DNA of 64,000 nt, taken from positions 3,440,501-3,504,500 of the forward strand of contig NZ_CP143423.1 of NCBI RefSeq assembly GCF_014337925.2, in the 5' to 3' direction. Both the position numbers and the translations under genes were made by a program. How positions within the stretch are numbered: position 1 is the stretch's first letter; every line of letters starts with the position of its first letter. This document shows, in pieces, positions 1 through 64,000 of this stretch. The DNA is from Roseobacter fucihabitans (lineage in GTDB: Bacteria; Pseudomonadota; Alphaproteobacteria; Rhodobacterales; Rhodobacteraceae). Under the pieces are notes generated by a model. It was not told the DNA's origin and ran no database searches. It worked only from the letters and a program-made list of their open reading frames with translations.

Positions 1-379
1 TCCAGTCGAACACGCCCCGAAATGCCAGCCCGATGAACAAAAGGCTGGCCAGGATCATGAAATTATAGGTTTTGCGCGTGTTACATTCCGAGGTGTGCAT
101 CGTGGCCAGCAAGGCCGGTATGCCCAGAACAAGCAGGATATTGGCCGTATTGGAGCCGACAACATTGCCCAGGGCCAGCCCCGGTGCGTTATCCTTGATC
201 GCCTGAATGGAAATCAACAACTCCGGTGCGGAGGTGCCAAAGGCCACGATGGTCAGGCTGACGATCAGGGCCGGAACGCCAAGGCGCAGGCTCAGGTTGA
301 CCGCGCCCTTCACCAGCGCATCGCCCGCAAGCAGCAAGAGCACCAGCCCCAGCCCACTCATCAGCCACGGCATGATCAT
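1..379 (-). CDS. Calcium/sodium antiporter, CaCA family (N-terminal part, cut by window edge)
   Basis: The reverse strand reads an open frame from ATG at 379 off the left edge, about 126 residues. The start is a run of hydrophobic segments with the alpha-1 repeat motifs of YrbG-type Ca2+/cation exchangers: GTSAPELLIS at about residues 49-58, then GNVVGSNTANILLVLG. These acidic and polar residues line the ion site in the family, so an inner-membrane Ca2+(Na+)/H+ exchange role is expected. The start codon overlaps the stop of the upstream small gene (ATGA at 376-379), which implies translational coupling. The second half of the protein lies outside the window. Confidence 0.85.
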   Translation of the reverse strand, partial: MIMPWLMSGLGLVLLLLAGDALVKGAVNLSLRLGVPALIVSLTIVAFGTSAPELLISIQAIKDNAPGLALGNVVGSNTANILLVLGIPALLATMHTSECNTRKTYNFMILASLLFIGLAFRGVFDW

Positions 380-546
380 GCCTTGCCACCCTTGCCACAA
401 GAACAGGGACCACGCCCGATCCGATAGCGGCCACATTTGCGGCATTTGGCGTTTGCCAGGCGTTTGCCACCCAACCAATGCATCTTACCGAACATGGCCA
501 GCACTGCCATGACGACCAAAAACAGGGAAACGATCTTGAAAATCAT
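376..546 (-). CDS. Small membrane protein with zinc-ribbon tail (56 aa)
   Basis: A short open frame between the S49 peptidase and the antiporter. It starts MIFKIVSLFLVVMAVLAMFG, one hydrophobic helix (residues 1-20), followed by a basic stretch and four cysteines spaced CxxC-x9-CxC (KCRKCG then PCSCGKG). That pattern suggests a small zinc ribbon on the cytoplasmic or periplasmic face. It begins 5 nt after the peptidase stop and its TGA overlaps the antiporter ATG, so all three look like one operon. Function unknown. The coupled spacing and intact Cys pattern argue that it is a real gene. Confidence 0.72.
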   Translation of the reverse strand: MIFKIVSLFLVVMAVLAMFGKMHWLGGKRLANAKCRKCGRYRIGRGPCSCGKGGKA

Positions 547-551
547 GCAGG

Positions 552-1349
552 TTACAGACCGAATTGCGCGAAGGCACTGCGCTCTTCGATACTGTGCAGG
601 GCGTCCCCGACGATGCGCGCACCGAAACGCGACAGGAAGGGTTTGCGCAATCCATAGCAGCGGAATGTGACCTTATCGCCAAAGCGCGCCTTCATCATCG
701 GTTTCAGATGCCCGATGCCATCGATCAACCCAAGATCAACCGCGCGGCGCGCCAGCCAGATTTCGCCGGTGAACAGGTCGCGATCCTCGGGCAACTTGCC
801 TTTGCGCCGCGCCGTGACATGATCCTTGAAATTGGCGTGAATGTCTTCGAGCAGATCCTTGAGCCGCGCCACATCCTCGGGGTTTTCAGGGCGGAAGGGG
901 TCGAGCATGGATTTGGATTTTCCGGCGGTGTAGACGCGCCGCTCGATCCCCTGGCGGGCCAAAAACTCATGCGCGCCAAAGGAGGCAGAGATCACACCGA
1001 TGGAGCCAACAACAGAGCTGTCGTCGGCATAAATTTCATCCGCTGCCGCTGCGAGCCAATAGCCGCCAGATGCGGCAACATCCTCCACAAAGGCGATCAC
1101 GGGGATGTTTTTCTCTTCGGCCAGCCGTCGGATGCGCGACCCGATCAGCGAAGATTGCACCGGGCTGCCGCCGGGGGAATTCACCTCCAGGACAACCGCC
1201 GCAGGCTTGCCACGCGAAAATGCTTTCTCGATGATCGGCGCAAGGCTTTGATCATTGAGTGTGCCACGGCCCGACGCGCTGATCACGCCGGACAGGCGTA
1301 GGACAGCGACCGTTGGGTCAGACTTGATAAAAGGGATCCAGCGTTTCAT
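552..1349 (-). CDS. S49 family serine peptidase (SppA/SohB-like)
   Basis: The 265-residue protein, starting at MKRWIPF, has the S49 protease core: VNSPGGSPVQS (about 57-67), the nucleophile serine in DVAASGGYWLA (Ser94) and the likely general-base lysine in YTAGKSKSMLDPF (Lys146, 52 residues later, the usual Ser-Lys distance). It is short, like the single-domain SppA/SohB type that degrades cleaved signal peptides or membrane-associated peptides. I see no obvious N-terminal membrane anchor, so it may act from the cytosolic side. A longer frame reaches 1385, but the extra residues look non-coding and the shorter start matches the family. First gene of a run with the zinc-ribbon protein and the antiporter. 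Confidence 0.88.
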   Translation of the reverse strand: MKRWIPFIKSDPTVAVLRLSGVISASGRGTLNDQSLAPIIEKAFSRGKPAAVVLEVNSPGGSPVQSSLIGSRIRRLAEEKNIPVIAFVEDVAASGGYWLAAAADEIYADDSSVVGSIGVISASFGAHEFLARQGIERRVYTAGKSKSMLDPFRPENPEDVARLKDLLEDIHANFKDHVTARRKGKLPEDRDLFTGEIWLARRAVDLGLIDGIGHLKPMMKARFGDKVTFRCYGLRKPFLSRFGARIVGDALHSIEERSAFAQFGL

Positions 1350-1418
1350 GTCATCCCATGTAGAATGGCAACCCCCATCAAACAAGGAGGCAAGCCCAAT
1401 GAGTTTTATCCTGCGTCT

Positions 1419-2180
1419 TTATTGACGGATGCGCCAACCGGTCTTGAATATCCACCAGATGACCAAGATGCATAAAGCGGTGAAGCCGGCAATCGCGCAA
1501 AGCGAAAACAGGATCGGCACATCAGCCGTGCCAAAGAATGACCACCGAAAGCCTGAGATCAGGTAAACAACCGGGTTAAACAGCGAAATAATCTGCCACA
1601 CAGGCGGCAGCATCGAGATGGAGTAGAACGACCCGCCAAGGAACACCAGCGGGGTCACAATGAGCAGCGGCACCAGCTGCAATTGCTCGAAATTCCCCGC
1701 CCATATGCCAATGATGAAGCCCAAAAGCGCGAAGCTGAGGCAGGTCAGCAGCAAAAAGGCGATCATTGCAATGGGATGCGCGATGCTGACATCCACAAAG
1801 AAAAACGCCGTGATCAGGATGATAACGCCGATGAAAAGCGCCTTGGTCGCCGCCGCCCCGACATAGCCCGCGACGATTTCCAGGAAGTTCACCGGGGCCG
1901 ATAATAGTTCATAGATCGTGCCGATGAATTTGGGGAAATAGATACCGAAAGAGGCGTTGGAAATGGCCTGCGTGATCACGGAGAGCATGATAAGACCCGG
2001 CACGATGAAGGCACCGTAGCTCACACCGTCGACCTCCTGAATACGGCTACCAATGGCCGCGCCAAAGACGACGAAATAGAGGCATGTTGACAGAACCGGC
2101 GACAGGAAGCTTTGCGCGAGCGTGCGAAAGAATCGCGCCATTTCAAAGACGTAGATGGATTTGACCGCCGTCCAATTCAT
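1419..2180 (-). CDS. ABC-2 type transporter permease (YadH-like)
   Basis: A 253-residue inner-membrane protein with six hydrophobic segments. It has the ABC-2 layout: an N-terminal amphipathic region ([20 protein letters not shown]), a first helix at about 24-42, and the family hallmark [17 protein letters not shown] near residue 185-200, followed by [15 protein letters not shown]. It overlaps the ATPase gene upstream by 4 nt (2177-2180), so the two form an exporter. The YadG/YadH type exports unknown substrates. Exact cargo cannot be read from sequence. Confidence 0.9.
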
Positions 2181-3112
2181 GATGGCTCCTTTTCTTCATG
2201 CACGAGCCCGACAAAGATATCCTCAAGGCTGCTTTGGCGGGTGAGCACATCGCGCAACACCAGACCCGCCGCCGAGACATCCGACAACAGCTTGGTAATG
2301 CCCGTGCGTTCGGCGCGCGTGTCATAGCTGTAGGTGAGCGTCTGATTGTCGTCACATAGGGTCAGGTTGTATTTGGCCAGCAACGGCGGGATCGCCTCCA
2401 GGGGCGCGCTCAATTGCACATCAAGCTGCTTTTGTCCCATACGCGCCATCAGGCTGGCCTTATCCTCGACCAAAAGCAATTCGCCCTTGGCGATCACACC
2501 GATACGATCCGCAATCGCCTCGGCCTCTTCGATATAATGCGTGGTCAGCACGATGGTCACGCCGTCCTCCTTGAGCGCGCTCACGATCTCCCACATGTCC
2601 TTGCGCAATTCGACGTCTACCCCCGCGGTAGGCTCATCCAGAAACAACAAACGTGGCTCATGGCTGAGCGCCTTGGCGATCAACACCCGCCGTTTCATGC
2701 CACCCGACAGGGCGCGGATCTGGCTGTCGCGTTTGTCCCAAAGCGACAACTGGCGCAAAATCCGCTCCAGCGCGGCCTCATCGGGGGATTTCCCAAACAA
2801 CCCGCGCGAAAACCGGACCGTGTTGATGACCTTCTCGAAGGGTTCCAGGTTGATCTCCTGGGGCACCAGCCCGATCATGGCACGTGCAGCGCGATAATCG
2901 CGTATCGTATCATGACCGCCCACGGTGACGGCACCGGATGTCGCCGTAGTGATACCACAAATCGTTGAAATCAAAGTCGTTTTGCCGGCACCATTGGGGC
3001 CCAGAAGCGCGATGATCTCTCCGGCTTCGATTTGCAGATTGATGCCCTTGAGGGCCTCGAACCCGTCGCCGTAAGATTTGCGCAGATCCGAAATATCGAG
3101 AATGGGTTGCAT
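2177..3112 (-). CDS. ABC transporter ATP-binding protein (YadG/CcmA type)
   Basis: This is the energising subunit of the exporter with the permease downstream. From MQPILDI it has 311 residues: Walker [11 protein letters not shown] (37-46), Q-loop VPQE (about 83), signature LSGGMKRR (135-142), Walker B LLFLDEP (155-161) and the switch histidine in [12 protein letters not shown]-terminal 80-residue domain follows, as in this subfamily. An upstream extension to 3220 is in frame but has no family match, so 3112 is preferred. The stop overlaps the permease start. Confidence 0.9.
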
Positions 3113-3226
3113 GACGCTTCTATCCTGTCGCTTGTCATAGGACCCTATGGGTTTGATATCTGAAACAACAGCGCGGCAATGCACATCCCTGCGCGCGTTT
3201 GTGCGCGAAAGCGCGGTCACGCGTGC

Positions 3227-3751
3227 TCAGGATTTTCCGGTCAGCCGCTTCAACCAGCCCTTTTTCTCGGCCTCAGGCGCATCATCGGCGGGCGCATCCT
3301 GCGAAGCCGCAGGCCCCTCAATGGTGTTTTGCAGGTTGGAAAAGAACTGCTCCGCCATCTTCTTGGCAAAACCATCGATGATCCGGCTGCCAAGTTGCGC
3401 CAGCTTGCCGCCGACTTTGGCCTCCACATCATAGGACAATTCAGTTCCGCCGTCCTTGGCCACAAGGCGCACCTCGGCCCCTCCCTTGGCAAATCCCGCA
3501 GCACCGCCCTTGCCCTCGCCGGTGATCGTCAAGGACTCACCCGGCACCATATCCGACAGGGTCACGACCCCCTTGAAGGTCGCCTTGACCGGGCCAACCT
3601 TTTGCACAACCGTCGCCTCGAAGCCTTCTTCGGGCGAACCGGTCACATCCTGTGCGCCCGGCACGCAGGCCTCCAACACTTCCGGGCTCAGCAAAGCGGC
3701 ATAGACCGTCGCAGGGCTGGCGGCGATCTGGCGGGTATCTGACATGTGCAT
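3227..3751 (-). CDS. CoxG-like SRPBCC domain protein
   Basis: The 174-residue protein has the START/SRPBCC fold pattern of CoxG: MSDTRQIAASPATVYAALL at the start, LEACVPGAQDV (the conserved CxPG turn) near residue 32, then GPVKATFKGVVTL and ELSYDVEAKVGGKLAQLGSR. In carbon monoxide dehydrogenase clusters CoxG anchors the enzyme or aids its maturation, but no cox genes are seen here, so the role is open. The C-terminus has an Ala/Asp/Glu linker and a basic end (KKGWLKRLTGKS). GGAGGA sits 8 nt before the first ATG, which favours this start. Confidence 0.8.
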   Translation of the reverse strand: MHMSDTRQIAASPATVYAALLSPEVLEACVPGAQDVTGSPEEGFEATVVQKVGPVKATFKGVVTLSDMVPGESLTITGEGKGGAAGFAKGGAEVRLVAKDGGTELSYDVEAKVGGKLAQLGSRIIDGFAKKMAEQFFSNLQNTIEGPAASQDAPADDAPEAEKKGWLKRLTGKS

Positions 3752-3873
3752 GAGCGGGCTCCTCCAAAGCTGTCTTCTCTCTTTCTAGCGCAGAGATTTC
3801 AGATGCGCCAATCCCATTTCGATTCCGTCGTTTTAACGCTCGACAGGTGTCACAGGGCTGATACCTCTGAACC

Positions 3874-4851
3874 ATGACCGCACCGCCCCAAAACCACGCG
3901 ACACTCGGCATTCTTTTTGTCATTGCGGGCGTTTTCGCCATTTCCATCAACGACATGCTGATCAAACAATTGTCGGGCGGATATCCGTTGCATGAAATCG
4001 TCTTTCTGCGCTCCGCGATCGGCATTCTGTTTTCGCTGGTAATGGTGCGGATGGAAGGCGGCTGGCGCATCCTCAAGACCCGCAGGCCGTTTTTGCACCT
4101 GATCCGGGGGTTATTGATCGTGATCGCTAATATGAGCTTCTTTCTCGCACTCGCGGCGATCCCGCTGGCCGATGCCACCGCCCTGTTTTTTGCTGCACCG
4201 CTTTTTATCACGCTGCTGTCCATCCCGATCCTGGGTGAAAAAGTCGGGATCATGCGGATGAGTGCCGTGCTGGTCGGCTTTGCCGGGGTTGTTATCATGC
4301 AACGCCCTTGGGCCGACAGCGGTACGCTGGAGGCGACGCGCGTTGTTTTACTGCTCCCGGTGCTGGCGGCCTTTACCTATGCGCTGAACCAGATCATGAC
4401 GCGAAAACTCGGCGTGGAAAGCAAAGCCTCCGCCCTGTCGGTCTATATTCAGGCGACGTTCATTGTCGTGTCGATCGGGTTTTATCTGGTGGCCGGTGAC
4501 GGGCGTTTTGCGCAAGGAACCGACAATGCGTCGCTGGAATTTCTGCTGCGCGCCTGGGTCTGGCCCGCGCCGGGCGATTGGGGGGTGATTGTCGGCATGG
4601 GGGCGAATGCAGCCATCATCGGCTATTGTCTCAGCCAGGCCTACCGCATGGCGGATGCGGCTACCGTGGCACCTTTTGAATACGTCGGCCTGCCGCTCGC
4701 GGTTTTCTGGGGCTGGCTGATTTTTGCGGAATTGCCCGTCTGGGAAGTCTGGGCGGGGATTTTCCTCATCCTCGGATCGGGATTGTTCGTGTTTCTGCGC
4801 GAACGTCAAAAAGCGCGGGTTGTGGCGCGCGCCCCGCTCAAACGCCACTGA
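3874..4851 (+). CDS. DMT superfamily (EamA) transporter
   Basis: A 325-residue membrane protein with about ten hydrophobic helices arranged as two EamA repeats. Repeat one begins GILFVIAGVFAISINDMLIK, and the second half contains PFEYVGLPLAVFWGWLIFAE, a typical EamA end motif before the last helices. Such proteins export or import small metabolites such as amino acids or nucleotide sugars. The substrate is not inferable. It is divergent from the CoxG-like gene, with a 122-bp gap between them that can hold both promoters. Confidence 0.88.
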   Translation: MTAPPQNHATLGILFVIAGVFAISINDMLIKQLSGGYPLHEIVFLRSAIGILFSLVMVRMEGGWRILKTRRPFLHLIRGLLIVIANMSFFLALAAIPLADATALFFAAPLFITLLSIPILGEKVGIMRMSAVLVGFAGVVIMQRPWADSGTLEATRVVLLLPVLAAFTYALNQIMTRKLGVESKASALSVYIQATFIVVSIGFYLVAGDGRFAQGTDNASLEFLLRAWVWPAPGDWGVIVGMGANAAIIGYCLSQAYRMADAATVAPFEYVGLPLAVFWGWLIFAELPVWEVWAGIFLILGSGLFVFLRERQKARVVARAPLKRH

Positions 4852-4879
4852 TCCCGCACCGATGCCCTATTGCACGCGC

Positions 4880-5842
4880 TCACTCAATCCGCACTACGAC
4901 CTTCCCTGTTGCCTTGCGTGTCCTGAGCAGATCCAGCGCCTCATTCGCCTGCGCCAGCGGCAGCACATTGCTGACATGGGGTTTGATCTTGCCCTCAACG
5001 TACCATTTGGTCAGCACTTCGAAACTATCCGTCAGCACCTTGGGGTTCACCCGCGTGTACCCGCCCCAATAAAACCCGATCACCGTAAGGTTTTTGACCA
5101 ATAGATGGTTGGCGGGGATTTGGGGCACCTCGCCGGACGCAAATCCCAGCGGGATCAGACGGGCCTCCGGGCGACACGCGCGCAGCGCGGCCTTGAATTG
5201 CGCGCCACCGATAGGATCATAGACGACATCGGCCCCGCCAAGCGATTTCACCACCGCGCGTATGTCATCCGTATCCGAATCGATCAGATGATCTGCGCCC
5301 ATGGATTGCGCCACCGCAAGCTTCTCCGCACCGCGCGCCACGGCGATCACTTCGGCCCCTATCAGCTTGCCCAATTCCACCGCTGTCAACCCAACACCGC
5401 CCGATGCGCCCAGCACTAACAGCCGCTCCCCCGGTTTCAGATGCGCCTTGTAATCAAGGGCCACGTGGCTGGTGCCATAGGCGATCAGGAAAGCCGCAGC
5501 ATGTTCATCGCTCATTTCATCCGGGATCGCCACACAGACATCCGCAGAAATCGCCGCATATTCCGCCAGCGCGTCAAAGCCGCAATAGGCCGCAATGCGC
5601 TGGCCAACCTTCAGGCGGCTCACACCCTCACCAACTTCGGTCACGGTCCCGCAAAGTTCCATACCCAGCGTAAAGGGCAATTGCGGTTTCTCCTGATAGG
5701 TCCCCTTGATGATCAGCAGATCGCCAAAATTGAGCCCGCAGGTATGAACCTTGACCACAACCTGTCCGCCACCCGCAACCGGTTTGGCGATATCGCGCAA
5801 AGCCAGAGGCTGGCCGAGTTCGGTAACTTGCATCGCCCGCAT
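4880..5842 (-). CDS. NADPH:quinone oxidoreductase family protein (zinc-free MDR)
   Basis: A 320-residue medium-chain dehydrogenase/reductase. The N-terminal GroES-like part has CGLNFGDLLIIKGTYQ and PFTLGMELCGTV. The Rossmann part has LVLGASGGVGLTAVELGKLI (about 142-161), a GxxGGVG nucleotide site. The zinc ligands of alcohol dehydrogenases are missing, as in QOR-type quinone or enal reductases. Similar proteins are often annotated for acyl-CoA-linked pathways, so the physiological substrate is unsure. Downstream on the other strand is the EamA gene (convergent). Confidence 0.88.
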   Translation of the reverse strand: MRAMQVTELGQPLALRDIAKPVAGGGQVVVKVHTCGLNFGDLLIIKGTYQEKPQLPFTLGMELCGTVTEVGEGVSRLKVGQRIAAYCGFDALAEYAAISADVCVAIPDEMSDEHAAAFLIAYGTSHVALDYKAHLKPGERLLVLGASGGVGLTAVELGKLIGAEVIAVARGAEKLAVAQSMGADHLIDSDTDDIRAVVKSLGGADVVYDPIGGAQFKAALRACRPEARLIPLGFASGEVPQIPANHLLVKNLTVIGFYWGGYTRVNPKVLTDSFEVLTKWYVEGKIKPHVSNVLPLAQANEALDLLRTRKATGKVVVRIE

Positions 5843-5933
5843 TTAAGGCTCCCCCGCGGTTGTTTCATGCTTATTCAGGCCAGAGCCAACCTGGAATGGC
5901 AAGAGACAATGCAGCCCTAACCCCAAGCCAATA

Positions 5934-7079
5934 TCACCCGACGCGACGACCACCGGACCAGACACCACGCACCAACGGGACATCGCCGATCAAGCGGAAC
6001 CGTGTCAAATCCGCGCGCAGGCCCGGCGCGATACGGCCACGATCCGCAAGGTGACACCCGGCGGCCGCATTCGATGTGACTGTTGCCAGCCCCCGCGCCA
6101 TATCCCCCCATAAAGCTCCAAGCTGCACCGCCCCTTGCAAAAGCGACGCCGGGACATAATCCGAAGACAGAATGTCCAGCAGGTCCCGTTTTGCAAGATC
6201 ATCAGCCGCGACATTGCCTGAATGCGAAGCCCCCCGCACAAGGTTCGGCGCCCCCATGACGATTTGGATACCGCGATCCCGACAGGCCTGTGCCGCCTCG
6301 CGCGTGGTCGGAAACTCGGCGATGCTCACGCCGTGGCTTGCCGATGCGTCTACCTGCGCCCGTGTGGTGTCATCGTGGCTGGCCAGCGTGGCACAGAGGC
6401 GCAAACCCGCCTTGATCGTAGCGCGTTCGTGCCGGTCCCCCAGCGTTTCACGCAAACCTGTCAAATGGCGCACATGATCCTGAAATTCCGGCCCGCTCAT
6501 GCCCCGTTTGCCCCGGATATAGACTTCGAATTTCTCCATATCGCGAAATTGGCGCTGGCCCGGCGTATGATCCATCAGCGAGACGATCCCCACCCGGTCA
6601 TCCACACCGAATTCCTCCAGTTCATCGGGCAGAGTTTCCGAACAGGTCTCTGCGCGCAGATGAAGGTGATGCGATATCCGCAGAGCGCCCTTGCGACGCA
6701 TGCTGCTGATCTCATCGGCCAGTTTACGTGCGTAGCGCGGATAGCGGCTTGGCGCATTCGTGACGATTGAACCAACGCGCACAGCATCAAACACGGTCGT
6801 GATGCCAACGCCAGCCATTTCCGTATCATGCGCAATGATGGCCGCATCATGGGGCCAATCCACCCTGGGACGCGGGCTCAGATGGCGTTCAAGATTGTCG
6901 GTATGCAGTTCAATCAGGCCCGGACAAAGGTAATCCCCTTCACAATCAATTGCGCCCGCGGCGACCGCGGTCCCCGGATCAATCGCGGTGATCAAACCGT
7001 CAGCAATTGTCACCGCACCTTGCACAACCTCCCTGGGCAGGACAATTTTTGCATTGGCGAATGTAGTCTGTGATGTCAT
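5934..7079 (-). CDS. phnM: PhnM, ribose 1-methylphosphonate 5-triphosphate diphosphatase
   Basis: The 381-residue amidohydrolase-superfamily protein carries the PhnM metal motif ELHTDNLERHLSPRPRVDWP (about 57-76) and later HDTEMAGVGITTVFDAVRVG, SLMDHTPGQRQF and SHDDTT. In the carbon-phosphorus lyase pathway it removes pyrophosphate from the methylphosphonate-ribose triphosphate intermediate. Length is normal for the family. The rest of the C-P lyase set is not next to it here. The neighbour is a divergent DUF1045 gene, which commonly travels with phn genes in alphaproteobacteria. Confidence 0.92.
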   Translation of the reverse strand: MTSQTTFANAKIVLPREVVQGAVTIADGLITAIDPGTAVAAGAIDCEGDYLCPGLIELHTDNLERHLSPRPRVDWPHDAAIIAHDTEMAGVGITTVFDAVRVGSIVTNAPSRYPRYARKLADEISSMRRKGALRISHHLHLRAETCSETLPDELEEFGVDDRVGIVSLMDHTPGQRQFRDMEKFEVYIRGKRGMSGPEFQDHVRHLTGLRETLGDRHERATIKAGLRLCATLASHDDTTRAQVDASASHGVSIAEFPTTREAAQACRDRGIQIVMGAPNLVRGASHSGNVAADDLAKRDLLDILSSDYVPASLLQGAVQLGALWGDMARGLATVTSNAAAGCHLADRGRIAPGLRADLTRFRLIGDVPLVRGVWSGGRRVG

Positions 7080-7132
7080 GGCCGTGTTATCCTGTACTTG
7101 CGATACAATGCTGACGTTAAGGGAAATATTTG

Positions 7133-7798
7133 ATGAACTTCACCCGCTACGGCGTTTATTTCACACCGCACCCCGGCGCTTTTGCGGATGCGGGTGCGGC
7201 CTGGCTTGGGTGGGACATCGCCGCTGGCCAGCCTGTTGAGGGGGGTGCGGGCGACATCACCTCCCGCCCGCGCAAATATGGGTTCCATGCGACCCTCAAG
7301 GCACCTTTCAGACTGCGCGCGGGCTCCGGCGAGGACCAACTCAGGACCGCGCTGGCGGCGCTGAGCACGACGCTTGCACCGGTTGCCCTTGACGGCCTGA
7401 CCCTGTCGCGGATCGGCGCGTTTGTCGCACTGACGCCGATCGGGGACACGCAGGCCCTGACGTCCCTGGCGGCCTGTGTGGTGCGTGATCTGGATGGTTT
7501 GCGTGCGCCGCTCGGTGCAGATGAGTTGGCGCGACGCCACCACCCCAACTTCACGCCGCTGCAAAAGGAAAACCTGCGCAGATGGGGATATCCCCATGTC
7601 ATGGAGGCCTTCAAGTTTCACATCACCCTGACCGGCCCCCTGCCACGCGCGATCTTTGGCAAGGTGATGGCGGATGCGACCGCACATTTTGCCGATCTGG
7701 TACCGCGCCCGTTCCTGATGAACAGCCTGACGCTTGTGGGCGAAGGCGGGGATGGGATGTTTCGTGAAATTCATCGCTACACACTCACTGGAAGGTAA
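7133..7798 (+). CDS. DUF1045 protein, 2H-phosphoesterase-like (phn-associated)
   Basis: The 221-residue protein has two HxT motifs, KYGFHATLKAPF (about 47-58) and FKFHITLTGPL (about 161-171), the signature of 2H phosphoesterases that open cyclic phosphates. This family (putative phosphonate metabolism protein, TIGR03223-like) is found beside phn genes, and here it is divergent from phnM with 53 bp between starts. A link to cyclic phosphate or ribosyl-phosphate processing is inference. The frame is also open from a TTG at 7130, but the ATG at 7133 with an AGGGAAA upstream is preferred. Confidence 0.85.
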   Translation: MNFTRYGVYFTPHPGAFADAGAAWLGWDIAAGQPVEGGAGDITSRPRKYGFHATLKAPFRLRAGSGEDQLRTALAALSTTLAPVALDGLTLSRIGAFVALTPIGDTQALTSLAACVVRDLDGLRAPLGADELARRHHPNFTPLQKENLRRWGYPHVMEAFKFHITLTGPLPRAIFGKVMADATAHFADLVPRPFLMNSLTLVGEGGDGMFREIHRYTLTGR

Positions 7799-7826
7799 AG
7801 GCCATTGATCCTTGCAAGCGTATCGC

Positions 7827-7850
7827 AAATTCGCCCGTCGTGGCGAATTT
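7827..7850 (+). terminator. Terminator-like hairpin after DUF1045 gene
   Basis: Perfect 9-bp inverted repeat AAATTCGCC / GGCGAATTT with a 6-nt loop, 28 nt after the stop codon. Only a short T run ends the stem, so termination strength is uncertain. From here to 8063 I see no gene. Confidence 0.5.
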
Positions 7851-8063
7851 CCACAATCGGGGCATGAGCGCAATCTATCTGCGCCTCACAGATGGGTGTT
7901 TAGATAAATTGGCTCCCGCGCCCGGCGGGTGGTCGACGCTTTAGGCCATTCATACTGCTGCGCAAGCCTCAGTCAGAATCTGGCATAACACATGACAAAT
8001 GGCAAAAAGGCACCGGAGTCCGCGCCCATTTTACGCGACCACCGCAGGCCGGTTCGCAGGTTT

Positions 8064-9659
8064 TCAACCGGCGTTTAGCATGAGGTCCGACGCTTTTTCC
8101 CCAATCATGATCGCCGGGGCATTGGTATTGCCCGACACAATTTCCGGCATGATCGAACAATCCGCGACGCGCAGTCCCTGGATGCCGTGCACCTTGAGTT
8201 GCGCATCCACCACACATTCTTCGCCATTACCCATTTTGCAGGTGCCGGTTGGGTGATAAATCGAGGCCGTGTTATTACGGGCCCAATCGAGCGTGGCGTC
8301 ATAATCTTTCATGTCAAGGTCCGCATGCGGGCGATATTCTTCGGATATCTTCGACGTCAGCGGGGCGTGGCGCGCAATCTTGCGCGCGATATTCACGCCT
8401 GCAACCACCGTGCGGCAATCGGTTTCGGTGGATAAGTAATTGGGGATGATGCGCGGATAGGTGCGCGGGCTGCCGGACCCAAGTCTGATTTCTCCCCGGC
8501 TTTCGGGACGCAATTGACACACCGACATCGTGAAAGCCGAGAACTTATCCGCGCCTTTGCCGGGATTTTCTGCCGAAAGGGGTTGAACGTGGAACTGAAT
8601 ATCCGGTGTCTCCATGTCCTCGCGCGTCTTCAGGAACCCGGTGGCGAGGCTGGCAGCCATGGTCATCGGTCCGGCACGGAACAGGACATATTTCAAGCCG
8701 ATCTTTGCCTGACCGAACAGACTGCTCACCTCGTCGTTCAACGTCGGTTCGTTGCATTTATAGACAAGCCGCGCTTGCAGATGGTCCTGCATGTTCTTGC
8801 CGACCCCTTTGAGGTCCTTTTTCACCTCGATGCCATGCTCGGAAAGCTGATCCGCCTCGCCGATGCCCGACAACATCAATAATTGCGGTGAATTGATGGC
8901 CCCACCGCAAAGCACAATCTCACGGCGCGCGGTCACGACCTGCGGCTTGCCGGAGCGATCCGTATAGCGCACACCCGTCGCGCGGCCCTCGGTGATGTCG
9001 ATTTTATCCACCTGAGCGTGGGTGATGATCTGCAAATTTGGGCGTTTCTTGATCGGGTTGAGATAAGCCACAGCCGAACTGCACCGCCGCCCATTGCGAG
9101 AGGTCAGCTGGAAAAACCCGACACCTTCCTGCTCTGCGCCATTGTAATCAGGGTTGAATTTATATCCCGCCGCTTGCGCCGCTGCGACCCAGGCATCTGT
9201 GATCGGGCGTTGGATGCGCATGTTGGACACCGACAGCGGACCCTGGTCGCCGTGAAATTCATCGGCACCGCGCTCATTGTTTTCCGCCCGCTTGAACAGC
9301 GGCAGAACATCGTCCCAGCCCCAACCGGTATTGCCCATCTGGCGCCAGCGGTCATAGTCTTGTGGCTGTCCACGCACGTAAAGTAGCCCGTTGAGCGAAG
9401 AAGATCCGCCCAGAACCTTGCCACGGGGCCATTCGATGGAACGCCCGTTCAATCCCGGATCGGGTTCCGTTTTGTAACACCAGTCTACGTTGGGGTTATG
9501 GATGGTTTTGAAATAGCCTACCGGAATGTGAATCCACGGGTTAAGGTCGCGCCCACCGGCCTCCAGCAAGATCACCTTGTTTTTGGGATCAGCACTCAGC
9601 CTATTGGCCAAAACACACCCGGCCGAACCGGCCCCCACGACGATAAAATCAGCTTCCAT
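8064..9659 (-). CDS. GMC family oxidoreductase (choline dehydrogenase-like)
   Basis: This is a FAD-dependent alcohol dehydrogenase of about 531 residues. The FAD-binding motif is DFIVVGAGSAGCVLANRLS at the N-terminus, GMC signature 1 is WPRGKVLGGSSSLNGLLYVR, and signature 2 is GAINSPQLLMLSGIG. The catalytic His-Asn pair is in YHPTGTCKMG and SGNTNAPAIMIGEKASD. The start at MEADFIV (9659) is chosen because the motif begins there; a longer frame to 9680 exists. Divergent from a TRAP transporter, so it probably oxidises the substrate that the transporter brings in. Choline is only one possibility. Confidence 0.9.
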   Translation of the reverse strand: MEADFIVVGAGSAGCVLANRLSADPKNKVILLEAGGRDLNPWIHIPVGYFKTIHNPNVDWCYKTEPDPGLNGRSIEWPRGKVLGGSSSLNGLLYVRGQPQDYDRWRQMGNTGWGWDDVLPLFKRAENNERGADEFHGDQGPLSVSNMRIQRPITDAWVAAAQAAGYKFNPDYNGAEQEGVGFFQLTSRNGRRCSSAVAYLNPIKKRPNLQIITHAQVDKIDITEGRATGVRYTDRSGKPQVVTARREIVLCGGAINSPQLLMLSGIGEADQLSEHGIEVKKDLKGVGKNMQDHLQARLVYKCNEPTLNDEVSSLFGQAKIGLKYVLFRAGPMTMAASLATGFLKTREDMETPDIQFHVQPLSAENPGKGADKFSAFTMSVCQLRPESRGEIRLGSGSPRTYPRIIPNYLSTETDCRTVVAGVNIARKIARHAPLTSKISEEYRPHADLDMKDYDATLDWARNNTASIYHPTGTCKMGNGEECVVDAQLKVHGIQGLRVADCSIMPEIVSGNTNAPAIMIGEKASDLMLNAG

Positions 9660-9764
9660 TTCGCCCCCCAAACTCTCCAAAAAAAACTCTAGGCAAAAAG
9701 AGAATACTATACTAGTGTTTTTTGGGACTTATAGTCTCAATAAATGACATTCAGGGAGGAATGT
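9660..9764. promoter_or_regulatory. Divergent control region between GMC gene and TRAP operon
   Basis: About 105 bp of AT-rich DNA (for example AATACTATACTAGTG near 9702-9716), unlike the surrounding GC-rich genes. It must carry promoters for both divergent units and is a likely target of the IclR regulator at 13153. No operator could be defined with confidence. A GGGAGGA ribosome site lies at 9754-9760. Confidence 0.4.
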
Positions 9765-10997
9765 ATGACAATTCAAAATAAACTAGCGGGCATTTCGCGC
9801 CGCGATCTTTTCAAGGTCGCAGGTCGATATGGCCTGAGCTCGACGCTGTTGGCAGCGGGCGGCTTCGGCGGTGCGATGAGCCTTGCAAACCTGGCGAGTG
9901 CCGCCGAATCAACATACGAAAAGCGCTTTGCCAAAGAGCCGAAATTCATGTTGAAATTCGGGGCATCGGGCTTCAACGCGCGTAACCTTTTGATCGAACG
10001 CGCTGGCGCGTTGGAATTTGCACGGGACCTGGAAAGCCGCACAGACGGCGAGATCCGTGTTGAATTCATTGGTGACAACCAGATCTGTGGACAGACATCC
10101 TGCGTTGAGAAAACACAGCAGGGCATCGTGGATATCTATGCGGCCTCCACACAGAACTCCGCCGGTGGTGCGCCTTATCTGAACGTTCTGGATTATGCGT
10201 ATATGTTCCGGAACCGTGCGGATCAGTACCACTTCATGTATTCGCCAGCGTCCCAGCGCTTGCTGCGTGAGCCCTATGAAAAGCGGCACGGTCTGAAATT
10301 CCTGTTCACCCATTGCGAACTTCGCGGTATCCAATTGGGCCTGAACTTTGAAGACAAGCCCACCGTGACCTCCATCGACGAGCTTGCAGGCACCAAAAAC
10401 CGCGTAACAGGTACGCAACTTGGCCGAATCGCCATGGAAGCGCTGAACCTGAACCCGGTTCCGGTTGCCTGGGAAGAAACGCTTGATGGTCTGAAGCAGG
10501 GCCTGATTGATGGCGCGGAAACATGGGCCTCTGCGGTTGCCTATGCGAATATGTCACCGGTTGTATCCCAGTCGGTTCACCTGAACTTCTTCTGCGGCAC
10601 TGAGCACACGGCCATGTCAGCGTCGGTGTTTGATAGCCTTGGTGGTGAATTGCAGGATGCTGTGATGGAATCTGCCTATCTGGCACAGGTCCACGTGCAG
10701 GCCGCAAACGAAGTTGCTTTGATCAACACGGTTGGTCAATCCGATCCGCAGCTTCCAGGCACGATTTTTGCGCAAAACAACGTGCGCAACGCGTTCTTGT
10801 CGGATGCAGAGATCAAGAAAGCCGAAGAAATGTGCTCGCCAGAGTATCAACCACAACTGTGGGAGCAATGGCGCGAGCGGCTTAACGGCTGGTCCGGTGG
10901 GTTGGACACCTATCAGGAAATCTATGACGAAGTCCGCACAATCGACGGCAACACATTGCCAGAGAATGTTGAACCACGCCGGTGGTGGAAAGCCTAA
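9765..10997 (+). CDS. TRAP transporter substrate-binding protein (DctP family)
   Basis: A 410-residue periplasmic binding protein, longer than the usual 330-340. It has a twin-arginine-type leader (ISRRDLFKVAGRYG, then a hydrophobic stretch and ANLASAAES), which suggests Tat export in a folded state. The core includes EFIGDNQICGQTSCVEKTQQ and GTKNRVTGTQLGRIAMEALN, the DctP region holding the ligand-carboxylate arginine. A strong GGGAGGA is 5 nt before the ATG. First gene of the TRAP operon. Substrate unknown. Confidence 0.9.
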   Translation: MTIQNKLAGISRRDLFKVAGRYGLSSTLLAAGGFGGAMSLANLASAAESTYEKRFAKEPKFMLKFGASGFNARNLLIERAGALEFARDLESRTDGEIRVEFIGDNQICGQTSCVEKTQQGIVDIYAASTQNSAGGAPYLNVLDYAYMFRNRADQYHFMYSPASQRLLREPYEKRHGLKFLFTHCELRGIQLGLNFEDKPTVTSIDELAGTKNRVTGTQLGRIAMEALNLNPVPVAWEETLDGLKQGLIDGAETWASAVAYANMSPVVSQSVHLNFFCGTEHTAMSASVFDSLGGELQDAVMESAYLAQVHVQAANEVALINTVGQSDPQLPGTIFAQNNVRNAFLSDAEIKKAEEMCSPEYQPQLWEQWRERLNGWSGGLDTYQEIYDEVRTIDGNTLPENVEPRRWWKA

Positions 10998-11115
10998 ATC
11001 GGGCTTTCGGACAGGAAGAGATTGGGCCGATCCGAAGAGGAGTTCGGGTCGGCCCTTGTGATCTCATCAAGACCGCCTCAAAGTGGCGGCAATCAAAACA
11101 TGGGGGGAGACCTAT

Positions 11116-11784
11116 ATGTCCATAGTGGCTGAAGCGGTGGCCGTTATCGGTGCCATATTCTCGGGCAGTTCGTGGGAAATGAGGAGCGCGTTTGACACGA
11201 ATGGCATGTGGCTGTTTTGTTTCTTCGCAACGCTGATCTGCGGTTATCTGGCACATCTATTTTACAACTACGTGCCTTTCGCCGAGCGACACCTTGAGCG
11301 CGGTCTTTCCGTTATTGTTTACCTCATCATTGCAGCGATCATCTGCTGGGGCGTCATCGATCGCTTTATCTTCTCGCACCAATGGTCCGGGTCGACGACG
11401 ATCCCTCCGTTCCTCTTTATGGTCATGGCCTGGTTTGCGTGTTCCTATAACGTCAAACTGCGCACACACCTGAGCTTCAGCGAATTTCGCGCGAAAATGT
11501 CGCCAACCGGGCAGATGGCGACGCTAACCATGGATTCTCTTCTGTGGCTGGGCTTCTGCTGGATCGCGATTACCACATCATTGCGTTTCACCGCCCTCTC
11601 CGCCGACAACTTCCAACTGGTCGACGGCGTCGATGACGTCATGAAATGGTGGTTTTATATCACCGTCCCAATCGCTTTCACCCTGATGGCCGGTCGCGTC
11701 ATAGGGAACTGGCTGGAAGATTGGAACAATTACCGGTCTGGCGATCAGATCATCAAACAAGCAGTTATCGGCGGAGATGTATAA
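11116..11784 (+). CDS. TRAP transporter small membrane subunit (DctQ family)
   Basis: A 222-residue membrane protein with four or more hydrophobic helices. It is in the place where the small DctQ permease is always found, between the binding protein and the large permease. The start at 11116 follows GGGGGGAGACCTAT; an upstream in-frame ATG at 11083 is less likely. Its TAA shares one base with the ATG of the next gene. Longer than typical DctQ (about 160), as in some Roseobacter TRAP systems. Confidence 0.82.
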   Translation: MSIVAEAVAVIGAIFSGSSWEMRSAFDTNGMWLFCFFATLICGYLAHLFYNYVPFAERHLERGLSVIVYLIIAAIICWGVIDRFIFSHQWSGSTTIPPFLFMVMAWFACSYNVKLRTHLSFSEFRAKMSPTGQMATLTMDSLLWLGFCWIAITTSLRFTALSADNFQLVDGVDDVMKWWFYITVPIAFTLMAGRVIGNWLEDWNNYRSGDQIIKQAVIGGDV

Positions 11785-13142
11785 TGTCGGACGGATCCTG
11801 GATTACACTTATTTCGCTGGCCGTAACGGTCCTCTTTATGCTCGGCACGCCGGTTTTGCTCGTCATCTTCTATTGGGTGATCGGGTGCAGCTTTGTCATT
11901 GATCTACCGCTGGCCAATACCGGCAATGAATTGATCAACGTCTTCAGCAAGGGCTTTGCGCTGCTGGCCATGCCCCTCTTCATTCTGACCGGGGACCTGA
12001 TCAACCAATCGGGCATCGCGCGACGATTATCGAATTTCGCCTATTCGCTGCTGGGCTGGCTCCGGGGCGGATTGGCGATGGCTTCTATCGCTGCCTGTGG
12101 CCTCTTTGCGGCGATCTCGGGCTCCAACTCGGCAACAACCGCCACCATTGGCTCAATGCTGCACCCCGAAATGGTCAAAGGCAACTATGACGAACGCTTC
12201 TCCGCCGCCACGGCTGCGGCGGGGGGTACGGTGGGGATCATCATTCCGCCTTCAATCATCTTCATCGTTTACGGCTTCCTGATGAACCTGCCGATTTCGG
12301 AACTGTTCATCGCCGGTATCGTGCCCGGAACGCTCATGGTTCTGGCTATGATGACGGTCGCTTTCGTGGTCTGCACCATCAACGGCTGGGGTATCCTGAT
12401 TGCGCTGTCGTTCCAGCGGGTTGTCAAAACCGCTTTTGGGGCCTGGTTGGGTTTCTTTGCAATCGGCCTGGTGCTCTGGGGCATCTACACGGGTAAGTTC
12501 TCTCCAACAGAGGCCGCCGGCATCACCGTAGGGTTCTGTGTGTTCGTCGGATTGCTGTGCTATCCGCTGAACAAACTCATGGGCAGCGACCGCGACACGC
12601 CCGTCGAAGACAAGAGCATGTTGTCAATGTTCGTGGTGGAAGGCTTCACATTGCCAAGCGTACCTTCCATCGTGTCGCGCTCCGCTCAGATCACCGGTAT
12701 TCTGGTCCCTCTGATTGCGGTATCGGTGGCGATGCAACAGGTGCTCTCCTCCTTGGGTGCCAAGGAATACATCGGTGATTTCGTGATCGGCATGGGCGGC
12801 TATTATGCGGTTCTGTTCACGGCGATGGCCATCGTCTTCGTCACTGGCATGATCCTGGAGTCCCTGCCGGTCACGATCATTCTGGCACCGATCCTGGCAC
12901 CAATCGCTGTGTCGGTTGGCATGGACCCGATCCACTTTGCTGTCGTCTTCCTTGTGGGCGCTTCGATCGGCTTCATCACGCCGCCTTATGGTTTGAACCT
13001 ATATGTGGCATCCGGGGTCACAGGCGTGCCTTATTTCCGCCTGTTGCGCTATTCCACCATGTATCTGTTTGCGCTGATGGCGGTATGGATTATGGTCGCA
13101 TTGGTGCCAAATCTGGCTCTTATGCTGCTGCCAACCTCATAG
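11784..13142 (+). CDS. TRAP transporter large permease (DctM family)
   Basis: A 452-residue protein with 12 or more hydrophobic segments and the DctM hallmarks: AMPLFILTGDLINQSG (about 62-77), GLFAAISGSNSATTATIGSM and GGTVGIIIPPSIIFIVYG, then near the end GFITPPYGLNLYVASG. It forms the Na+-coupled import channel with the small subunit. The start is defined by the one-base overlap with the dctQ-type stop. A longer frame from 11646 is out of phase with the operon and rejected. Confidence 0.92.
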   Translation: MSDGSWITLISLAVTVLFMLGTPVLLVIFYWVIGCSFVIDLPLANTGNELINVFSKGFALLAMPLFILTGDLINQSGIARRLSNFAYSLLGWLRGGLAMASIAACGLFAAISGSNSATTATIGSMLHPEMVKGNYDERFSAATAAAGGTVGIIIPPSIIFIVYGFLMNLPISELFIAGIVPGTLMVLAMMTVAFVVCTINGWGILIALSFQRVVKTAFGAWLGFFAIGLVLWGIYTGKFSPTEAAGITVGFCVFVGLLCYPLNKLMGSDRDTPVEDKSMLSMFVVEGFTLPSVPSIVSRSAQITGILVPLIAVSVAMQQVLSSLGAKEYIGDFVIGMGGYYAVLFTAMAIVFVTGMILESLPVTIILAPILAPIAVSVGMDPIHFAVVFLVGASIGFITPPYGLNLYVASGVTGVPYFRLLRYSTMYLFALMAVWIMVALVPNLALMLLPTS

Positions 13143-13152
13143 AAACCTGGGT

Positions 13153-13932
13153 ATGCCGGACGACTTTGTACATGAAAGACAGGACCAGATACCGACCAAT
13201 TTGCGGTTGCTGGTCCTGCTTGAGGAAGTTGCAAAAGCCGGCGTACCCGTCACGCCATCCTCGCTCAAGGATGTTCTGAACCTGCCAAAACCCACGCTGC
13301 ACCGTCTGTTTAATACCGCCGAGGCGGCCGGGTTTTTGCAACGCGATATCGACGGGCGCTCTTATGGACCCGGACCGCGCTTGCGCAAACTCTCGCTCAA
13401 TACTGTCTCATCGCAACGGCTGCGCACGGTACGTCTGGCCATTTTGCGCAGCGTTGCGGAAAAGATCGGAGAGACCTGCAATATCGCCACGCCCGACCGG
13501 GAAGGGATGGTCTATCTGGACCGGGTCGAAACCCATTGGCCGCTGCGCATCCAGATGCCCATCGGCACGCAGGTCCCGTTTTATTGCACCGCGAGCGGTA
13601 AAATGTATCTCTCCTCCCTGCGGCCAGCCTATTTTGATCGCTACCTCGCTACCGCATTGCTCGAAAGACAAACCCCCGGCACGATCACGGACAAAAGCAA
13701 GCTCAAGGCCGAAATAGAAAAGATCCGTAAACGCGGTTATGCCACCGATGACGAAGAATTCATGGAAGGCATGACAGCGCTCGCTGTGCCGATCTTTGAT
13801 GATCGCAAAAGGGTCGTCTCGACCCTATCGGTACATTCCCCCTTGCAGCGGCGCGACCTCGCAGATCTCAAAAAAGACGTCGATACGTTGAAGGCTGCGG
13901 CGCGGGAGCTTACGACCCTGATCAACAGTTGA
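13153..13932 (+). CDS. IclR family transcriptional regulator
   Basis: The 259-residue protein has an N-terminal winged helix (LRLLVLLEEVAKAGVPVTPS, then DVLNLPKPTLHRLFNTAEAA as recognition helix) and the IclR effector domain with YLDRVETHWPLRI and CTASGKMYLSSL. It follows the TRAP permease by 10 bp and is probably cotranscribed. It likely senses the TRAP substrate or a breakdown product and controls the divergent GMC gene and the TRAP operon (inference). Confidence 0.9.
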   Translation: MPDDFVHERQDQIPTNLRLLVLLEEVAKAGVPVTPSSLKDVLNLPKPTLHRLFNTAEAAGFLQRDIDGRSYGPGPRLRKLSLNTVSSQRLRTVRLAILRSVAEKIGETCNIATPDREGMVYLDRVETHWPLRIQMPIGTQVPFYCTASGKMYLSSLRPAYFDRYLATALLERQTPGTITDKSKLKAEIEKIRKRGYATDDEEFMEGMTALAVPIFDDRKRVVSTLSVHSPLQRRDLADLKKDVDTLKAAARELTTLINS

Positions 13933-14548
13933 TCAAATCAGACCCTGTGGCATCTAGAAATGGATAAGGGGCATAGTATCGCGTTCGCACAGCTTCATAG
14001 GTCGGGCTTGATCCGATTTTTGAAAACACTGCCGCTATTACCTGAGACTTTGGGCGCGTGGTGTTTTTTCGAAAATATGATCTGCCCCCCCGAGGCTCCC
14101 TCATTCATAACGAGAGTTTGCGGTCGTACTCGTCGTCGTCGGTTTGGGCAAGCGCGTCGTGCGCGGAGCCCTCAAATTGCTCAAGCGCCCGGCGCGCTTC
14201 TGCCGGCGTTTGGTTCTCCAGCGATGAATGCGGTCTGACGTTATTATAATCGTATCGCCAGAGGGCCAGCTTTCGACGGGCATCATCCAAGGTGTCGAAG
14301 ATCTCCTCATTCAGCAGTTCGTCTCGCAGGCTCCCATTGAAGCTTTCGATGAAGGCATTCTGCGTCGGCTTGCCCGGGTCGATGTAATGCCAATCCACGT
14401 CGTTATCACCGGCCCGTTTCAGGATCGCACGACTGGTAAATTCCGTGCCGTTATCACTGACGATACAGGCGGGCTTTCCATAGACGCGCACAAGCGCATC
14501 AAGCTCGCGTGCCACCCTCGCACCAGTGATACTGGTATCAGCCATCCG

Positions 14549-14593
14549 TTGCCCGGCAGGCGATTTGGCAAAGCCAAACCTGCCGGGAGGAGG
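14549..14593 (-). repeat. Hairpin insertion E
   Basis: Interrupts LCL/VADTSITG of orfB (about 44 nt net). Arms GGTTTGGC / GCCAAATC with TTT loop, extended by CCGGCAGG / CCTGCCGG on the outside, giving the longest stem of the set. Read on the minus strand it ends GCCGGGCA like its relatives. Confidence 0.7.
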
Positions 14594-14646
14594 CACAGGT
14601 TCTCGCGGCAGCAGTCGTTGTTCATGGCTAACATACGGAACTTGCG

Positions 14647-14682
14647 CCCCTCTCATGCATGTAAACATGCATTGCCGGGCAA
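14647..14682 (+). repeat. Hairpin insertion A
   Basis: Splits FGAS/RKFRML of orfB (37 nt, frameshift). Plan: CCCTCTCA, arm TGCATG, loop TAAA, arm CATGCA, then TTGCCGGGCAA. Confidence 0.8.
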
Positions 14683-14842
14683 TGGACGCACCAAACGTGT
14701 CAGACACAAAGTCCAGCGATCAGCGTTCACCAGGACGTAACGCAACAGGCATCGGTATTCCTGATCCTCGCGCTCGTTTGCGGCCTCGGCGCCGCCTGAC
14801 GCCCAGCTTTTCCTCGGTGTAGAGACGATACAGCTTCTTGTG

Positions 14843-14877
14843 CCCTCTCATGCATGTAAACATGCACTGCCGGGTGA
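14843..14877 (+). repeat. Hairpin insertion B
   Basis: Splits GMIM/HKKLYR of orfB. Same stem and loop as A (TGCATG TAAA CATGCA), followed by CTGCCGGGTGA. It brings an in-frame TGA. Confidence 0.8.
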
Positions 14878-14923
14878 CAGTATCATAATCATGCCTTTGC
14901 GTTCCAACAGCACGCCGATCCGG

Positions 14924-14960
14924 CCCCTCTCATCGATACTGCGTATCGACTGCCGGGCAG
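14924..14960 (+). repeat. Hairpin insertion C
   Basis: CCCCTCTCA, arms TCGATAC / GTATCGA around TGC, then CTGCCGGGCA. It joins RRDKPP directly to RIGVLLERKG, so about 18 native codons are missing at this site. Confidence 0.8.
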
Positions 14961-15002
14961 TGGGCGGTTTGTCGCGCCGGATGGTCTTGGGGCCGACACC
15001 CG

Positions 15003-15037
15003 TTGGCGGGCAACACATGCTTGCATGTGTGAGAGGG
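15003..15037 (-). repeat. Hairpin insertion D
   Basis: Opposite orientation to A-C. On the minus strand CCCTCTC, arms ACACATGC / GCATGTGT with AA loop, then TGCCCGCCAA. It sits between CRLV and GVGPKT of orfB and adds about 36 nt, in frame (12 codons). Confidence 0.8.
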
Positions 15038-15156
15038 ACAAGCCTGCACGCCCGACGTTGCGAGATATCATGATCTCCCATCGCCTTGCGTGCCGCAGCC
15101 CGTCGCACATGCGTTCGCCATCGTGCTCGAACCAATGGCGCATCAATGGCTCACCG

Positions 15157-15462
15157 TCAGTTCTTTCCCAGCAAATCTTTCAACATGACGTTGTTGAGCA
15201 TCGTGTCCGCCAGAAGACGCTTCAGCTTGGCGCTCTTGTCCTCCAGCGATTTGAGGCGGTGGGTGTCAGAAACGTTCACCCTCGGGACATCGCTGCGCGA
15301 TACCCTGCCGTGCAACGCATGCCGCCGTATTTTGCTTTGAATTTGCAGAACGATGCATTGGCTCAGACCATGTCTGCGACACACCTCTGCCGTCGGCATC
15401 CCAGCTTCCTGTTCTTTGATCATCCCGATAATCCGGGCCTCGGTAAAACAACTCTGTCGCAT
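15157..15462 (-). pseudogene. IS3-family orfA (helix-turn-helix), carries a hairpin insertion
   Basis: Start MRQSCFTEARIIGMIKEQEA matches IS3 orfA, and the end has the leucine-zipper-like LKSLEDKSAKLKRLLADTML and LKDLLGKN. In the middle, hairpin F adds 41 nt; a nearby +1 change (after RHGLS) restores the frame, so the 101-residue ORF remains open but the middle 30 residues are not transposase sequence. Confidence 0.75.
15277..15317 (+). repeat. Hairpin insertion F (41-nt type)
   Basis: In orfA between YGGM and VSDTHRL. Plus strand reads CCTCGGGACATCGCTGCGCG then ATACCCTGCCGTGCA: arms ATCGC / GCGAT with TGC loop, and an outer GGG / CCC pairing. Net 41 nt if the native codon is GAC. Confidence 0.75.
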
Positions 15463-15592
15463 TTGTCTGCTCCTTCAAAGGCTGAGCAAACCCTACATCA
15501 AACTGAGGGAAGTTTCGGGGGGGGGGGGGGGGCAGGGCAAACGTTTTTAGCCCGATCGGTCTCAGATGGGCTTTGAGAAAGCCATCTCGATC

Positions 15593-15633
15593 ATTGGCCG
15601 TCAGGGTATTGTGCAGCAATGTCCCGAGAGGTG
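15593..15633 (-). repeat. Hairpin insertion H (41-nt type)
   Basis: In the IS630 transposase between DLNP and IEMAF. Minus strand CACCTCTCGGGACATTGCTG then CACAATACCCTGACGGCCAA. Exactly 41 nt between AACCC and GATCGAG of the native reading. Confidence 0.8.
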
Positions 15634-15730
15634 GGGTTGAGGTCGCGGGAGTAGGGCGGCAAGAACAGGAACCAGCACGCGCTTTCTTAACGCCTGCGCT
15701 GCGCGGGGGCTTTTGTGGGTGGAAAGATTG

Positions 15731-15774
15731 CCCCTTGCCCGGCAGTTGATTGCAAAGCAATTAAGGAGAGGAGA
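15731..15774 (-). repeat. Hairpin insertion G
   Basis: In the IS630 transposase at the GTVAIL/DNLSTHK junction. Minus strand CTCCTCTCC, arms TTAATTGC / GCAATCAA with TTT loop, then CTGCCGGGCA. About 40 nt net. Confidence 0.75.
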
Positions 15775-15979
15775 GAATGGCTACCGTTCCGGGTTCCAAC
15801 GCAGGTGTCGAAGGCGCGCCCGTCCAGTGCACCCGTGATCACCCACGGCGCGATCAGCGCAGCCCGGCGATGAAAGTCTGCGTACCCCGTTTTCCAAAGG
15901 GCGCGGTGCCAAGGAGGCGCTCGCCTATAGGTGCCCGTCCGCACAGCCGCGTGACATTGGTTTTTACGGCTGTCTCATC

Positions 15980-16020
15980 CACTGGCCGTCAGGGTATTGC
16001 GCAGCAATGTCCCCAGAAGC
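15980..16020 (-). repeat. Hairpin insertion I (41-nt type)
   Basis: In the IS630 transposase between RLVFI and DETAVKTN. Minus strand CTTCTGGGGACATTGCTGCG then CAATACCCTGACGGCCAGTG. Exactly 41 nt, shifts the frame just before the first catalytic Asp. Confidence 0.8.
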
Positions 16021-16626
16021 AATAAAGACCAGTCTGTGTGGCTCCTGGCGCATGCGCGGCTGGCGGTGGTTGATCCACCCCCGCCTTGCCCTGCGCAGGG
16101 CAGGCCGATTACGTTCCCGTGCGATAAGTCCTTTTTTCATATAAGAACCCGGCGCGTACCAAGGCGCGGTGAATTGATGAGAGGTGAACAGATACGCCAG
16201 ACGTGTCTTCCAGCGCGCCGGATAGTTCATGCAATGTTATGTCTGGTTCGGCACGGATAACCCCGATTAAGAAATCCTTATACGGTGCCAGCTGGCCAAA
16301 TCGGCCCACCGGCCTGCCCTGTGGTCTGGGCGTGACGTCGCGCCGCTCTCGTTTGTCCGCAGCATAACGCACCCCCGTTGCCGCACTGACACCAAAAATA
16401 CGCCCTGCTGCACGACAAAAGATCCCAGCAGCAACATACCCGCAAATCCGGTGCCGAAGATCTAAAGAAAGAGGTTTGCCCATCATCCACCTCCACACTG
16501 AAAATGAAGCAGACAAAGACTCCTTTGGGAAACACAAATCAATTCAGATTAAACGCAAACCGCTTTAAGGTTCGTTTGGGCTGGCATGTTCGGCGCGATA
16601 TCCTTATGGCAAGCCTTATAAACAAT

Positions 16627-16661
16627 GCGGACGTGGTGGAATCGGTAGACACAAGAGACTT
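16627..16661 (+). pseudogene. Truncated tRNA-Leu (probably UAA), 5' half only
   Basis: GCGGACGTGGTGGAATCGGT then AGACACAAGAGACTT matches the acceptor 5' strand, D arm (GGTGGAATCGGTAGACAC) and the 5' anticodon stem of a bacterial tRNA-Leu up to the anticodon loop. The following bases (TTCTTAAGC) do not continue the tRNA and no 3' half with GTTCGA was found before 16918. Breakage in the anticodon loop is a place where some integrases recombine. Confidence 0.7.
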
Positions 16662-16918
16662 TTCTTAAGCATTATGTTGATCCACCCTTGGTACGCTCTC
16701 CCTGATTGCGAGAGTTCACAAATTCGGGTTTCCAGTTTTCCATCCAAAACGCATGATTCAAACAAACGACACAACTGAATGAAGGCAGGGCTGCAACCTA
16801 CGCTCGGAGCACCCTTTCGACCTTGCCGTATTCGCGCAAAACCTCTCGTCAATAGTACCGAACATCATACCTAATCCGCCAGTACGCAAAGCGTTCGTTA
16901 CATGCGATCTGCGCAGAC
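16662..16918. other. Unassigned DNA between tRNA-Leu fragment and terminator
   Basis: About 260 bp of DNA. Open frames here have no recognisable motif, and I cannot assign it to an insertion sequence. It replaced the 3' half of the tRNA-Leu gene. Confidence 0.4.
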
Positions 16919-16944
16919 AGCGCGCCGGTGGAATCCGGCGCGCT
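16919..16944 (+). terminator. Strong hairpin terminator, plus orientation
   Basis: Perfect 10-bp stem AGCGCGCCGG / CCGGCGCGCT with a 6-nt loop, followed on the plus strand by TTATTTC. The orientation fits the tRNA-Leu transcript upstream better than katG on the minus strand, though katG ends only 44 nt away and could use the same stem. Confidence 0.65.
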
Positions 16945-16987
16945 TTATTTCTTGCGACCTGGCCATGTCAGAGTACGGGCAAAGCCA

Positions 16988-19389
<2,402 letters not shown>

Positions 19390-20295
19390 ATGATGAATAA
19401 CCTAACGCTCAAACAGTTACGCTATTTCGAGGCGCTCGCGTTGCAAGGCCATTTCGGTCGTGCATCCGAAGCCTGCAATATCTCGCAACCCGCCTTGTCG
19501 ATGCAGATCAAGGACCTCGAGGAAACTCTTGGCACGCCGCTGTTTGAGCGCAGCCCCCGGCAAGTGCGCCTGACCGGATTTGGAGAGGATTTTGCCGGGC
19601 GTGCGCGGGACATCCTGCGCGCGGTTGATGAATTGGGCGACATGGCGCGCGCCTCCCAAAACGGTCTCGCCGGGCGGCTGCGGATCGGGATCATCCCGAC
19701 CATAGCGCCCTATTTGTTGCCCCGCTTGATCGGAAACCTCAGCCGCCTTTACGGTGAACTGGACATCCACGTGCGCGAAACCATGACCCCAAAACTGTTG
19801 AGCGAATTGGCTGAGGGCCGCCTTGATACGGCGATCCTGGCGCTCCCCATATCCGAACCCTCCTTCACCGAAATTCCGCTCTTTGAGGAGAATTTTGTGC
19901 TGATCCGGCCCGATACGGACGCGGGCAAACCGATACCGGATCGCGACATGTTGCAGGAAATGCGCCTGCTTCTGCTGGAAGAAGGCCATTGTTTCCGCGA
20001 TCAGGCGCTGTCGTTTTGCAACCTGCAAACGGCGCTGCCGCGCGAGGGGCTGGATGGCAGTTCGCTCTCCACGCTGGTACAGATGGTGGGGGCGGGCATT
20101 GGCGTCACGCTATTGCCTGAAATGGCCCTGCCGGTGGAAACACGCTCCGCTGCGGTCTGTGTGGCACGCTTCCCGCACCCTCAACCCGCCCGCCAGATCG
20201 GTATGATCTGGCGCAAGACCAGCCCGCTGGCCAAACAGTTGATGCAGATCGCCGAGGTCGTGAAGAGCTGTGCGGAGGCTCCTCACCGCCCCTGA
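19390..20295 (+). CDS. oxyR: OxyR, LysR-type hydrogen peroxide regulator
   Basis: The 301-residue protein has the LysR helix-turn-helix (LKQLRYFEALALQGHFGRAS, then ACNISQPALSMQIKDLEETL) and an OxyR-like sensor domain. The two redox cysteines are plausibly Cys199 and Cys208 in EEGHCFRDQALSFCNL, spaced 9 residues apart as in E. coli OxyR. Divergent from katG. It should activate katG after oxidation. Confidence 0.92.
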   Translation: MMNNLTLKQLRYFEALALQGHFGRASEACNISQPALSMQIKDLEETLGTPLFERSPRQVRLTGFGEDFAGRARDILRAVDELGDMARASQNGLAGRLRIGIIPTIAPYLLPRLIGNLSRLYGELDIHVRETMTPKLLSELAEGRLDTAILALPISEPSFTEIPLFEENFVLIRPDTDAGKPIPDRDMLQEMRLLLLEEGHCFRDQALSFCNLQTALPREGLDGSSLSTLVQMVGAGIGVTLLPEMALPVETRSAAVCVARFPHPQPARQIGMIWRKTSPLAKQLMQIAEVVKSCAEAPHRP

Positions 20296-20383
20296 GTGTT
20301 AACCGCACCGCGCGCTGCTTTAAGTGCGCTGCAATGGATTTGACGCAATTTACGGTCTGATCAAAATTTCTCAGGGAAATCCA

Positions 20384-21460
20384 ATGGCCGATACCTCCAG
20401 CAGCCTGTCTTTGCCGTTCATTCAACCAAGCCAGGCCCAAAAGCACGTCACCCATAACGAAGCCTTGCGCATATTGGACGTCGTCACCCAACTTGCGGTT
20501 CTGTCAGATGATCTGGCGGCTCCCCCCGCCACCCCCACGGAGGGGGATCGCTATATTGTGGATGACGTGGCCACAGGCGCATGGGCAACCCACGAAGGCG
20601 ATGTGGCGCTCTATGAAAACGGCGCCTGGCAGTTTTTCACGCCAAATGCGGGATGGCGCGCCTTTGTCATGGGGCGCGAGGCGCTGATTGTGCATGACGG
20701 AGCGGAATGGATCGACCTGGACGACGCCGAGGTGCAGGACATCGAAGCCTTTGGTTTGGGCATGACCTCCCTGCCCTCCACACCCTTCGCGGCCAAACTG
20801 AATGCCGCGCTCTGGACCGGCCTCTACCTCGGCGACGGGGGCAACGGCAGCATGATCACCACCCTCAACAAGGAAGCCACGCCCGATGACACCGGTTTCG
20901 TGTTTCAGCAGGATTTCGGCACGCGCGCCCTGTTCGGGTTGTTCGGCAGCGACGACCTGCGCCTTTCAACCTCTGCGGATGGGGTGAGTTTCAACGATGG
21001 GTTCATTGTGGATGCCGCCAGCGGCGTGGTGGATCAACCCAACCTGCCGCGCTTCAAGGGGATCAGCAATTTTGACAATTATGTCGCTGCGGATACCTGG
21101 ACGAAAATCGCGATCAACCAGACCGAATTCAATGATCAGAGCAGCTTTGACACAGCCACGAACAGCTTTATCGCCCCTGTTGCGGGCACCTATTTCTTTG
21201 GCGCGGCGCTGACTTTCAAGCAGAACACCTCCGATCAGGCCCGCATGGGCGCGCAGCTTGTGGTGAACGGCACCGATGTGATCACCGGTGCGTTGGGAGA
21301 AATTACCGGAGCACATGTCTCCGAGCAAACCACGCTCAACATTCAGGGCATGGTGCTGCTTGCGGCCGGGGACACGGTAGAGCTTCAGGGCCGTTTGCGG
21401 GATTTCGACGGCTATTTCCTGGCCGATCAGACGAGCTTTTGGGGCTTCAAGGTCGGCTGA
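20384..21460 (+). CDS. DUF2793 protein with C1q/TNF-like C-terminal domain
   Basis: The 358-residue protein starts MADTSSSLSLPFIQPSQAQK, the DUF2793 motif, followed by HVTHNEALRILDVVTQLAVL and tryptophan-rich turns (GAWQFFTPNAGWRAFV). The C-terminal 130 residues (IAPVAGTYFFGAALTFK, VELQGRLRDFDG, SFWGFKVG) look like a jelly-roll C1q-like head. DUF2793 proteins occur with phage-like or gene-transfer-agent surface proteins in Rhodobacterales (recalled, not checked). No other phage gene is next to it. The start at 20384 follows CAGGGAAATCCA. Confidence 0.8.
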   Translation: MADTSSSLSLPFIQPSQAQKHVTHNEALRILDVVTQLAVLSDDLAAPPATPTEGDRYIVDDVATGAWATHEGDVALYENGAWQFFTPNAGWRAFVMGREALIVHDGAEWIDLDDAEVQDIEAFGLGMTSLPSTPFAAKLNAALWTGLYLGDGGNGSMITTLNKEATPDDTGFVFQQDFGTRALFGLFGSDDLRLSTSADGVSFNDGFIVDAASGVVDQPNLPRFKGISNFDNYVAADTWTKIAINQTEFNDQSSFDTATNSFIAPVAGTYFFGAALTFKQNTSDQARMGAQLVVNGTDVITGALGEITGAHVSEQTTLNIQGMVLLAAGDTVELQGRLRDFDGYFLADQTSFWGFKVG

Positions 21461-21482
21461 TACGCCGGATTTAACAGCGGAA

Positions 21483-21508
21483 GCTGGCCTGACGCACGTC
21501 GGGCCAGC
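21483..21508 (+). terminator. Hairpin after the DUF2793 gene
   Basis: Stem GCTGGCC-T-GAC / GTC-G-GGCCAGC with a GCAC loop, 22 nt after the stop. No T run, so it may be a Rho-independent terminator of weak kind or an mRNA end stabiliser. Confidence 0.5.
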
Positions 21509-21662
21509 CCCAACACGACCCTGCCCCTTCCAACGCCGCACCAGCGATGCGCCCGGTTTTACTCAGGTCCCGCCCTCTCACGACGCTGTAACCTCCCCCT
21601 TGCCTAATCACGCGCAAAAAGGCACCAAGAGCCCGCACCGCTCATGCGCCTTGGAGGACCAG

Positions 21663-23258
21663 ATGCAGCTTCGCTCAAACCACCATTACCCTTCGCGCCG
21701 ATCTCCCGTGGCAGCCGATAATATGGTCGCAACCTCGCACCCTTTGGCGACTCAGGCCGGGCTGTCAATGCTGGCGCGCGGTGGCAATGCGGTGGATGCG
21801 GCCCTGGCCGCCGCGATCACACTCACGGTGGTCGAGCCTTCGGGCAATGGCATAGGCTCGGACGCATTCGCGATTCTATGGGATGGTCAGGAATTGCACG
21901 GGTTGAACGCCTCGGGCCGCTCTCCAGCAGGCTGGACGCCAGAGCGTTTTGCCGCACACACCGACATGCCTTTCAGAGGTTGGGAAAGCGTCACTGTGCC
22001 CGGCGCGGTGTCGGCTTGGGTGGATCTTTCCGAGCGTTTCGGCAAGCTGGATTTCGCGATGCTTTTCGAGCCCGCAATCCGCTATGCGGAAAACGGCTTT
22101 CCGGTCTCCCCCATCATTGCCACGCTTTGGGCGCGCGCCGCGGAACAGTTGGGCGATCAGCCCGGATTTGCCGAAACCTTCCTGCCCAAGGGACGCGCCC
22201 CGCGCGCAGGTGAATACTTTACCAGCCCCGGATACGCGCGCAGCCTGCGATTGATCGCCGAAACCAAGGGACGTGCCTTTTATCACGGTGAAATCGCCGA
22301 AAAGATCGTCGCTTTCGCGCAAAAGCATGATGCCGCTTTGAGCATGGATGATATGGCCGGGCATCAAAACGATTGGTGCGGCACGATCTCGAAATCCTTC
22401 GATGATGTGACCCTGCATGAAATTCCTCCAAACGGACAGGGGATCGCGGCGCTCATGGGTCTGGGTATCCTCGGCCAGACCGATATCCGGGACATGGACG
22501 CGGATGATCCACGCGCGATGCACTTGCAGATTGAGGCGATGAAACTGGCGCTGCGCGATGCTGAGGCCTATGTCGCCGACCTTGATCATATGGCGAACAT
22601 CACCGTCGAGGATATGCTCGATGACGGCTATCTGGCCGCGCGGGCGCGTGAGATTGACCCCAATCGCGCAATCAACTTTGGGGCGGGCGCACCGAAACAG
22701 GGCGGAACGGTTTACCTCACGGCGGCGGATGCCTCAGGTATGATGGTGTCGTTTATCCAATCCAACTACGCGGGCTTCGGCTCGGGCGTGGTGGTCCCCG
22801 GCACGGGTGTGTCGTTGCAAAACCGTGGCGCGGGCTTTGTGCTGGACCCGAGCCATCAAAACTGCGTCGCACCGCGCAAACGCCCGTTTCACACGATCAT
22901 CCCCGGCTTTCTGATGGGGTCGGACGGGCCCTTGATGAGTTTCGGCGTCATGGGCGGCCCGATGCAAGCGCAGGGACATGTTCAGATGGTGCTGCGCACG
23001 CAGCTTTTCGGGCAAGACCCGCAGATGGCCGTGGATGCGCCGCGCTGGCGCGTCACCGATGGGTTGGGCGTGGCCTGCGAGACGAGCCTGCCGGTGGCAA
23101 CGCTGGAGGCCCTGCGCGCGCTGGGGCATGATCTGTCGCTCGAGCCACCGGACAACGCTTTCGGCTTTGGCGGTGCGCAATTGATCGCGCGCCTGCCCGG
23201 ACGCGGCTATGTCGCCGGATCGGACCCGCGCAAGGATGGGGCGGCAATCGGCTTCTGA
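21663..23258 (+). CDS. ggt: Gamma-glutamyltransferase family protein
   Basis: The 531-residue Ntn-hydrolase proenzyme. The large-subunit part has ATSHPLATQAGLSMLARGGN and AVDAALAAAITLTVVEPSGN. The cleavage site and nucleophile threonine are in KQGGTVYLTAADASGMMVSF (Thr in GGTVYL), followed by QSNYAGFGSGVVVPGTGVSL. No clear signal peptide is seen, unlike periplasmic Ggt, so it may be a cytoplasmic member. GGAGGACCAG precedes the ATG at 21663; an upstream TTG start is less likely. Its operon with the ABC system downstream (136 bp gap) is uncertain. Confidence 0.9.
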   Translation: MQLRSNHHYPSRRSPVAADNMVATSHPLATQAGLSMLARGGNAVDAALAAAITLTVVEPSGNGIGSDAFAILWDGQELHGLNASGRSPAGWTPERFAAHTDMPFRGWESVTVPGAVSAWVDLSERFGKLDFAMLFEPAIRYAENGFPVSPIIATLWARAAEQLGDQPGFAETFLPKGRAPRAGEYFTSPGYARSLRLIAETKGRAFYHGEIAEKIVAFAQKHDAALSMDDMAGHQNDWCGTISKSFDDVTLHEIPPNGQGIAALMGLGILGQTDIRDMDADDPRAMHLQIEAMKLALRDAEAYVADLDHMANITVEDMLDDGYLAARAREIDPNRAINFGAGAPKQGGTVYLTAADASGMMVSFIQSNYAGFGSGVVVPGTGVSLQNRGAGFVLDPSHQNCVAPRKRPFHTIIPGFLMGSDGPLMSFGVMGGPMQAQGHVQMVLRTQLFGQDPQMAVDAPRWRVTDGLGVACETSLPVATLEALRALGHDLSLEPPDNAFGFGGAQLIARLPGRGYVAGSDPRKDGAAIGF

Positions 23259-23393
23259 GGCGGGAGGCCACCTGCCCGCCTTTACAGCGTTTCATGCAAC
23301 CCCAGGGAGCATTTCGGGCAGGGTGCCGCTTTGGTCCTTGACCAAGTGGTAAATTCTTGTGCTTGATTGCGCAAACAACTGGGGGACGTCCAA

Positions 23394-24410
23394 ATGACGA
23401 CACATAACCGTATCAATCGCCGCCGCTTCATGACCACCACTGCGGGGTCCGCGCTGATGATCAGCGCACTGGGTACATCGCGCGCCTTTGCCGCCGATCC
23501 GATCAAGACCGCCGGTATTTACACCGTACCGGTCGAACAACAATGGGTCAGCCGCATCCACAAGGCCGCCCTGACCGCGCAGGAACGCGGTGATATTGAC
23601 TACACCTTCTCCGAAAACGTCTCCAACACGGATTACGCGCGGGTGCTGCGCGAATATGCCGAGGCCGGTAACACGCTGATCATCGGTGAGGTGTTTGGGG
23701 CCGAGCAGGAAGCGCGCGAGGTTGCCGCCGAATACCCCAACGTGGCTTTCCTCATGGGCTCGAGCTTCAAGGAAGACGCAGCCCTGCCGAATTTCGCGGT
23801 GTTTGACAATTATATCCAGGACGCTTCTTACTTATCAGGCCTCATTGCGGGCTCCATGACCACGAGCGGCAATATCGGCATGGTCGGTGGCTTCCCGATC
23901 CCCGAAGTGAACCGGCTGATGCACGCCTTCATGGCGGGCGCGCTGGAAGTGAACCCCGACATCTCGTTTCAGGTCAGCTTCATCGGCAGCTGGTTTGATC
24001 CGCCCAAAGCCAAGGAAACCGCCTTTGCGATGATCGAAAACGGTGCGGACGTGCTTTATGCGGAACGGTTCGGCGTATCGGATGCCGCCAAAGAGCAAGG
24101 CATTCTGGCCATCGGCAACGTCATTGATACGCAAAGCGATTATCCCGATACGGTCGTCGCCTCCGCCATCTGGCATTTTGAACCCACGTTGGACAAAGCC
24201 ATAGCCGAAGTGCAGGCGGGTACCTTCACAGCGGCGGATTATGGCGTATATTCCTTCATGAAGGAAGGCGGCACATCGCTTGCACCGCTCGGCACATTTG
24301 AGGGCAAGGTCCCCGCGGAGGTGATGGCGCTTGTGGCCAAACGCACCGAGGAAATCAAATCCGGTGCTTTCACGGTCACGATCAACGACGAAGAACCCAA
24401 ATCGTCCTGA
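23394..24410 (+). CDS. BMP family ABC transporter substrate-binding protein
   Basis: A 338-residue periplasmic protein with an N-terminal Tat-like signal (NRINRRRFMTTTAGSALMIS, then SRAFAADP). The fold is the PnrA/BmpA type: AGIYTVPVEQQWVSRIHKAA, then GEVFGAEQEAREVAAEYPNV and GLIAGSMTTSGNIGMVGGFP. Such proteins bind nucleosides or purines. GGGGGACGTCCAA lies before the ATG. It heads a complete import system with the ATPase and two permeases. Confidence 0.88.
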   Translation: MTTHNRINRRRFMTTTAGSALMISALGTSRAFAADPIKTAGIYTVPVEQQWVSRIHKAALTAQERGDIDYTFSENVSNTDYARVLREYAEAGNTLIIGEVFGAEQEAREVAAEYPNVAFLMGSSFKEDAALPNFAVFDNYIQDASYLSGLIAGSMTTSGNIGMVGGFPIPEVNRLMHAFMAGALEVNPDISFQVSFIGSWFDPPKAKETAFAMIENGADVLYAERFGVSDAAKEQGILAIGNVIDTQSDYPDTVVASAIWHFEPTLDKAIAEVQAGTFTAADYGVYSFMKEGGTSLAPLGTFEGKVPAEVMALVAKRTEEIKSGAFTVTINDEEPKSS

Positions 24411-24416
24411 TCTGAC

Positions 24417-25949
24417 ATGGAACGGGACGCGGTTCTGCGCCTGAACGGCATAACCAAGAGGTTCGGCAAGCTGGTGGCGAATGACGCGATCAGCTTGACC
24501 CTGAACCGGGGTGAGGTCGTCGCCCTTCTTGGCGAAAACGGCGCGGGCAAGACCACATTGATGAACATCCTGTTCGGCCAATATACGGCGGACGCCGGGA
24601 GCGTGGAGGTGTTTGGCGACACCTTGCCACCGGGCAATCCGCGTGCGGCGATCGATGCCGGTGTGGGCATGGTGCATCAGCATTTCACGCTGGCCGGGAA
24701 CATGAGCGTGCTGGAAAATATCACGCTGGGGGTGCAGCCGCTCTTTGCGCTGCGTTCCGGTACATCGGCGGCGCGGGCACGCATTCTCGATCTGTCGGAA
24801 CGGTTCCAACTCAAGATAGACCCGGATGCGCGCGTCGCCACCCTGTCGGTGGGAGAACGTCAACGGGTCGAGATTCTCAAGGCGCTCTACCGCGATGTGA
24901 AAATCCTGATCCTCGATGAACCCACCGCCGTTTTGACACCGCAGGAAACCGATGATCTTTTCGCGACCCTGCGCAAGGCTATCGGCAACGGGCTGTCGAT
25001 CATTTTCATCTCCCACAAGCTGCATGAGGTCATGGCGATTTCGAACCGCGCGGTGGTGTTGCGCCATGGCAAACTCGTCGGCGAGGTCGCCACCAAGGCC
25101 ACCGATCCAAAGGCGATGTCCGCGATGATGATGGGGACTAGCACCGCGCCCCCGCAGATCGCGCCCGCGACCCCAGGTGCCGTTTTGATGCATATGGACC
25201 GGGTGAGCACGCCCGATATCGGCAACGCGCCGGGGTTAAAATCCGTCTCTCTCTCCTTGCGCGCGGGTCAGATCACGGGGCTTGCGGGCGTGTCCGGCAA
25301 TGGGCAGGCGGCGCTGGCCGATCTGGTCGGCGGGATGACCCGCCCGGCATCCGGCACATTGACGTTGAACGGGGAACAACCGCCCCGCTGGAGCGCGCGG
25401 GACGCGGTGGCCAAAGGTGTGGCGCGCATCCCCGAAGACCGGCACAAGACCGGCACCATCGCAGATTTCGACCTGACCGAAAACGCGATACTGGAACGGT
25501 ATAATACCTCCGATTTCAGCGCATTCGGCTGGCTCAACTGGCGCGCTGCGCGTCTCTATGCCAATGGAATCATTAATAAATACGACGTGCGCTGCCCCGG
25601 TGCGGACACCCGTATCCGCCTGCTGTCAGGTGGCAATATGCAAAAACTGATCCTGGGTCGCGTGTTGGAGGCCGCACCGCAGATCATCCTGGCCAATCAA
25701 CCCGTGCGCGGCCTTGATATCGGGGCCGTCAACTATGTGCACAGCCAGCTTCTGGCCGCGCGTGATCATGGCGCGGCGGTCCTGCTTATCTCGGAAGACC
25801 TCGATGAAATCATGGCGCTTTGCGATGTGATCCATGTGATTGCTGATGGGCGCTTGTCGCCCGAATTTGCGCGTGGCGAGATGACCCCGCCCGAATTGGG
25901 CATCTGGATGGCCGGCCAAGGGTTCGAGGAGACCGCCCATGCGTCTTGA
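24417..25949 (+). CDS. ABC transporter ATP-binding protein, two nucleotide domains (nucleoside-type)
   Basis: The 510-residue tandem NBD protein resembles the NupA/RbsA class. NBD1 has [30 protein letters not shown] and ILILDEPTAVL. NBD2 has the degenerate loop GVSGNGQAALADLVGG (no GKT), LLSGGNMQKLILGRVLEA and ILANQPVRGLDIGA. Only the first site is expected to hydrolyse fully. Six bases after the binding-protein stop, and its end overlaps the next permease by 11 nt. Confidence 0.92.
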   Translation: MERDAVLRLNGITKRFGKLVANDAISLTLNRGEVVALLGENGAGKTTLMNILFGQYTADAGSVEVFGDTLPPGNPRAAIDAGVGMVHQHFTLAGNMSVLENITLGVQPLFALRSGTSAARARILDLSERFQLKIDPDARVATLSVGERQRVEILKALYRDVKILILDEPTAVLTPQETDDLFATLRKAIGNGLSIIFISHKLHEVMAISNRAVVLRHGKLVGEVATKATDPKAMSAMMMGTSTAPPQIAPATPGAVLMHMDRVSTPDIGNAPGLKSVSLSLRAGQITGLAGVSGNGQAALADLVGGMTRPASGTLTLNGEQPPRWSARDAVAKGVARIPEDRHKTGTIADFDLTENAILERYNTSDFSAFGWLNWRAARLYANGIINKYDVRCPGADTRIRLLSGGNMQKLILGRVLEAAPQIILANQPVRGLDIGAVNYVHSQLLAARDHGAAVLLISEDLDEIMALCDVIHVIADGRLSPEFARGEMTPPELGIWMAGQGFEETAHAS

Positions 25950-26988
25950 ACCCATCGCCAACCCCACATTGCCACGCCGCCTAGGCCTGCCCGCGCTCGC
26001 CATCGTCGCCACCGTGGTGATCGCATCGCTGCTGGCCATGATCGCCGGGGGCAATCCATTTTCTGTCCTTGGCCTCATCCTTGACGGTGCTTTCGGCTCC
26101 AAATTCGCGATCCTCGAAACGCTTAACCGCGCAACCCCGCTGATTTTCACCGGTCTGGCCGCCGCCGTCGCCTTTCGCGCCAAATTCTGGAACATCGGGG
26201 CCGAGGCGCAACTCTATGCGGGCGCTCTGATCACCGTGGTTCTGGGCACCGGGCTGCTCGCCTGGCCCAGCCCGCTCCTGCTCCCGCTGCTTGCGCTCAG
26301 TGCCGTGATAGCGGGCGCCATACTGCTCCTCATCCCGGCCCTGCTGAAAACCCGCTTCGGCGTGGATGAGGTCGTCACGACCTTGCTGTTCAATTTCATC
26401 TTCCTGCTCTTCATCTCGATGCTGCTCGAAGGCCCGCTCAAGGATCCGATGGGCATGGGCTGGCCCAAATCCGCCCGCGTGTTGCCCGAGGCGCGCCTGC
26501 CCCGCATCGTCGAAGGGCTGCGCCTTCACTGGGGCTTTGGTCTCGCGATCCTATCGGCGATCGCCATCTGGGTCATCCAGACCCGCACCACTCTGGGCTA
26601 TGAGATGCGCGCTGTTGGCAACAATCCCGAAGCCGCGCGTTTTGCCGGTATCCCGGTCAATGCTGTGCTGATGAAAACCGCGCTGCTCTCGGGCGGGCTT
26701 GCGGCACTCGCAGGGTTTTCCGAGGTCGCGGGGCTCAAGGGCAGCCTCACCCTCGATCTGTCGCCGGGCTTTGGATATACGGGCATCATCGTGGCCATGC
26801 TGGCGCTGCTCAATCCCATTGGCGTCATCTTCGCTGCGCTCTTTGTGGCGGGCATTTTCGTGGGTGCGGACAGTATGAGCCGGGCCGCAAATGTGCCGAC
26901 CTATCTGGCGGATATCATGCTGGCCACCGCCCTTCTCCTGATGGTGCTGGCGATCATGCTGAGCCGGTTTCGCGTGGTGAGGGACTGA
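25939..26988 (+). CDS. ABC transporter permease (BPD_transp_2, nucleoside-type)
   Basis: A 349-residue membrane protein with 8-10 helices of the branched-chain/sugar permease family. The EAA-like loop TTLGYEMRAVGNNPEAARFA and SGGLAALAGFSEVAGL are typical of the NupP partner. It overlaps the ATPase gene and precedes the second permease by one base, so all are tightly coupled. Confidence 0.9.
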   Translation: MRLEPIANPTLPRRLGLPALAIVATVVIASLLAMIAGGNPFSVLGLILDGAFGSKFAILETLNRATPLIFTGLAAAVAFRAKFWNIGAEAQLYAGALITVVLGTGLLAWPSPLLLPLLALSAVIAGAILLLIPALLKTRFGVDEVVTTLLFNFIFLLFISMLLEGPLKDPMGMGWPKSARVLPEARLPRIVEGLRLHWGFGLAILSAIAIWVIQTRTTLGYEMRAVGNNPEAARFAGIPVNAVLMKTALLSGGLAALAGFSEVAGLKGSLTLDLSPGFGYTGIIVAMLALLNPIGVIFAALFVAGIFVGADSMSRAANVPTYLADIMLATALLLMVLAIMLSRFRVVRD

Positions 26989-26989
26989 G

Positions 26990-27934
26990 ATGGAAATCCT
27001 CGACATCCTCCTTTCCGCCAGCTTCTGGGCCGCTGCGATCCGCATTGCCAGCCCGCTGATCTTCGCCACGCTGGGCGAATTGATCTGCGAACGCGCGGGC
27101 GTGCTTAACCTCGGCATCGAGGGCATCATGGTCGCGGGTGCCTTTGCCGGGTGGATGGCCGTCTATTCCGGCACCGGGCTGTGGATGGGCATCGGTGTGG
27201 CCATGGCGGTTGGGATGCTCTTTGGCCTGCTGCATTCCACGCTGACGGTCCCCTTTGGCCTCTCGCAACATGTGGTCGGCCTCGGCGTCACGCTGCTGGC
27301 GACCTCCGCGACCTATTACGCCTACCGCCTTGCCCTGCCCGAAGTCACAAGCCCGCCCAAGATCGAGGCCTTTCAGCCCTATGCGATCCCTGGCCTGTCC
27401 GACCTGCCCCTGATCGGCCCCGCGCTGTTCCATCAAACACCCCTGACCTATGCGGCTTTTCTGCTGGTCCTAATAGTCAGCTTCACGCTCTATCGTACGC
27501 CCCTTGGCCTCGCGGTACGCGCAGCGGGTGAAAACCCCTCTGCCGTCGCCGCTCAAGGCCTCTCCGTCACCGCGATCCGCATCGGCGCGGTCATTGTCGG
27601 CAGCGGTTTCATGGCCGTAGGCGGGGCGTTCCTGACCATGTCCGCCTTTGACAGCTTCTTCTTTGAAATGGTCAATGGGCGTGGCTGGATCTGCATCGCT
27701 CTGGTGGTTTTCGGGGCCTGGCGACCGGGCAAGGCGCTCCTCGGCGCGGTGCTCTTTGCGGCCTTTGACGCGTTGCAAATCCGCGTGCAACAGACCAGCC
27801 TCGGCACTGCTGTCCCCTATCAAATTTTCCTGATGGCCCCCTATGTCCTCTCCATTTTGGCCCTGGTTCTGGTGTCGCGCCGCGCCGAGGTTCCCGCCGC
27901 CCTGATGGTGCCGTTCAACAAAGGAGAACGCTGA
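26990..27934 (+). CDS. ABC transporter permease (BPD_transp_2, second subunit)
   Basis: A 314-residue membrane protein of the NupQ kind. It contains FATLGELICERAGVLNLGIE, the hallmark of this subfamily, and TPLGLAVRAAGENPSAVAAQ, the loop contacting the ATPase. Its stop overlaps the start of the deaminase gene (ATG at 27934), so the hydrolase belongs to the operon. Confidence 0.9.
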   Translation: MEILDILLSASFWAAAIRIASPLIFATLGELICERAGVLNLGIEGIMVAGAFAGWMAVYSGTGLWMGIGVAMAVGMLFGLLHSTLTVPFGLSQHVVGLGVTLLATSATYYAYRLALPEVTSPPKIEAFQPYAIPGLSDLPLIGPALFHQTPLTYAAFLLVLIVSFTLYRTPLGLAVRAAGENPSAVAAQGLSVTAIRIGAVIVGSGFMAVGGAFLTMSAFDSFFFEMVNGRGWICIALVVFGAWRPGKALLGAVLFAAFDALQIRVQQTSLGTAVPYQIFLMAPYVLSILALVLVSRRAEVPAALMVPFNKGER

Positions 27935-29208
27935 TGTTCGATCTGATCATCAAGGGGGGCACGCTGACCACCGGTGCACGTACCGATATCGGCATCAAGC
28001 GTGATAAGATCGCCGCCATCGACAACCTCTCCGAGGCCGAAGCCGGGCAGGTCATCGACGCCACCGACGATCTGGTCAGCCCCCCCTTTGTCGATCCGCA
28101 TTTCCACATGGATGCGACGCTCTCTTATGGCCTGCCGCGCATCAACGCGTCGGGCACCCTGCTCGAAGGGATCGGCCTTTGGGGCGAGTTGAAACAGGTC
28201 ATGACCCATGAAGACGTCGTCGCGCGCGCGCTCGAGTATTGCGATTGGGCGGCCAGCATGGGTCTGCTGGCGATCCGCAGCCATGTGGACACCTGCGATG
28301 ATCGTCTGCTGGGCGTCGAGGCGCTCTTGGAGGTGCGCGAAAAGGTCAAGGGTTACATTGACCTACAACTTGTTGCCTTCCCGCAGGACGGGTTTTACCG
28401 CGACCCGACCGCGCGCGACAATACCATCCGCGCGCTGGATAGGGGCGTCGATGTGGTTGGTGGCATCCCGCATTTCGAACGCACCATGGCGGATGGCGCG
28501 GCATCGGTGCGCGAGCTTTGCGAAATCGCCGCCACGCGCGGCCTTCAGGTCGATATGCATTGCGACGAAACCGATGATCCCATGTCGCGCCACATCGAAA
28601 CGCTGGCCTATGAGACGCAACGGCTTGGTTTGCAGGGCCGCGTGACTGGCTCGCACCTGACCTCCATGCATTCGATGGATAATTATTATGTCTCCAAACT
28701 GCTGCCGCTGATCGCGGAGGCCGGGATTAACGCCATCCCAAACCCGTTGATCAATATCATGCTTCAGGGGCGTCATGACACCTTTCCCAAGCGCCGCGGT
28801 CTGACGCGTGTAAAAGAAATGCAGGCCCTGGGCATCAACGTCGGCTGGGGGCAGGATTGCGTGCTCGATCCCTGGTATTCGCTTGGGACCGGCGACATGC
28901 TGGATGTGGCCTTCATGGGATTGCACGTGGCGCAGATGACCAGCCCCGAAGAGATGCGCCGTTGCTTTGACATGGTGACGATCAATAACGCCAAGACAAT
29001 GGGCTTGCAGGGTTATGGGCTGCATGTGGGCGCGCAGGCGTCACTGGTGGTTCTGGACGCACAGGACCCGATCCAAGCGCTGCGATTGCGGGCAAACCGC
29101 CTGTGCGTGATCGCCAAAGGCAAGGTGATCAGCCAGACGCCAAGAGGGGACGCCACCCTTTGTCTGCCCGGACGCCCGGCGCAGATGCGCAGGCGGCTTG
29201 CAAGATGA
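27934..29208 (+). CDS. Cytosine deaminase-like amidohydrolase
   Basis: The 424-residue metal-dependent hydrolase has motifs of the CodA group: PPFVDPHFHMDATLSYG, RSHVDTCDD, QVDMHCDETDDP, GSHLTSMHSMD and GWGQDCVLDPWYSLGTGDML. The Asp of the last motif is the catalytic base. CodA has HDD where this has QDC, so substrate may differ (cytosine, creatinine, isoguanine or another cyclic amide). Coupling to a nucleobase-like ABC importer makes cytosolic deamination of the imported compound the likely role. Confidence 0.87.
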   Translation: MFDLIIKGGTLTTGARTDIGIKRDKIAAIDNLSEAEAGQVIDATDDLVSPPFVDPHFHMDATLSYGLPRINASGTLLEGIGLWGELKQVMTHEDVVARALEYCDWAASMGLLAIRSHVDTCDDRLLGVEALLEVREKVKGYIDLQLVAFPQDGFYRDPTARDNTIRALDRGVDVVGGIPHFERTMADGAASVRELCEIAATRGLQVDMHCDETDDPMSRHIETLAYETQRLGLQGRVTGSHLTSMHSMDNYYVSKLLPLIAEAGINAIPNPLINIMLQGRHDTFPKRRGLTRVKEMQALGINVGWGQDCVLDPWYSLGTGDMLDVAFMGLHVAQMTSPEEMRRCFDMVTINNAKTMGLQGYGLHVGAQASLVVLDAQDPIQALRLRANRLCVIAKGKVISQTPRGDATLCLPGRPAQMRRRLAR

Positions 29209-29393
29209 TCCCGACCCGGCACGTGTTTGCGCATGACCCAAATGCTCCCTCCCAAACCTGCCCATCTTTGATCTAAGACAAGGCGCGCGCGCTGCCATAC
29301 CGCTAGTTTTGTGCCCATCAGAGCGACCGGTTGGGCGCGGCATTCGACAGGGTTTTCCCGCCTAAACACGCTCCCGACAAACAGGAGACAGCC

Positions 29394-29933
29394 ATGTCCG
29401 TTCTACTAGTCTATGCCACCGTCGAAGGCCAAACCGGGAAAATCGCGCAGGTCATCGAAACGCAACTCCGCGACGCTTCCTGTGATGTCACACTTGCCGA
29501 CACGGAACAAAGAACCGCGCAGGTCTCTTTTGACGGTATCAAAAAGGTGATCCTGGCGGCCCCCGTGCATGAGCGCAGACACCCGGAGACGTTTGAGGTT
29601 TTTCTTGCGGCCCACCGCGCGGAATTGAATGACTGCGATACCTTGCTGCTTTCGGTCAGCTTGAGCGCAGCGTTCAAGGAGTGTCTGGCTGAGGCTGGTG
29701 AATACGTCACTGAATTGAAAATGCGCACGAAATTCACGCCAAACGCAGAAATGCTGGTGGCCGGGGCTGTGAGATCGCACCACTATGATTACTATGCGAT
29801 GCAGGTGCTCAGACATGTCGTGCTGCGCGGCAAGGATTATGACCCATCCGTGGACGAACAGGAGTTTACCGACTGGGCGGCCTTGACGAAAGAGGTGGCG
29901 CGTTTTGTCCAGATTGATGTGCCTGTGCAATAA
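29394..29933 (+). CDS. Flavodoxin-domain protein (HemG-like)
   Basis: The 179-residue protein starts MSVLLVYATVEGQTGKIAQV, a flavodoxin FMN-phosphate loop of the HemG (protoporphyrinogen oxidase) type, and has VILAAPVHERRHPETFEVFL and LLLSVSLSAAF later. HemG-like flavodoxins take electrons to quinone, but an alternate redox role is possible. CAGGAGACAGCC gives a good ribosome site. Single gene by spacing. Confidence 0.78.
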   Translation: MSVLLVYATVEGQTGKIAQVIETQLRDASCDVTLADTEQRTAQVSFDGIKKVILAAPVHERRHPETFEVFLAAHRAELNDCDTLLLSVSLSAAFKECLAEAGEYVTELKMRTKFTPNAEMLVAGAVRSHHYDYYAMQVLRHVVLRGKDYDPSVDEQEFTDWAALTKEVARFVQIDVPVQ

Positions 29934-30287
29934 GCCCTGCGCCATCTGCAACCCCACGTGCCAACCGACGGCAGTGCCTCAGGATCACTTGCGCCAAAAT
30001 CGGTTTATCGGGCCGACAGAATGGCGGAAAATGTGATCCGGGCCTTGATGCATCTGCCATTGTAATGACGCCGGACGATCCCAGAACCCTGATTGGCGAT
30101 GACAGGTGCCTCTGCGCGTTCGTGCTGCCCCCAGGCAAGCTGCTCCCGACAGATCCCGAACACGGTGTGCCAGGTGTGAGAAAATCGCGGCATTACGACC
30201 ACCGGTTCACTCTTTGTTCAATCCCAAGCTGTAACTACGACGCACCAATCACACTTAGACTGGGGTGACCAAACCGAAGGCGGACGG
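29934..30287. other. Intergenic stretch without recognised gene
   Basis: 354 bp. No open frame with a family pattern on either strand. It should hold the promoter of the PAS-GGDEF-EAL gene, with AAGGCGG just before its ATG. Confidence 0.4.
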
Positions 30288-33242
30288 ATGCAACTCTCTG
30301 AAATCTTACAAGATTTCTTAGCGCTAACGCAGGATGCGGTGTGTATCGGCTTTCGGAGACCCGACGAGCCGACAGCTGAGTTGGTGTATGTAAACGACGG
30401 ATTTTGCGAGCTTTTCGGCTACAGCCGGGAAGACCTGATCGGGAAACCCGTTAATATCATACATGATCCGGATCAATGGGATGAATACGTCGCAAGCATT
30501 GCGCCGAAATTCGCATCCGGTGCGAAGCATTTTCGTCAAAATGCACGCTGCCTACACAGCGAAGGACACACATTCTGGACCACCATGTCGTTTTTCGTCG
30601 TCGAGGATGAGGACAAGGGAGGGCGGTACAGCTGCGCGGTCTTCCACAACATCAGCGACCTTGTGGACCGCGAACGGGAAGCCGAACGCGCCCTGGCCGA
30701 ACGCAGCCAATTGCTTGTAGAAAAAGACCGCACTTACAGTGAGTTGCTGGACACACAGACCCGGCTGCTATCAGCGATGAATGCCTATCCGTCACCCTTC
30801 GTCATCTACGACAAGGATATGAGACTGGTGGTTTGCAACACCGCCTACCAGCAATCAATGTCAACGCGACCTGATGCCATCAAGCCCGGTATGCATGTGC
30901 GCGACGCTATGAATGAGGCTTTCGACAGTGGCCGCATGATTATTCCACCTGAGGGACGCGAAAAATTTCTGGACAAATTGCTAAGCTCTAACCGCGTTGT
31001 ACTTTTGAACGAACAGCTCGAACTTGCCGGTGACATCCATCACAAAGTGTTGCGCAGCAAGGCAAAAAACGGCGACTGGGTCATCATTCGCCTCGATATC
31101 ACCGAACTTGTGCGCCAAAAGCGCCACGCCGAGGAGACCCAGGCGCGCCTCTTGTCAGCGATCGGTGCCTACCCCGCACCCTTCTGCATTTATGACGATA
31201 AACTGAACCTTGTCGTTTGGAACGCGGAATACGCCGCCGCGCTGACGGAGGATCCCCACGACTTACAGGCCGGGATGTCCCTGACAGATACGATGCGGGT
31301 CGGGCTTTCCAACGACCGCTTCCCGGAAGCCCGGGGCCGAGAGGAGGCGTGGCTGGCGCAATTCGTGAAATCGCGCGAGGACACCCTGCTTGTTGAGGAT
31401 ATGGAACTTGACGGCGATCGCCATCATAGGGTCTTGCGTTCCTATTCCTCCAATGGTGACCTCGTTGTGGTGCGTCTTGATACAACCGAATTGGTGCGTC
31501 AGCGCCGTGATCTGGAAATGACACAAAGCCGTCTGGTATCGGCGATCAACGCCTTCCCGGACCCCTTTGCCATTTACGACCGCGATTTGAACCTGCTGAC
31601 CTGGAACCCTGCTTTCGTGTCGACATTGACCGATAATCCAGCCGACGTTTGGGTCGGAATGAACGTTGATGATGTCCTGCGCCTGGCGGTGAACAACGGA
31701 CATATTCCTGCGGCAAAGGGTCGGGAAAATGACTGGATAAGTGAATATAACACCCCTGAAATGCCATCTAAAAAGATGGAAGAACTCGAATTTGACAACG
31801 ACATGCATTATCGCATCATCCGATCTCGCTCCGAAAATGGCGAAGTCGTCGTGCTGCGGCTGAACATTACCGAATCCGTGCGCCAGCGACGCGCTCTTGA
31901 AAAATATGCAAAGCGTCTCGAAGAGGCAAACCAGCAGATCACACATAAGGCCTTGCATGATCAATTGACCGGACTGGGCAACCGGCGTTTCTTGTCGGAA
32001 AAATTCGAGGAGCTCTCGCGCAGGCGTAAAATCGAAGGCGGCGAACTTGCCGCGTTACATATCGATCTGGATCGTTTCAAACAAATCAATGATACCATCG
32101 GTCATGCGGCTGGCGACCACGTCTTGATTGATGTGGCGGACCGCATTCGTGCCAATGTCGGGCCACAGGACGTCGTGGCGCGGATCGGTGGCGATGAATT
32201 CGTAATCCTGCTATGGTTGCCGGGTGAAAGCGACCGGCCGCAAAAAATGGCGGACGCGCTGCTGGAGGATCTGTTCCAACCCTCCTTTTTTCGCGACCGC
32301 AAATGCCGCTTTGGCGCGTCCATCGGGATATCGCAAACCCCCCTTGCCGAGGAATCCGATCTGCTGACGAATTCCGATGTGGCGCTCTATAAGGCAAAGC
32401 GCGCCGGACGCGGTCAGGTCGCGGTTTTCAGCCAATCCGATATCGAAGAAATGCGACGCACGAAGGCTTTGGCGGATGATATCATGCGCGCGCTCGAAGA
32501 TTCTGAATTCCTGCCTTATTACCAACCACAGATCGCGGCGAATACGGGCGAGGTTGTTGGCATCGAAGCCCTGGCCCGTTGGAAACACCCCACGAAGGGC
32601 ATATTGGCACCGGATCATTTCCTTCCGGTTGCCTCAGATTTGAACGTGGTGGCAGACATTGACCAGGTGATATTTGAAAAGGCCATTGCGGAATGTGAGG
32701 GGGCCTTCTCAGATCTAAAACACCTGCCAAGCCTTTCTTTCAACGTCAGCGCAAAGCGCATTCAATTCGAAGAAATTACCAAAATCGGACGTATTGCGGC
32801 CTCTTATTCCGGTGAAGTTGCCTTTGAATTGCTGGAAACGATCTTTCTTGAAGAGGAAAGCGATGCCTTCATGATGCAGTTGGATTTGCTGCGCGATATG
32901 GGCATTACACTTGAAGTCGATGACTTCGGCAGCGGGCGCGCCTCCATTGTCGCGCTTCAGAAAATCGCACCGGACCGGCTCAAGATCGACCGCCGTCTGA
33001 TCGTCCCGATCGAGGAGGGCAACAGTGCCGCGCGTCTTGTCAAATCTATCATCGAAATTGGCGTTGCCCTGGGCATCGATATTACGGCCGAAGGTGTGGA
33101 AACCAAAGAGCAGGCGCGTATTCTGACTGAACTGGGGGCGGAAAGACTACAGGGGTATTATTTTTCACGCCCCCTCAATTTGCCGGACCTATGTACCTAT
33201 CTGCAAGAGGGGCTCGATTTGCGTGTGATCGGATGGAAATAG
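30288..33242 (+). CDS. PAS (multiple)-GGDEF-EAL signalling protein
   Basis: A 984-residue cyclic-di-GMP protein. Residues 1-125 are a first PAS domain (YVNDGFCELFGYSREDLIGK). Then come three near-identical PAS-like units of about 127 residues starting near 160, 287 and 413, with cores AYPSPFVIYDKDMRLV, AYPAPFCIYDDKLNLV and AFPDPFAIYDRDLNLL. The GGDEF motif is intact at 634-638 (ARIGGDEFVILL) and the EAL motif at 760-762 (GIEALARW), with later DDFGSGRASIVAL and TAEGVET, so both synthesis and breakdown are possible. No clear membrane helix, so probably cytosolic. Signal unknown. Confidence 0.93.
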   Translation: MQLSEILQDFLALTQDAVCIGFRRPDEPTAELVYVNDGFCELFGYSREDLIGKPVNIIHDPDQWDEYVASIAPKFASGAKHFRQNARCLHSEGHTFWTTMSFFVVEDEDKGGRYSCAVFHNISDLVDREREAERALAERSQLLVEKDRTYSELLDTQTRLLSAMNAYPSPFVIYDKDMRLVVCNTAYQQSMSTRPDAIKPGMHVRDAMNEAFDSGRMIIPPEGREKFLDKLLSSNRVVLLNEQLELAGDIHHKVLRSKAKNGDWVIIRLDITELVRQKRHAEETQARLLSAIGAYPAPFCIYDDKLNLVVWNAEYAAALTEDPHDLQAGMSLTDTMRVGLSNDRFPEARGREEAWLAQFVKSREDTLLVEDMELDGDRHHRVLRSYSSNGDLVVVRLDTTELVRQRRDLEMTQSRLVSAINAFPDPFAIYDRDLNLLTWNPAFVSTLTDNPADVWVGMNVDDVLRLAVNNGHIPAAKGRENDWISEYNTPEMPSKKMEELEFDNDMHYRIIRSRSENGEVVVLRLNITESVRQRRALEKYAKRLEEANQQITHKALHDQLTGLGNRRFLSEKFEELSRRRKIEGGELAALHIDLDRFKQINDTIGHAAGDHVLIDVADRIRANVGPQDVVARIGGDEFVILLWLPGESDRPQKMADALLEDLFQPSFFRDRKCRFGASIGISQTPLAEESDLLTNSDVALYKAKRAGRGQVAVFSQSDIEEMRRTKALADDIMRALEDSEFLPYYQPQIAANTGEVVGIEALARWKHPTKGILAPDHFLPVASDLNVVADIDQVIFEKAIAECEGAFSDLKHLPSLSFNVSAKRIQFEEITKIGRIAASYSGEVAFELLETIFLEEESDAFMMQLDLLRDMGITLEVDDFGSGRASIVALQKIAPDRLKIDRRLIVPIEEGNSAARLVKSIIEIGVALGIDITAEGVETKEQARILTELGAERLQGYYFSRPLNLPDLCTYLQEGLDLRVIGWK

Positions 33243-33294
33243 GCAGGCACATATCGGCCGACCCCTCAGCACGATCCGGGCGCATGCCCAAAGG

Positions 33295-34035
33295 TCAGAG
33301 CGATGCCTTCAGGAGCTGCTGGGAATAGGCATGTTTGGCCTCCATTTGCCGCAGTGCTTCCACGTCCATGATCTCGACAATCCTGCCGTCTTTCATGACG
33401 GCCAGCCGGTCACACATATGCCCGATCACAGACAGATCATGGGACACCATCAGATACGTCAGCCCCCGATCCGCGCGCAAATCCGCCAGCAGGTTGAGGA
33501 TCTCGGCCTGCACCGACACATCCAGCGCCGAGGTGGGTTCATCCAGCAAGAGCAGTTCAGGTTCAGGTGCCAGAGCGCGCGCAATCGCGACACGTTGGCG
33601 TTGGCCACCGGAGAGCTGATGCGGGTATCGAAAGCGGAACTTCTGCCCCAGACCCACATCCTCCAGGAGTTTCACGACGCGCGCGTCGATGTCGCGAAAC
33701 CCGTGCAGATAAAGCGTTTCACCCAGAACCTGGTCGACCGAGTGGCGCGGGTGCAGCGAGGCGTAGGGGTCCTGAAACACCATCTGTACGGTTTTGAAAA
33801 ACGACTTTGGGCGTTTTTTGCCGATGGCCGCCGCCTCAACCACGATGTCGCCCGACCAATCCGGCGCAAGGCCGGTAATGGCGCGCAGGATTGTCGATTT
33901 GCCCGACCCACTTTCGCCGACCAACCCAAAACTCTCACCCTGCCCTACCTCAAAGCTGGCGTCTTTTACGGCGTCCACACGATCCCGCTGGGTTCCGAAC
34001 CAGACGTTCAACCCCTTCACTTCGAGCATCTTCAT
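33295..34035 (-). CDS. Dipeptide/oligopeptide ABC transporter ATPase (DppF/OppF type)
   Basis: A 246-residue ATPase from MKMLEVKGLNVWFGTQ. Walker A is LVGESGSGKSTILRAITGL, the signature is LSGGQRQRVAIARAL and Walker B is LLLLDEPTSALD. It is the last gene of the five-gene peptide importer. The ATG overlaps the stop of the other ATPase (ATGA at 34032-34035), which fixes the start over the longer frame. Confidence 0.9.
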   Translation of the reverse strand: MKMLEVKGLNVWFGTQRDRVDAVKDASFEVGQGESFGLVGESGSGKSTILRAITGLAPDWSGDIVVEAAAIGKKRPKSFFKTVQMVFQDPYASLHPRHSVDQVLGETLYLHGFRDIDARVVKLLEDVGLGQKFRFRYPHQLSGGQRQRVAIARALAPEPELLLLDEPTSALDVSVQAEILNLLADLRADRGLTYLMVSHDLSVIGHMCDRLAVMKDGRIVEIMDVEALRQMEAKHAYSQQLLKASL

Positions 34036-34892
34036 ATACGCCCACTCACGCTTGGGGCCACCGACCATTCGGGATCGCGCTCCAAAACCTCAAGGCGCGC
34101 GCGCGGCGCATCAAGGCGGGGCAAGGAATTCAGCAACCCACGGGTATAGGGGTGTTTTGCGTCATGCAGCTTATCCGCATCGCAAACCTCGACGACGCGC
34201 CCTGCATACATGATCAGCACCCTATCACAGAAATCAGCCACCAGATTCAAATCATGGCTGATGAAAATCAGACCCATCCCGCGGTCTTTGACCAGCTTGT
34301 CCATAATATCCAGAACCTGCCGTTGCACAGACACATCCAGCGCCGATGTGGGTTCATCCGCAATCAGGATTTCGGGGTTCGGGATCAACATCATCGCGAT
34401 CATGATCCGCTGCCCCATTCCGCCTGACATTTCATGCGGATAGGCGCGCATCACCCGTTCCGGGTCACGGATGGAGACCGCTTCCAGCATGTCCAGCGAC
34501 TTTTGGTAGGCGTCGGATTTGGACGCAGCATTATGCAAACGGTAAGCCTCAATGATCTGATCCCCGATGGTCATCACCGGGTTCAGCGAGAATTTCGGGT
34601 CCTGCATGACCATGCTGATCCGCTGGCCACGCACGGCGCGCATGTCCCTTTCCGATTTTTTCAACAAATTGACACCCTCGAGATTGATGTGATCCGCCTG
34701 CACAATTCCCGGTGGACGGATCAGGCGCAGGATCGCGCGCCCGGTCATGGATTTTCCGGAACCGCTTTCGCCGACAATGCCCAAGCGTTCGCGGCCCAGC
34801 GTGAATGACACACCGCGCACCGCATCAAAAACGCCCTGACGGGAGGGAAATTTCACCCAGAGGTTTTCAACGTCCAACAAGGGGCTCATCAT
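34032..34892 (-). CDS. Dipeptide/oligopeptide ABC transporter ATPase (DppD/OppD type)
   Basis: A 286-residue ATPase with Walker A VGESGSGKSMTGRAIL, HEMSGGMGQRIMIAMML as signature and ILIADEPTSALDVSVQ as Walker B. The C-terminal tail with CDADKLHDAKHPYTRGLLNS is the OppD/DppD oligopeptide motif (HPYT). Overlaps the permease gene upstream (start 34892, stop of permease 34889). Confidence 0.92.
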   Translation of the reverse strand: MMSPLLDVENLWVKFPSRQGVFDAVRGVSFTLGRERLGIVGESGSGKSMTGRAILRLIRPPGIVQADHINLEGVNLLKKSERDMRAVRGQRISMVMQDPKFSLNPVMTIGDQIIEAYRLHNAASKSDAYQKSLDMLEAVSIRDPERVMRAYPHEMSGGMGQRIMIAMMLIPNPEILIADEPTSALDVSVQRQVLDIMDKLVKDRGMGLIFISHDLNLVADFCDRVLIMYAGRVVEVCDADKLHDAKHPYTRGLLNSLPRLDAPRARLEVLERDPEWSVAPSVSGRI

Positions 34893-35797
34893 TCACCTGC
34901 CTTTGGATCAAGCACGTCGCGCAGCCCGTCGCCGAGCAGGTTGAACGCCAGAGAAACGGTGAAAATCGCAAGACCCGGCACGGTGGCCACCCACCAGTAG
35001 TCGAGGATAAAGCGTCGCCCCTCAGAGATCATCGCGCCCCATTCCGGGCTCGGGGGTTGCGCGCCCAGGCCGAGGAACCCAAGGCCGGCCGCCGCCAGAA
35101 TGATGCCCGCCATGTCCAGCGTCACACGCACAATCAGCGACGAAATACACAGCGGCCAGATATGTTTGGTGATGATGCGCAGGGCACCCGCGCCCTGTAA
35201 CTGAATTGCGCTGATGTAATCGGACGAACGAATGGTCAGAGTTTCCGCCCGCGAAATCCGCGCATAAGGCGGCCAGGCGGTCAGGGAGATCGCCAGCACC
35301 GCATTTTCGATCCCCGCCCCCAGCGCCGCCACGAAAGCCAGCGCCAGAACCAGACGCGGGAAGGCCAGAAAAATATCGGTGATCCGCATCAATATGGTGT
35401 CGGTCCAACCGCCCACATAACCCGACACCGTCCCCACCAACAGCCCCGCGACAGGCGCGATCAAGGCCACCAAAGCGACGATATAGAGCGTGATACGCGC
35501 GCCATAGATCAGACGCGACAGGATATCGCGCCCCAGGCTGTCTGTGCCGAAAACATGCCCCTCGCTCCAGAGCGGTGCCAAGCGGTTGCCCAGATCCTGC
35601 GCGTAAGGATCATGGGGGGCCAGCACGGGTGCTGCGGCAGCAATCAGCACCAAAGCCAACAGAATACCAAGGCCGATCATCGCCATGGTATTGCCGCGAA
35701 AGGACAGCCAGCCTTGATAGAGGGCGGAGAGTTTGGCGTGACGGCGCGAGGTCGGGGTATCGGTCAGAAGCCAGGCGCGTAAGCTTTGGTCGGCCAT
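34889..35797 (-). CDS. Peptide ABC transporter permease (DppC type)
   Basis: A 302-residue membrane protein with the DppC layout: an N-terminal helix (TMAMIGLGILLALVLIAAAA), then LAPHDPYAQDLGNRLAP and VFGTDSLGRDILSRLIYGAR, both diagnostic of this permease, and the ATPase-contact loop with RISRAETLTIRSSDYISAIQ. It pairs with the permease upstream, sharing one base. Confidence 0.93.
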   Translation of the reverse strand: MADQSLRAWLLTDTPTSRRHAKLSALYQGWLSFRGNTMAMIGLGILLALVLIAAAAPVLAPHDPYAQDLGNRLAPLWSEGHVFGTDSLGRDILSRLIYGARITLYIVALVALIAPVAGLLVGTVSGYVGGWTDTILMRITDIFLAFPRLVLALAFVAALGAGIENAVLAISLTAWPPYARISRAETLTIRSSDYISAIQLQGAGALRIITKHIWPLCISSLIVRVTLDMAGIILAAAGLGFLGLGAQPPSPEWGAMISEGRRFILDYWWVATVPGLAIFTVSLAFNLLGDGLRDVLDPKAGE

Positions 35798-36855
35798 TAT
35801 TTCGCCCTCGGATCAAAGACCTTGTAGAGCAGGTCAGAGAAAATATTGAGCAGGATGAAGATCAGCCCCACAACGACGGTGCCCCCAAGCACGGCGTTCA
35901 TATCGGCGCTCAGCAGGGCGGTGGTGATATAGCTGCCGATACCCGGCCAGGAGAAGATGATCTCGGTCAGCACGGAGCCTTCGAGCAGATTTGCATAGCT
36001 CAGCGCGATCACGGTAATCAATTGCACGCGGATGTTTCTAAATGCGTGTTTCCAAACGACATCCCACTCCGACATACCCTTTACGCGGGCCGTGGTGATG
36101 TATTCCGCGCTCAACTGTTCAAGCATGAAGGAGCGCGTCATCCGGCTGATGTAGGCCAGCGAATAATATCCCAGCAGGGAGGCGGGCAGGATGATATGGC
36201 TGAAAGCGTTCTTGAACACCTCCCAATTTGCATCCAGCAGGCTGTCAATCAGGATCATGCCAGTGACGCTTGGCACGACATCGACATAGAAAATACCGAC
36301 ACGGCCCGGACCACCGACCCAGCCGAGAATACCGTAAAACACCAAAAGACCCATGAGGCCGAGCCAGAAGATCGGCATGGAATATCCGACAAGGGCAATG
36401 ACGCGGGCGATCTGGTCGATCCAGGATCCCTGTCGCACAGCCGCAACAACACCCAGAGGCACGCCCAAAACAATGCCCATGGTCACGCCCAGCGTCGCCA
36501 GTTCCAGCGTGGCGGGAAAGACGCGGGCGATATCATCGGCCACCGGGCGCGCGGTCAGGAGGGAGTTGCCAAAATCACCATGCAGCACATCCCAGACATA
36601 GATGGCGAATTGCACGATGATGGGACGATCCAGCCCCAGAGCTTCATAAGCTGCGTCATAGGTCGTTTTGCTGGCCTGTTCGCCGACGATGGCGAGCACA
36701 GGATCAATCGGCATGACCCGACCGATGACGAAGGTAATGAACATCAGGCCCAACATCGTTACGGCGATGGAGCCCAGCGTAAGAAGGGTGGTTTTCAGCC
36801 ACCCGGGGAGGGACGCCGCAAGACGCCCCTCCGAAGTGTTATCGCTCAGCGCCAT
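35797..36855 (-). CDS. Peptide ABC transporter permease (DppB type)
   Basis: A 352-residue membrane protein. YEALGLDRPIIVQFAIYVWD and HGDFGNSLLTARPVADDIAR are DppB/OppB signatures, and YITTARVKGMSEWDVVWKHA is the loop that docks on the ATPase. Directly after the binding-protein stop with no gap. An N-terminal extra of about 20 residues precedes the first helix. Confidence 0.92.
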   Translation of the reverse strand: MALSDNTSEGRLAASLPGWLKTTLLTLGSIAVTMLGLMFITFVIGRVMPIDPVLAIVGEQASKTTYDAAYEALGLDRPIIVQFAIYVWDVLHGDFGNSLLTARPVADDIARVFPATLELATLGVTMGIVLGVPLGVVAAVRQGSWIDQIARVIALVGYSMPIFWLGLMGLLVFYGILGWVGGPGRVGIFYVDVVPSVTGMILIDSLLDANWEVFKNAFSHIILPASLLGYYSLAYISRMTRSFMLEQLSAEYITTARVKGMSEWDVVWKHAFRNIRVQLITVIALSYANLLEGSVLTEIIFSWPGIGSYITTALLSADMNAVLGGTVVVGLIFILLNIFSDLLYKVFDPRAK

Positions 36856-38451
36856 TTACTTGGTCACAGGCCAGTAGGATACCGCCGTAATCGCGCCGCC
36901 AAGGTTCAGGTTTTCCACGTTTTCCGCGCGTCCGGTTTGTTCGACTTTCTGGAACAGGATCGCAAAGGGCGCGACATCGCGGAATTCGGCCTGGATGTCC
37001 TGATACATCGTCGCACGCGTATCACGGTCGCTTTCAATAACAGCGGCGGCTGTTTTTTCCGTCAACCCATCCGTGTCCCAGGCATTGCGCCACGCCAGAA
37101 GGCCAGTCGCACCGGCCTCTTCGGTGTTATCGGGGTTGAACGCAAAGGTCCCCGCGTTTGTGTGCGGATCCGGGTAATCTGGACCCCAGGCCCCCATATA
37201 CATGTCCAATTCACGCGCCCGATACCGTGACAGGATCTGTTTGGCTGTCCCCACCGTGATGTTCAGCGTGATGCCCGCCTGTGCAAAGGTATTTTGCAGC
37301 GACTGGGTGATCTCGATGCGTTCCTGTGCTTCGCGCACGCCGACTTCAATCTCAAATTCACCGGCACCGGCTTCGGCCAATAGTTCCTTGGCTTTTTCAA
37401 TGTTCAGCGAGAAGGGGTTTTCGTTGACGGACCCCAGATAGGTGCCCGGCAGGAAATTCTGGTGAATTTTCCACTGGCCGCTCAGAAAGCTGTTTTGCAT
37501 CCCCTCATAATCGACCAGATATTTGATCGCCTGACGAACCTGCGGCTTGGACAGTTCGGGGTGTTTCTGATTGACCGAAATATACATCAGACGGCCACGC
37601 AATTCGTCATCAATGGCGACGCCCTCGGCTTGCCGCGCGCCTGCAATGTCTTCGGGGTTCAGGTTGCGGGCCACATCAATGTCACCGCGTTCCAGCAAGA
37701 GACGCTGTGTCGCGCTTTCCTGTACGTGGCGCACGATCACACGCTCCATCGCCGGGGCACCGAGATAGAAGTCAGGATTGGATTCCAACGTCACGCTCTC
37801 ATTTGGTTTCCAGCCAACCAGCTTATAAGCACCGGACCCGGCGGAGTTGGTTTTGAGCCAGGTGTTGCCCATGTCGCCGTCGACCTCATTGGCCATGACC
37901 AGTTCTTTGTCCACGATCCCGCCAATTGTCGCGGTGAGGCAGTTGAGGACAAAAGACGTCGCATATTTCTTGTCGGTGGTGATGGTGAGCGTGTTGCCCT
38001 CAGCTTTAATCGTGTCCTCTACGTTTTCCGCGGTGAAGCCGAATTGCGTCAGAATAAACGAGGGTGTCTTGTTCAGGATCACCGCCCGGCGCAGCGAGAA
38101 TTCGGCGTCCTCGGCGCGCACCGGATTGCCGGAGTGGAATGTCACGCCTTCGCGCATGGTAAAGGTGATGGATTTACCATCCTCGCTCACGACCCAGCTT
38201 TCTGCAAGGTCCGGTTGATATCCGGCGTCCAGGTTCAGCGGGTCAAAATTCACCAAACGGCCATAGATGTTGCGGATGACATCCGAGCCCGCAAATTCAA
38301 ACGATTCACCTGGGTCAATCGTCGTGATATCGTCGATCCGGTTGGCGATCACCAGCATGTTCGCCGGTGTTTCAGCATAGGCCGCAAAGGACGATACGCT
38401 CACCGCAAGGCCGATCGCAGCACTCGTCAGTAGTCTGTTAAAAGCATTCAT
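36856..38451 (-). CDS. Peptide ABC transporter substrate-binding protein (DppA-like)
   Basis: The 531-residue periplasmic protein has a Sec signal (LLTSAAIGLAVSVSSFAAYA, cleavage after AYA) and the SBP family 5 motif set: DPGESFEFAGSDVIRNIYGR and LAESWVVSEDGKSITFTMRE, later GAWGPDYPDPHTNAGTFAFN. It delivers peptides to the two permeases. The gene heads the operon. An M19 dipeptidase gene upstream on the same strand fits a peptide-use module. Confidence 0.92.
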   Translation of the reverse strand: MNAFNRLLTSAAIGLAVSVSSFAAYAETPANMLVIANRIDDITTIDPGESFEFAGSDVIRNIYGRLVNFDPLNLDAGYQPDLAESWVVSEDGKSITFTMREGVTFHSGNPVRAEDAEFSLRRAVILNKTPSFILTQFGFTAENVEDTIKAEGNTLTITTDKKYATSFVLNCLTATIGGIVDKELVMANEVDGDMGNTWLKTNSAGSGAYKLVGWKPNESVTLESNPDFYLGAPAMERVIVRHVQESATQRLLLERGDIDVARNLNPEDIAGARQAEGVAIDDELRGRLMYISVNQKHPELSKPQVRQAIKYLVDYEGMQNSFLSGQWKIHQNFLPGTYLGSVNENPFSLNIEKAKELLAEAGAGEFEIEVGVREAQERIEITQSLQNTFAQAGITLNITVGTAKQILSRYRARELDMYMGAWGPDYPDPHTNAGTFAFNPDNTEEAGATGLLAWRNAWDTDGLTEKTAAAVIESDRDTRATMYQDIQAEFRDVAPFAILFQKVEQTGRAENVENLNLGGAITAVSYWPVTK

Positions 38452-38505
38452 TTTAGAACCTCTCCTGTTCCGTTTCGTTTTTATTTTCTACATGCGTTCG
38501 AGGGG

Positions 38506-39594
38506 TTATTCCCCCCAGGTTTTTTCCAGCACACGCAGCCAATTCCCGTGGCACAACTTCGCCATCAGAGCGTCGTCATAGCCATGTTTCTTCATCGCGG
38601 CGCGCAGATGCGGCAAACCTGCGCAGGTCGTTAGATCATCGGGCACCACAGCACCGTCATAATCGGACCCAAACCCCACGCGGTCCTCGCCCAGCTGGTC
38701 GATCAGGTGATCGAGATGGCGCAGCATCTGTTCAAGCGGCACATCAGACAGCATACGCCCATCGTTCCGCAGGAAAGCCACCGCGAAATTCAACCCTACC
38801 ATACCATCGCTCTCGCGTATCGCGGCAAGTTGCTTATCCGTCAGATTGCGGCTGTGCGGGCATATGGCATGTGCGTTGGAATGGGTCGCCACCAGCGGCT
38901 TGGTCGAATGACGCGCCACGTCCCAGAACCCGGCCTCATTCAGATGGGACAAATCCACCATGATCCCCAACGCATCGCAACGCTGCACCAATCGCAGGCC
39001 GTGATCGGTCAATCCGCTGCCAATGTCGGGCGTGCTGGGGTATCTGAACGGCACACCATGGCCAAAAATCGTCGAGCGGCTCCAGACCGGACCGAGGGAG
39101 CGCAGACCGGCCTTGTAAAGGACTTCCAGCGTGTTGAGATCGGCATCAATCGCCTCGGCGCCCTCAATGTGGAAGATCGCCGCCAGCTTGCCGGACCCAA
39201 GTGTTTCGCGGAGCTGCGCGACACTGCGGCAGACCGTCAGCGCACCGCGCTTTTCCAGATCAAATAGGATGGCCGCCTGCGACATCACAACAGGAAAGGC
39301 GTCTTCCCAGTCAATTGGATCAGGGAGGGGCAGGTCATAAGACGCGTTCGTCATTTCCTTGAACTTGAATTCCAGATCAATGGGAGAGGGCACATAAACC
39401 GCAAAGAACCCGCCACCAAACCCGCCCGCAGCGGCCTTGGCCGCATCAATCGCCCCATCGCGCCCGGACACGAATGTCTGCGCCGCCGACACCCCCCCGG
39501 CACGGTACAACTTCAGCAAGACATCGTTATGTCCGTCAAAAACGGTCGGTTCGGTTTGATTGCCCACGCGGTGCCTGCCCCCAATATCCTTCAT
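38506..39594 (-). CDS. Membrane dipeptidase family protein (M19)
   Basis: The 362-residue zinc dipeptidase has the M19 metal set: FDGHNDVLLKLY (HxD), the bridging Glu in IEGAEAIDADL, the His ligands in VATHSNAHAICPHSRNLTD and GFGSDYDGAVVPDD. It cleaves dipeptides, often D-amino acid or dehydropeptides in bacteria. The start is put at MKDIGGRH (39594), since the longer frame (39618) adds little. Upstream, on the other strand, is a LysR gene that may control this operon. Confidence 0.9.
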   Translation of the reverse strand: MKDIGGRHRVGNQTEPTVFDGHNDVLLKLYRAGGVSAAQTFVSGRDGAIDAAKAAAGGFGGGFFAVYVPSPIDLEFKFKEMTNASYDLPLPDPIDWEDAFPVVMSQAAILFDLEKRGALTVCRSVAQLRETLGSGKLAAIFHIEGAEAIDADLNTLEVLYKAGLRSLGPVWSRSTIFGHGVPFRYPSTPDIGSGLTDHGLRLVQRCDALGIMVDLSHLNEAGFWDVARHSTKPLVATHSNAHAICPHSRNLTDKQLAAIRESDGMVGLNFAVAFLRNDGRMLSDVPLEQMLRHLDHLIDQLGEDRVGFGSDYDGAVVPDDLTTCAGLPHLRAAMKKHGYDDALMAKLCHGNWLRVLEKTWGE

Positions 39595-39679
39595 GCACCT
39601 TATATCAGGAATTCTCATGGGCTAGCTTTTCTTCTATGATATTTACTCATTCGCCCATGAGGAACTTGCAGGGGATCAA

Positions 39680-40588
39680 ATGGTAGGCAAAACCACACAT
39701 AGCCTGAACGAATATCAGGCACTCCGCGCCTTGATGGAAAGCGGCACGACGTCGAAAGCCGCCATAAGGCTCGGGTTATCGCAATCCGCCGTGAGCCGTT
39801 CCATCGCCAGTCTCGAGGCCCGCACGGGGCGTCTTTTGTTTGAGCGTGACGCGGGGCGGCTCCGCCCGACGCATGAGGCGGCGCAAATGAACCGCCGCCT
39901 TGATCCGCTGTTTGAAGCGCTGGACCGCATTGATGGCCCCCCTGACGTGGCCCAGGAGACCCTGCGCATCATCGCACCCCCAACCTATGCGCATCGGTTT
40001 CTGGTTCATCACATCGCGACCTTCCTCAAAATCAACCCGCATTTCTTTGTGAGCCTCGAAGTGTCCCCCTCTGAGGACGTCATCCGCGGGATCCTTGAGC
40101 GTCGCTTTGACATTGGCCTGACCGGTGTCGAATTATCGCGAGATGGCGTGAAGCTGACACCTTACCGGACGTCGAGCGCGGTCTGCGCCATGGCGGTGGA
40201 TCATCCCCTTGTGGGGCTGGATGTGGTGCGCCCCGAAGACCTTGATGGGCAACAGCTGATTGCGCTGACCCATCGCCATGCTCGTCGCGCGCAACTGGAA
40301 AGGGCGTTGCATGGGTGCCGAAGCACGCCGAAAATCGTGGCCGAAGTCTCGACGGCATTTGCGGCGGTGGATCTGGCCAAGGAAGGGCTCGGTTTGGCCA
40401 TCGTCAACCCTTTTCCGGTGGTGCATTACCGATCAGACGAGGTGATCTTCAAACCCTTCGCCTCGCATATCGAATATCGCAGCTATTTCGTGACGCCCGA
40501 TCACGGTGCGGCCTCCGGCATCGCCCGCGCCTTCATGCGGCATTTGCGATTGCACACGGCCACAGATGATTTTTCGCAAAAAGCATAG
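39680..40588 (+). CDS. LysR family transcriptional regulator
   Basis: The 302-residue protein has the LysR HTH (ALRALMESGTTSKAAIRLGL then SQSAVSRSIASLEARTGRLL) and the substrate domain. It is divergent from the dipeptidase/peptide transporter operon with an 85-bp gap, so probably regulates it. The effector may be a peptide or amino acid (inference). Confidence 0.88.
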   Translation: MVGKTTHSLNEYQALRALMESGTTSKAAIRLGLSQSAVSRSIASLEARTGRLLFERDAGRLRPTHEAAQMNRRLDPLFEALDRIDGPPDVAQETLRIIAPPTYAHRFLVHHIATFLKINPHFFVSLEVSPSEDVIRGILERRFDIGLTGVELSRDGVKLTPYRTSSAVCAMAVDHPLVGLDVVRPEDLDGQQLIALTHRHARRAQLERALHGCRSTPKIVAEVSTAFAAVDLAKEGLGLAIVNPFPVVHYRSDEVIFKPFASHIEYRSYFVTPDHGAASGIARAFMRHLRLHTATDDFSQKA

Positions 40589-40697
40589 GGTCCCGTCCTT
40601 TTGAGGGATGAAAATCTGCGCCCCTCATGTGGACCTCGCACCACAGGTCGTTTAGGGCTTGCATGAACCGCAAAAGAGCAAGGTAGGCGTGAAAAAC

Positions 40698-42911
40698 ATG
40701 GACAATCCTGACATCGTATACACCAAGGTCGACGAAGCCCCGGAACTGGCATCGGCCTCGCTCCTGCCCATCATCCAGCGTTTTGCAGCGGCAGCGGGTG
40801 TTTCCGTCGGCACGCGCGACATTTCACTGGCCGGGCGCATCATTGCGAGCTTTCCCGAAAACCTGACGAAGGCGCAACGGCAATCCGACGACCTGGCCAT
40901 TCTGGGCGAATTGGTGAAATCACCCGGCGCGAATGTGATCAAGTTGCCAAATATTTCCGCCTCCGTGCCGCAGCTGGTCGCCGCCATCAGCGAATTGCAA
41001 TCGCAAGGCTACAACCTGCCCGATTATCCCGAAACGCCGGGCACGGACGCCGAAAAAGCAATCCGCGCGCGGTATGACGCCATCAAGGGCTCTGCGGTGA
41101 ACCCCGTCCTGCGCGAGGGCAACTCGGATCGCCGCGCGGCGGCTGCGGTCAAGAATTACGCCCAGGCCAACCCGCATTCGATGGGCACATGGTCATCCGA
41201 CAGCAAAACCCGCGTGGCGACAATGTCGGCGGGGGACTTCCGCTCAAACGAGACCTCCGTGACCCTCACCGCCGCACAATCAGGCACCGCACGCATCGAA
41301 TTGGTCGGCAGAGACGGCTCGGTCACAATCTTAAAAGAGGTGGTAGATTTTCCCGAGGGCACGGTCGTGGATGCGACCTTTATGTCGGCCAGGGCTCTGA
41401 ACAGTTTCCTGCTGGAACAGATCGAGGCCACCAAAGCGGATGGCATTCTGTTTTCGATCCACCTCAAGGCGACGATGATGAAGGTGTCCGACCCGATCCT
41501 CTTCGGACACGCGGTCAAGGCCTTCCTGAAACCGGTGTTCGACACTTATGCAGATGATCTGGCCGCGGTGGGTGCGAACCCGAACTCAGGCTTGGGTGCC
41601 GTGCTCGAAAGCGTTCAGACCTCTCCGAAATCGGCGGAAATCCTGGCGGCGATTGACGCGACCATGGCCGATGCGCCACCGCTCTATATGGTGAATTCCG
41701 ACAAGGGGATCACTAATCTGCACGTGCCTTCTGACGTGATCATCGACGCCTCCTTGCCGGCCTTGATCCGGGCGGGTGGCAAGGGCTGGGGCCCAGATGG
41801 CAAGGAAGCGGACACCGTTTGCGTGATCCCCGACAGCGCCTATGCCTCCGTTTATGACGAGGCGATCAAAGATTGCAAAGCAAACGGCGCGCTTGATCCG
41901 GCCACTGCGGGCACGGTGCAGAACATCGGCCTGATGGCGCAAAAAGCCGAAGAATACGGCTCCCACCCCACCACCTTCGAGGTTCCCACCGCCGGGACGG
42001 TTCGGATGATCGCGGCAAATGGCGACATCCTGCATGAGCATGATGTCGAGGCCGGGGACATCTGGCGGTCCGCCTCCACCCGTCAGGCCCCGATCGAGGA
42101 TTGGGTGCAGCTGGCCATTGACCGGCAGGCGATCGAAGGATGCGAGGCGATCTTCTGGCTGGACGAGACCCGCGCGCATGATGCGCAACTGCTGAACTAT
42201 GTGAAACCGCTGCTGACAAAGGCCGGGGTGTCGGAGAAATTCCAAATCCTTGCCCCGCGCGAGGCCACACGCGTAAGTTTTGACACCATCCGCCGTGGGG
42301 AAACCTCCATCGCCGTCACCGGGAACGTCTTGCGGGACTATCTGACCGATCTGTTTCCGATCCTCGAGCTTGGGACCTCCGCCAAGATGCTGTCCATCGT
42401 CAAGCTGATGCAGGGCGGTGGCTTGTTTGAAACCGGCGCGGGCGGATCGGCCCCCAAACACGTGCAGCAATTGGTCGAGGAAAACCATCTGCGCTGGGAT
42501 TCTCTGGGAGAGTTCTGCGCCTTGGGCGAGAGCCTGAAGTTTCTGGCACAGGTCAAGGGCAACGCCAAAGCCAAGGTGCTGGGCGATGCCGTCGATCTGG
42601 CAACGCAGGGCATTTTGGATCACAATAAATCGCCCGGACGCAAGGTCGGTCAAGCCGATAACCGCGACAGCCATTATTACTTTGCGCTCTATTGGGCGCA
42701 GGCGCTGGCGGCACAGGGTGATGACGCGGAAATTGCAGCGTATTTTGTGCCCATCGCGAAGGCATTGGCAGAGAATGAAGCCGTGATTCAAGCCGAGATT
42801 GCCGCAGTTCAGGGTGCCCCGGCGCAGATCGGCGGGTATTTTCATTCTGATGCCGACAAGACCACGGCCGTGATGCGCCCGTCATCCACACTGAACGCAA
42901 TCATCGACTGA
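40698..42911 (+). CDS. icd: NADP-dependent isocitrate dehydrogenase, monomeric type
   Basis: The 737-residue enzyme is of the monomeric IDH class, about 740 residues, unrelated in length to the 400-residue dimer. It oxidises isocitrate to 2-oxoglutarate with NADP in the TCA cycle. Family stretches are [20 protein letters not shown] (the substrate loop), [24 protein letters not shown] and [16 protein letters not shown] with AAGGTAGGCGTGAAAAAC before it. A TTG 39 nt upstream is also in frame but less likely. Confidence 0.95.
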
Positions 42912-42920
42912 ACCCGCCAG

Positions 42921-42949
42921 CCCCCGCCACACGATCTTTGCGGCGGGGG
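42921..42949 (+). terminator. Hairpin terminator after icd
   Basis: 8-bp stem CCCCCGCC / GGCGGGGG, loop of 13, just 10 nt after the stop codon. No T run follows, so its strength is uncertain. Confidence 0.55.
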
Positions 42950-43180
42950 TTGACCCATGGACCGCGTGGTTTCGTTTGATTTGAATGGAACGGTCAAAGG
43001 ACGACCCTGCGTTCGAGGCTCTGGCCTCACGTCTCTGATGAAACCGCCGCAACCCTTTCGGGACCGGGTAAACACCCGGACGTTACATCCAAGGCGTCGC
43101 CTCCAGTCAAAAACCGGCTATAGGCAGCGACAGCCATGACCAATTGCAAACGCGTCCCATCGGGGCTGTCCGCGCATCCG

Positions 43181-44098
43181 TTAAGCGTTGACCTCAGAGG
43201 TTTCAGCCCAGTAGCGGTTCATGAGGTGCAATGCGGCATCGATGTCTTCAACCACACCGTCCACATCCATCAGCGCAACCAGTTCCGGTGCGTCACGAAT
43301 AATCTGCCCGCTCAGAAATATGCGCGCGCCCGGATTACTGACACGCAGCGCAATGATCAGCCGGGCAAGCCCTGCTGCCGAATGGCTGCCTCCTGCGGAT
43401 AGTCCGATGACGCGGCACCCGGAGGCTGAAATCTCCCGCACCAGGTCATGATGGGACAGCCCGACGTGCAGATCGATATCCCACCCTTCTTTGCCCAGAA
43501 GATCGGCTGCCATGCGCACACCGACGATATGGGTTTCGTCGGGGACGCAGGCAAAGACGGCGGATTTCTTGAGCACAGGCTTGTTGGGTACAAACAGATA
43601 GCTAAGGCTGCGCATGATCGAATAGATTCGGCTTGAGCCGATGGAAACCTCCACGAAAGAGACGTGATCCTCGTCCCACCAGTCCCCCAGCGTGCGTGCG
43701 GCTTCCGCCAGATAGGCCAGATATATCGCGTCCAGAGAGGCACCATCCTCGCGCAACCCGTCGATAAACGCCGCCCCCTCGCCCGGTTCAGGCGAGATCA
43801 GCGCGTAACAGAGGGTATCCACTACACGTTGTGGTGGATGGTCCAGATTATAACTATTGGTTGAACCTATGACCTTCACCCGGTTCAAGACCTCGTCGAT
43901 GATTGCACCGACAACATCCTCTGGAAGCTTGGATTTAAGTTCCAGAACATTCGTCTGTGTCTTCAAGTAAATCTCGGGTGAGAATTGCTCAAAGTCTCTC
44001 TTCAATGATGGCATGATCCCCCCCGGGTCATCAGACCCCAGATCAAAAAATTTCGAAGAACGCGCGCCGTTTAATAATGATAAATTTTCATCGGCCAA
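43181..44098 (-). CDS. Cobalamin-binding-domain protein, PpaA/AerR-like
   Basis: A 305-residue protein. Residues 100-175 (GDWWDEDHVSFVEVSIGSSR) resemble the four-helix B12-cap domain; residues about 185-300 the Rossmann-like B12-binding domain (VFACVPDETHIVGVRMAADL, then GLSHHDLVREISASGCRVIG and GLSAGGSHSAAGLARLIIAL). The classic DxHxxG base-off motif is absent, as in the photosynthesis regulators PpaA and AerR, where light-sensitive cobalamin acts as ligand. A light-responsive regulator role is inference; no photosynthesis genes are in the window. Confidence 0.72.
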   Translation of the reverse strand: MADENLSLLNGARSSKFFDLGSDDPGGIMPSLKRDFEQFSPEIYLKTQTNVLELKSKLPEDVVGAIIDEVLNRVKVIGSTNSYNLDHPPQRVVDTLCYALISPEPGEGAAFIDGLREDGASLDAIYLAYLAEAARTLGDWWDEDHVSFVEVSIGSSRIYSIMRSLSYLFVPNKPVLKKSAVFACVPDETHIVGVRMAADLLGKEGWDIDLHVGLSHHDLVREISASGCRVIGLSAGGSHSAAGLARLIIALRVSNPGARIFLSGQIIRDAPELVALMDVDGVVEDIDAALHLMNRYWAETSEVNA

Positions 44099-44434
44099 TC
44101 TGTCAACAATAGTTTACAAACCTTGGGGGAAAAGAAGCCCGGCGCAGCGAGTAAACACTCATCGGGAGCGCATCTTTGGGGTGTGTTCGCGCGGTACAAA
44201 CGACGGCGGCGCAAATACCGCCCGCAATGCTTGTAGGGTGCCACCCAATTTCGGGCGGAGTTTTCGCACGGCGCGACGCTGCAGCAAAATCGGCGGCTAT
44301 CCGCCATACCCCCCCCGATTTCGTGGGGGTTTTCCGGGAAAGACTCCCCCTCCTGAAGCGTATCCCCCTTAGGTGATCGCGCGAAACGCCCAGAAGCCCT
44401 GCACCACCCGAAACCGGACGATGCAGGTTGGTTT
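44099..44434. other. Intergenic stretch without recognised gene
   Basis: 336 bp. Open frames on either strand are short and without motifs. GC-rich with several C and G runs (for example around 44310-44325). No terminator of clear form was found. Confidence 0.4.
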
Positions 44435-45823
44435 TTATGTCAGGCTGTGGCGCAGTTTCGGCAGGCGCGACAAAATCAATGCATCCAGTGCCAACACACT
44501 CAACAAAGCCAGACCCGCCATCGGAAAGGCCATTGAAACCGCGAGGCCCACCAGAACCGCACCTTGCCACAGCGGCAGATCTTTGGGCATGGGAGGTGCC
44601 GCGAGACGGCCAGCCTTGAGCGGGCGACGTTTCCACCACAACACAACAGAGCTGATGCATAAGAACAAGACCGACAGGCAGACAAGCGAGTTCGCCAGAA
44701 CGCTCCACAAGCCCAAAACCCCCATGTGCAACGCGATGCCGACGGCCATGGCTTTGCCTGCAAGCGAATAGTCCTCGTATCTGACATCCGCCAGTATTTT
44801 GCCGGTATATTGATCAATGTGGACCGTGCGATCCGACATCGGATCCGGACTATCCGTGTTCATCGAATCGCGGCTAAGCGTCCAAACCCCGGTATCAGAT
44901 TGGGGCAGATTGAGCTGATACCGCGCGTCAAATCCGATCTGGCGCGCCAGCGCATCCAACGCATCAAGCGTCACGGCACCCTGCACCACGCCCTCGCTAC
45001 CGACATCGCTTCCCGAAGCCGGCATCGGCGTTTGCTCCAGCGCCCAGGGCACCTCGCGCCGGTCATGGTTCATGCTGGCATGGGTTTCATCCGACAGGGG
45101 CACATTGTCCCATTTTTCCGCCGGAAACTGGCTCCAGGCCTGTACGATCTTACCGCCCCAGATGCCTGCCCAGGCGAGCCCGGAGATCAGAAAGAACACC
45201 AAAAACAAAAACAACCAGATGCCGACAACACCGTGCAATGATTTCCACAATGCCCGCCCCCGGCCAAAACGCGGGATCAGCGCACCGCGCCATCCGGCCT
45301 CTCGCGGCCACCACATGTAAAGCCCGGTCGCAATCAGAACGAGGGTCAAAGAAGCCGCCGTTTCGAGCATAAGGTCCCCCTTCACCCCCAGCATCAAGTC
45401 ACTGTGAAGCCCATCGGCAAAATCATACCAGCCGCTGCGGCGCGGAAAGGTCTCGACGATCTGAGCCGTATAGGGATCAACGGCAACCATCGTCGCGTCC
45501 TCCCCTGCGTCCACGCGAAACAGCGCCGCTACATCGTTGCTGCGGGGTGCCACATATTGCTTCAACACGCCCTGTGGGATCGCGGCGCGCACGGCATCTG
45601 CCTGAACCGATAGGGGTTGTATGATCTCTTGGGGGATAACGGGCGTGCGTTCTCCGTCACGCCCGTCGACCCAGGCGATCCACATCATGCACATGCCGGT
45701 GACGGCGAGTATGGAAAGGAACGGGATCACGAATAGCCCTGCGTAAAAGTGCCAGCGCCATGCCGCAAAGTATCGTTTATTCGCGCCGCTCTTGGGCTGC
45801 GCATTGATGTCAGTAACTGTCAT
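44435..45823 (-). CDS. PepSY-associated membrane protein (PiuB/iron-uptake type)
   Basis: The 462-residue protein has about four to five hydrophobic segments, with the PepSY-TM pattern: WRWHFYAGLFVIPFLSILAV near the start, then DGLHSDLMLG, LWKSLHGVVGIWLFLFLVFF and, near residue 370, ALHMGVLGLWSVLANSLVCL. Family members are inner-membrane reductases or accessory factors for siderophore or haem uptake. A small exported protein precedes it by 66 bp, forming a probable two-gene unit. Confidence 0.85.
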   Translation of the reverse strand: MTVTDINAQPKSGANKRYFAAWRWHFYAGLFVIPFLSILAVTGMCMMWIAWVDGRDGERTPVIPQEIIQPLSVQADAVRAAIPQGVLKQYVAPRSNDVAALFRVDAGEDATMVAVDPYTAQIVETFPRRSGWYDFADGLHSDLMLGVKGDLMLETAASLTLVLIATGLYMWWPREAGWRGALIPRFGRGRALWKSLHGVVGIWLFLFLVFFLISGLAWAGIWGGKIVQAWSQFPAEKWDNVPLSDETHASMNHDRREVPWALEQTPMPASGSDVGSEGVVQGAVTLDALDALARQIGFDARYQLNLPQSDTGVWTLSRDSMNTDSPDPMSDRTVHIDQYTGKILADVRYEDYSLAGKAMAVGIALHMGVLGLWSVLANSLVCLSVLFLCISSVVLWWKRRPLKAGRLAAPPMPKDLPLWQGAVLVGLAVSMAFPMAGLALLSVLALDALILSRLPKLRHSLT

Positions 45824-45889
45824 GTTTTGGCTCCAAGCCTGTTGAACCGCCGGACGGGCGGGCAGAAGTTGAACTCATTTGGGGTGAGA

Positions 45890-46255
45890 TCAGACTTGGG
45901 GCGGCGCGCGCGTCAGTCGGGAGCGATCAGGCGCGCATGTGCGGTGAAGCTCTTTGGCAACAAAGATCAGCCTGCGCGTCTGATCCGTCACCACAAGCGG
46001 CAGCGCAGGGCTGGACGGCGGCACAAGAGCCGCCCCCATCAAGCGGCACGCCTCACAGTTCTGGCGTTGCGCATCATCCTTGCCGTCCAGCCCTGCGCAG
46101 ATGTCAGAGAGCGATCCGCCCGCCGCGACATAGGCCGCAAGGTCCGGCGAGACAGCTGCACGGACACCGCTATGGGAAAAAGCGGAAAGCGCCATGGCGC
46201 AGATCAGCGCCAAGCATATAACAGCTTTGCAATGGAAGACGGGAAGCCGGACCAT
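45890..46255 (-). CDS. Small exported protein (DUF2946-like)
   Basis: A 121-residue protein with a Sec-like signal (ICLALICAMALSAFSHSGVR then A), followed by SLSDICAGLDGK and NCEACRLMGAALVPP, a CxxC motif typical of DUF2946-type small proteins that occur with TonB receptors and PepSY proteins. The start MVRLPVFHCK at 46255 is preferred; an in-frame ATG at 46282 is also open. Likely acts in the periplasm with the PepSY protein. Confidence 0.68.
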   Translation of the reverse strand: MVRLPVFHCKAVICLALICAMALSAFSHSGVRAAVSPDLAAYVAAGGSLSDICAGLDGKDDAQRQNCEACRLMGAALVPPSSPALPLVVTDQTRRLIFVAKELHRTCAPDRSRLTRAPPQV

Positions 46256-46616
46256 GTGCTCAACTCTAAATGGTTCTTTCACGATTAACGAGGGGGTCTT
46301 TTGTGGTGTACGCGTCAGATCGGGAGGTCAGCGGTCAAACGCGCATTTACCAAGGCATTTTTTCGACCGTTGTTACCGTGGCGGTCGGAAATATTCCGAC
46401 AAGCGGTTTTTTAATTGGGCAGGCGGCGTTTGATCCGAGCCCGGCAGCGCAGGCTATCTGCAGGACGGCCTCTTTCCTGAGGGCACCAACGGGGGCACAG
46501 TTTCTTGTCTTCTCCGGCTGTTTGTTGATGTCGTGAACCGCGGACCCAACCAGATGACCGCGGTGGAAACGACGTCCTTTACGAAACTGCGGGCAGGCGC
46601 TTCCCTTAGCAGGTCG
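46256..46616. other. Intergenic stretch with one hairpin
   Basis: 361 bp with no recognised gene. At 46384-46400 a 7-bp hairpin (GTCGGAA / TTCCGAC, loop ATA) is followed by AAGCGGTTTTTT, a possible plus-strand terminator, though no plus-strand gene precedes it. Confidence 0.4.
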
Positions 46617-47996
46617 TTACCTCGGTTCGCTCAGATCGCAAGCGTCGATATAGGCATCGGAAAAATCGCTGGTCAACTCGACCCACATGGGCAGGTGATC
46701 GCTCATCTTATAGGTCCGCCAGGTTTTATAGGACCCCTCGCTGCGTTGGGGTTGATAGATCGACCGTTCTGCCAATGTGTACACATGGTCAAAGAAATCG
46801 AACACATTGGCCCCGCGCACCTCAAACCGCGTATAGCCGCGCACCCGCGCCGGTTCCCAGAAGGCGATCTGGTCATAGGCCTTGTCCTTGGCCACATTGG
46901 AGCCGGGGATCGAGCGGATTTCCTGTGGCACCTCAAACCCGTTGGCCTCCAAAGCCTGCATCGTCTCATGCTCGGCACTCAGGATATTGAAATCCCCCAG
47001 AACGGCGGTCAGCACCGTGTTTTCAGGGTTCTTGCTCATCTCCTTGGCCGCCCGTTTACCCAACGCGGCGGTCAGGCTGGCAATTTCGCGCTGCCGCTGC
47101 GCCAACAGTTTTTCATCCTCATTGTCGCCGAAATAGATATGCACCGTCGCAAGGTCGATCTTGAGCCAACCCGCCTGAAAACTCACCAGGTAAGGCGTGC
47201 GTGCGAATTGCTTGAAGCTTTGGTCCAGAGCTTGTCCGGGGAACCGCAGCCGAAAATCCTCCCCGCAGATTTTCCCCTCCGGCACCTGCACCGTGACCCG
47301 GCCTCTTGTGCCGGGCGGGCGCGTCACTTCAGTGCCTCGGGTGACCGCAAGCGCGCTGCCCTCGGGCAATTTCAAATAGGTATCAGCCGGCAGGGCGATA
47401 TCAACGTCCTCGGCCAATTTGACGACGCCGCCCTTCTTATCACTGCGCGCGCGGTAAACGCCGGAGAGGTCCACACCGTCGGGCAATTCCAGCGAGATAC
47501 CATTTTCCAACCGGATCCGCTCGCCAAAGCTGGCGAGGATCTTTTTGCCATCAGGCAGGGTCAATTCGCCCGCAATGTTGCGAAACCGCACCCGGTTGCG
47601 GTTGAAGGCAAACACCATACGCTCCCCGTTGCCCGCGCCCCCATCGGTGACATCCGTAGCCAGATAATCCCAGGCCGGTCCCAGGATCGCCAGCAATGCG
47701 TGGAATTCGCGCATGTTGTCGCGCACCTCCTGCAAGGCGACAATGTCGAAATTCGAAATGATTTCAGCCATATAATAAAGCGGCTCATAGGTATCGCGCC
47801 CGCCGTATTTGGTATTGCCGAATTCGCGGATGTTCCATGTCCCGATGCGCACCGTGCCCATGCGATCCGTGCCCTGCGGGAAATGGGCGCGCAAAGCGGC
47901 GCGCAGACGGCGTAACCCGGTGATGGTGCGTTTGCGCAAGACCTCCTTGGGTGATCCGGCGGGATGGCTCTGGCTCAGACTGGCGTAGGTCGGCAT
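46617..47996 (-). CDS. Endonuclease/exonuclease/phosphatase family protein with an internal insert
   Basis: The 459-residue protein has the EEP catalytic motifs: IGTWNIREFG (52-60), VALQEVRDN (Glu about 90), FDHVYTL, LGDFNI (Asp and Asn pair) and SDHLPMWV (final His). A segment at about 145-262, rich in LPDG-like turns (ELTLPDGKKILASFG, SLELPDGVDLSG, LPADTYLKLPEG), lies inside the core and has no counterpart I recognise. Substrate is unknown (nucleic acid or phospholipid). The start MPTYASL at 47996 is preferred over the in-frame extension to 48062. Confidence 0.8.
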   Translation of the reverse strand: MPTYASLSQSHPAGSPKEVLRKRTITGLRRLRAALRAHFPQGTDRMGTVRIGTWNIREFGNTKYGGRDTYEPLYYMAEIISNFDIVALQEVRDNMREFHALLAILGPAWDYLATDVTDGGAGNGERMVFAFNRNRVRFRNIAGELTLPDGKKILASFGERIRLENGISLELPDGVDLSGVYRARSDKKGGVVKLAEDVDIALPADTYLKLPEGSALAVTRGTEVTRPPGTRGRVTVQVPEGKICGEDFRLRFPGQALDQSFKQFARTPYLVSFQAGWLKIDLATVHIYFGDNEDEKLLAQRQREIASLTAALGKRAAKEMSKNPENTVLTAVLGDFNILSAEHETMQALEANGFEVPQEIRSIPGSNVAKDKAYDQIAFWEPARVRGYTRFEVRGANVFDFFDHVYTLAERSIYQPQRSEGSYKTWRTYKMSDHLPMWVELTSDFSDAYIDACDLSEPR

Positions 47997-48151
47997 CCTC
48001 TGTCCTCTCACGTACGGGCGCGGTGCAATTGCCATGCTACGAGCGAAGTCGCAAAACACCAATGCCGTAAACGCGTCATCGGATCGGGTCTCTTCCTATT
48101 GCCCGTTATCTGCGTCACACTGTCCGTGACCCTTTCCGGAAAGACCAGCAG

Positions 48152-48568
48152 ATGCCCTATACCCAAGCTTCAAAAACTCTGACCCACGCGGCTGTCATGA
48201 CCATGTTGAGCGCGGCCATTGCCGAAGCCGAAAGCCAGGGGCAACCACAATGCATCGTGATCGTGGATGCAAGTGGCGAACTTCTGGGCGAAATCCGCAT
48301 GACCGGTGCGAAGTTTCTGAGCCGCAAAAGCGCGCGTTCCAAGGCGCTGACAGCGGCTTCGATCCGAGCAGCGACTACCGCCATTCCAGAAACTGCGCGC
48401 CAGCCCATCGGTATGGCGACAGGAGGCAATATGACAGCATTGCCCGGCGGTTTGCCCATTGTAATGAACGGGGAATGCCTCGGGGGCATCGGTGTCGGGT
48501 CGGGCACGGGGGAGCAGGATGTCGCCGTGGCCACGGCCGCGCTGAAAGCGATTAGTGCGGATATCTGA
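48152..48568 (+). CDS. HbpS/GlcG-like haem-binding domain protein
   Basis: The 138-residue protein matches the DUF336/GlcG family: LSAAIAEAESQGQPQCIVIV near the start, SRKSARSKALTAA in the middle and GGLPIVMNGECLGGIGVGSG near the end. Such proteins bind haem or aquo-cobalamin and are sometimes exported, but I see no signal peptide. GGAAAGACCAGCAG precedes the ATG. Confidence 0.8.
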   Translation: MPYTQASKTLTHAAVMTMLSAAIAEAESQGQPQCIVIVDASGELLGEIRMTGAKFLSRKSARSKALTAASIRAATTAIPETARQPIGMATGGNMTALPGGLPIVMNGECLGGIGVGSGTGEQDVAVATAALKAISADI

Positions 48569-49276
48569 TCACCCCTCGCGGCGTGACACCCCAAACCCGA
48601 TTGGTTTGCGTTTGTTGCCCGGCAACGCCGGATCAGGCCCCCAGATCGCCTGATAGGTATCCACCGCCATACCCCTGTTCTGCATGATAAATGCCGCAAT
48701 CAGCAGACCCGCCCACCACACCAGCAAGCTCAGCCCCATCCAATTCGGCGCATTGGCCTGCCACAGCCCCGTCGCGATCGCGCTCACCGAAAGCACCAGC
48801 GCCAGATAACCCGCCCCCTTATGGATATACTCAAATGCCAACCGCCGCGGGGTCATGTCGAAATGATCGCCGCGCGCCGTACCATCAGGCGCAGGCGCGG
48901 TTGGCCCGCCCTTGGTGCCACGCAGGATGCCCCCCACGATCTGCACCACCGCCAAGGACAACACCGCCCAACCGATGTAGAAATGCGGTCCAGGTTTGAT
49001 CGTCAGTGGCGGCGCGAGCAGGATCAACGCCAGTCCGATCAGCATCAATAGGCAAGCGCTGTATTGACACGCCCGATGCGTATTCCACCAGAGGTGATGA
49101 TCCAGCTGGCGCGGCCAGTCCTGCCCCGGCATGATCTTGAAAAATCGCGCAATGAGGATGCCCAATGGCACCAGCACACCCCAGGCCAACACCATCAGCC
49201 GCGCGTGCCAGCTGAGCAAACCACCCACGTCATGCGCGCTTGCGCCGTCCATCGGGGCCAGCAGCCATTCCCACAT
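48569..49276 (-). CDS. Cytochrome b561 domain membrane protein
   Basis: The 235-residue protein starts MWEWLLAPMDGASAHDVGG and has four or five helices with histidines that can hold haem: LLSWHARLMVLAWGVLVPLG, WWNTHRACQYSACLLMLIG, HFYIGWAVLSLAVVQIVGG and FEYIHKGAGYLALVLSVSAI. Electron-transfer role in the inner membrane. Its ATG overlaps the stop of the sugar permease gene (ATGA at 49276), so it is translated from the same message, an odd companion for a sugar importer. Confidence 0.82.
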   Translation of the reverse strand: MWEWLLAPMDGASAHDVGGLLSWHARLMVLAWGVLVPLGILIARFFKIMPGQDWPRQLDHHLWWNTHRACQYSACLLMLIGLALILLAPPLTIKPGPHFYIGWAVLSLAVVQIVGGILRGTKGGPTAPAPDGTARGDHFDMTPRRLAFEYIHKGAGYLALVLSVSAIATGLWQANAPNWMGLSLLVWWAGLLIAAFIMQNRGMAVDTYQAIWGPDPALPGNKRKPIGFGVSRREG

Positions 49277-50148
49277 CAGCCCTTGACCGCTCCTGCCGTC
49301 ATGCCGGTGATGATCTGGCGCGACGCAACAAAGGTAAAGATGATCGGCGGGATCGCCAGCAACATGCCCGTGGCCATGATCACGCCCCAATCGATGTCAA
49401 ATTCCGTGATGGAGTTCACAATTGTCACCGGCACCGTGCGCGAATTGCGATCCGCCAGCGCATTGGCCAGCAGGAATTCATTCCAGGCGACGCGAAAAGT
49501 AAATATCGCCGCCGCCGCCAGCCCCGGCTTGATCAGGGGCAGGACCACAAGGAAAAACACCTGAAACGGCCCCGCCCCATCCATGCGCGCGGCCTCTTCG
49601 AGCTGGATCGGGACCTGCACGATGAAGCTCTGCAGGATCCAGATCACAAACGGCAGGTTCATCGCTACATAGACCAGAATGATGCCTGCCCGCGTCCCGT
49701 CGATCTGAAACTGGAAGGTCCAGATGCCAAAGACCGGCACCAGCAACACCGCAGGCGGCACCATGCGCATCGCTAAAGTGGACAGCGACACCGTATCGCG
49801 CCCCATAAAGCGGAACCGTACGAGAGCGTATGCCGCCATGCACCCGATCACCAGCGTCAGAACCGTGGAGACCAGAGCGATAACCAGCGAGTTGATCAGG
49901 GCCCGTCCGAAGGTCTTGTCGCAATACTCAATATGGGGCGCTTCATACCACAGGAAATCACACAGCGCGGTTTCGTAATTGCGTAAAGTGGGCATGAACA
50001 GAAGCGAGGAGGTGTCGGACATGATGTCCACGTTAAGCTTGAGCGATGTCATCAACATCATCGCAATCGGCCCGACGGACATGACCACCAGGGCCACCAA
50101 AAGGGCATAAAACGCAGGGTTCTGACGGTCATAGGTCTTGGCGGACAT
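49276..50148 (-). CDS. Sugar ABC transporter permease (MalG type)
   Basis: A 290-residue membrane protein with about six helices. The carbohydrate-permease EAA loop is at EEAARMDGAGPFQVFFLVVL then PLIKPG, and the second domain has MNLPFVIWILQSF. It follows the first permease by one base. Its TGA overlaps the b561 start. Confidence 0.92.
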   Translation of the reverse strand: MSAKTYDRQNPAFYALLVALVVMSVGPIAMMLMTSLKLNVDIMSDTSSLLFMPTLRNYETALCDFLWYEAPHIEYCDKTFGRALINSLVIALVSTVLTLVIGCMAAYALVRFRFMGRDTVSLSTLAMRMVPPAVLLVPVFGIWTFQFQIDGTRAGIILVYVAMNLPFVIWILQSFIVQVPIQLEEAARMDGAGPFQVFFLVVLPLIKPGLAAAAIFTFRVAWNEFLLANALADRNSRTVPVTIVNSITEFDIDWGVIMATGMLLAIPPIIFTFVASRQIITGMTAGAVKG

Positions 50149-50149
50149 C

Positions 50150-51067
50150 TTAGAGATCCTCCTCGGCGGCCTTGCGCAACCGTGCGGCGCGGGCCTCCAT
50201 CGCCTTGTTGTAAAAGAACATCCCGAAGGTCAGCAGCATCAACAGGATCAATAGGTAATTCGACATCGCCGCCGCCTCCCCCAATTCACGGAATTCCGAT
50301 GCCGTACGTGAAATGCGCAATGACAGAATTTCGGTGGAAAGCCCCGGCCCGCCATTGGTCAGCACAAGGATGACTTCAAGCACCTTGAACGCATCAATCA
50401 GACGCAACAACAGCGTGACAATCAGCACCGGCAACATCAAAGGCAGCTTGATGTAGATGATCTGCTGCCACCCCGTCGCGCCGTCAATGCGCGACGCTTC
50501 CATCGCCGATTGCGGCAAGGATTGCAGCGCCGCCAGCGACAGGATGAAAATGAACGGCGTCCATTGCCAGACATCGGCGATCACCACGGAGGCAAAGGCC
50601 CAATCGCCCGTCGAAAGCCATGGTATTGGCTCAAACCCCATGGATTTCAGCGTTCTGTTAAATATGCCTACGGTCGGGTGATACATGTAGCGCCACATGA
50701 GGCCGACCACGATCGGTGCAATCATCATCGGCAGGATGAACAGCGTGCGCAGCAGCGACATGCCGCGGATATTGCGATCCAGCAGCAACGCCAAACCGAC
50801 GCCCAGAAACATCTCCAGCGACACGACCACCACGGCGAATTTGATCGTGACCCAAAAGCTTTCGAGAAAACTCGCGTCACTCAGCAGGTTGATGTAATTG
50901 CGCAGGCCAACGAATTCCGCCTCACCAATGCGCTGGCTCGGGTTCCAGTCCAGAAAACTGGCGTAAATCATATAGCCAATGGGATAGAGCAACGCGATTG
51001 CCATGATGATGGCCGCTGGAGCCAGGAACAGATAGGGCGTGAGCCTGTTGACGTTCGCGCTTTGCAT
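50150..51067 (-). CDS. Sugar ABC transporter permease (MalF type)
   Basis: A 305-residue membrane protein, the MalF-like half of the permease: TPYLFLAPAAIIMAIALLYP as the first helix, VFILSLAALQSLPQSAMEAS as the contact region followed by RIDGATGWQQIIYIKLPLML (EAA motif). Forms a heterodimer with the following permease. Confidence 0.92.
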   Translation of the reverse strand: MQSANVNRLTPYLFLAPAAIIMAIALLYPIGYMIYASFLDWNPSQRIGEAEFVGLRNYINLLSDASFLESFWVTIKFAVVVVSLEMFLGVGLALLLDRNIRGMSLLRTLFILPMMIAPIVVGLMWRYMYHPTVGIFNRTLKSMGFEPIPWLSTGDWAFASVVIADVWQWTPFIFILSLAALQSLPQSAMEASRIDGATGWQQIIYIKLPLMLPVLIVTLLLRLIDAFKVLEVILVLTNGGPGLSTEILSLRISRTASEFRELGEAAAMSNYLLILLMLLTFGMFFYNKAMEARAARLRKAAEEDL

Positions 51068-51092
51068 GAGCTCTTTACCAGGGGTTTTGAGG

Positions 51093-51119
51093 GCTCGGGC
51101 AACGGCGTGCCGCCCGAGC
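51093..51119 (-). other. Intercistronic hairpin between SBP and permease genes
   Basis: GCTCGGGC / GCCCGAGC 8-bp stem with an 11-nt loop in the 134-bp gap between the binding-protein stop and the permease start. Hairpins here often protect the binding-protein message and reduce downstream expression. Confidence 0.5.
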
Positions 51120-51201
51120 AGGTTTCATTTGGGGGGGAAGCGGGGCCACAGTTGGTTTCACCACCCGCTTACCCCCCGCCCGACAAAACCATGTTTCGCC
51201 G

Positions 51202-52527
51202 TTACTGCCAGGTGTAGTATCCGGCCTCGTCCATAATAGCGCGCGCGCGTTCCGCCACACCGTCCAGCGCTTCTTGCGGGTCGAGCCCTTCGGTCAGCAC
51301 CTGGCTCATGGTCGTGCCGATATCGGCGTTGATCTTGCCCCATGTTGGGATGATCGGGCGCCAGTCGGGATCGGCGTATTTCAACGCTTCGCCAAAAGTC
51401 GCCGAATAGGGGTATTTCGCGTTCAGCTCGGCGTTCTCATAGGTCGAGAACCGCGACGGGTTGCCGCCTGCCATCGCCACCATCAGATCGCCCTTCTTGG
51501 AGGTCAGCCATTGCATCAGCAGAAACGCCGCTTCTTTGTTTTGGGCGTTCTTGGGGATGGCGATACCAAAACCACCAGTTTGCGAACCACGGCGCACACC
51601 TTCGGGGTGCAGCGCATAACCGACGTTACCCACAACCTTGGACTTGCTAGGGTCCTCGAACCCGGCGGCAAAGGCAATACTATCCATGAACATGGCGGCC
51701 TGGCCCTGCTGGAAAGCGGCGGCGGCTTCGGCGGGACCAAAGGTCTGGGACCCTTCGGGCCCACAATCCACTATGGTTTTCAACGCATTTGCAGCGGCGA
51801 CACCGGCCTCATTGTTGATAATCGGCTCCCATGCGTCGTCAAACACACGACCGCCCAAGGGCGCGAGATGCAACAAAAACGCGTGGCTGGCCTGGTGACC
51901 GGAGGCTGCGCGTGAGGCCATGCCACCCATGCCGGGCTCCAGTTCGGGGATCTTACAAGCCGCATCCAGAAGCTGGTCGTAGGTCTCGGGCGTTGCGATC
52001 CCGTGCTTTTCAAAGATGTCCTTGCGGTAGGCCAAGACGGATGTTTCCGAGCCAAACGGAATACCAAAAAGCGATCCGGTCGGTCCGGGCAAATACCCTT
52101 TCTTACCACCCGCGACGCCGATATTGGCGACATAGCCGTCGATCAAATCCTCTGCCTCATAGTTCGGATCAGCCAATTTCGGGTTCATGAAGAATCGCGC
52201 GAGGTTTTCCAACTGATCTGCAAAAACATAATCCGCCTTGGAGAAAACCACATAAGAGATCAGGTCATAATCGCCCTCATCCTTGGTCAGTTCCAGCGTC
52301 TGGCGCTCGCGCATCTTGAGATATTGCAACTGGTCCACTTCGACCTCGATACCGGTTTCTTCGGTGAAGGCAGGCAGCACCTTCATCATCGCGTTATAAT
52401 GCGGGTGGGCGGGTACGTTGATCACAAGCGTCGTGCCCGCGTAGGGTTCGTAGGGATTGGCAAAAGCCGTCCCCACCAGTGAAACAGAAACCGCAGTCCC
52501 CGTCAGGATCGTTTTCAGTGATAGCAT
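51202..52527 (-). CDS. Sugar ABC transporter substrate-binding protein
   Basis: The 441-residue periplasmic protein has a Sec signal (SLKTILTGTAVSVSLVGTAF then ANPYEPYAG) and the SBP family 1 layout, with FTEETGIEVEVDQLQYLKMR, then GIPFGSETSVLAYRKDIFEK and GGFGIAIPKNAQNKEAAFLL. The ligand is a sugar or polyol; the family does not allow a closer call. RBS GGAGGAC before ATG. Confidence 0.9.
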   Translation of the reverse strand: MLSLKTILTGTAVSVSLVGTAFANPYEPYAGTTLVINVPAHPHYNAMMKVLPAFTEETGIEVEVDQLQYLKMRERQTLELTKDEGDYDLISYVVFSKADYVFADQLENLARFFMNPKLADPNYEAEDLIDGYVANIGVAGGKKGYLPGPTGSLFGIPFGSETSVLAYRKDIFEKHGIATPETYDQLLDAACKIPELEPGMGGMASRAASGHQASHAFLLHLAPLGGRVFDDAWEPIINNEAGVAAANALKTIVDCGPEGSQTFGPAEAAAAFQQGQAAMFMDSIAFAAGFEDPSKSKVVGNVGYALHPEGVRRGSQTGGFGIAIPKNAQNKEAAFLLMQWLTSKKGDLMVAMAGGNPSRFSTYENAELNAKYPYSATFGEALKYADPDWRPIIPTWGKINADIGTTMSQVLTEGLDPQEALDGVAERARAIMDEAGYYTWQ

Positions 52528-52560
52528 TCGTTAGTCCTCCCTAATGCCATATCCGTTGTG

Positions 52561-53643
52561 TCAGAGCCGAAGCCCCGACGTCTTGTCAAAAATCATCAAC
52601 TCATTGGTGAGCACGCCAAATGTCTGCGTGATGCCAGCCTTGACCGGGGCCGCGCTTTGGGTCTCCACCAGCACGTCAACGCCACCACAGCGCGTCACCA
52701 GAACCGATTGCGCGCCCAGGTATTCGGACACCACAACGCGCAATTCAATCGGCGCGCCTTGCGTCAGATCGGTGGTGAAACTCGAGGGGCGCACGCCCAA
52801 GGTGATGCTTTTGTCCGGCGCGGTTTTGACGCGCGCAGCCATTTGCGAATCCAATGGCAGATGAAACCCATCCCCGCGCACCCAAATGGCACCACTTTCC
52901 TCCACCAGATCGCCGTCAACAAAATTCATCGTCGGTGATCCGATAAAACCCGCCACGAATTTATTGGCCGGCGATTTGAACAGCTCTTCAGGCGAGCCCT
53001 GTTGCTGGATGAACCCATCGCTCATGACCACAATGCGATCCCCCAGCGTCATGGCCTCGACCTGATCGTGGGTGACATAAACCATATTCTTGTCGATGGT
53101 GTCGCGCATCTCGGCCAATTCCGCGCGCATTTTGCCACGCAGTTTAGCGTCCAGATTGGAGAGCGGTTCGTCAAACAGGAACGTCCCGGCATCACGCACC
53201 AGGGCGCGCCCCATAGCAACCCGCTGGCGCTGCCCGCCCGACAACTCCGCAGGCTTGCGGTCCAGCAGGTGCGCGATGTTGAGCATACCCGCCACGCGCT
53301 GCACTTTTTCCTCAATTTCGGGCTTCGGCACCCGCGCCAGCCTCAAGGCAAAGGACATATTTTTGGCGATGTTCATATGCGGATAAAGCGCGTAATCCTG
53401 AAACACCATCGCCAGGTCCCGCTCTTTGGGATCGAGCTTGCTGATCGGACGGTCATCAAAATATATCTCGCCGCCCGACAGCGTTTCCAGCCCCGCCAGC
53501 ATCCGCAGGGTCGTGGATTTACCGCAGCCCGACGGGCCCACCAGAACCGTGAACTCACCATCATCCAGCGCCAGATCGAAGGGCGGCAGCACTTCGACGG
53601 CACCATAACTCTTGGCAACCTGATCAAAGACAATTCGTGGCAC
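52561..53643 (-). CDS. Sugar ABC transporter ATPase (MalK/UgpC type)
   Basis: The 360-residue protein has Walker A VGPSGCGKSTTLRMLAGLE, signature LSGGQRQRVAMGRALVRD, Walker B FLFDEPLSNLDA and the OB-fold C-terminal regulatory domain (LGVRPSSF and later). It starts with GTG at 53643, 5 nt after a GGGGGG run; a longer frame (to 53736) lacks family match. First gene of the sugar operon, with the binding protein 33 bp downstream. Confidence 0.9.
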   Translation of the reverse strand: MPRIVFDQVAKSYGAVEVLPPFDLALDDGEFTVLVGPSGCGKSTTLRMLAGLETLSGGEIYFDDRPISKLDPKERDLAMVFQDYALYPHMNIAKNMSFALRLARVPKPEIEEKVQRVAGMLNIAHLLDRKPAELSGGQRQRVAMGRALVRDAGTFLFDEPLSNLDAKLRGKMRAELAEMRDTIDKNMVYVTHDQVEAMTLGDRIVVMSDGFIQQQGSPEELFKSPANKFVAGFIGSPTMNFVDGDLVEESGAIWVRGDGFHLPLDSQMAARVKTAPDKSITLGVRPSSFTTDLTQGAPIELRVVVSEYLGAQSVLVTRCGGVDVLVETQSAAPVKAGITQTFGVLTNELMIFDKTSGLRL

Positions 53644-53748
53644 GCAAGTCCCCCCAAAGCGTATCCGGCAAAGCATCAGTGATGCGCGCCTTTTGGTGAC
53701 AAGACTGCATCCAGACGCGAATTTCAGGAAGGACAAAAACCGGAAACT

Positions 53749-53764
53749 ACGTTAACGTTAACGT
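53749..53764. promoter_or_regulatory. Perfect 16-bp palindrome, likely LacI-family operator
   Basis: ACGTTAACGTTAACGT is self-complementary over its full length and contains two overlapping GTTAAC cores. It lies between the ATPase gene (start 53643) and the LacI-type regulator (start 53839), the place where such an operator should be for joint control of the importer and the regulator. Confidence 0.7.
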
Positions 53765-53838
53765 TCACAGCATGCTACCTCTTGAAAAAATTAAGTAAAA
53801 CAACACTCCACCTGAACCGAATCAAAGAACGCCCCCAT

Positions 53839-54909
53839 ATGTCACGCCAATCGAAACCCAGCAAAATCGAAGATATCGCTCGGATGGCCGATGTCAGCAT
53901 CATGAGCGTGTCGCGCGCCATCCGAGGCGTCGAGGGCGTGTCGGAAAAGAAGCGCGCCGAAATTCTCAAGATCGCGCGGAAAATGAAATACATGCCCAAC
54001 AGTGCGGCGCGCTCGCTGGCGGTGGCGAACTCCAACCTGATCGGTATTTCGCTACCAACCTTTGCCGCGGACGTCTTTGCCGAAATCCTCAACGGCATGC
54101 GCCAGACCTTCGATACGGCGGGCTATTCCAGCGTGATCGACACCACCGAATATGACAGCGAGGCAGAGCTGAACTGGGTGCGCAGGCTCCTCTCCTGGCA
54201 GCCCGCCGCCATCATTCTGACCGGCACCGACCACCACCCCGAAACGCGTGACCTTCTCAAAGCCTCCCCTATTCCCGTGCTGGAAATCTGGGACCACACG
54301 GATGATCCTATCGACATCTGCGTCGGCATTGATCATTTTCAGGCCGGGCAGATGATCGGCGAGCACGCCGTATCGCTGGGGTATCAACGCCCCGCCTTCG
54401 TCAGTACGCCGCGGGGCCATGACAAGCGCGCCGACGCACGGCTGGAAGGTATCCGGCGCGTCTTCTCCCAACAGCGCGCAGCCCCGGTGATTGCCGCGCG
54501 GCCCCCCTTGGGAAATGCTTTCGTGACCGGATTTGAAGGAACGAAAACACTTTTGGCAAATCATGCGCCCGATCTCATCTGTTATCTGAACGATCACATG
54601 GCCTTTGGGGGGTTGATGTGTTGCCAGGCCGAGGGCCTTTCGGTACCCGATGACATCGGCGTCATAGGCTTCAATGGTCTCGATCTGGCCACGGTGCTTC
54701 CGATCAAACTCACGACGGTGCGCACCCTGCGACGGCTCATGGGCATCACCGGGGCGCGCAATCTGCTAGCCCGGATTAATGGTGTGCCCACCGAGCTTAG
54801 CAAGATTTTGCCGCTGGAACTGCAACCCGGCCAAACAACCCGCCCCCAGACCGATAACGATCTGATGAAGAAAGGGTTTTTCCGCTCATCACAATCCTTG
54901 GGGCGATAG
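53839..54909 (+). CDS. LacI family transcriptional regulator
   Basis: The 356-residue protein has the LacI headpiece (KIEDIARMADVSIMSVSRAI, then VSEKKRAEILKIARKMKYMP and NSAARSLAVANSNLIG) and a periplasmic-binding-like effector domain. The hinge and DNA helix are intact. It is divergent from the sugar operon. The ATG at 53839 gives the best headpiece; a TTG at 53782 adds an unlikely basic tail. Predicted to bind the palindrome at 53749-53764. Confidence 0.9.
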   Translation: MSRQSKPSKIEDIARMADVSIMSVSRAIRGVEGVSEKKRAEILKIARKMKYMPNSAARSLAVANSNLIGISLPTFAADVFAEILNGMRQTFDTAGYSSVIDTTEYDSEAELNWVRRLLSWQPAAIILTGTDHHPETRDLLKASPIPVLEIWDHTDDPIDICVGIDHFQAGQMIGEHAVSLGYQRPAFVSTPRGHDKRADARLEGIRRVFSQQRAAPVIAARPPLGNAFVTGFEGTKTLLANHAPDLICYLNDHMAFGGLMCCQAEGLSVPDDIGVIGFNGLDLATVLPIKLTTVRTLRRLMGITGARNLLARINGVPTELSKILPLELQPGQTTRPQTDNDLMKKGFFRSSQSLGR

Positions 54910-54940
54910 GCTGCGCCTCAAGCGGCGGGGTCGACGGCGA

Positions 54941-55342
54941 CTATTCTTTGCCTTCAGGGAAGGCAACAGGCCCCCCGTGTTTTTCCCAGGTTGAGAAGCC
55001 CTCTTTGAGATGTGCGGCCTCAAAGCCCATATCCTGCAAGGTTGCTGTCGTCAGCGCCGAGCGCCATCCAGAGGCGCAATGGAAGACGAATTTCTTATCC
55101 TGCGCAAATATATCCTTGAAATAGGGGCTATCGGGATCAACCCAGAATTCAATCATCCCGCGCGGCGCGTGAAAACTACCCGGAATAAACCCGCCGCGCT
55201 GGCGTTCACGCACGTCGCGGATATCCACCACTACCACATTCGGGTCCTCCAGCATCGTGATCAAATCCGCTGTCTCGATCTCCTCAATGCGTGCCCGCGC
55301 GGCGGCGACCATCTGTGCAGAGGTTTGTTTCAACGTCGACAT
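54941..55342 (-). CDS. Rhodanese-like domain protein
   Basis: The 133-residue single-domain rhodanese has the CDC25/rhodanese motifs VVVDIRDVRERQRGGFIPGS (N-terminal) and the active loop FVFHCASGWRSALTT with the catalytic Cys. It transfers sulfane sulfur, e.g. from thiosulfate. The start MSTLKQT at 55342 follows GGGAAATC. Divergent from the TauE/SafE gene (126 bp between starts), so the pair may handle sulfur compounds. Confidence 0.9.
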   Translation of the reverse strand: MSTLKQTSAQMVAAARARIEEIETADLITMLEDPNVVVVDIRDVRERQRGGFIPGSFHAPRGMIEFWVDPDSPYFKDIFAQDKKFVFHCASGWRSALTTATLQDMGFEAAHLKEGFSTWEKHGGPVAFPEGKE

Positions 55343-55467
55343 AATGATTTCCCATTTTAAGGTACGCCTCAAGGGTGACACAGCGCGCACCACAGGGCAA
55401 CGGCATGTGATTGACTTACGCCCCGCTTTCAGAGGATCAAAGAGCACATCACCGCAGGACCCAGCCT

Positions 55468-56217
55468 TTGGATTACACAACCACCCTCATCGTGGCAGGG
55501 GCCGCTTTCCTCTTTTCGGGCGCTGTAAAAGGGCTGACTGGAATCGGAATGCCCACGGCGGCAATCGCGCTGATGACGCTCTTTCTCGATCCGCGCACGG
55601 CCATTGCGCTGGTGCTCTTCCCGATGATCGGCTCGAACGCCTGGCAGGTCTACCGCGCCGGTCATTTGCGCCGCACCGCGCGGCGATATGCGGTTTTTGC
55701 GGTGGTTCTGCTTGGGGGTGTCACCCTCACGGCCTTTGTCACGCGAAACACCGGTGATCGCGTCCTTTTGGCCATTCTGGGGCTGGTCATCCTGTTCTTT
55801 GTCGCCGTCAGCTGGAAGGGTCTGCTCCTCCCCCTGCCCGCGCGTCATGATCGCAATGCGCAAATCGGGTTTGCCCTATTTGCAGGTGTCGTGGGCGGCA
55901 TGACCGCTGGCTGGGGCGCGCCGCTGGCGATGTATCTGGCGACCAGACAGGTGGATAAGGATGAATTCATCCGCGCCACTGGCTTTTTGATCTTTGTGGG
56001 CAGCGTGCCTTTATGTCTCGCCTATATCCACTTGGGCTTTATGACCGGAACCTTGGCGGGGGCCTCCGCGCTGATGTTGATCCCCACACTCATGGGGTTT
56101 TCCATGGGCGAATTCTTGCGTAACCGCCTATCCGTCGCCGGGTTTCGCAATGCTCTATTGATCGTATTCGTGCTGATGGGCTTGAACCTGATCCGACGCG
56201 CGATCTGGTATGTTTGA
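55468..56217 (+). CDS. TauE/SafE family sulfite exporter-like permease
   Basis: A 249-residue membrane protein with seven or eight helices of the TauE/SafE type: FLFSGAVKGLTGIGMPTAAI at the start, with the family's G-rich turn, and GVVGGMTAGWGAPLAMYLAT in the second repeat. It exports organosulfur or sulfite anions in known members. The start is a TTG at 55468 with AGGAC 8 nt before, chosen because the hydrophobic family N-terminus begins right there; an upstream TTG at 55411 is also in frame. Confidence 0.85.
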   Translation: MDYTTTLIVAGAAFLFSGAVKGLTGIGMPTAAIALMTLFLDPRTAIALVLFPMIGSNAWQVYRAGHLRRTARRYAVFAVVLLGGVTLTAFVTRNTGDRVLLAILGLVILFFVAVSWKGLLLPLPARHDRNAQIGFALFAGVVGGMTAGWGAPLAMYLATRQVDKDEFIRATGFLIFVGSVPLCLAYIHLGFMTGTLAGASALMLIPTLMGFSMGEFLRNRLSVAGFRNALLIVFVLMGLNLIRRAIWYV

Positions 56218-56433
56218 TCTGTCGTGGACAGGCACCCCCTCTCGACGACTTGCCCCGTTGGTTTAATCCATCATATCCAAATTGTTTCCATGACTTTGGA
56301 CAGTGCCAAGTTTGTAATTAGCTTCTGTCGGTCAGACCTTTTGGCGCGACAACACAGAAAGCGCAGTCGCTCTGTCTTGCCCGCCAGGACGCCCTCACCC
56401 TGCCTTCTTGGGACTGGAAACGAATGGCGTAAG

Positions 56434-56467
56434 AAAAACCCCCGCTGATCTCTCAGCGGGGGTTTTT
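56434..56467. terminator. Bidirectional terminator between tauE/safE-like gene and rplP
   Basis: 15-bp perfect stem AAAAACCCCCGCTGA / TCAGCGGGGGTTTTT with TCTC loop. T runs on both strands, so it can end the plus-strand gene and the ribosomal message on the minus strand (rplP stop at 56549). Confidence 0.9.
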
Positions 56468-56548
56468 CAGATTACGCGGCGGTGCGCAGGTTTGCAGGCA
56501 AATTCGCTGCCGCCGTCTACGCCGTTCCCGCAGAGCGGGACCGACGGG

Positions 56549-56962
56549 TCACCAGTCCTCGCGAACCACGACCCGTGTCTTGATCGGCAGTTTCATCGCA
56601 GCAAGGCGCAGGGCCTCACGCGCGATTTCATCATTCACACCGTCGATTTCGAACATCACGCGACCCGGTTTGACCTTGGCAGCCCAACGGTCCACGGAGC
56701 CTTTACCTTTACCCATCCGAACTTCGATAGGCTTGGCTGTGACTGGCACATCCGGGAAAATCCGGATCCAGACGCGGCCCTGGCGTTTCATGTGACGCGT
56801 CATCGCGCGGCGTGCCGCCTCGATTTGACGTGCTGTAACCCGCTCGGGTTCAATGGCTTTCAACCCATAGGTGCCGAAGTTCAGGTCAGACCCGCCCTTT
56901 GCCAAACCCTTGATCGAGCCTTTGAACTGTTTGCGGAATTTAGTGCGTTTTGGTTGTAGCAT
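56549..56962 (-). CDS. rplP: 50S ribosomal protein L16
   Basis: The 137-residue protein begins [20 protein letters not shown], typical of L16, with [20 protein letters not shown] and the basic rRNA-contacting N-terminus. It lies at the A-site region of the large subunit. It is the last gene of this ribosomal unit and is followed by a terminator, while rpmC is expected here in most bacteria. Confidence 0.97.
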
Positions 56963-56975
56963 CTGTCATTCCCCT

Positions 56976-57683
56976 TTAACGACGACCGCCTGCACCGCGA
57001 GGTGCTGGGCCATCCTGGAGTTCCTGTGCCTTACGGTCACGTGCAGCCGGATCGTGCTCCATGATCTCACCTTTAAAGATCCAGGTCTTGATCCCGATGA
57101 TGCCATAAGCCGTCTTCGCTTCCACATGTGCGTAATCGATATCGGCCCGCAGGGTATGCAAAGGCACGCGACCTTCACGGTACCATTCGGTCCGTGCGAT
57201 TTCAGCACCGCCCAAACGGCCCGCAACGTTCACGCGGATGCCCAGGGCACCCATGCGCATGGCGTTCTGCACCGCACGTTTCATCGCACGACGGAAAGAC
57301 ACCCGGCGTTCCAACTGCTGTGCAATGCTCTCACCCACAAGGGCGGCATCCAGCTCAGGCTTGCGCACTTCAACGATGTTGAGGTGCAGCTCGCTTTTGG
57401 TGATCTTGGCGATCTTCTGGCGCAGACCTTCGATGTCCGCCCCTTTCTTGCCAATGATGACACCGGGACGCGCCGTGTGGATCGTGACGCGGCACTTTTT
57501 GTGCGGACGCTCGATGATCACACGAGCCACACCGGCCTGATGACACTCTTTCTTGATGAAGGCGCGGATTGCGAGATCTTCGAGCAGAAGATCACCGTAA
57601 TCTTTGGTGTCGGCATACCAGCGGCTGTCCCAGGTGCGGTTCACCTGCAGGCGCATACCGATCGGATTTACTTTGTTACCCAT
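56976..57683 (-). CDS. rpsC: 30S ribosomal protein S3
   Basis: A 235-residue protein with the S3 start [20 protein letters not shown], the KH domain ([20 protein letters not shown], GxxG loop GKKG) and the C-terminal domain with [17 protein letters not shown]. Part of the mRNA entry helicase site. One base overlaps the rplV stop. Confidence 0.97.
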
Positions 57684-58063
57684 CAGGCTTGCTCCTCAAC
57701 TTGGCGTACAACGATCGTGATTTCCGAAAACGGCTTGATGATCTTGCCGAAACGGCCTCGAGCCCGAGGGCGACCGCGTTTCATGGTCATGTTCTTGCCC
57801 ACATAGGCCTCGGACACGACCAATTCGTCCACGTCCAGGTTGTGATTATTTTCGCCGTTCGCGATTGCGGATTGAAGGCATTTCTTCACATCCAATGCGA
57901 TCCGCTTCTTGGAGAAGGTCAGGTCCGTGAGGGCCTTATCCACCTTCTTGCCACGGATCATCGCGGCGACGAGGTTGAGTTTCTGCGGGCTTGTGCGCAG
58001 CATGCGCAGCTTGGCGCGTGCTTCGTTATCTGCCACGCGGCGGGGATTCTTATCCTTGCTCAT
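57683..58063 (-). CDS. rplV: 50S ribosomal protein L22
   Basis: The 126-residue protein has the L22 core [20 protein letters not shown] and the tunnel beta-hairpin end [20 protein letters not shown]. It lines the exit tunnel. It overlaps rpsS by 4 nt and rpsC by one base. Confidence 0.97.
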
Positions 58064-58338
58064 TTGCGTTTCGCCTTCTTGTCAGCGGCGTGACCGTAAT
58101 AGGTCCGCGTGGGCGAGTATTCCCCGAATTTCTGACCAATCATCTCCTCGGAAATATTGACCGGGATGTGCTTGTGACCGTTGTACACGCCAAAAGTCAA
58201 ACCCACGAATTGCGGCAGGATTGTCGAGCGGCGCGACCAGATCTTGATCACTTCGTTGCGACCGCTCTCGCGGGACGCTTCGGCCTTTTTCAACACATAA
58301 CTGTCGACAAAAGGGCCTTTCCATACTGAACGAGACAT
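58060..58338 (-). CDS. rpsS: 30S ribosomal protein S19
   Basis: A 92-residue protein starting [20 protein letters not shown], with [20 protein letters not shown] and [10 protein letters not shown], all S19 motifs. Normal length. It is 3 nt after rplB and overlaps rplV. Confidence 0.97.
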
Positions 58339-58341
58339 ATA

Positions 58342-59184
58342 TTAACGCCCCTTCTTCTTGGCGTGGCGCGAGCGCAGAATGAGCTTGCTTGACGCTTTTT
58401 TCTTGTTCCGGGTTTTTGCACCCTTTGTCGGCTTGCCCCAGGGCGTAACCGGATGACGACCACCAGAGGTCCGGCCTTCACCACCACCATGCGGGTGATC
58501 GATCGGGTTCATCACGACACCACGCACAGACGGGCGGATGCCCTTGTGACGCATGCGGCCCGCTTTACCGTAGTTCTGGTTGGAGTTGTCGGGGTTGGAC
58601 ACGGCACCAACGGTGGCCATGCATTCCTGACGCACAAGACGCAGCTCGCCGCTGCTCAGACGGATCTGAGCGTAACCGCCATCACGACCCACAAACTGGG
58701 CGTATGTGCCGGCGGCACGGGCGATCTGGCCGCCTTTTCCGGGCTTCATCTCGATATTGTGGATAATAGTACCGATAGGCATGCCAGAGAACGGCATCGC
58801 GTTACCGGGCTTGATGTCCGCTTTCAGCGACGCGACGACCTTGTCGCCAATCGCAATACGCTGAGGGGCCAGGATATAGGCCTGCTCACCATCATCATAT
58901 TGGATGAGCGCGATGAAGGCCGTCCGGTTGGGGTCATATTCGATGCGCGCGACTGTGGCCGACACATCCATTTTATTCCGTTTGAAATCTACGATACGGT
59001 AAAGGCGCTTGGCCCCACCGCCTTTTCGACGCATCGTGATCCGTCCGGTATTGTTCCGTCCGCCATGTTTGGACAAGCCCTCAGTGAGGGCTTTGACCGG
59101 GCGGCCTTTCCAGAGCTCCGAACGGTCGATCAGTACCAGCCCACGCTGGCCCGGCGTCGTCGGTTTATACGACTTGAGTGCCAT
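58342..59184 (-). CDS. rplB: 50S ribosomal protein L2
   Basis: The 280-residue protein starts [20 protein letters not shown] and contains the L2 histidine region [20 protein letters not shown] needed for the peptidyl-transferase centre. A longer frame upstream (to 59349) is part of the leader and not protein-like. It is the first gene of the second half of the split S10 operon, with a promoter-like sequence 147 nt upstream. Confidence 0.97.
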
Positions 59185-59298
59185 GTTGTCTGTCTTCCGT
59201 TTTGCTGTTCGGCGGCCCCAAGTATCAGGAATTCCGCCTGTGGTATGAAGGCCCCCGTAGGTGCCCGATTTAGATGGTCTTTCAACCAAAAGACAAAT

Positions 59299-59314
59299 CC
59301 CGGAGGAATCCGGG
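59299..59314 (-). other. Leader hairpin ahead of rplB
   Basis: CCCGGA / TCCGGG 6-bp stem with TTCC loop, on the transcript between the promoter and rplB. It is followed by ATTTGTCTTTT, so it could attenuate or serve a ribosomal protein (L4-type) control, but this is a guess. Confidence 0.35.
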
Positions 59315-59330
59315 GCCTTGCCGATGGGGT

Positions 59331-59359
59331 CGTTTAGGGGATGTGGCAAAGGGGGTCAA
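59331..59359 (-). promoter_or_regulatory. Sigma70-like promoter for rplB unit
   Basis: On the minus strand TTGACC (59359-59354), 17 nt spacer, then TAAACG (59336-59331). A good -35 box with correct spacing and a moderate -10. It lies between the foreign gene's 3' end and rplB, which needs its own promoter after the upstream terminator. Confidence 0.6.
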
Positions 59360-59480
59360 GGGCGCGAATAAGCTTAACCGCCCGCGCGCCCTGATTTCGC
59401 AGCTCGAGGAGCGAACCAAGCTTCAAGTCGCGTGAAACAGGGGGACTAAAGTCACAACCCGCTATCGGTCGACAAAGAGC

Positions 59481-60296
59481 TCAGGGAAAGGGGAGTGGCT
59501 CTAGTTTTACGAGGCAATCTGCTGCCTTTTTAAGCGGCATCAACAGAAAATCGTCCGCGATGTCCAGCGGAATATTGCCGTCTCTGAACATAAACAAAAA
59601 ACGAAACTCATATTCAGATAAAAATTGCTTAGGCTTACGAAACGGAGCATCCCACAAGAGGTCTTCCAGTTTCTTCGTTGGGTCATCCAATAAATTAGTC
59701 AGCGTCAATTCACTCTTTTCGTAAACTACTGGGGAAAAACTGAGGTCAATATCTGGAAGTCCTGTAAAGGTTGTTGATTTGTTATCCCCTGAGCGCAGTT
59801 CGATTTGTCCATTCGCCGCCATTTCTTGCAGCCCATCTTTTAGCGCTTGTCCGAATTTTGCAATGTCAGTGTGGTGAATCGACCAACGAGAATTGTAGCC
59901 GTGGATCACAGGTTCTAAATCCCACTTCCCAATACTCATACAAAATATCAAGCCGTTGGGGGCAACGTACTCCAACTCGCATTGCCCCGTCACACTTAAC
60001 AATCCCCCCTCCTTTTGCTGTATCGACGAAAACTTGCCAGTCTTTAACAGGTATCGTCCGGGCACCCTTGGGAATGCCTCTTCGTTTCCGAATCGTGCAG
60101 CTGTTTGCAGAGAATTGAAAACAGAAGCTGGTAAATCAACGCTCGAGAATATGACCCTGTAATGTTGCACCCCTTCAAGTTCGTCTTTGATCGAAATATT
60201 TTCGATTGTCCGATAGCTACTCAACGAACCAAGTCTTATGTAATCTGTCTCACCGGTAACTTTATATTTCTGGTGACAGAATTTATGTAGAAACAT
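59481..60296 (-). CDS. Unknown protein, DUF2971-like, foreign gene inside S10 cluster
   Basis: The 271-residue protein begins MFLHKFCHQKYKVTGETDYI then RLGSLSSYRTIENISIKDEL, which recalls the N-terminal region of DUF2971-type proteins, with FCMSIGKWD and LSEYEFRFLFMFRDGNIPLD later. No catalytic motif is clear. Its codons and base composition are visibly AT-richer than the ribosomal genes on either side. It sits between the rplW terminator and the rplB promoter, so likely an inserted accessory gene. Function is unknown; DUF2971 proteins occur in accessory and defence regions. Confidence 0.65.
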   Translation of the reverse strand: MFLHKFCHQKYKVTGETDYIRLGSLSSYRTIENISIKDELEGVQHYRVIFSSVDLPASVFNSLQTAARFGNEEAFPRVPGRYLLKTGKFSSIQQKEGGLLSVTGQCELEYVAPNGLIFCMSIGKWDLEPVIHGYNSRWSIHHTDIAKFGQALKDGLQEMAANGQIELRSGDNKSTTFTGLPDIDLSFSPVVYEKSELTLTNLLDDPTKKLEDLLWDAPFRKPKQFLSEYEFRFLFMFRDGNIPLDIADDFLLMPLKKAADCLVKLEPLPFP

Positions 60297-60319
60297 GTCG
60301 ATCGCCCCACTGGATAAAA

Positions 60320-60351
60320 AAAACCCCAGTCACTCGCGCGACCGGGGTTTT
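60320..60351 (-). terminator. Strong terminator after rplW
   Basis: On the minus strand AAAACCCC-G-GTC, loop, GAC-T-GGGGTTTT, then TTTT, giving an 8-bp outer stem and eight T in a row. It lies 23 nt after the rplW stop and 24 nt before the foreign gene's ATG, so it should end the tuf-to-rplW message. Confidence 0.85.
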
Positions 60352-60373
60352 CAATTTCAAACTGTAAAGCGGC

Positions 60374-60670
60374 TCAGAGACCCGTAGACACATCAATCGT
60401 GTTGCCGGCTTCTAGCGTCACATAGGCCTTCTTCACGTCTTTGCGGCGGCCAAACTGGCCCCGGAAACGCTTGGATTTACCTTTAGTAATCGTGGTGTTG
60501 ACCGCTTTGACCTTCACACCAAAGAGTGCCTCAACGGCCTCCTTGATCTGGGGTTTGTTGCTCTCAATCGCCACTTCAAAAACCACAGCACCGTTCTCGG
60601 ACGACATTGTTGCTTTCTCGGTGATGATCGGCTTGCGGATCACATCGTAGTGTTCTGCCTTGGCGCTCAT
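60374..60670 (-). CDS. rplW: 50S ribosomal protein L23
   Basis: The 98-residue protein has the L23 start [20 protein letters not shown] and the motif [20 protein letters not shown], with the tip [20 protein letters not shown]. It sits at the exit port, where trigger factor docks. Overlaps rplD by 4 nt. In most bacteria rplB follows directly; here a terminator does. Confidence 0.97.
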
Positions 60671-61284
60671 TTCAAACGGGCCTCCAGTGCTTCGACACCC
60701 GCCTTCGTGATCACCAGAGTGTCGCGCTTGAGGATATCATATACGTTTGCGCCCATTGTCGGCAGGATATCCAGACCTTCAATGTTGCGCGCGGCTTGGG
60801 CGAAGTGCTCGTTCACGGAGGCACCATCGATGATCAAAGCGCGTTTCCAACCGAGGTTTTTCACCTGCTTGGCCAAAGCGGCGGTTTTCCCATCAGAGGT
60901 CGCATCGTCGATGATGACCAATTCGCCCGCTTTCATCTTGGCAGAAAGCGCGTGGCAAAGACCCAGCTTGCGGAACTTCTTGGTCAGCTCGTGACCGTGG
61001 CTACGCGGGGTTGGACCCTTATAAACACCACCACCGCGAAAGATCGGAGCAGAACGTGCGCCGTGACGAGCGCCGCCGGTGCCTTTCTGGCGATAGATCT
61101 TCTTGGTGGAATAGCTGACTTCCATCCGTGTCTTGACCTTGTGCGTACCAGCCTGCGCGTTGTTACGCTGCCAGCGCACGACGCGGTGCAGGATGTCGGC
61201 GCGTGGCTCGAGGCCAAACAGGGCCTCGTCCAGATCGACCGACCCGGCTTTGCCGCCGTCCAGTTTGATGACATCGAGTTTCAT
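60667..61284 (-). CDS. rplD: 50S ribosomal protein L4
   Basis: A 205-residue protein with the L4 loop [20 protein letters not shown] and [20 protein letters not shown], plus the globular part with [20 protein letters not shown]. Lines the tunnel. L4 in other bacteria also represses its own operon; the leader for that is upstream of rpsJ. ATGA overlaps with rplC and rplW. Confidence 0.97.
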
Positions 61285-62141
61285 GCGTCACCTTCTTTCT
61301 TATCTGCAGCTTCCGCATCAGCGACCGTATCAGGTTTCGCCTCTGCTGCTTCTGCGGCTTCCATTGCGGCTTGCTCTTCTGCAGCTGCGGCGGCGGCGGC
61401 GGCTTCTGCTTCGGCGGCAGCGGCTGCGGCGGCTGCTTCAGCGGCTTTTTCGGCTTCTTCCGCGGCAGATTTCAAAGCAGCGGGCAAAATGGCATTTTCA
61501 GGGAACGGCTTTTTTACCGCATCCTTGACCGTGACCCACCCGCCTTTGGAACCTGGAACGGCACCTTTGACCATGATCAAACCACGATCCGCATCCGTGC
61601 GCACAACCTGAAGATTTTGCGTGGTGACGCGGGCCGCACCCATGTGACCGGCCATTTTCTTGCCTTTGAAAACCTTACCGGGATCCTGACACTGGCCAGT
61701 GGAGCCGTGCGAACGGTGCGAAATCGACACACCGTGCGTCGCGCGCAAACCACCGAAGTTGTGACGCTTCATCGCACCAGCAAAACCTTTACCGATCGAC
61801 GTGCCCGCCACATCAACGAACTGACCTTCAAAGTAATGATTGGCTGTGATTTCCTCACCCACACCGATCAGGTTCTCGGCATCCACGCGGAATTCGGCAA
61901 CCTTACGCTTTGGTTCAACCTTCGCTGCTGCAAAGTGACCGCGCATGGCTTGGGACGTCCGCTTGGCCTTGGCCGTTCCGGCACCGAGCTGGACAGCGGA
62001 ATAGCCGTCTTTCTCAGAGGTCCGCTGAGCGACAACCTGCAGCTTGTCGAGTTGAAGAACGGTCACAGGGATCTGCTTACCGTCTTCCATGAACAGCCGG
62101 GTCATCCCGACTTTTTTTGCAATAACGCCTGAGCGCAACAT
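61281..62141 (-). CDS. rplC: 50S ribosomal protein L3 with long acidic Ala-rich C-terminal tail
   Basis: The 286-residue protein has the L3 fold: [60 protein letters not shown] and [20 protein letters not shown]. The core ends near residue 210. After that comes a 70-residue tail of Ala, Glu and Lys ([20 protein letters not shown] and similar) ending [13 protein letters not shown]. Usual L3 has 205-240 residues. The tail may form a helix outside the ribosome. Confidence 0.96.
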
Positions 62142-62159
62142 GATATTACCCTCCTAGGC

Positions 62160-62480
62160 TTATGATTGCAGTTTGATCTCGACGTCCACACCAGCGGCGA
62201 GGTCGAGCTTCATCAGCGCGTCCACGGTCTGGGGGGTCGGATCAACGATATCCAGCAGACGCTTGTGCGTGCGGATCTCGAACTGGTCACGGGATTTCTT
62301 GTCAACGTGGGGACCACGCAGAACGGTGAATTTTTCGATCTTGTTCGGCAATGGAATTGGGCCGCGAACAGATGCGCCGGTCCGCTTGGCGGTGTTGACG
62401 ATCTCTTGTGTGGACGCGTCCAACACACGATAATCAAACGCCTTCAGGCGGATGCGGATATTTTGGCTTTGTGCTGCCAT
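62160..62480 (-). CDS. rpsJ: 30S ribosomal protein S10
   Basis: A 106-residue protein with the S10 motifs [40 protein letters not shown] and [20 protein letters not shown]. It is also NusE, the transcription-antitermination partner. The first gene after tuf, 18 bp before rplC. Confidence 0.97.
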
Positions 62481-62583
62481 TTTTTCTTATCCCTTAAAAC
62501 GGGTCTTGAAACGGAGAGGAAGAGGGGCCTCATCGCACCCCTTCATCGCGCTTGTGCTCATCGGCAAACATTTCCGAATAAGC

Positions 62584-62612
62584 AGAGGTGCCGAATATGA
62601 TCCGGCACCTCT
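62584..62612 (-). terminator. Hairpin between tuf and rpsJ
   Basis: 10-bp stem AGAGGTGCCG / CGGCACCTCT with a 9-nt loop, 24 nt after the tuf stop codon. No strong T run on the minus strand. It may partly end the tuf message or act as an attenuator before the S10 genes. Confidence 0.6.
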
Positions 62613-62635
62613 ATTGTCTAGAGTAAGTTTGTAAT

Positions 62636-63811
<1,176 letters not shown>

Positions 63812-63912
63812 GGTGGCCTCCTTAGGTGTTCTTCAGGCGGGACGCCTGCTTGTTTTCTGTGGCGGTGGGCCCGCCGGTGTTTGTAGTCCGCTGCCCCGAA
63901 GGGCAACGGGTT

Positions 63913-64000
63913 TTACGCGAATTTGGCCTGAATCTCATCCGAGATGTTCTGTGGCACCGCCTCATAGTGGTCGAACTGCATGGTGAAGTTCGCACGGCCC
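63913..64000 (-). CDS. fusA: Elongation factor G (C-terminal end, cut by window edge)
   Basis: The reverse strand from the right edge reads RANFTMQFDHYEAVPQNISD then EIQAKFA and TAA at 63913-63915. This is the typical EF-G C-terminus (FxxYxxVPxxI). Only 28 residues are in the window. Next to tuf, as in the str operon. Confidence 0.93.
   Translation of the reverse strand, partial: GRANFTMQFDHYEAVPQNISDEIQAKFA

Follow-up and report, generated by a model that had tools for sequence, protein, structure and literature searches.

Nine hairpins in two insertion sequences

Two neighboring insertion sequences (IS) in the window, the 64,000-nt stretch of the Roseobacter fucihabitans genome analyzed here, carry a series of short hairpins, and the question is what these hairpins are and how they came to lie there. 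All nine hairpins of the original prediction (A to I) were present at positions 14547 to 16020 of the window and, as it had stated, in both orientations (Table 1). Hairpins A and B had been assigned one stem; the stem is shared, but one base differs. The stems of C, D, E, and G were each unlike the A/B stem, and F, H, and I shared the stem GGGAC-A...CCC with a bulged A, both as predicted. The proposed element boundaries were nearly right, with hairpin-free homologues adding about 2 nt per side. The ends of A to E and G showed at most two mismatches, and H, which was missed by the finder, was set by hand from the sequence.

The unit at 15540 to 16661 was read as an IS630-type IS, of which a homologous copy (L182) matched Pfam DDE_3. 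Removal of the hairpins had been expected to rejoin the transposase frame; this did not fully hold for the IS3-type IS, since its orfA, as we read it, appears to keep an additional 1-nt frameshift apart from the hairpins. The IS3-type IS is bordered at its end by a long G run (15518 to 15532), and its other copies likewise terminate in tracts rich in C and G. Rfam models gave no match up to an E value of 5 at positions 12000 to 19000, and ARAGORN detected no tRNA at positions 15900 to 17300.

Table 1. Hairpins and their host insertion sequences (positions in the window)
Feature	Positions	Strand	Length (nt)	Description	End mismatches
Hairpin G	14547..14591	-	45	In orfB of IS3-type IS	
Hairpin A	14648..14684	+	37	Stem ATGCATGT	0
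Hairpin B	14843..14879	+	37	A stem with one base changed	2
Hairpin C	14925..14962	+	38	Stem TCGATAC	0
Hairpin D	15001..15037	-	37	Stem ACACATGC	2
Hairpin F	15277..15317	+	41	Bulged subtype; in orfA; ends degraded	3
Hairpin H	15592..15632	-	41	Bulged subtype; in IS630-type IS; coordinates hand-placed	
Hairpin E	15733..15772	-	40	In IS630-type IS	0
Hairpin I	15980..16020	-	41	Bulged subtype; in IS630-type IS; ends degraded	4
IS3-type insertion sequence	14087..15523	-		Hosts A to D, F, G; Pfam rve, HTH_Tnp_1; four near-identical genome copies	
IS630-type insertion sequence	15540..16661	-		Hosts E, H, I; repeated unit in genome	

Insert boundaries and target

Sites were merged by flank similarity at thresholds that differed between analyses, giving 98, 101, or 111 distinct sites. 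A homologue without the hairpin at the same place was found for 47 of the 98 distinct sites, and on this comparison of sequences the hairpins are identified as insertions and not as IS parts. The closest of these homologues was about 90% identical in the fetched DNA, so that no very recent jump was caught. The hairpins could nevertheless have been native parts of the IS, as the original prediction had allowed for the case that the same hairpins were seen at the same sites of other IS copies. Such copies do exist in this genome: the hairpins are not limited to the IS3-type copy of the window, and all four near-identical copies carry them. However, the hairpin-free homologues refute a native origin, and the same heart (the part between the constant ends) occurs at unrelated sites; this explanation is almost certainly wrong.

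A Blast search of flank-joined sites against hairpin-free relatives mostly gave a 4-nt excess over the first element definition. From these relatives, the insert was defined as CCCTCTC-hairpin-TGCCGGGCARTG, 36 to 45 nt long, at the target C^RAYG, with one base uncertain. Thirty-one of the 47 homologues aligned without gaps at the removed length. The base to the right of the removed segment differed from the homologue in 25/31 of them, against a background of 23%, and this base (G in most cases) is probably part of the insert. At the C position, the homologue had C in 14/31, G in 8, T in 5, and A in 4; because C was found in only 14, insertion may have replaced one native base. No target-site duplication was found at the junctions aligned with hairpin-free homologues.

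Over 101 sites, the target counts were 76 for C (which could be the element's own base), 94 for R, 58 for A, 86 for Y, and 62 for G. The motif is loose: the true site had a median rank of 31 among about 2000 positions (500 bp on either side), and 40/101 sites ranked in the top 20. The mean open frame spanning the site was 147.7 aa at the removed length, 143 to 150 aa when the removed length was changed by 3 or 6 nt in either direction, and 131 to 137 aa at the other lengths tried. Frame length was a weak test, as the mean frame with the hairpin left in was 141.6 aa and frames of at least 120 aa were seen at 72/98 sites, compared with 71/98 after removal.

Fold, ends, and recurring hearts

The inserts were most often 41 nt long (35/98), followed by 37 nt (19/98); 82/98 shifted the reading frame, and 16/98 were a multiple of three. 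Stem covariation was examined in an alignment of the distinct 41-nt elements (32 of 33, one being left out), in which related rows can inflate measures other than pair types. In this alignment, 94.8% of cells were paired, compared with 77.8% in shuffles, and 37 double-change cells were seen versus 10.6 in shuffles, with changes on both sides in seven of the nine pairs. The covariation score was 0.383 versus 0.101 when shuffled and at most 0.122 with the partner slid. Further pair types (9) were no more numerous than in the shuffles, 131/500 of which were as high. The CCCTCTC and TGCCGGGCARTG ends were nearly invariant, in part because the finder requires them. Given the covarying stems and these ends, the element retains its fold and both ends, and the sequence of the stem is free to vary.

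In this genome, 7/46 hearts recurred at two to five non-homologous sites. Because the same hearts stand at unrelated sites, the whole element is copied and mobile. Together with its occurrence in related genomes, this bears out the earlier proposal of a mobile, copy-generated palindrome whose ends are constant and whose stem varies. Several hairpins were chimaeric, joining the left flank of one site to the right flank of another (L195, position 2115; L166, position 5008; L172, position 2790), which suggests recombination between hairpins. As general recombination break points, hairpins were rejected: 20 of 192 distinct alignment ends lay at hairpins, compared with 20.6 expected.

Host genes of the hairpins

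Read by eye, 57 of 58 distinct sites in this genome lay within IS genes or at their junctions, with L198 unassigned, and the same was true of 34/40 distinct sites in other genomes, all of them within IS genes. The remainder of the 40 comprised one RHS gene and five sites without a recognized gene (L094 twice, L211, L215, and L230). Pfam searches were made for 20 hand-chosen ORFs, mostly recognized ones, and 16 were IS-type (two below the curated cutoff); the other four gave a generic HTH (read as IstA), RHS, ECH_1 (in a gene adjoining the site), and no match. For 10 random sites of the 111, seven were IS-type (one weak), one lay beside ECH_1, and two gave no match in the frames tested. By reading and Pfam, the hosts include IS3, IS5, IS6, IS21, IS66, IS256, IS481, IS630, and IS1182 types as well as IS110 (L338), IS200 Y1 (L334 to L336), and IS91 Y2 (L340) genes.

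The only clear non-IS coding site seen was L206 (G364:C6:294599, about position 1498), a hairpin in an RHS-repeat gene whose raw frame is open across it. Genome G377 carried five near-identical hairpins in similar GC-rich flanks (L234 to L238); the one whose frames were read (L211) was not IS-like. None of the 98 sites read was recognized as lying in an essential host gene. We infer that selection clears hairpins from host genes and that the process also favors IS DNA, for example, while it is single stranded or replicating, because selection alone would leave more intergenic copies than were seen among the sites read.

Hairpinned IS copies in this genome

Units of about 1.1 to 1.8 kb occurred with identical hairpin sets in different flanks. 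There were four copies of the window IS, five full and three partial copies of a second IS3-type IS, six full copies of an IS1182-type IS, and three to four copies (some partial) of an IS21 unit, among others. The IS with identical hairpin sets have moved. In this genome, no high-identity hairpin-free copy was found for the window IS, the IS1182-type IS, or the second IS3-type IS; insert-free matches reached about 72 to 77% identity at best, and 6/6 full IS1182-type copies were 40 nt longer than the hairpin-free query. A hairpin-free IS3-type relative stood at 19 places in G000 (e.g., C1:3340719 and C2:42730) and was 73% identical to the hairpinned IS over 481 nt.

Once the hairpins were cut out, one long frame of 478 codons was obtained for the IS1182-type gene (two hairpins) and one of 269 codons for istB (five hairpins); an IS256-type and an rve-type gene gave stop-to-stop frames of 404 and 316 codons. 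By reading, other hairpinned IS genes carry further lesions (window IS and second IS3-type IS). Past its last hairpin, the second IS3-type IS reads as an inverted transposase C-terminal end (L162, about positions 3660 to 3927, and copies). This IS seems to lack the last catalytic region, although several near-identical copies exist. Mobilization in trans, gene conversion, or a lost active source could each account for the hairpinned copies.

Distribution in genomes and plasmids

Further copies, for which a search of this genome and its relatives had been proposed, were found in both. The pattern CCTCTC-N(10-30)-TGCCGGGCA gave 108 exact matches in the genome (47 forward and 61 reverse) and none in the reversed control. 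A tolerant finder, run in 47 stretches around 100 of these 108 matches, recovered 147 copies, 61 of them distinct as element plus flank. A stricter pattern was present in 97/394 genomes of the family (393 genera, about one genome each), with one match of the reversed control in the whole table; two of the strict matches (G134 and G028) had no evident hairpin, and thus the figure of 97 may be slightly high. A pattern search of named genomes returned at least 116 stretches, most of them by chance. Hairpins with exact ends were found in Halocynthiibacter, Ruegeria, Salipiger, Oceaniovalibus, Sedimentitalea, a Rhodospirillales MAG, and Cohaesibacter. Plasmid records matched in 83 cases with one hairpin as the query and in 12 with another, mostly from Roseobacter-group genera; the 83 included 40 Pseudosulfitobacter and two Shinella records. 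Phage records gave no match to the one hairpin used as a query.

Putative mobilizing enzyme and mechanism

We consider it probable that the hairpins are copies of a nonautonomous mobile element of about 40 nt, whose fold and ends are read by an enzyme supplied in trans. Such an enzyme would recognize the folded hairpin, most likely in single-stranded form, together with both ends. On the complement of the strand given here, it would attach the element after CRTY, in the manner of single-strand (HUH-type) transposases, which insert following a short target. The stem would then drift by paired changes, as the fold and ends alone would be read. Insertion at the DNA level is favored because, relative to the genes, hairpins are found in either orientation. 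The geometry of a folded hairpin, a one-sided short target, and no duplication resembles that of single-strand transposition.

The loci collected around hairpins yielded no long autonomous form bearing these ends and inverted arms separated by 60 to 4000 nt. The original prediction had pointed to a TnpA/RAYT or other partner. When this was tested by presence, a Y1 protein was found in 39/394 genomes, with a mild excess in hairpin-positive genomes (16/97, 9.6 expected), and the other 81 of these 97 were without one. Four enzyme families were searched in the 34 genomes with at least three strict matches, and Y1 was found in 7, Y2 in 11, RVT_1 in 12 (11 above the curated cutoff), and IS110 in 26 (25 above it); as none was universal in these hairpin-rich genomes, none of the four was accepted as the resident enzyme. 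The adjacency of IS110 elements to hairpins was also dropped as a lead, since, by reading, the hairpin of L338 lies inside the IS110 gene and those of L334 to L336 lie inside a Y1 gene. In the latter loci (G000:C1:436639, 3626497, and 3701079), the hairpin interrupts the IS200-type Y1 gene close to the domain end, and an IS110 element follows the gene.

Coincident sites and alternative explanations

Homologous IS of different genomes, both with hairpins, were compared for the positions of their inserts. In 34/118 comparisons, the hairpins coincided within 4 nt, 30 of them at 0 nt, and 33 of the 34 had the same orientation with differing hearts; the comparisons include repeat copies of the same IS within a genome, and the distinct coincident sites number nine. 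In istB, position 663 carried four different hairpins in four genera, and positions 327 and 528 were common to two. On a tree of 27 istB genes, site 663 required four changes, all forced by well-supported branches. The C^RAYG motif, with its median rank of 31 among about 2000, falls short of fully explaining these coincidences. We take them as repeated insertion at the same IS sites in different genera; a single ancient gain followed by many precise losses, or an exchange of hearts, is a less simple explanation.

Coincident positions, shared orientation, and differing hearts would also be expected of old insertions that later had their hearts exchanged or altered by drift, and the istB tree is compatible with one gain and many precise losses. 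However, the four changes at site 663 are forced by well-supported branches, and within this genome the heart at a given site is the same in near-identical IS copies, except for a 2-nt variant, which makes this account improbable. Repeated hits could also mark a homing hairpin, about 40 nt long, that specifically seeks out transposase genes at the same conserved sites across IS families and genera, either as a hyperparasite on IS or as a system that disables them. We view this possibility as doubtful; if it were true and some hairpinned transposases were still made, the hairpins would be among the smallest bacterial intervening sequences. A host defense that inserts hairpins at conserved transposase-gene sites to disable transposons is harder still to uphold. 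The IS bias (57/58 and 34/40 sites assigned by reading to IS genes, about a dozen families in all, with Pfam assignments for 16/20 chosen ORFs and 7/10 random sites) and the repeated use of one nucleotide across genera agree with it. In contrast, hairpin-bearing IS have still multiplied to several copies, a hairpin-free relative coexists in the genome (19 matches at 73%), and no effector gene was found.

There is likewise little chance that the hairpins are intron-like or bypassed inserts in working transposase genes, either excised from the mRNA or bypassed by the ribosome, leaving the IS active. Such inserts would fit the long frames restored by cutting out hairpins (478, 269, 404, and 316 codons), the lack of high-identity hairpin-free copies of three IS families searched in this genome, and the location, in our own reading, of several sites at conserved and probably catalytic residues, with the motif positions presumed for these transposases. 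They would not fit the presence of both orientations even within one gene (four sense and one antisense in istB), the asymmetric element ends, or the other lesions read in the window IS and the second IS3-type IS, and essential host genes were not seen among the 98 insertion sites. A REP family mobilized by a RAYT or IS200-type (Y1) transposase is less credible again. The combination of a hairpin, a short adjoining motif, and no duplication is formally Y1-like, and Y1 is somewhat more common in hairpin-positive genomes; but 81/97 of these genomes gave no Y1 match, the stem is not the conserved part, the copies are intragenic, and the unit is a single hairpin.

Comparison with known elements

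The nonautonomous mobile hairpin that we favor was compared with known small elements. Byp elements of Magnusiomyces mitochondria are skipped in translation and hence lie in sense orientation. They resemble the hairpins as inserts of similar length in coding genes, whereas the hairpins occur in both orientations. Rickettsia palindromic elements are longer and lie in frame in host protein genes. The analogy drawn in the original prediction is less apt for this reason, as both are palindromes inside genes, but 82/98 of the inserts shift the frame and lie mostly in IS genes; 16/98 were multiples of three, and one in-frame case lay in an RHS gene (L206). Small dispersed repeats (SDR) of Nostoc are very small mobile hairpins with empty sites and also occur inside genes. 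They differ in being cyanobacterial, are not known to be tied to IS genes, and appear to have other ends and another target. Nostoc SDR (e.g., SDR5) were reportedly described by Elhai et al. in 2008.

The distinction from MITEs and classical REPs made in the original prediction is supported: the conserved terminal inverted repeats and target-site duplication of MITEs were absent, as the arms vary and no duplication was seen, and the sites are intragenic. REP and REPIN sequences are intergenic, have a conserved stem with GTAG, and are mobile as inverted pairs. They share with the hairpins a short nonautonomous palindrome and a proposed Y1-type mobilization, whereas the hairpins are single, intragenic, located in IS, and usually without a Y1 gene in the genome. 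Instead of a GTAG-type tetranucleotide beside a conserved stem, we found CCCTCTC and TGCCGGGCARTG ends around a varying stem; Y1 was present in a minority of genomes (16/97 hairpin-positive and 39/394 overall), and the location was genic rather than extragenic (57/58 and 34/40 in IS genes by reading, with Pfam for part of them). REP and REPIN with RAYT are the subject of PMC3116915 and PMC8266576.

CGTC-tagged REPs of Alphaproteobacteria have no known transposase, and their association with transposase genes is described as rare and fortuitous in the consulted part of PMC3733652. They are likewise alphaproteobacterial palindromes, and on its opposite strand the hairpin target is CRTY^G. According to the same part of that source, they differ in having CGTC inside the repeat, an 8- to 9-bp stem starting with AT, and a CCA tail (PMC3733652), and the hairpins do not show this structure of CGTC followed by an AT-starting stem of 8 to 9 bp and a CCA-type tail.

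Judged by titles and abstract openings, with subscription papers and preprints sparsely covered, the literature gave no description of the hairpin element, and a search by the end sequences returned nothing on such an element by title. Roseobacter-group bacteria with the hairpins were not named in the consulted part of PMC12306157. In Octadecabacter antarcticus, many IS are pseudogenes, for example, 14/15 IS1182 and 16/17 IS481 (PMC3646047), and the main text of that paper contains no word starting with palindrom, repeat, or hairpin.

The hairpins pose the directly testable question of why IS genes are hit and which enzyme moves them, and clear predictions follow from their target preference, the hairpin-free homologues, and the recurrence at identical sites. 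They represent a compact mobile element in which recognition seemingly depends on shape and ends, and their compensatory stems provide a natural test series. The element is common in the family, with 97/394 genomes positive by the strict pattern, and could explain some of the transposase pseudogenes found in this family.
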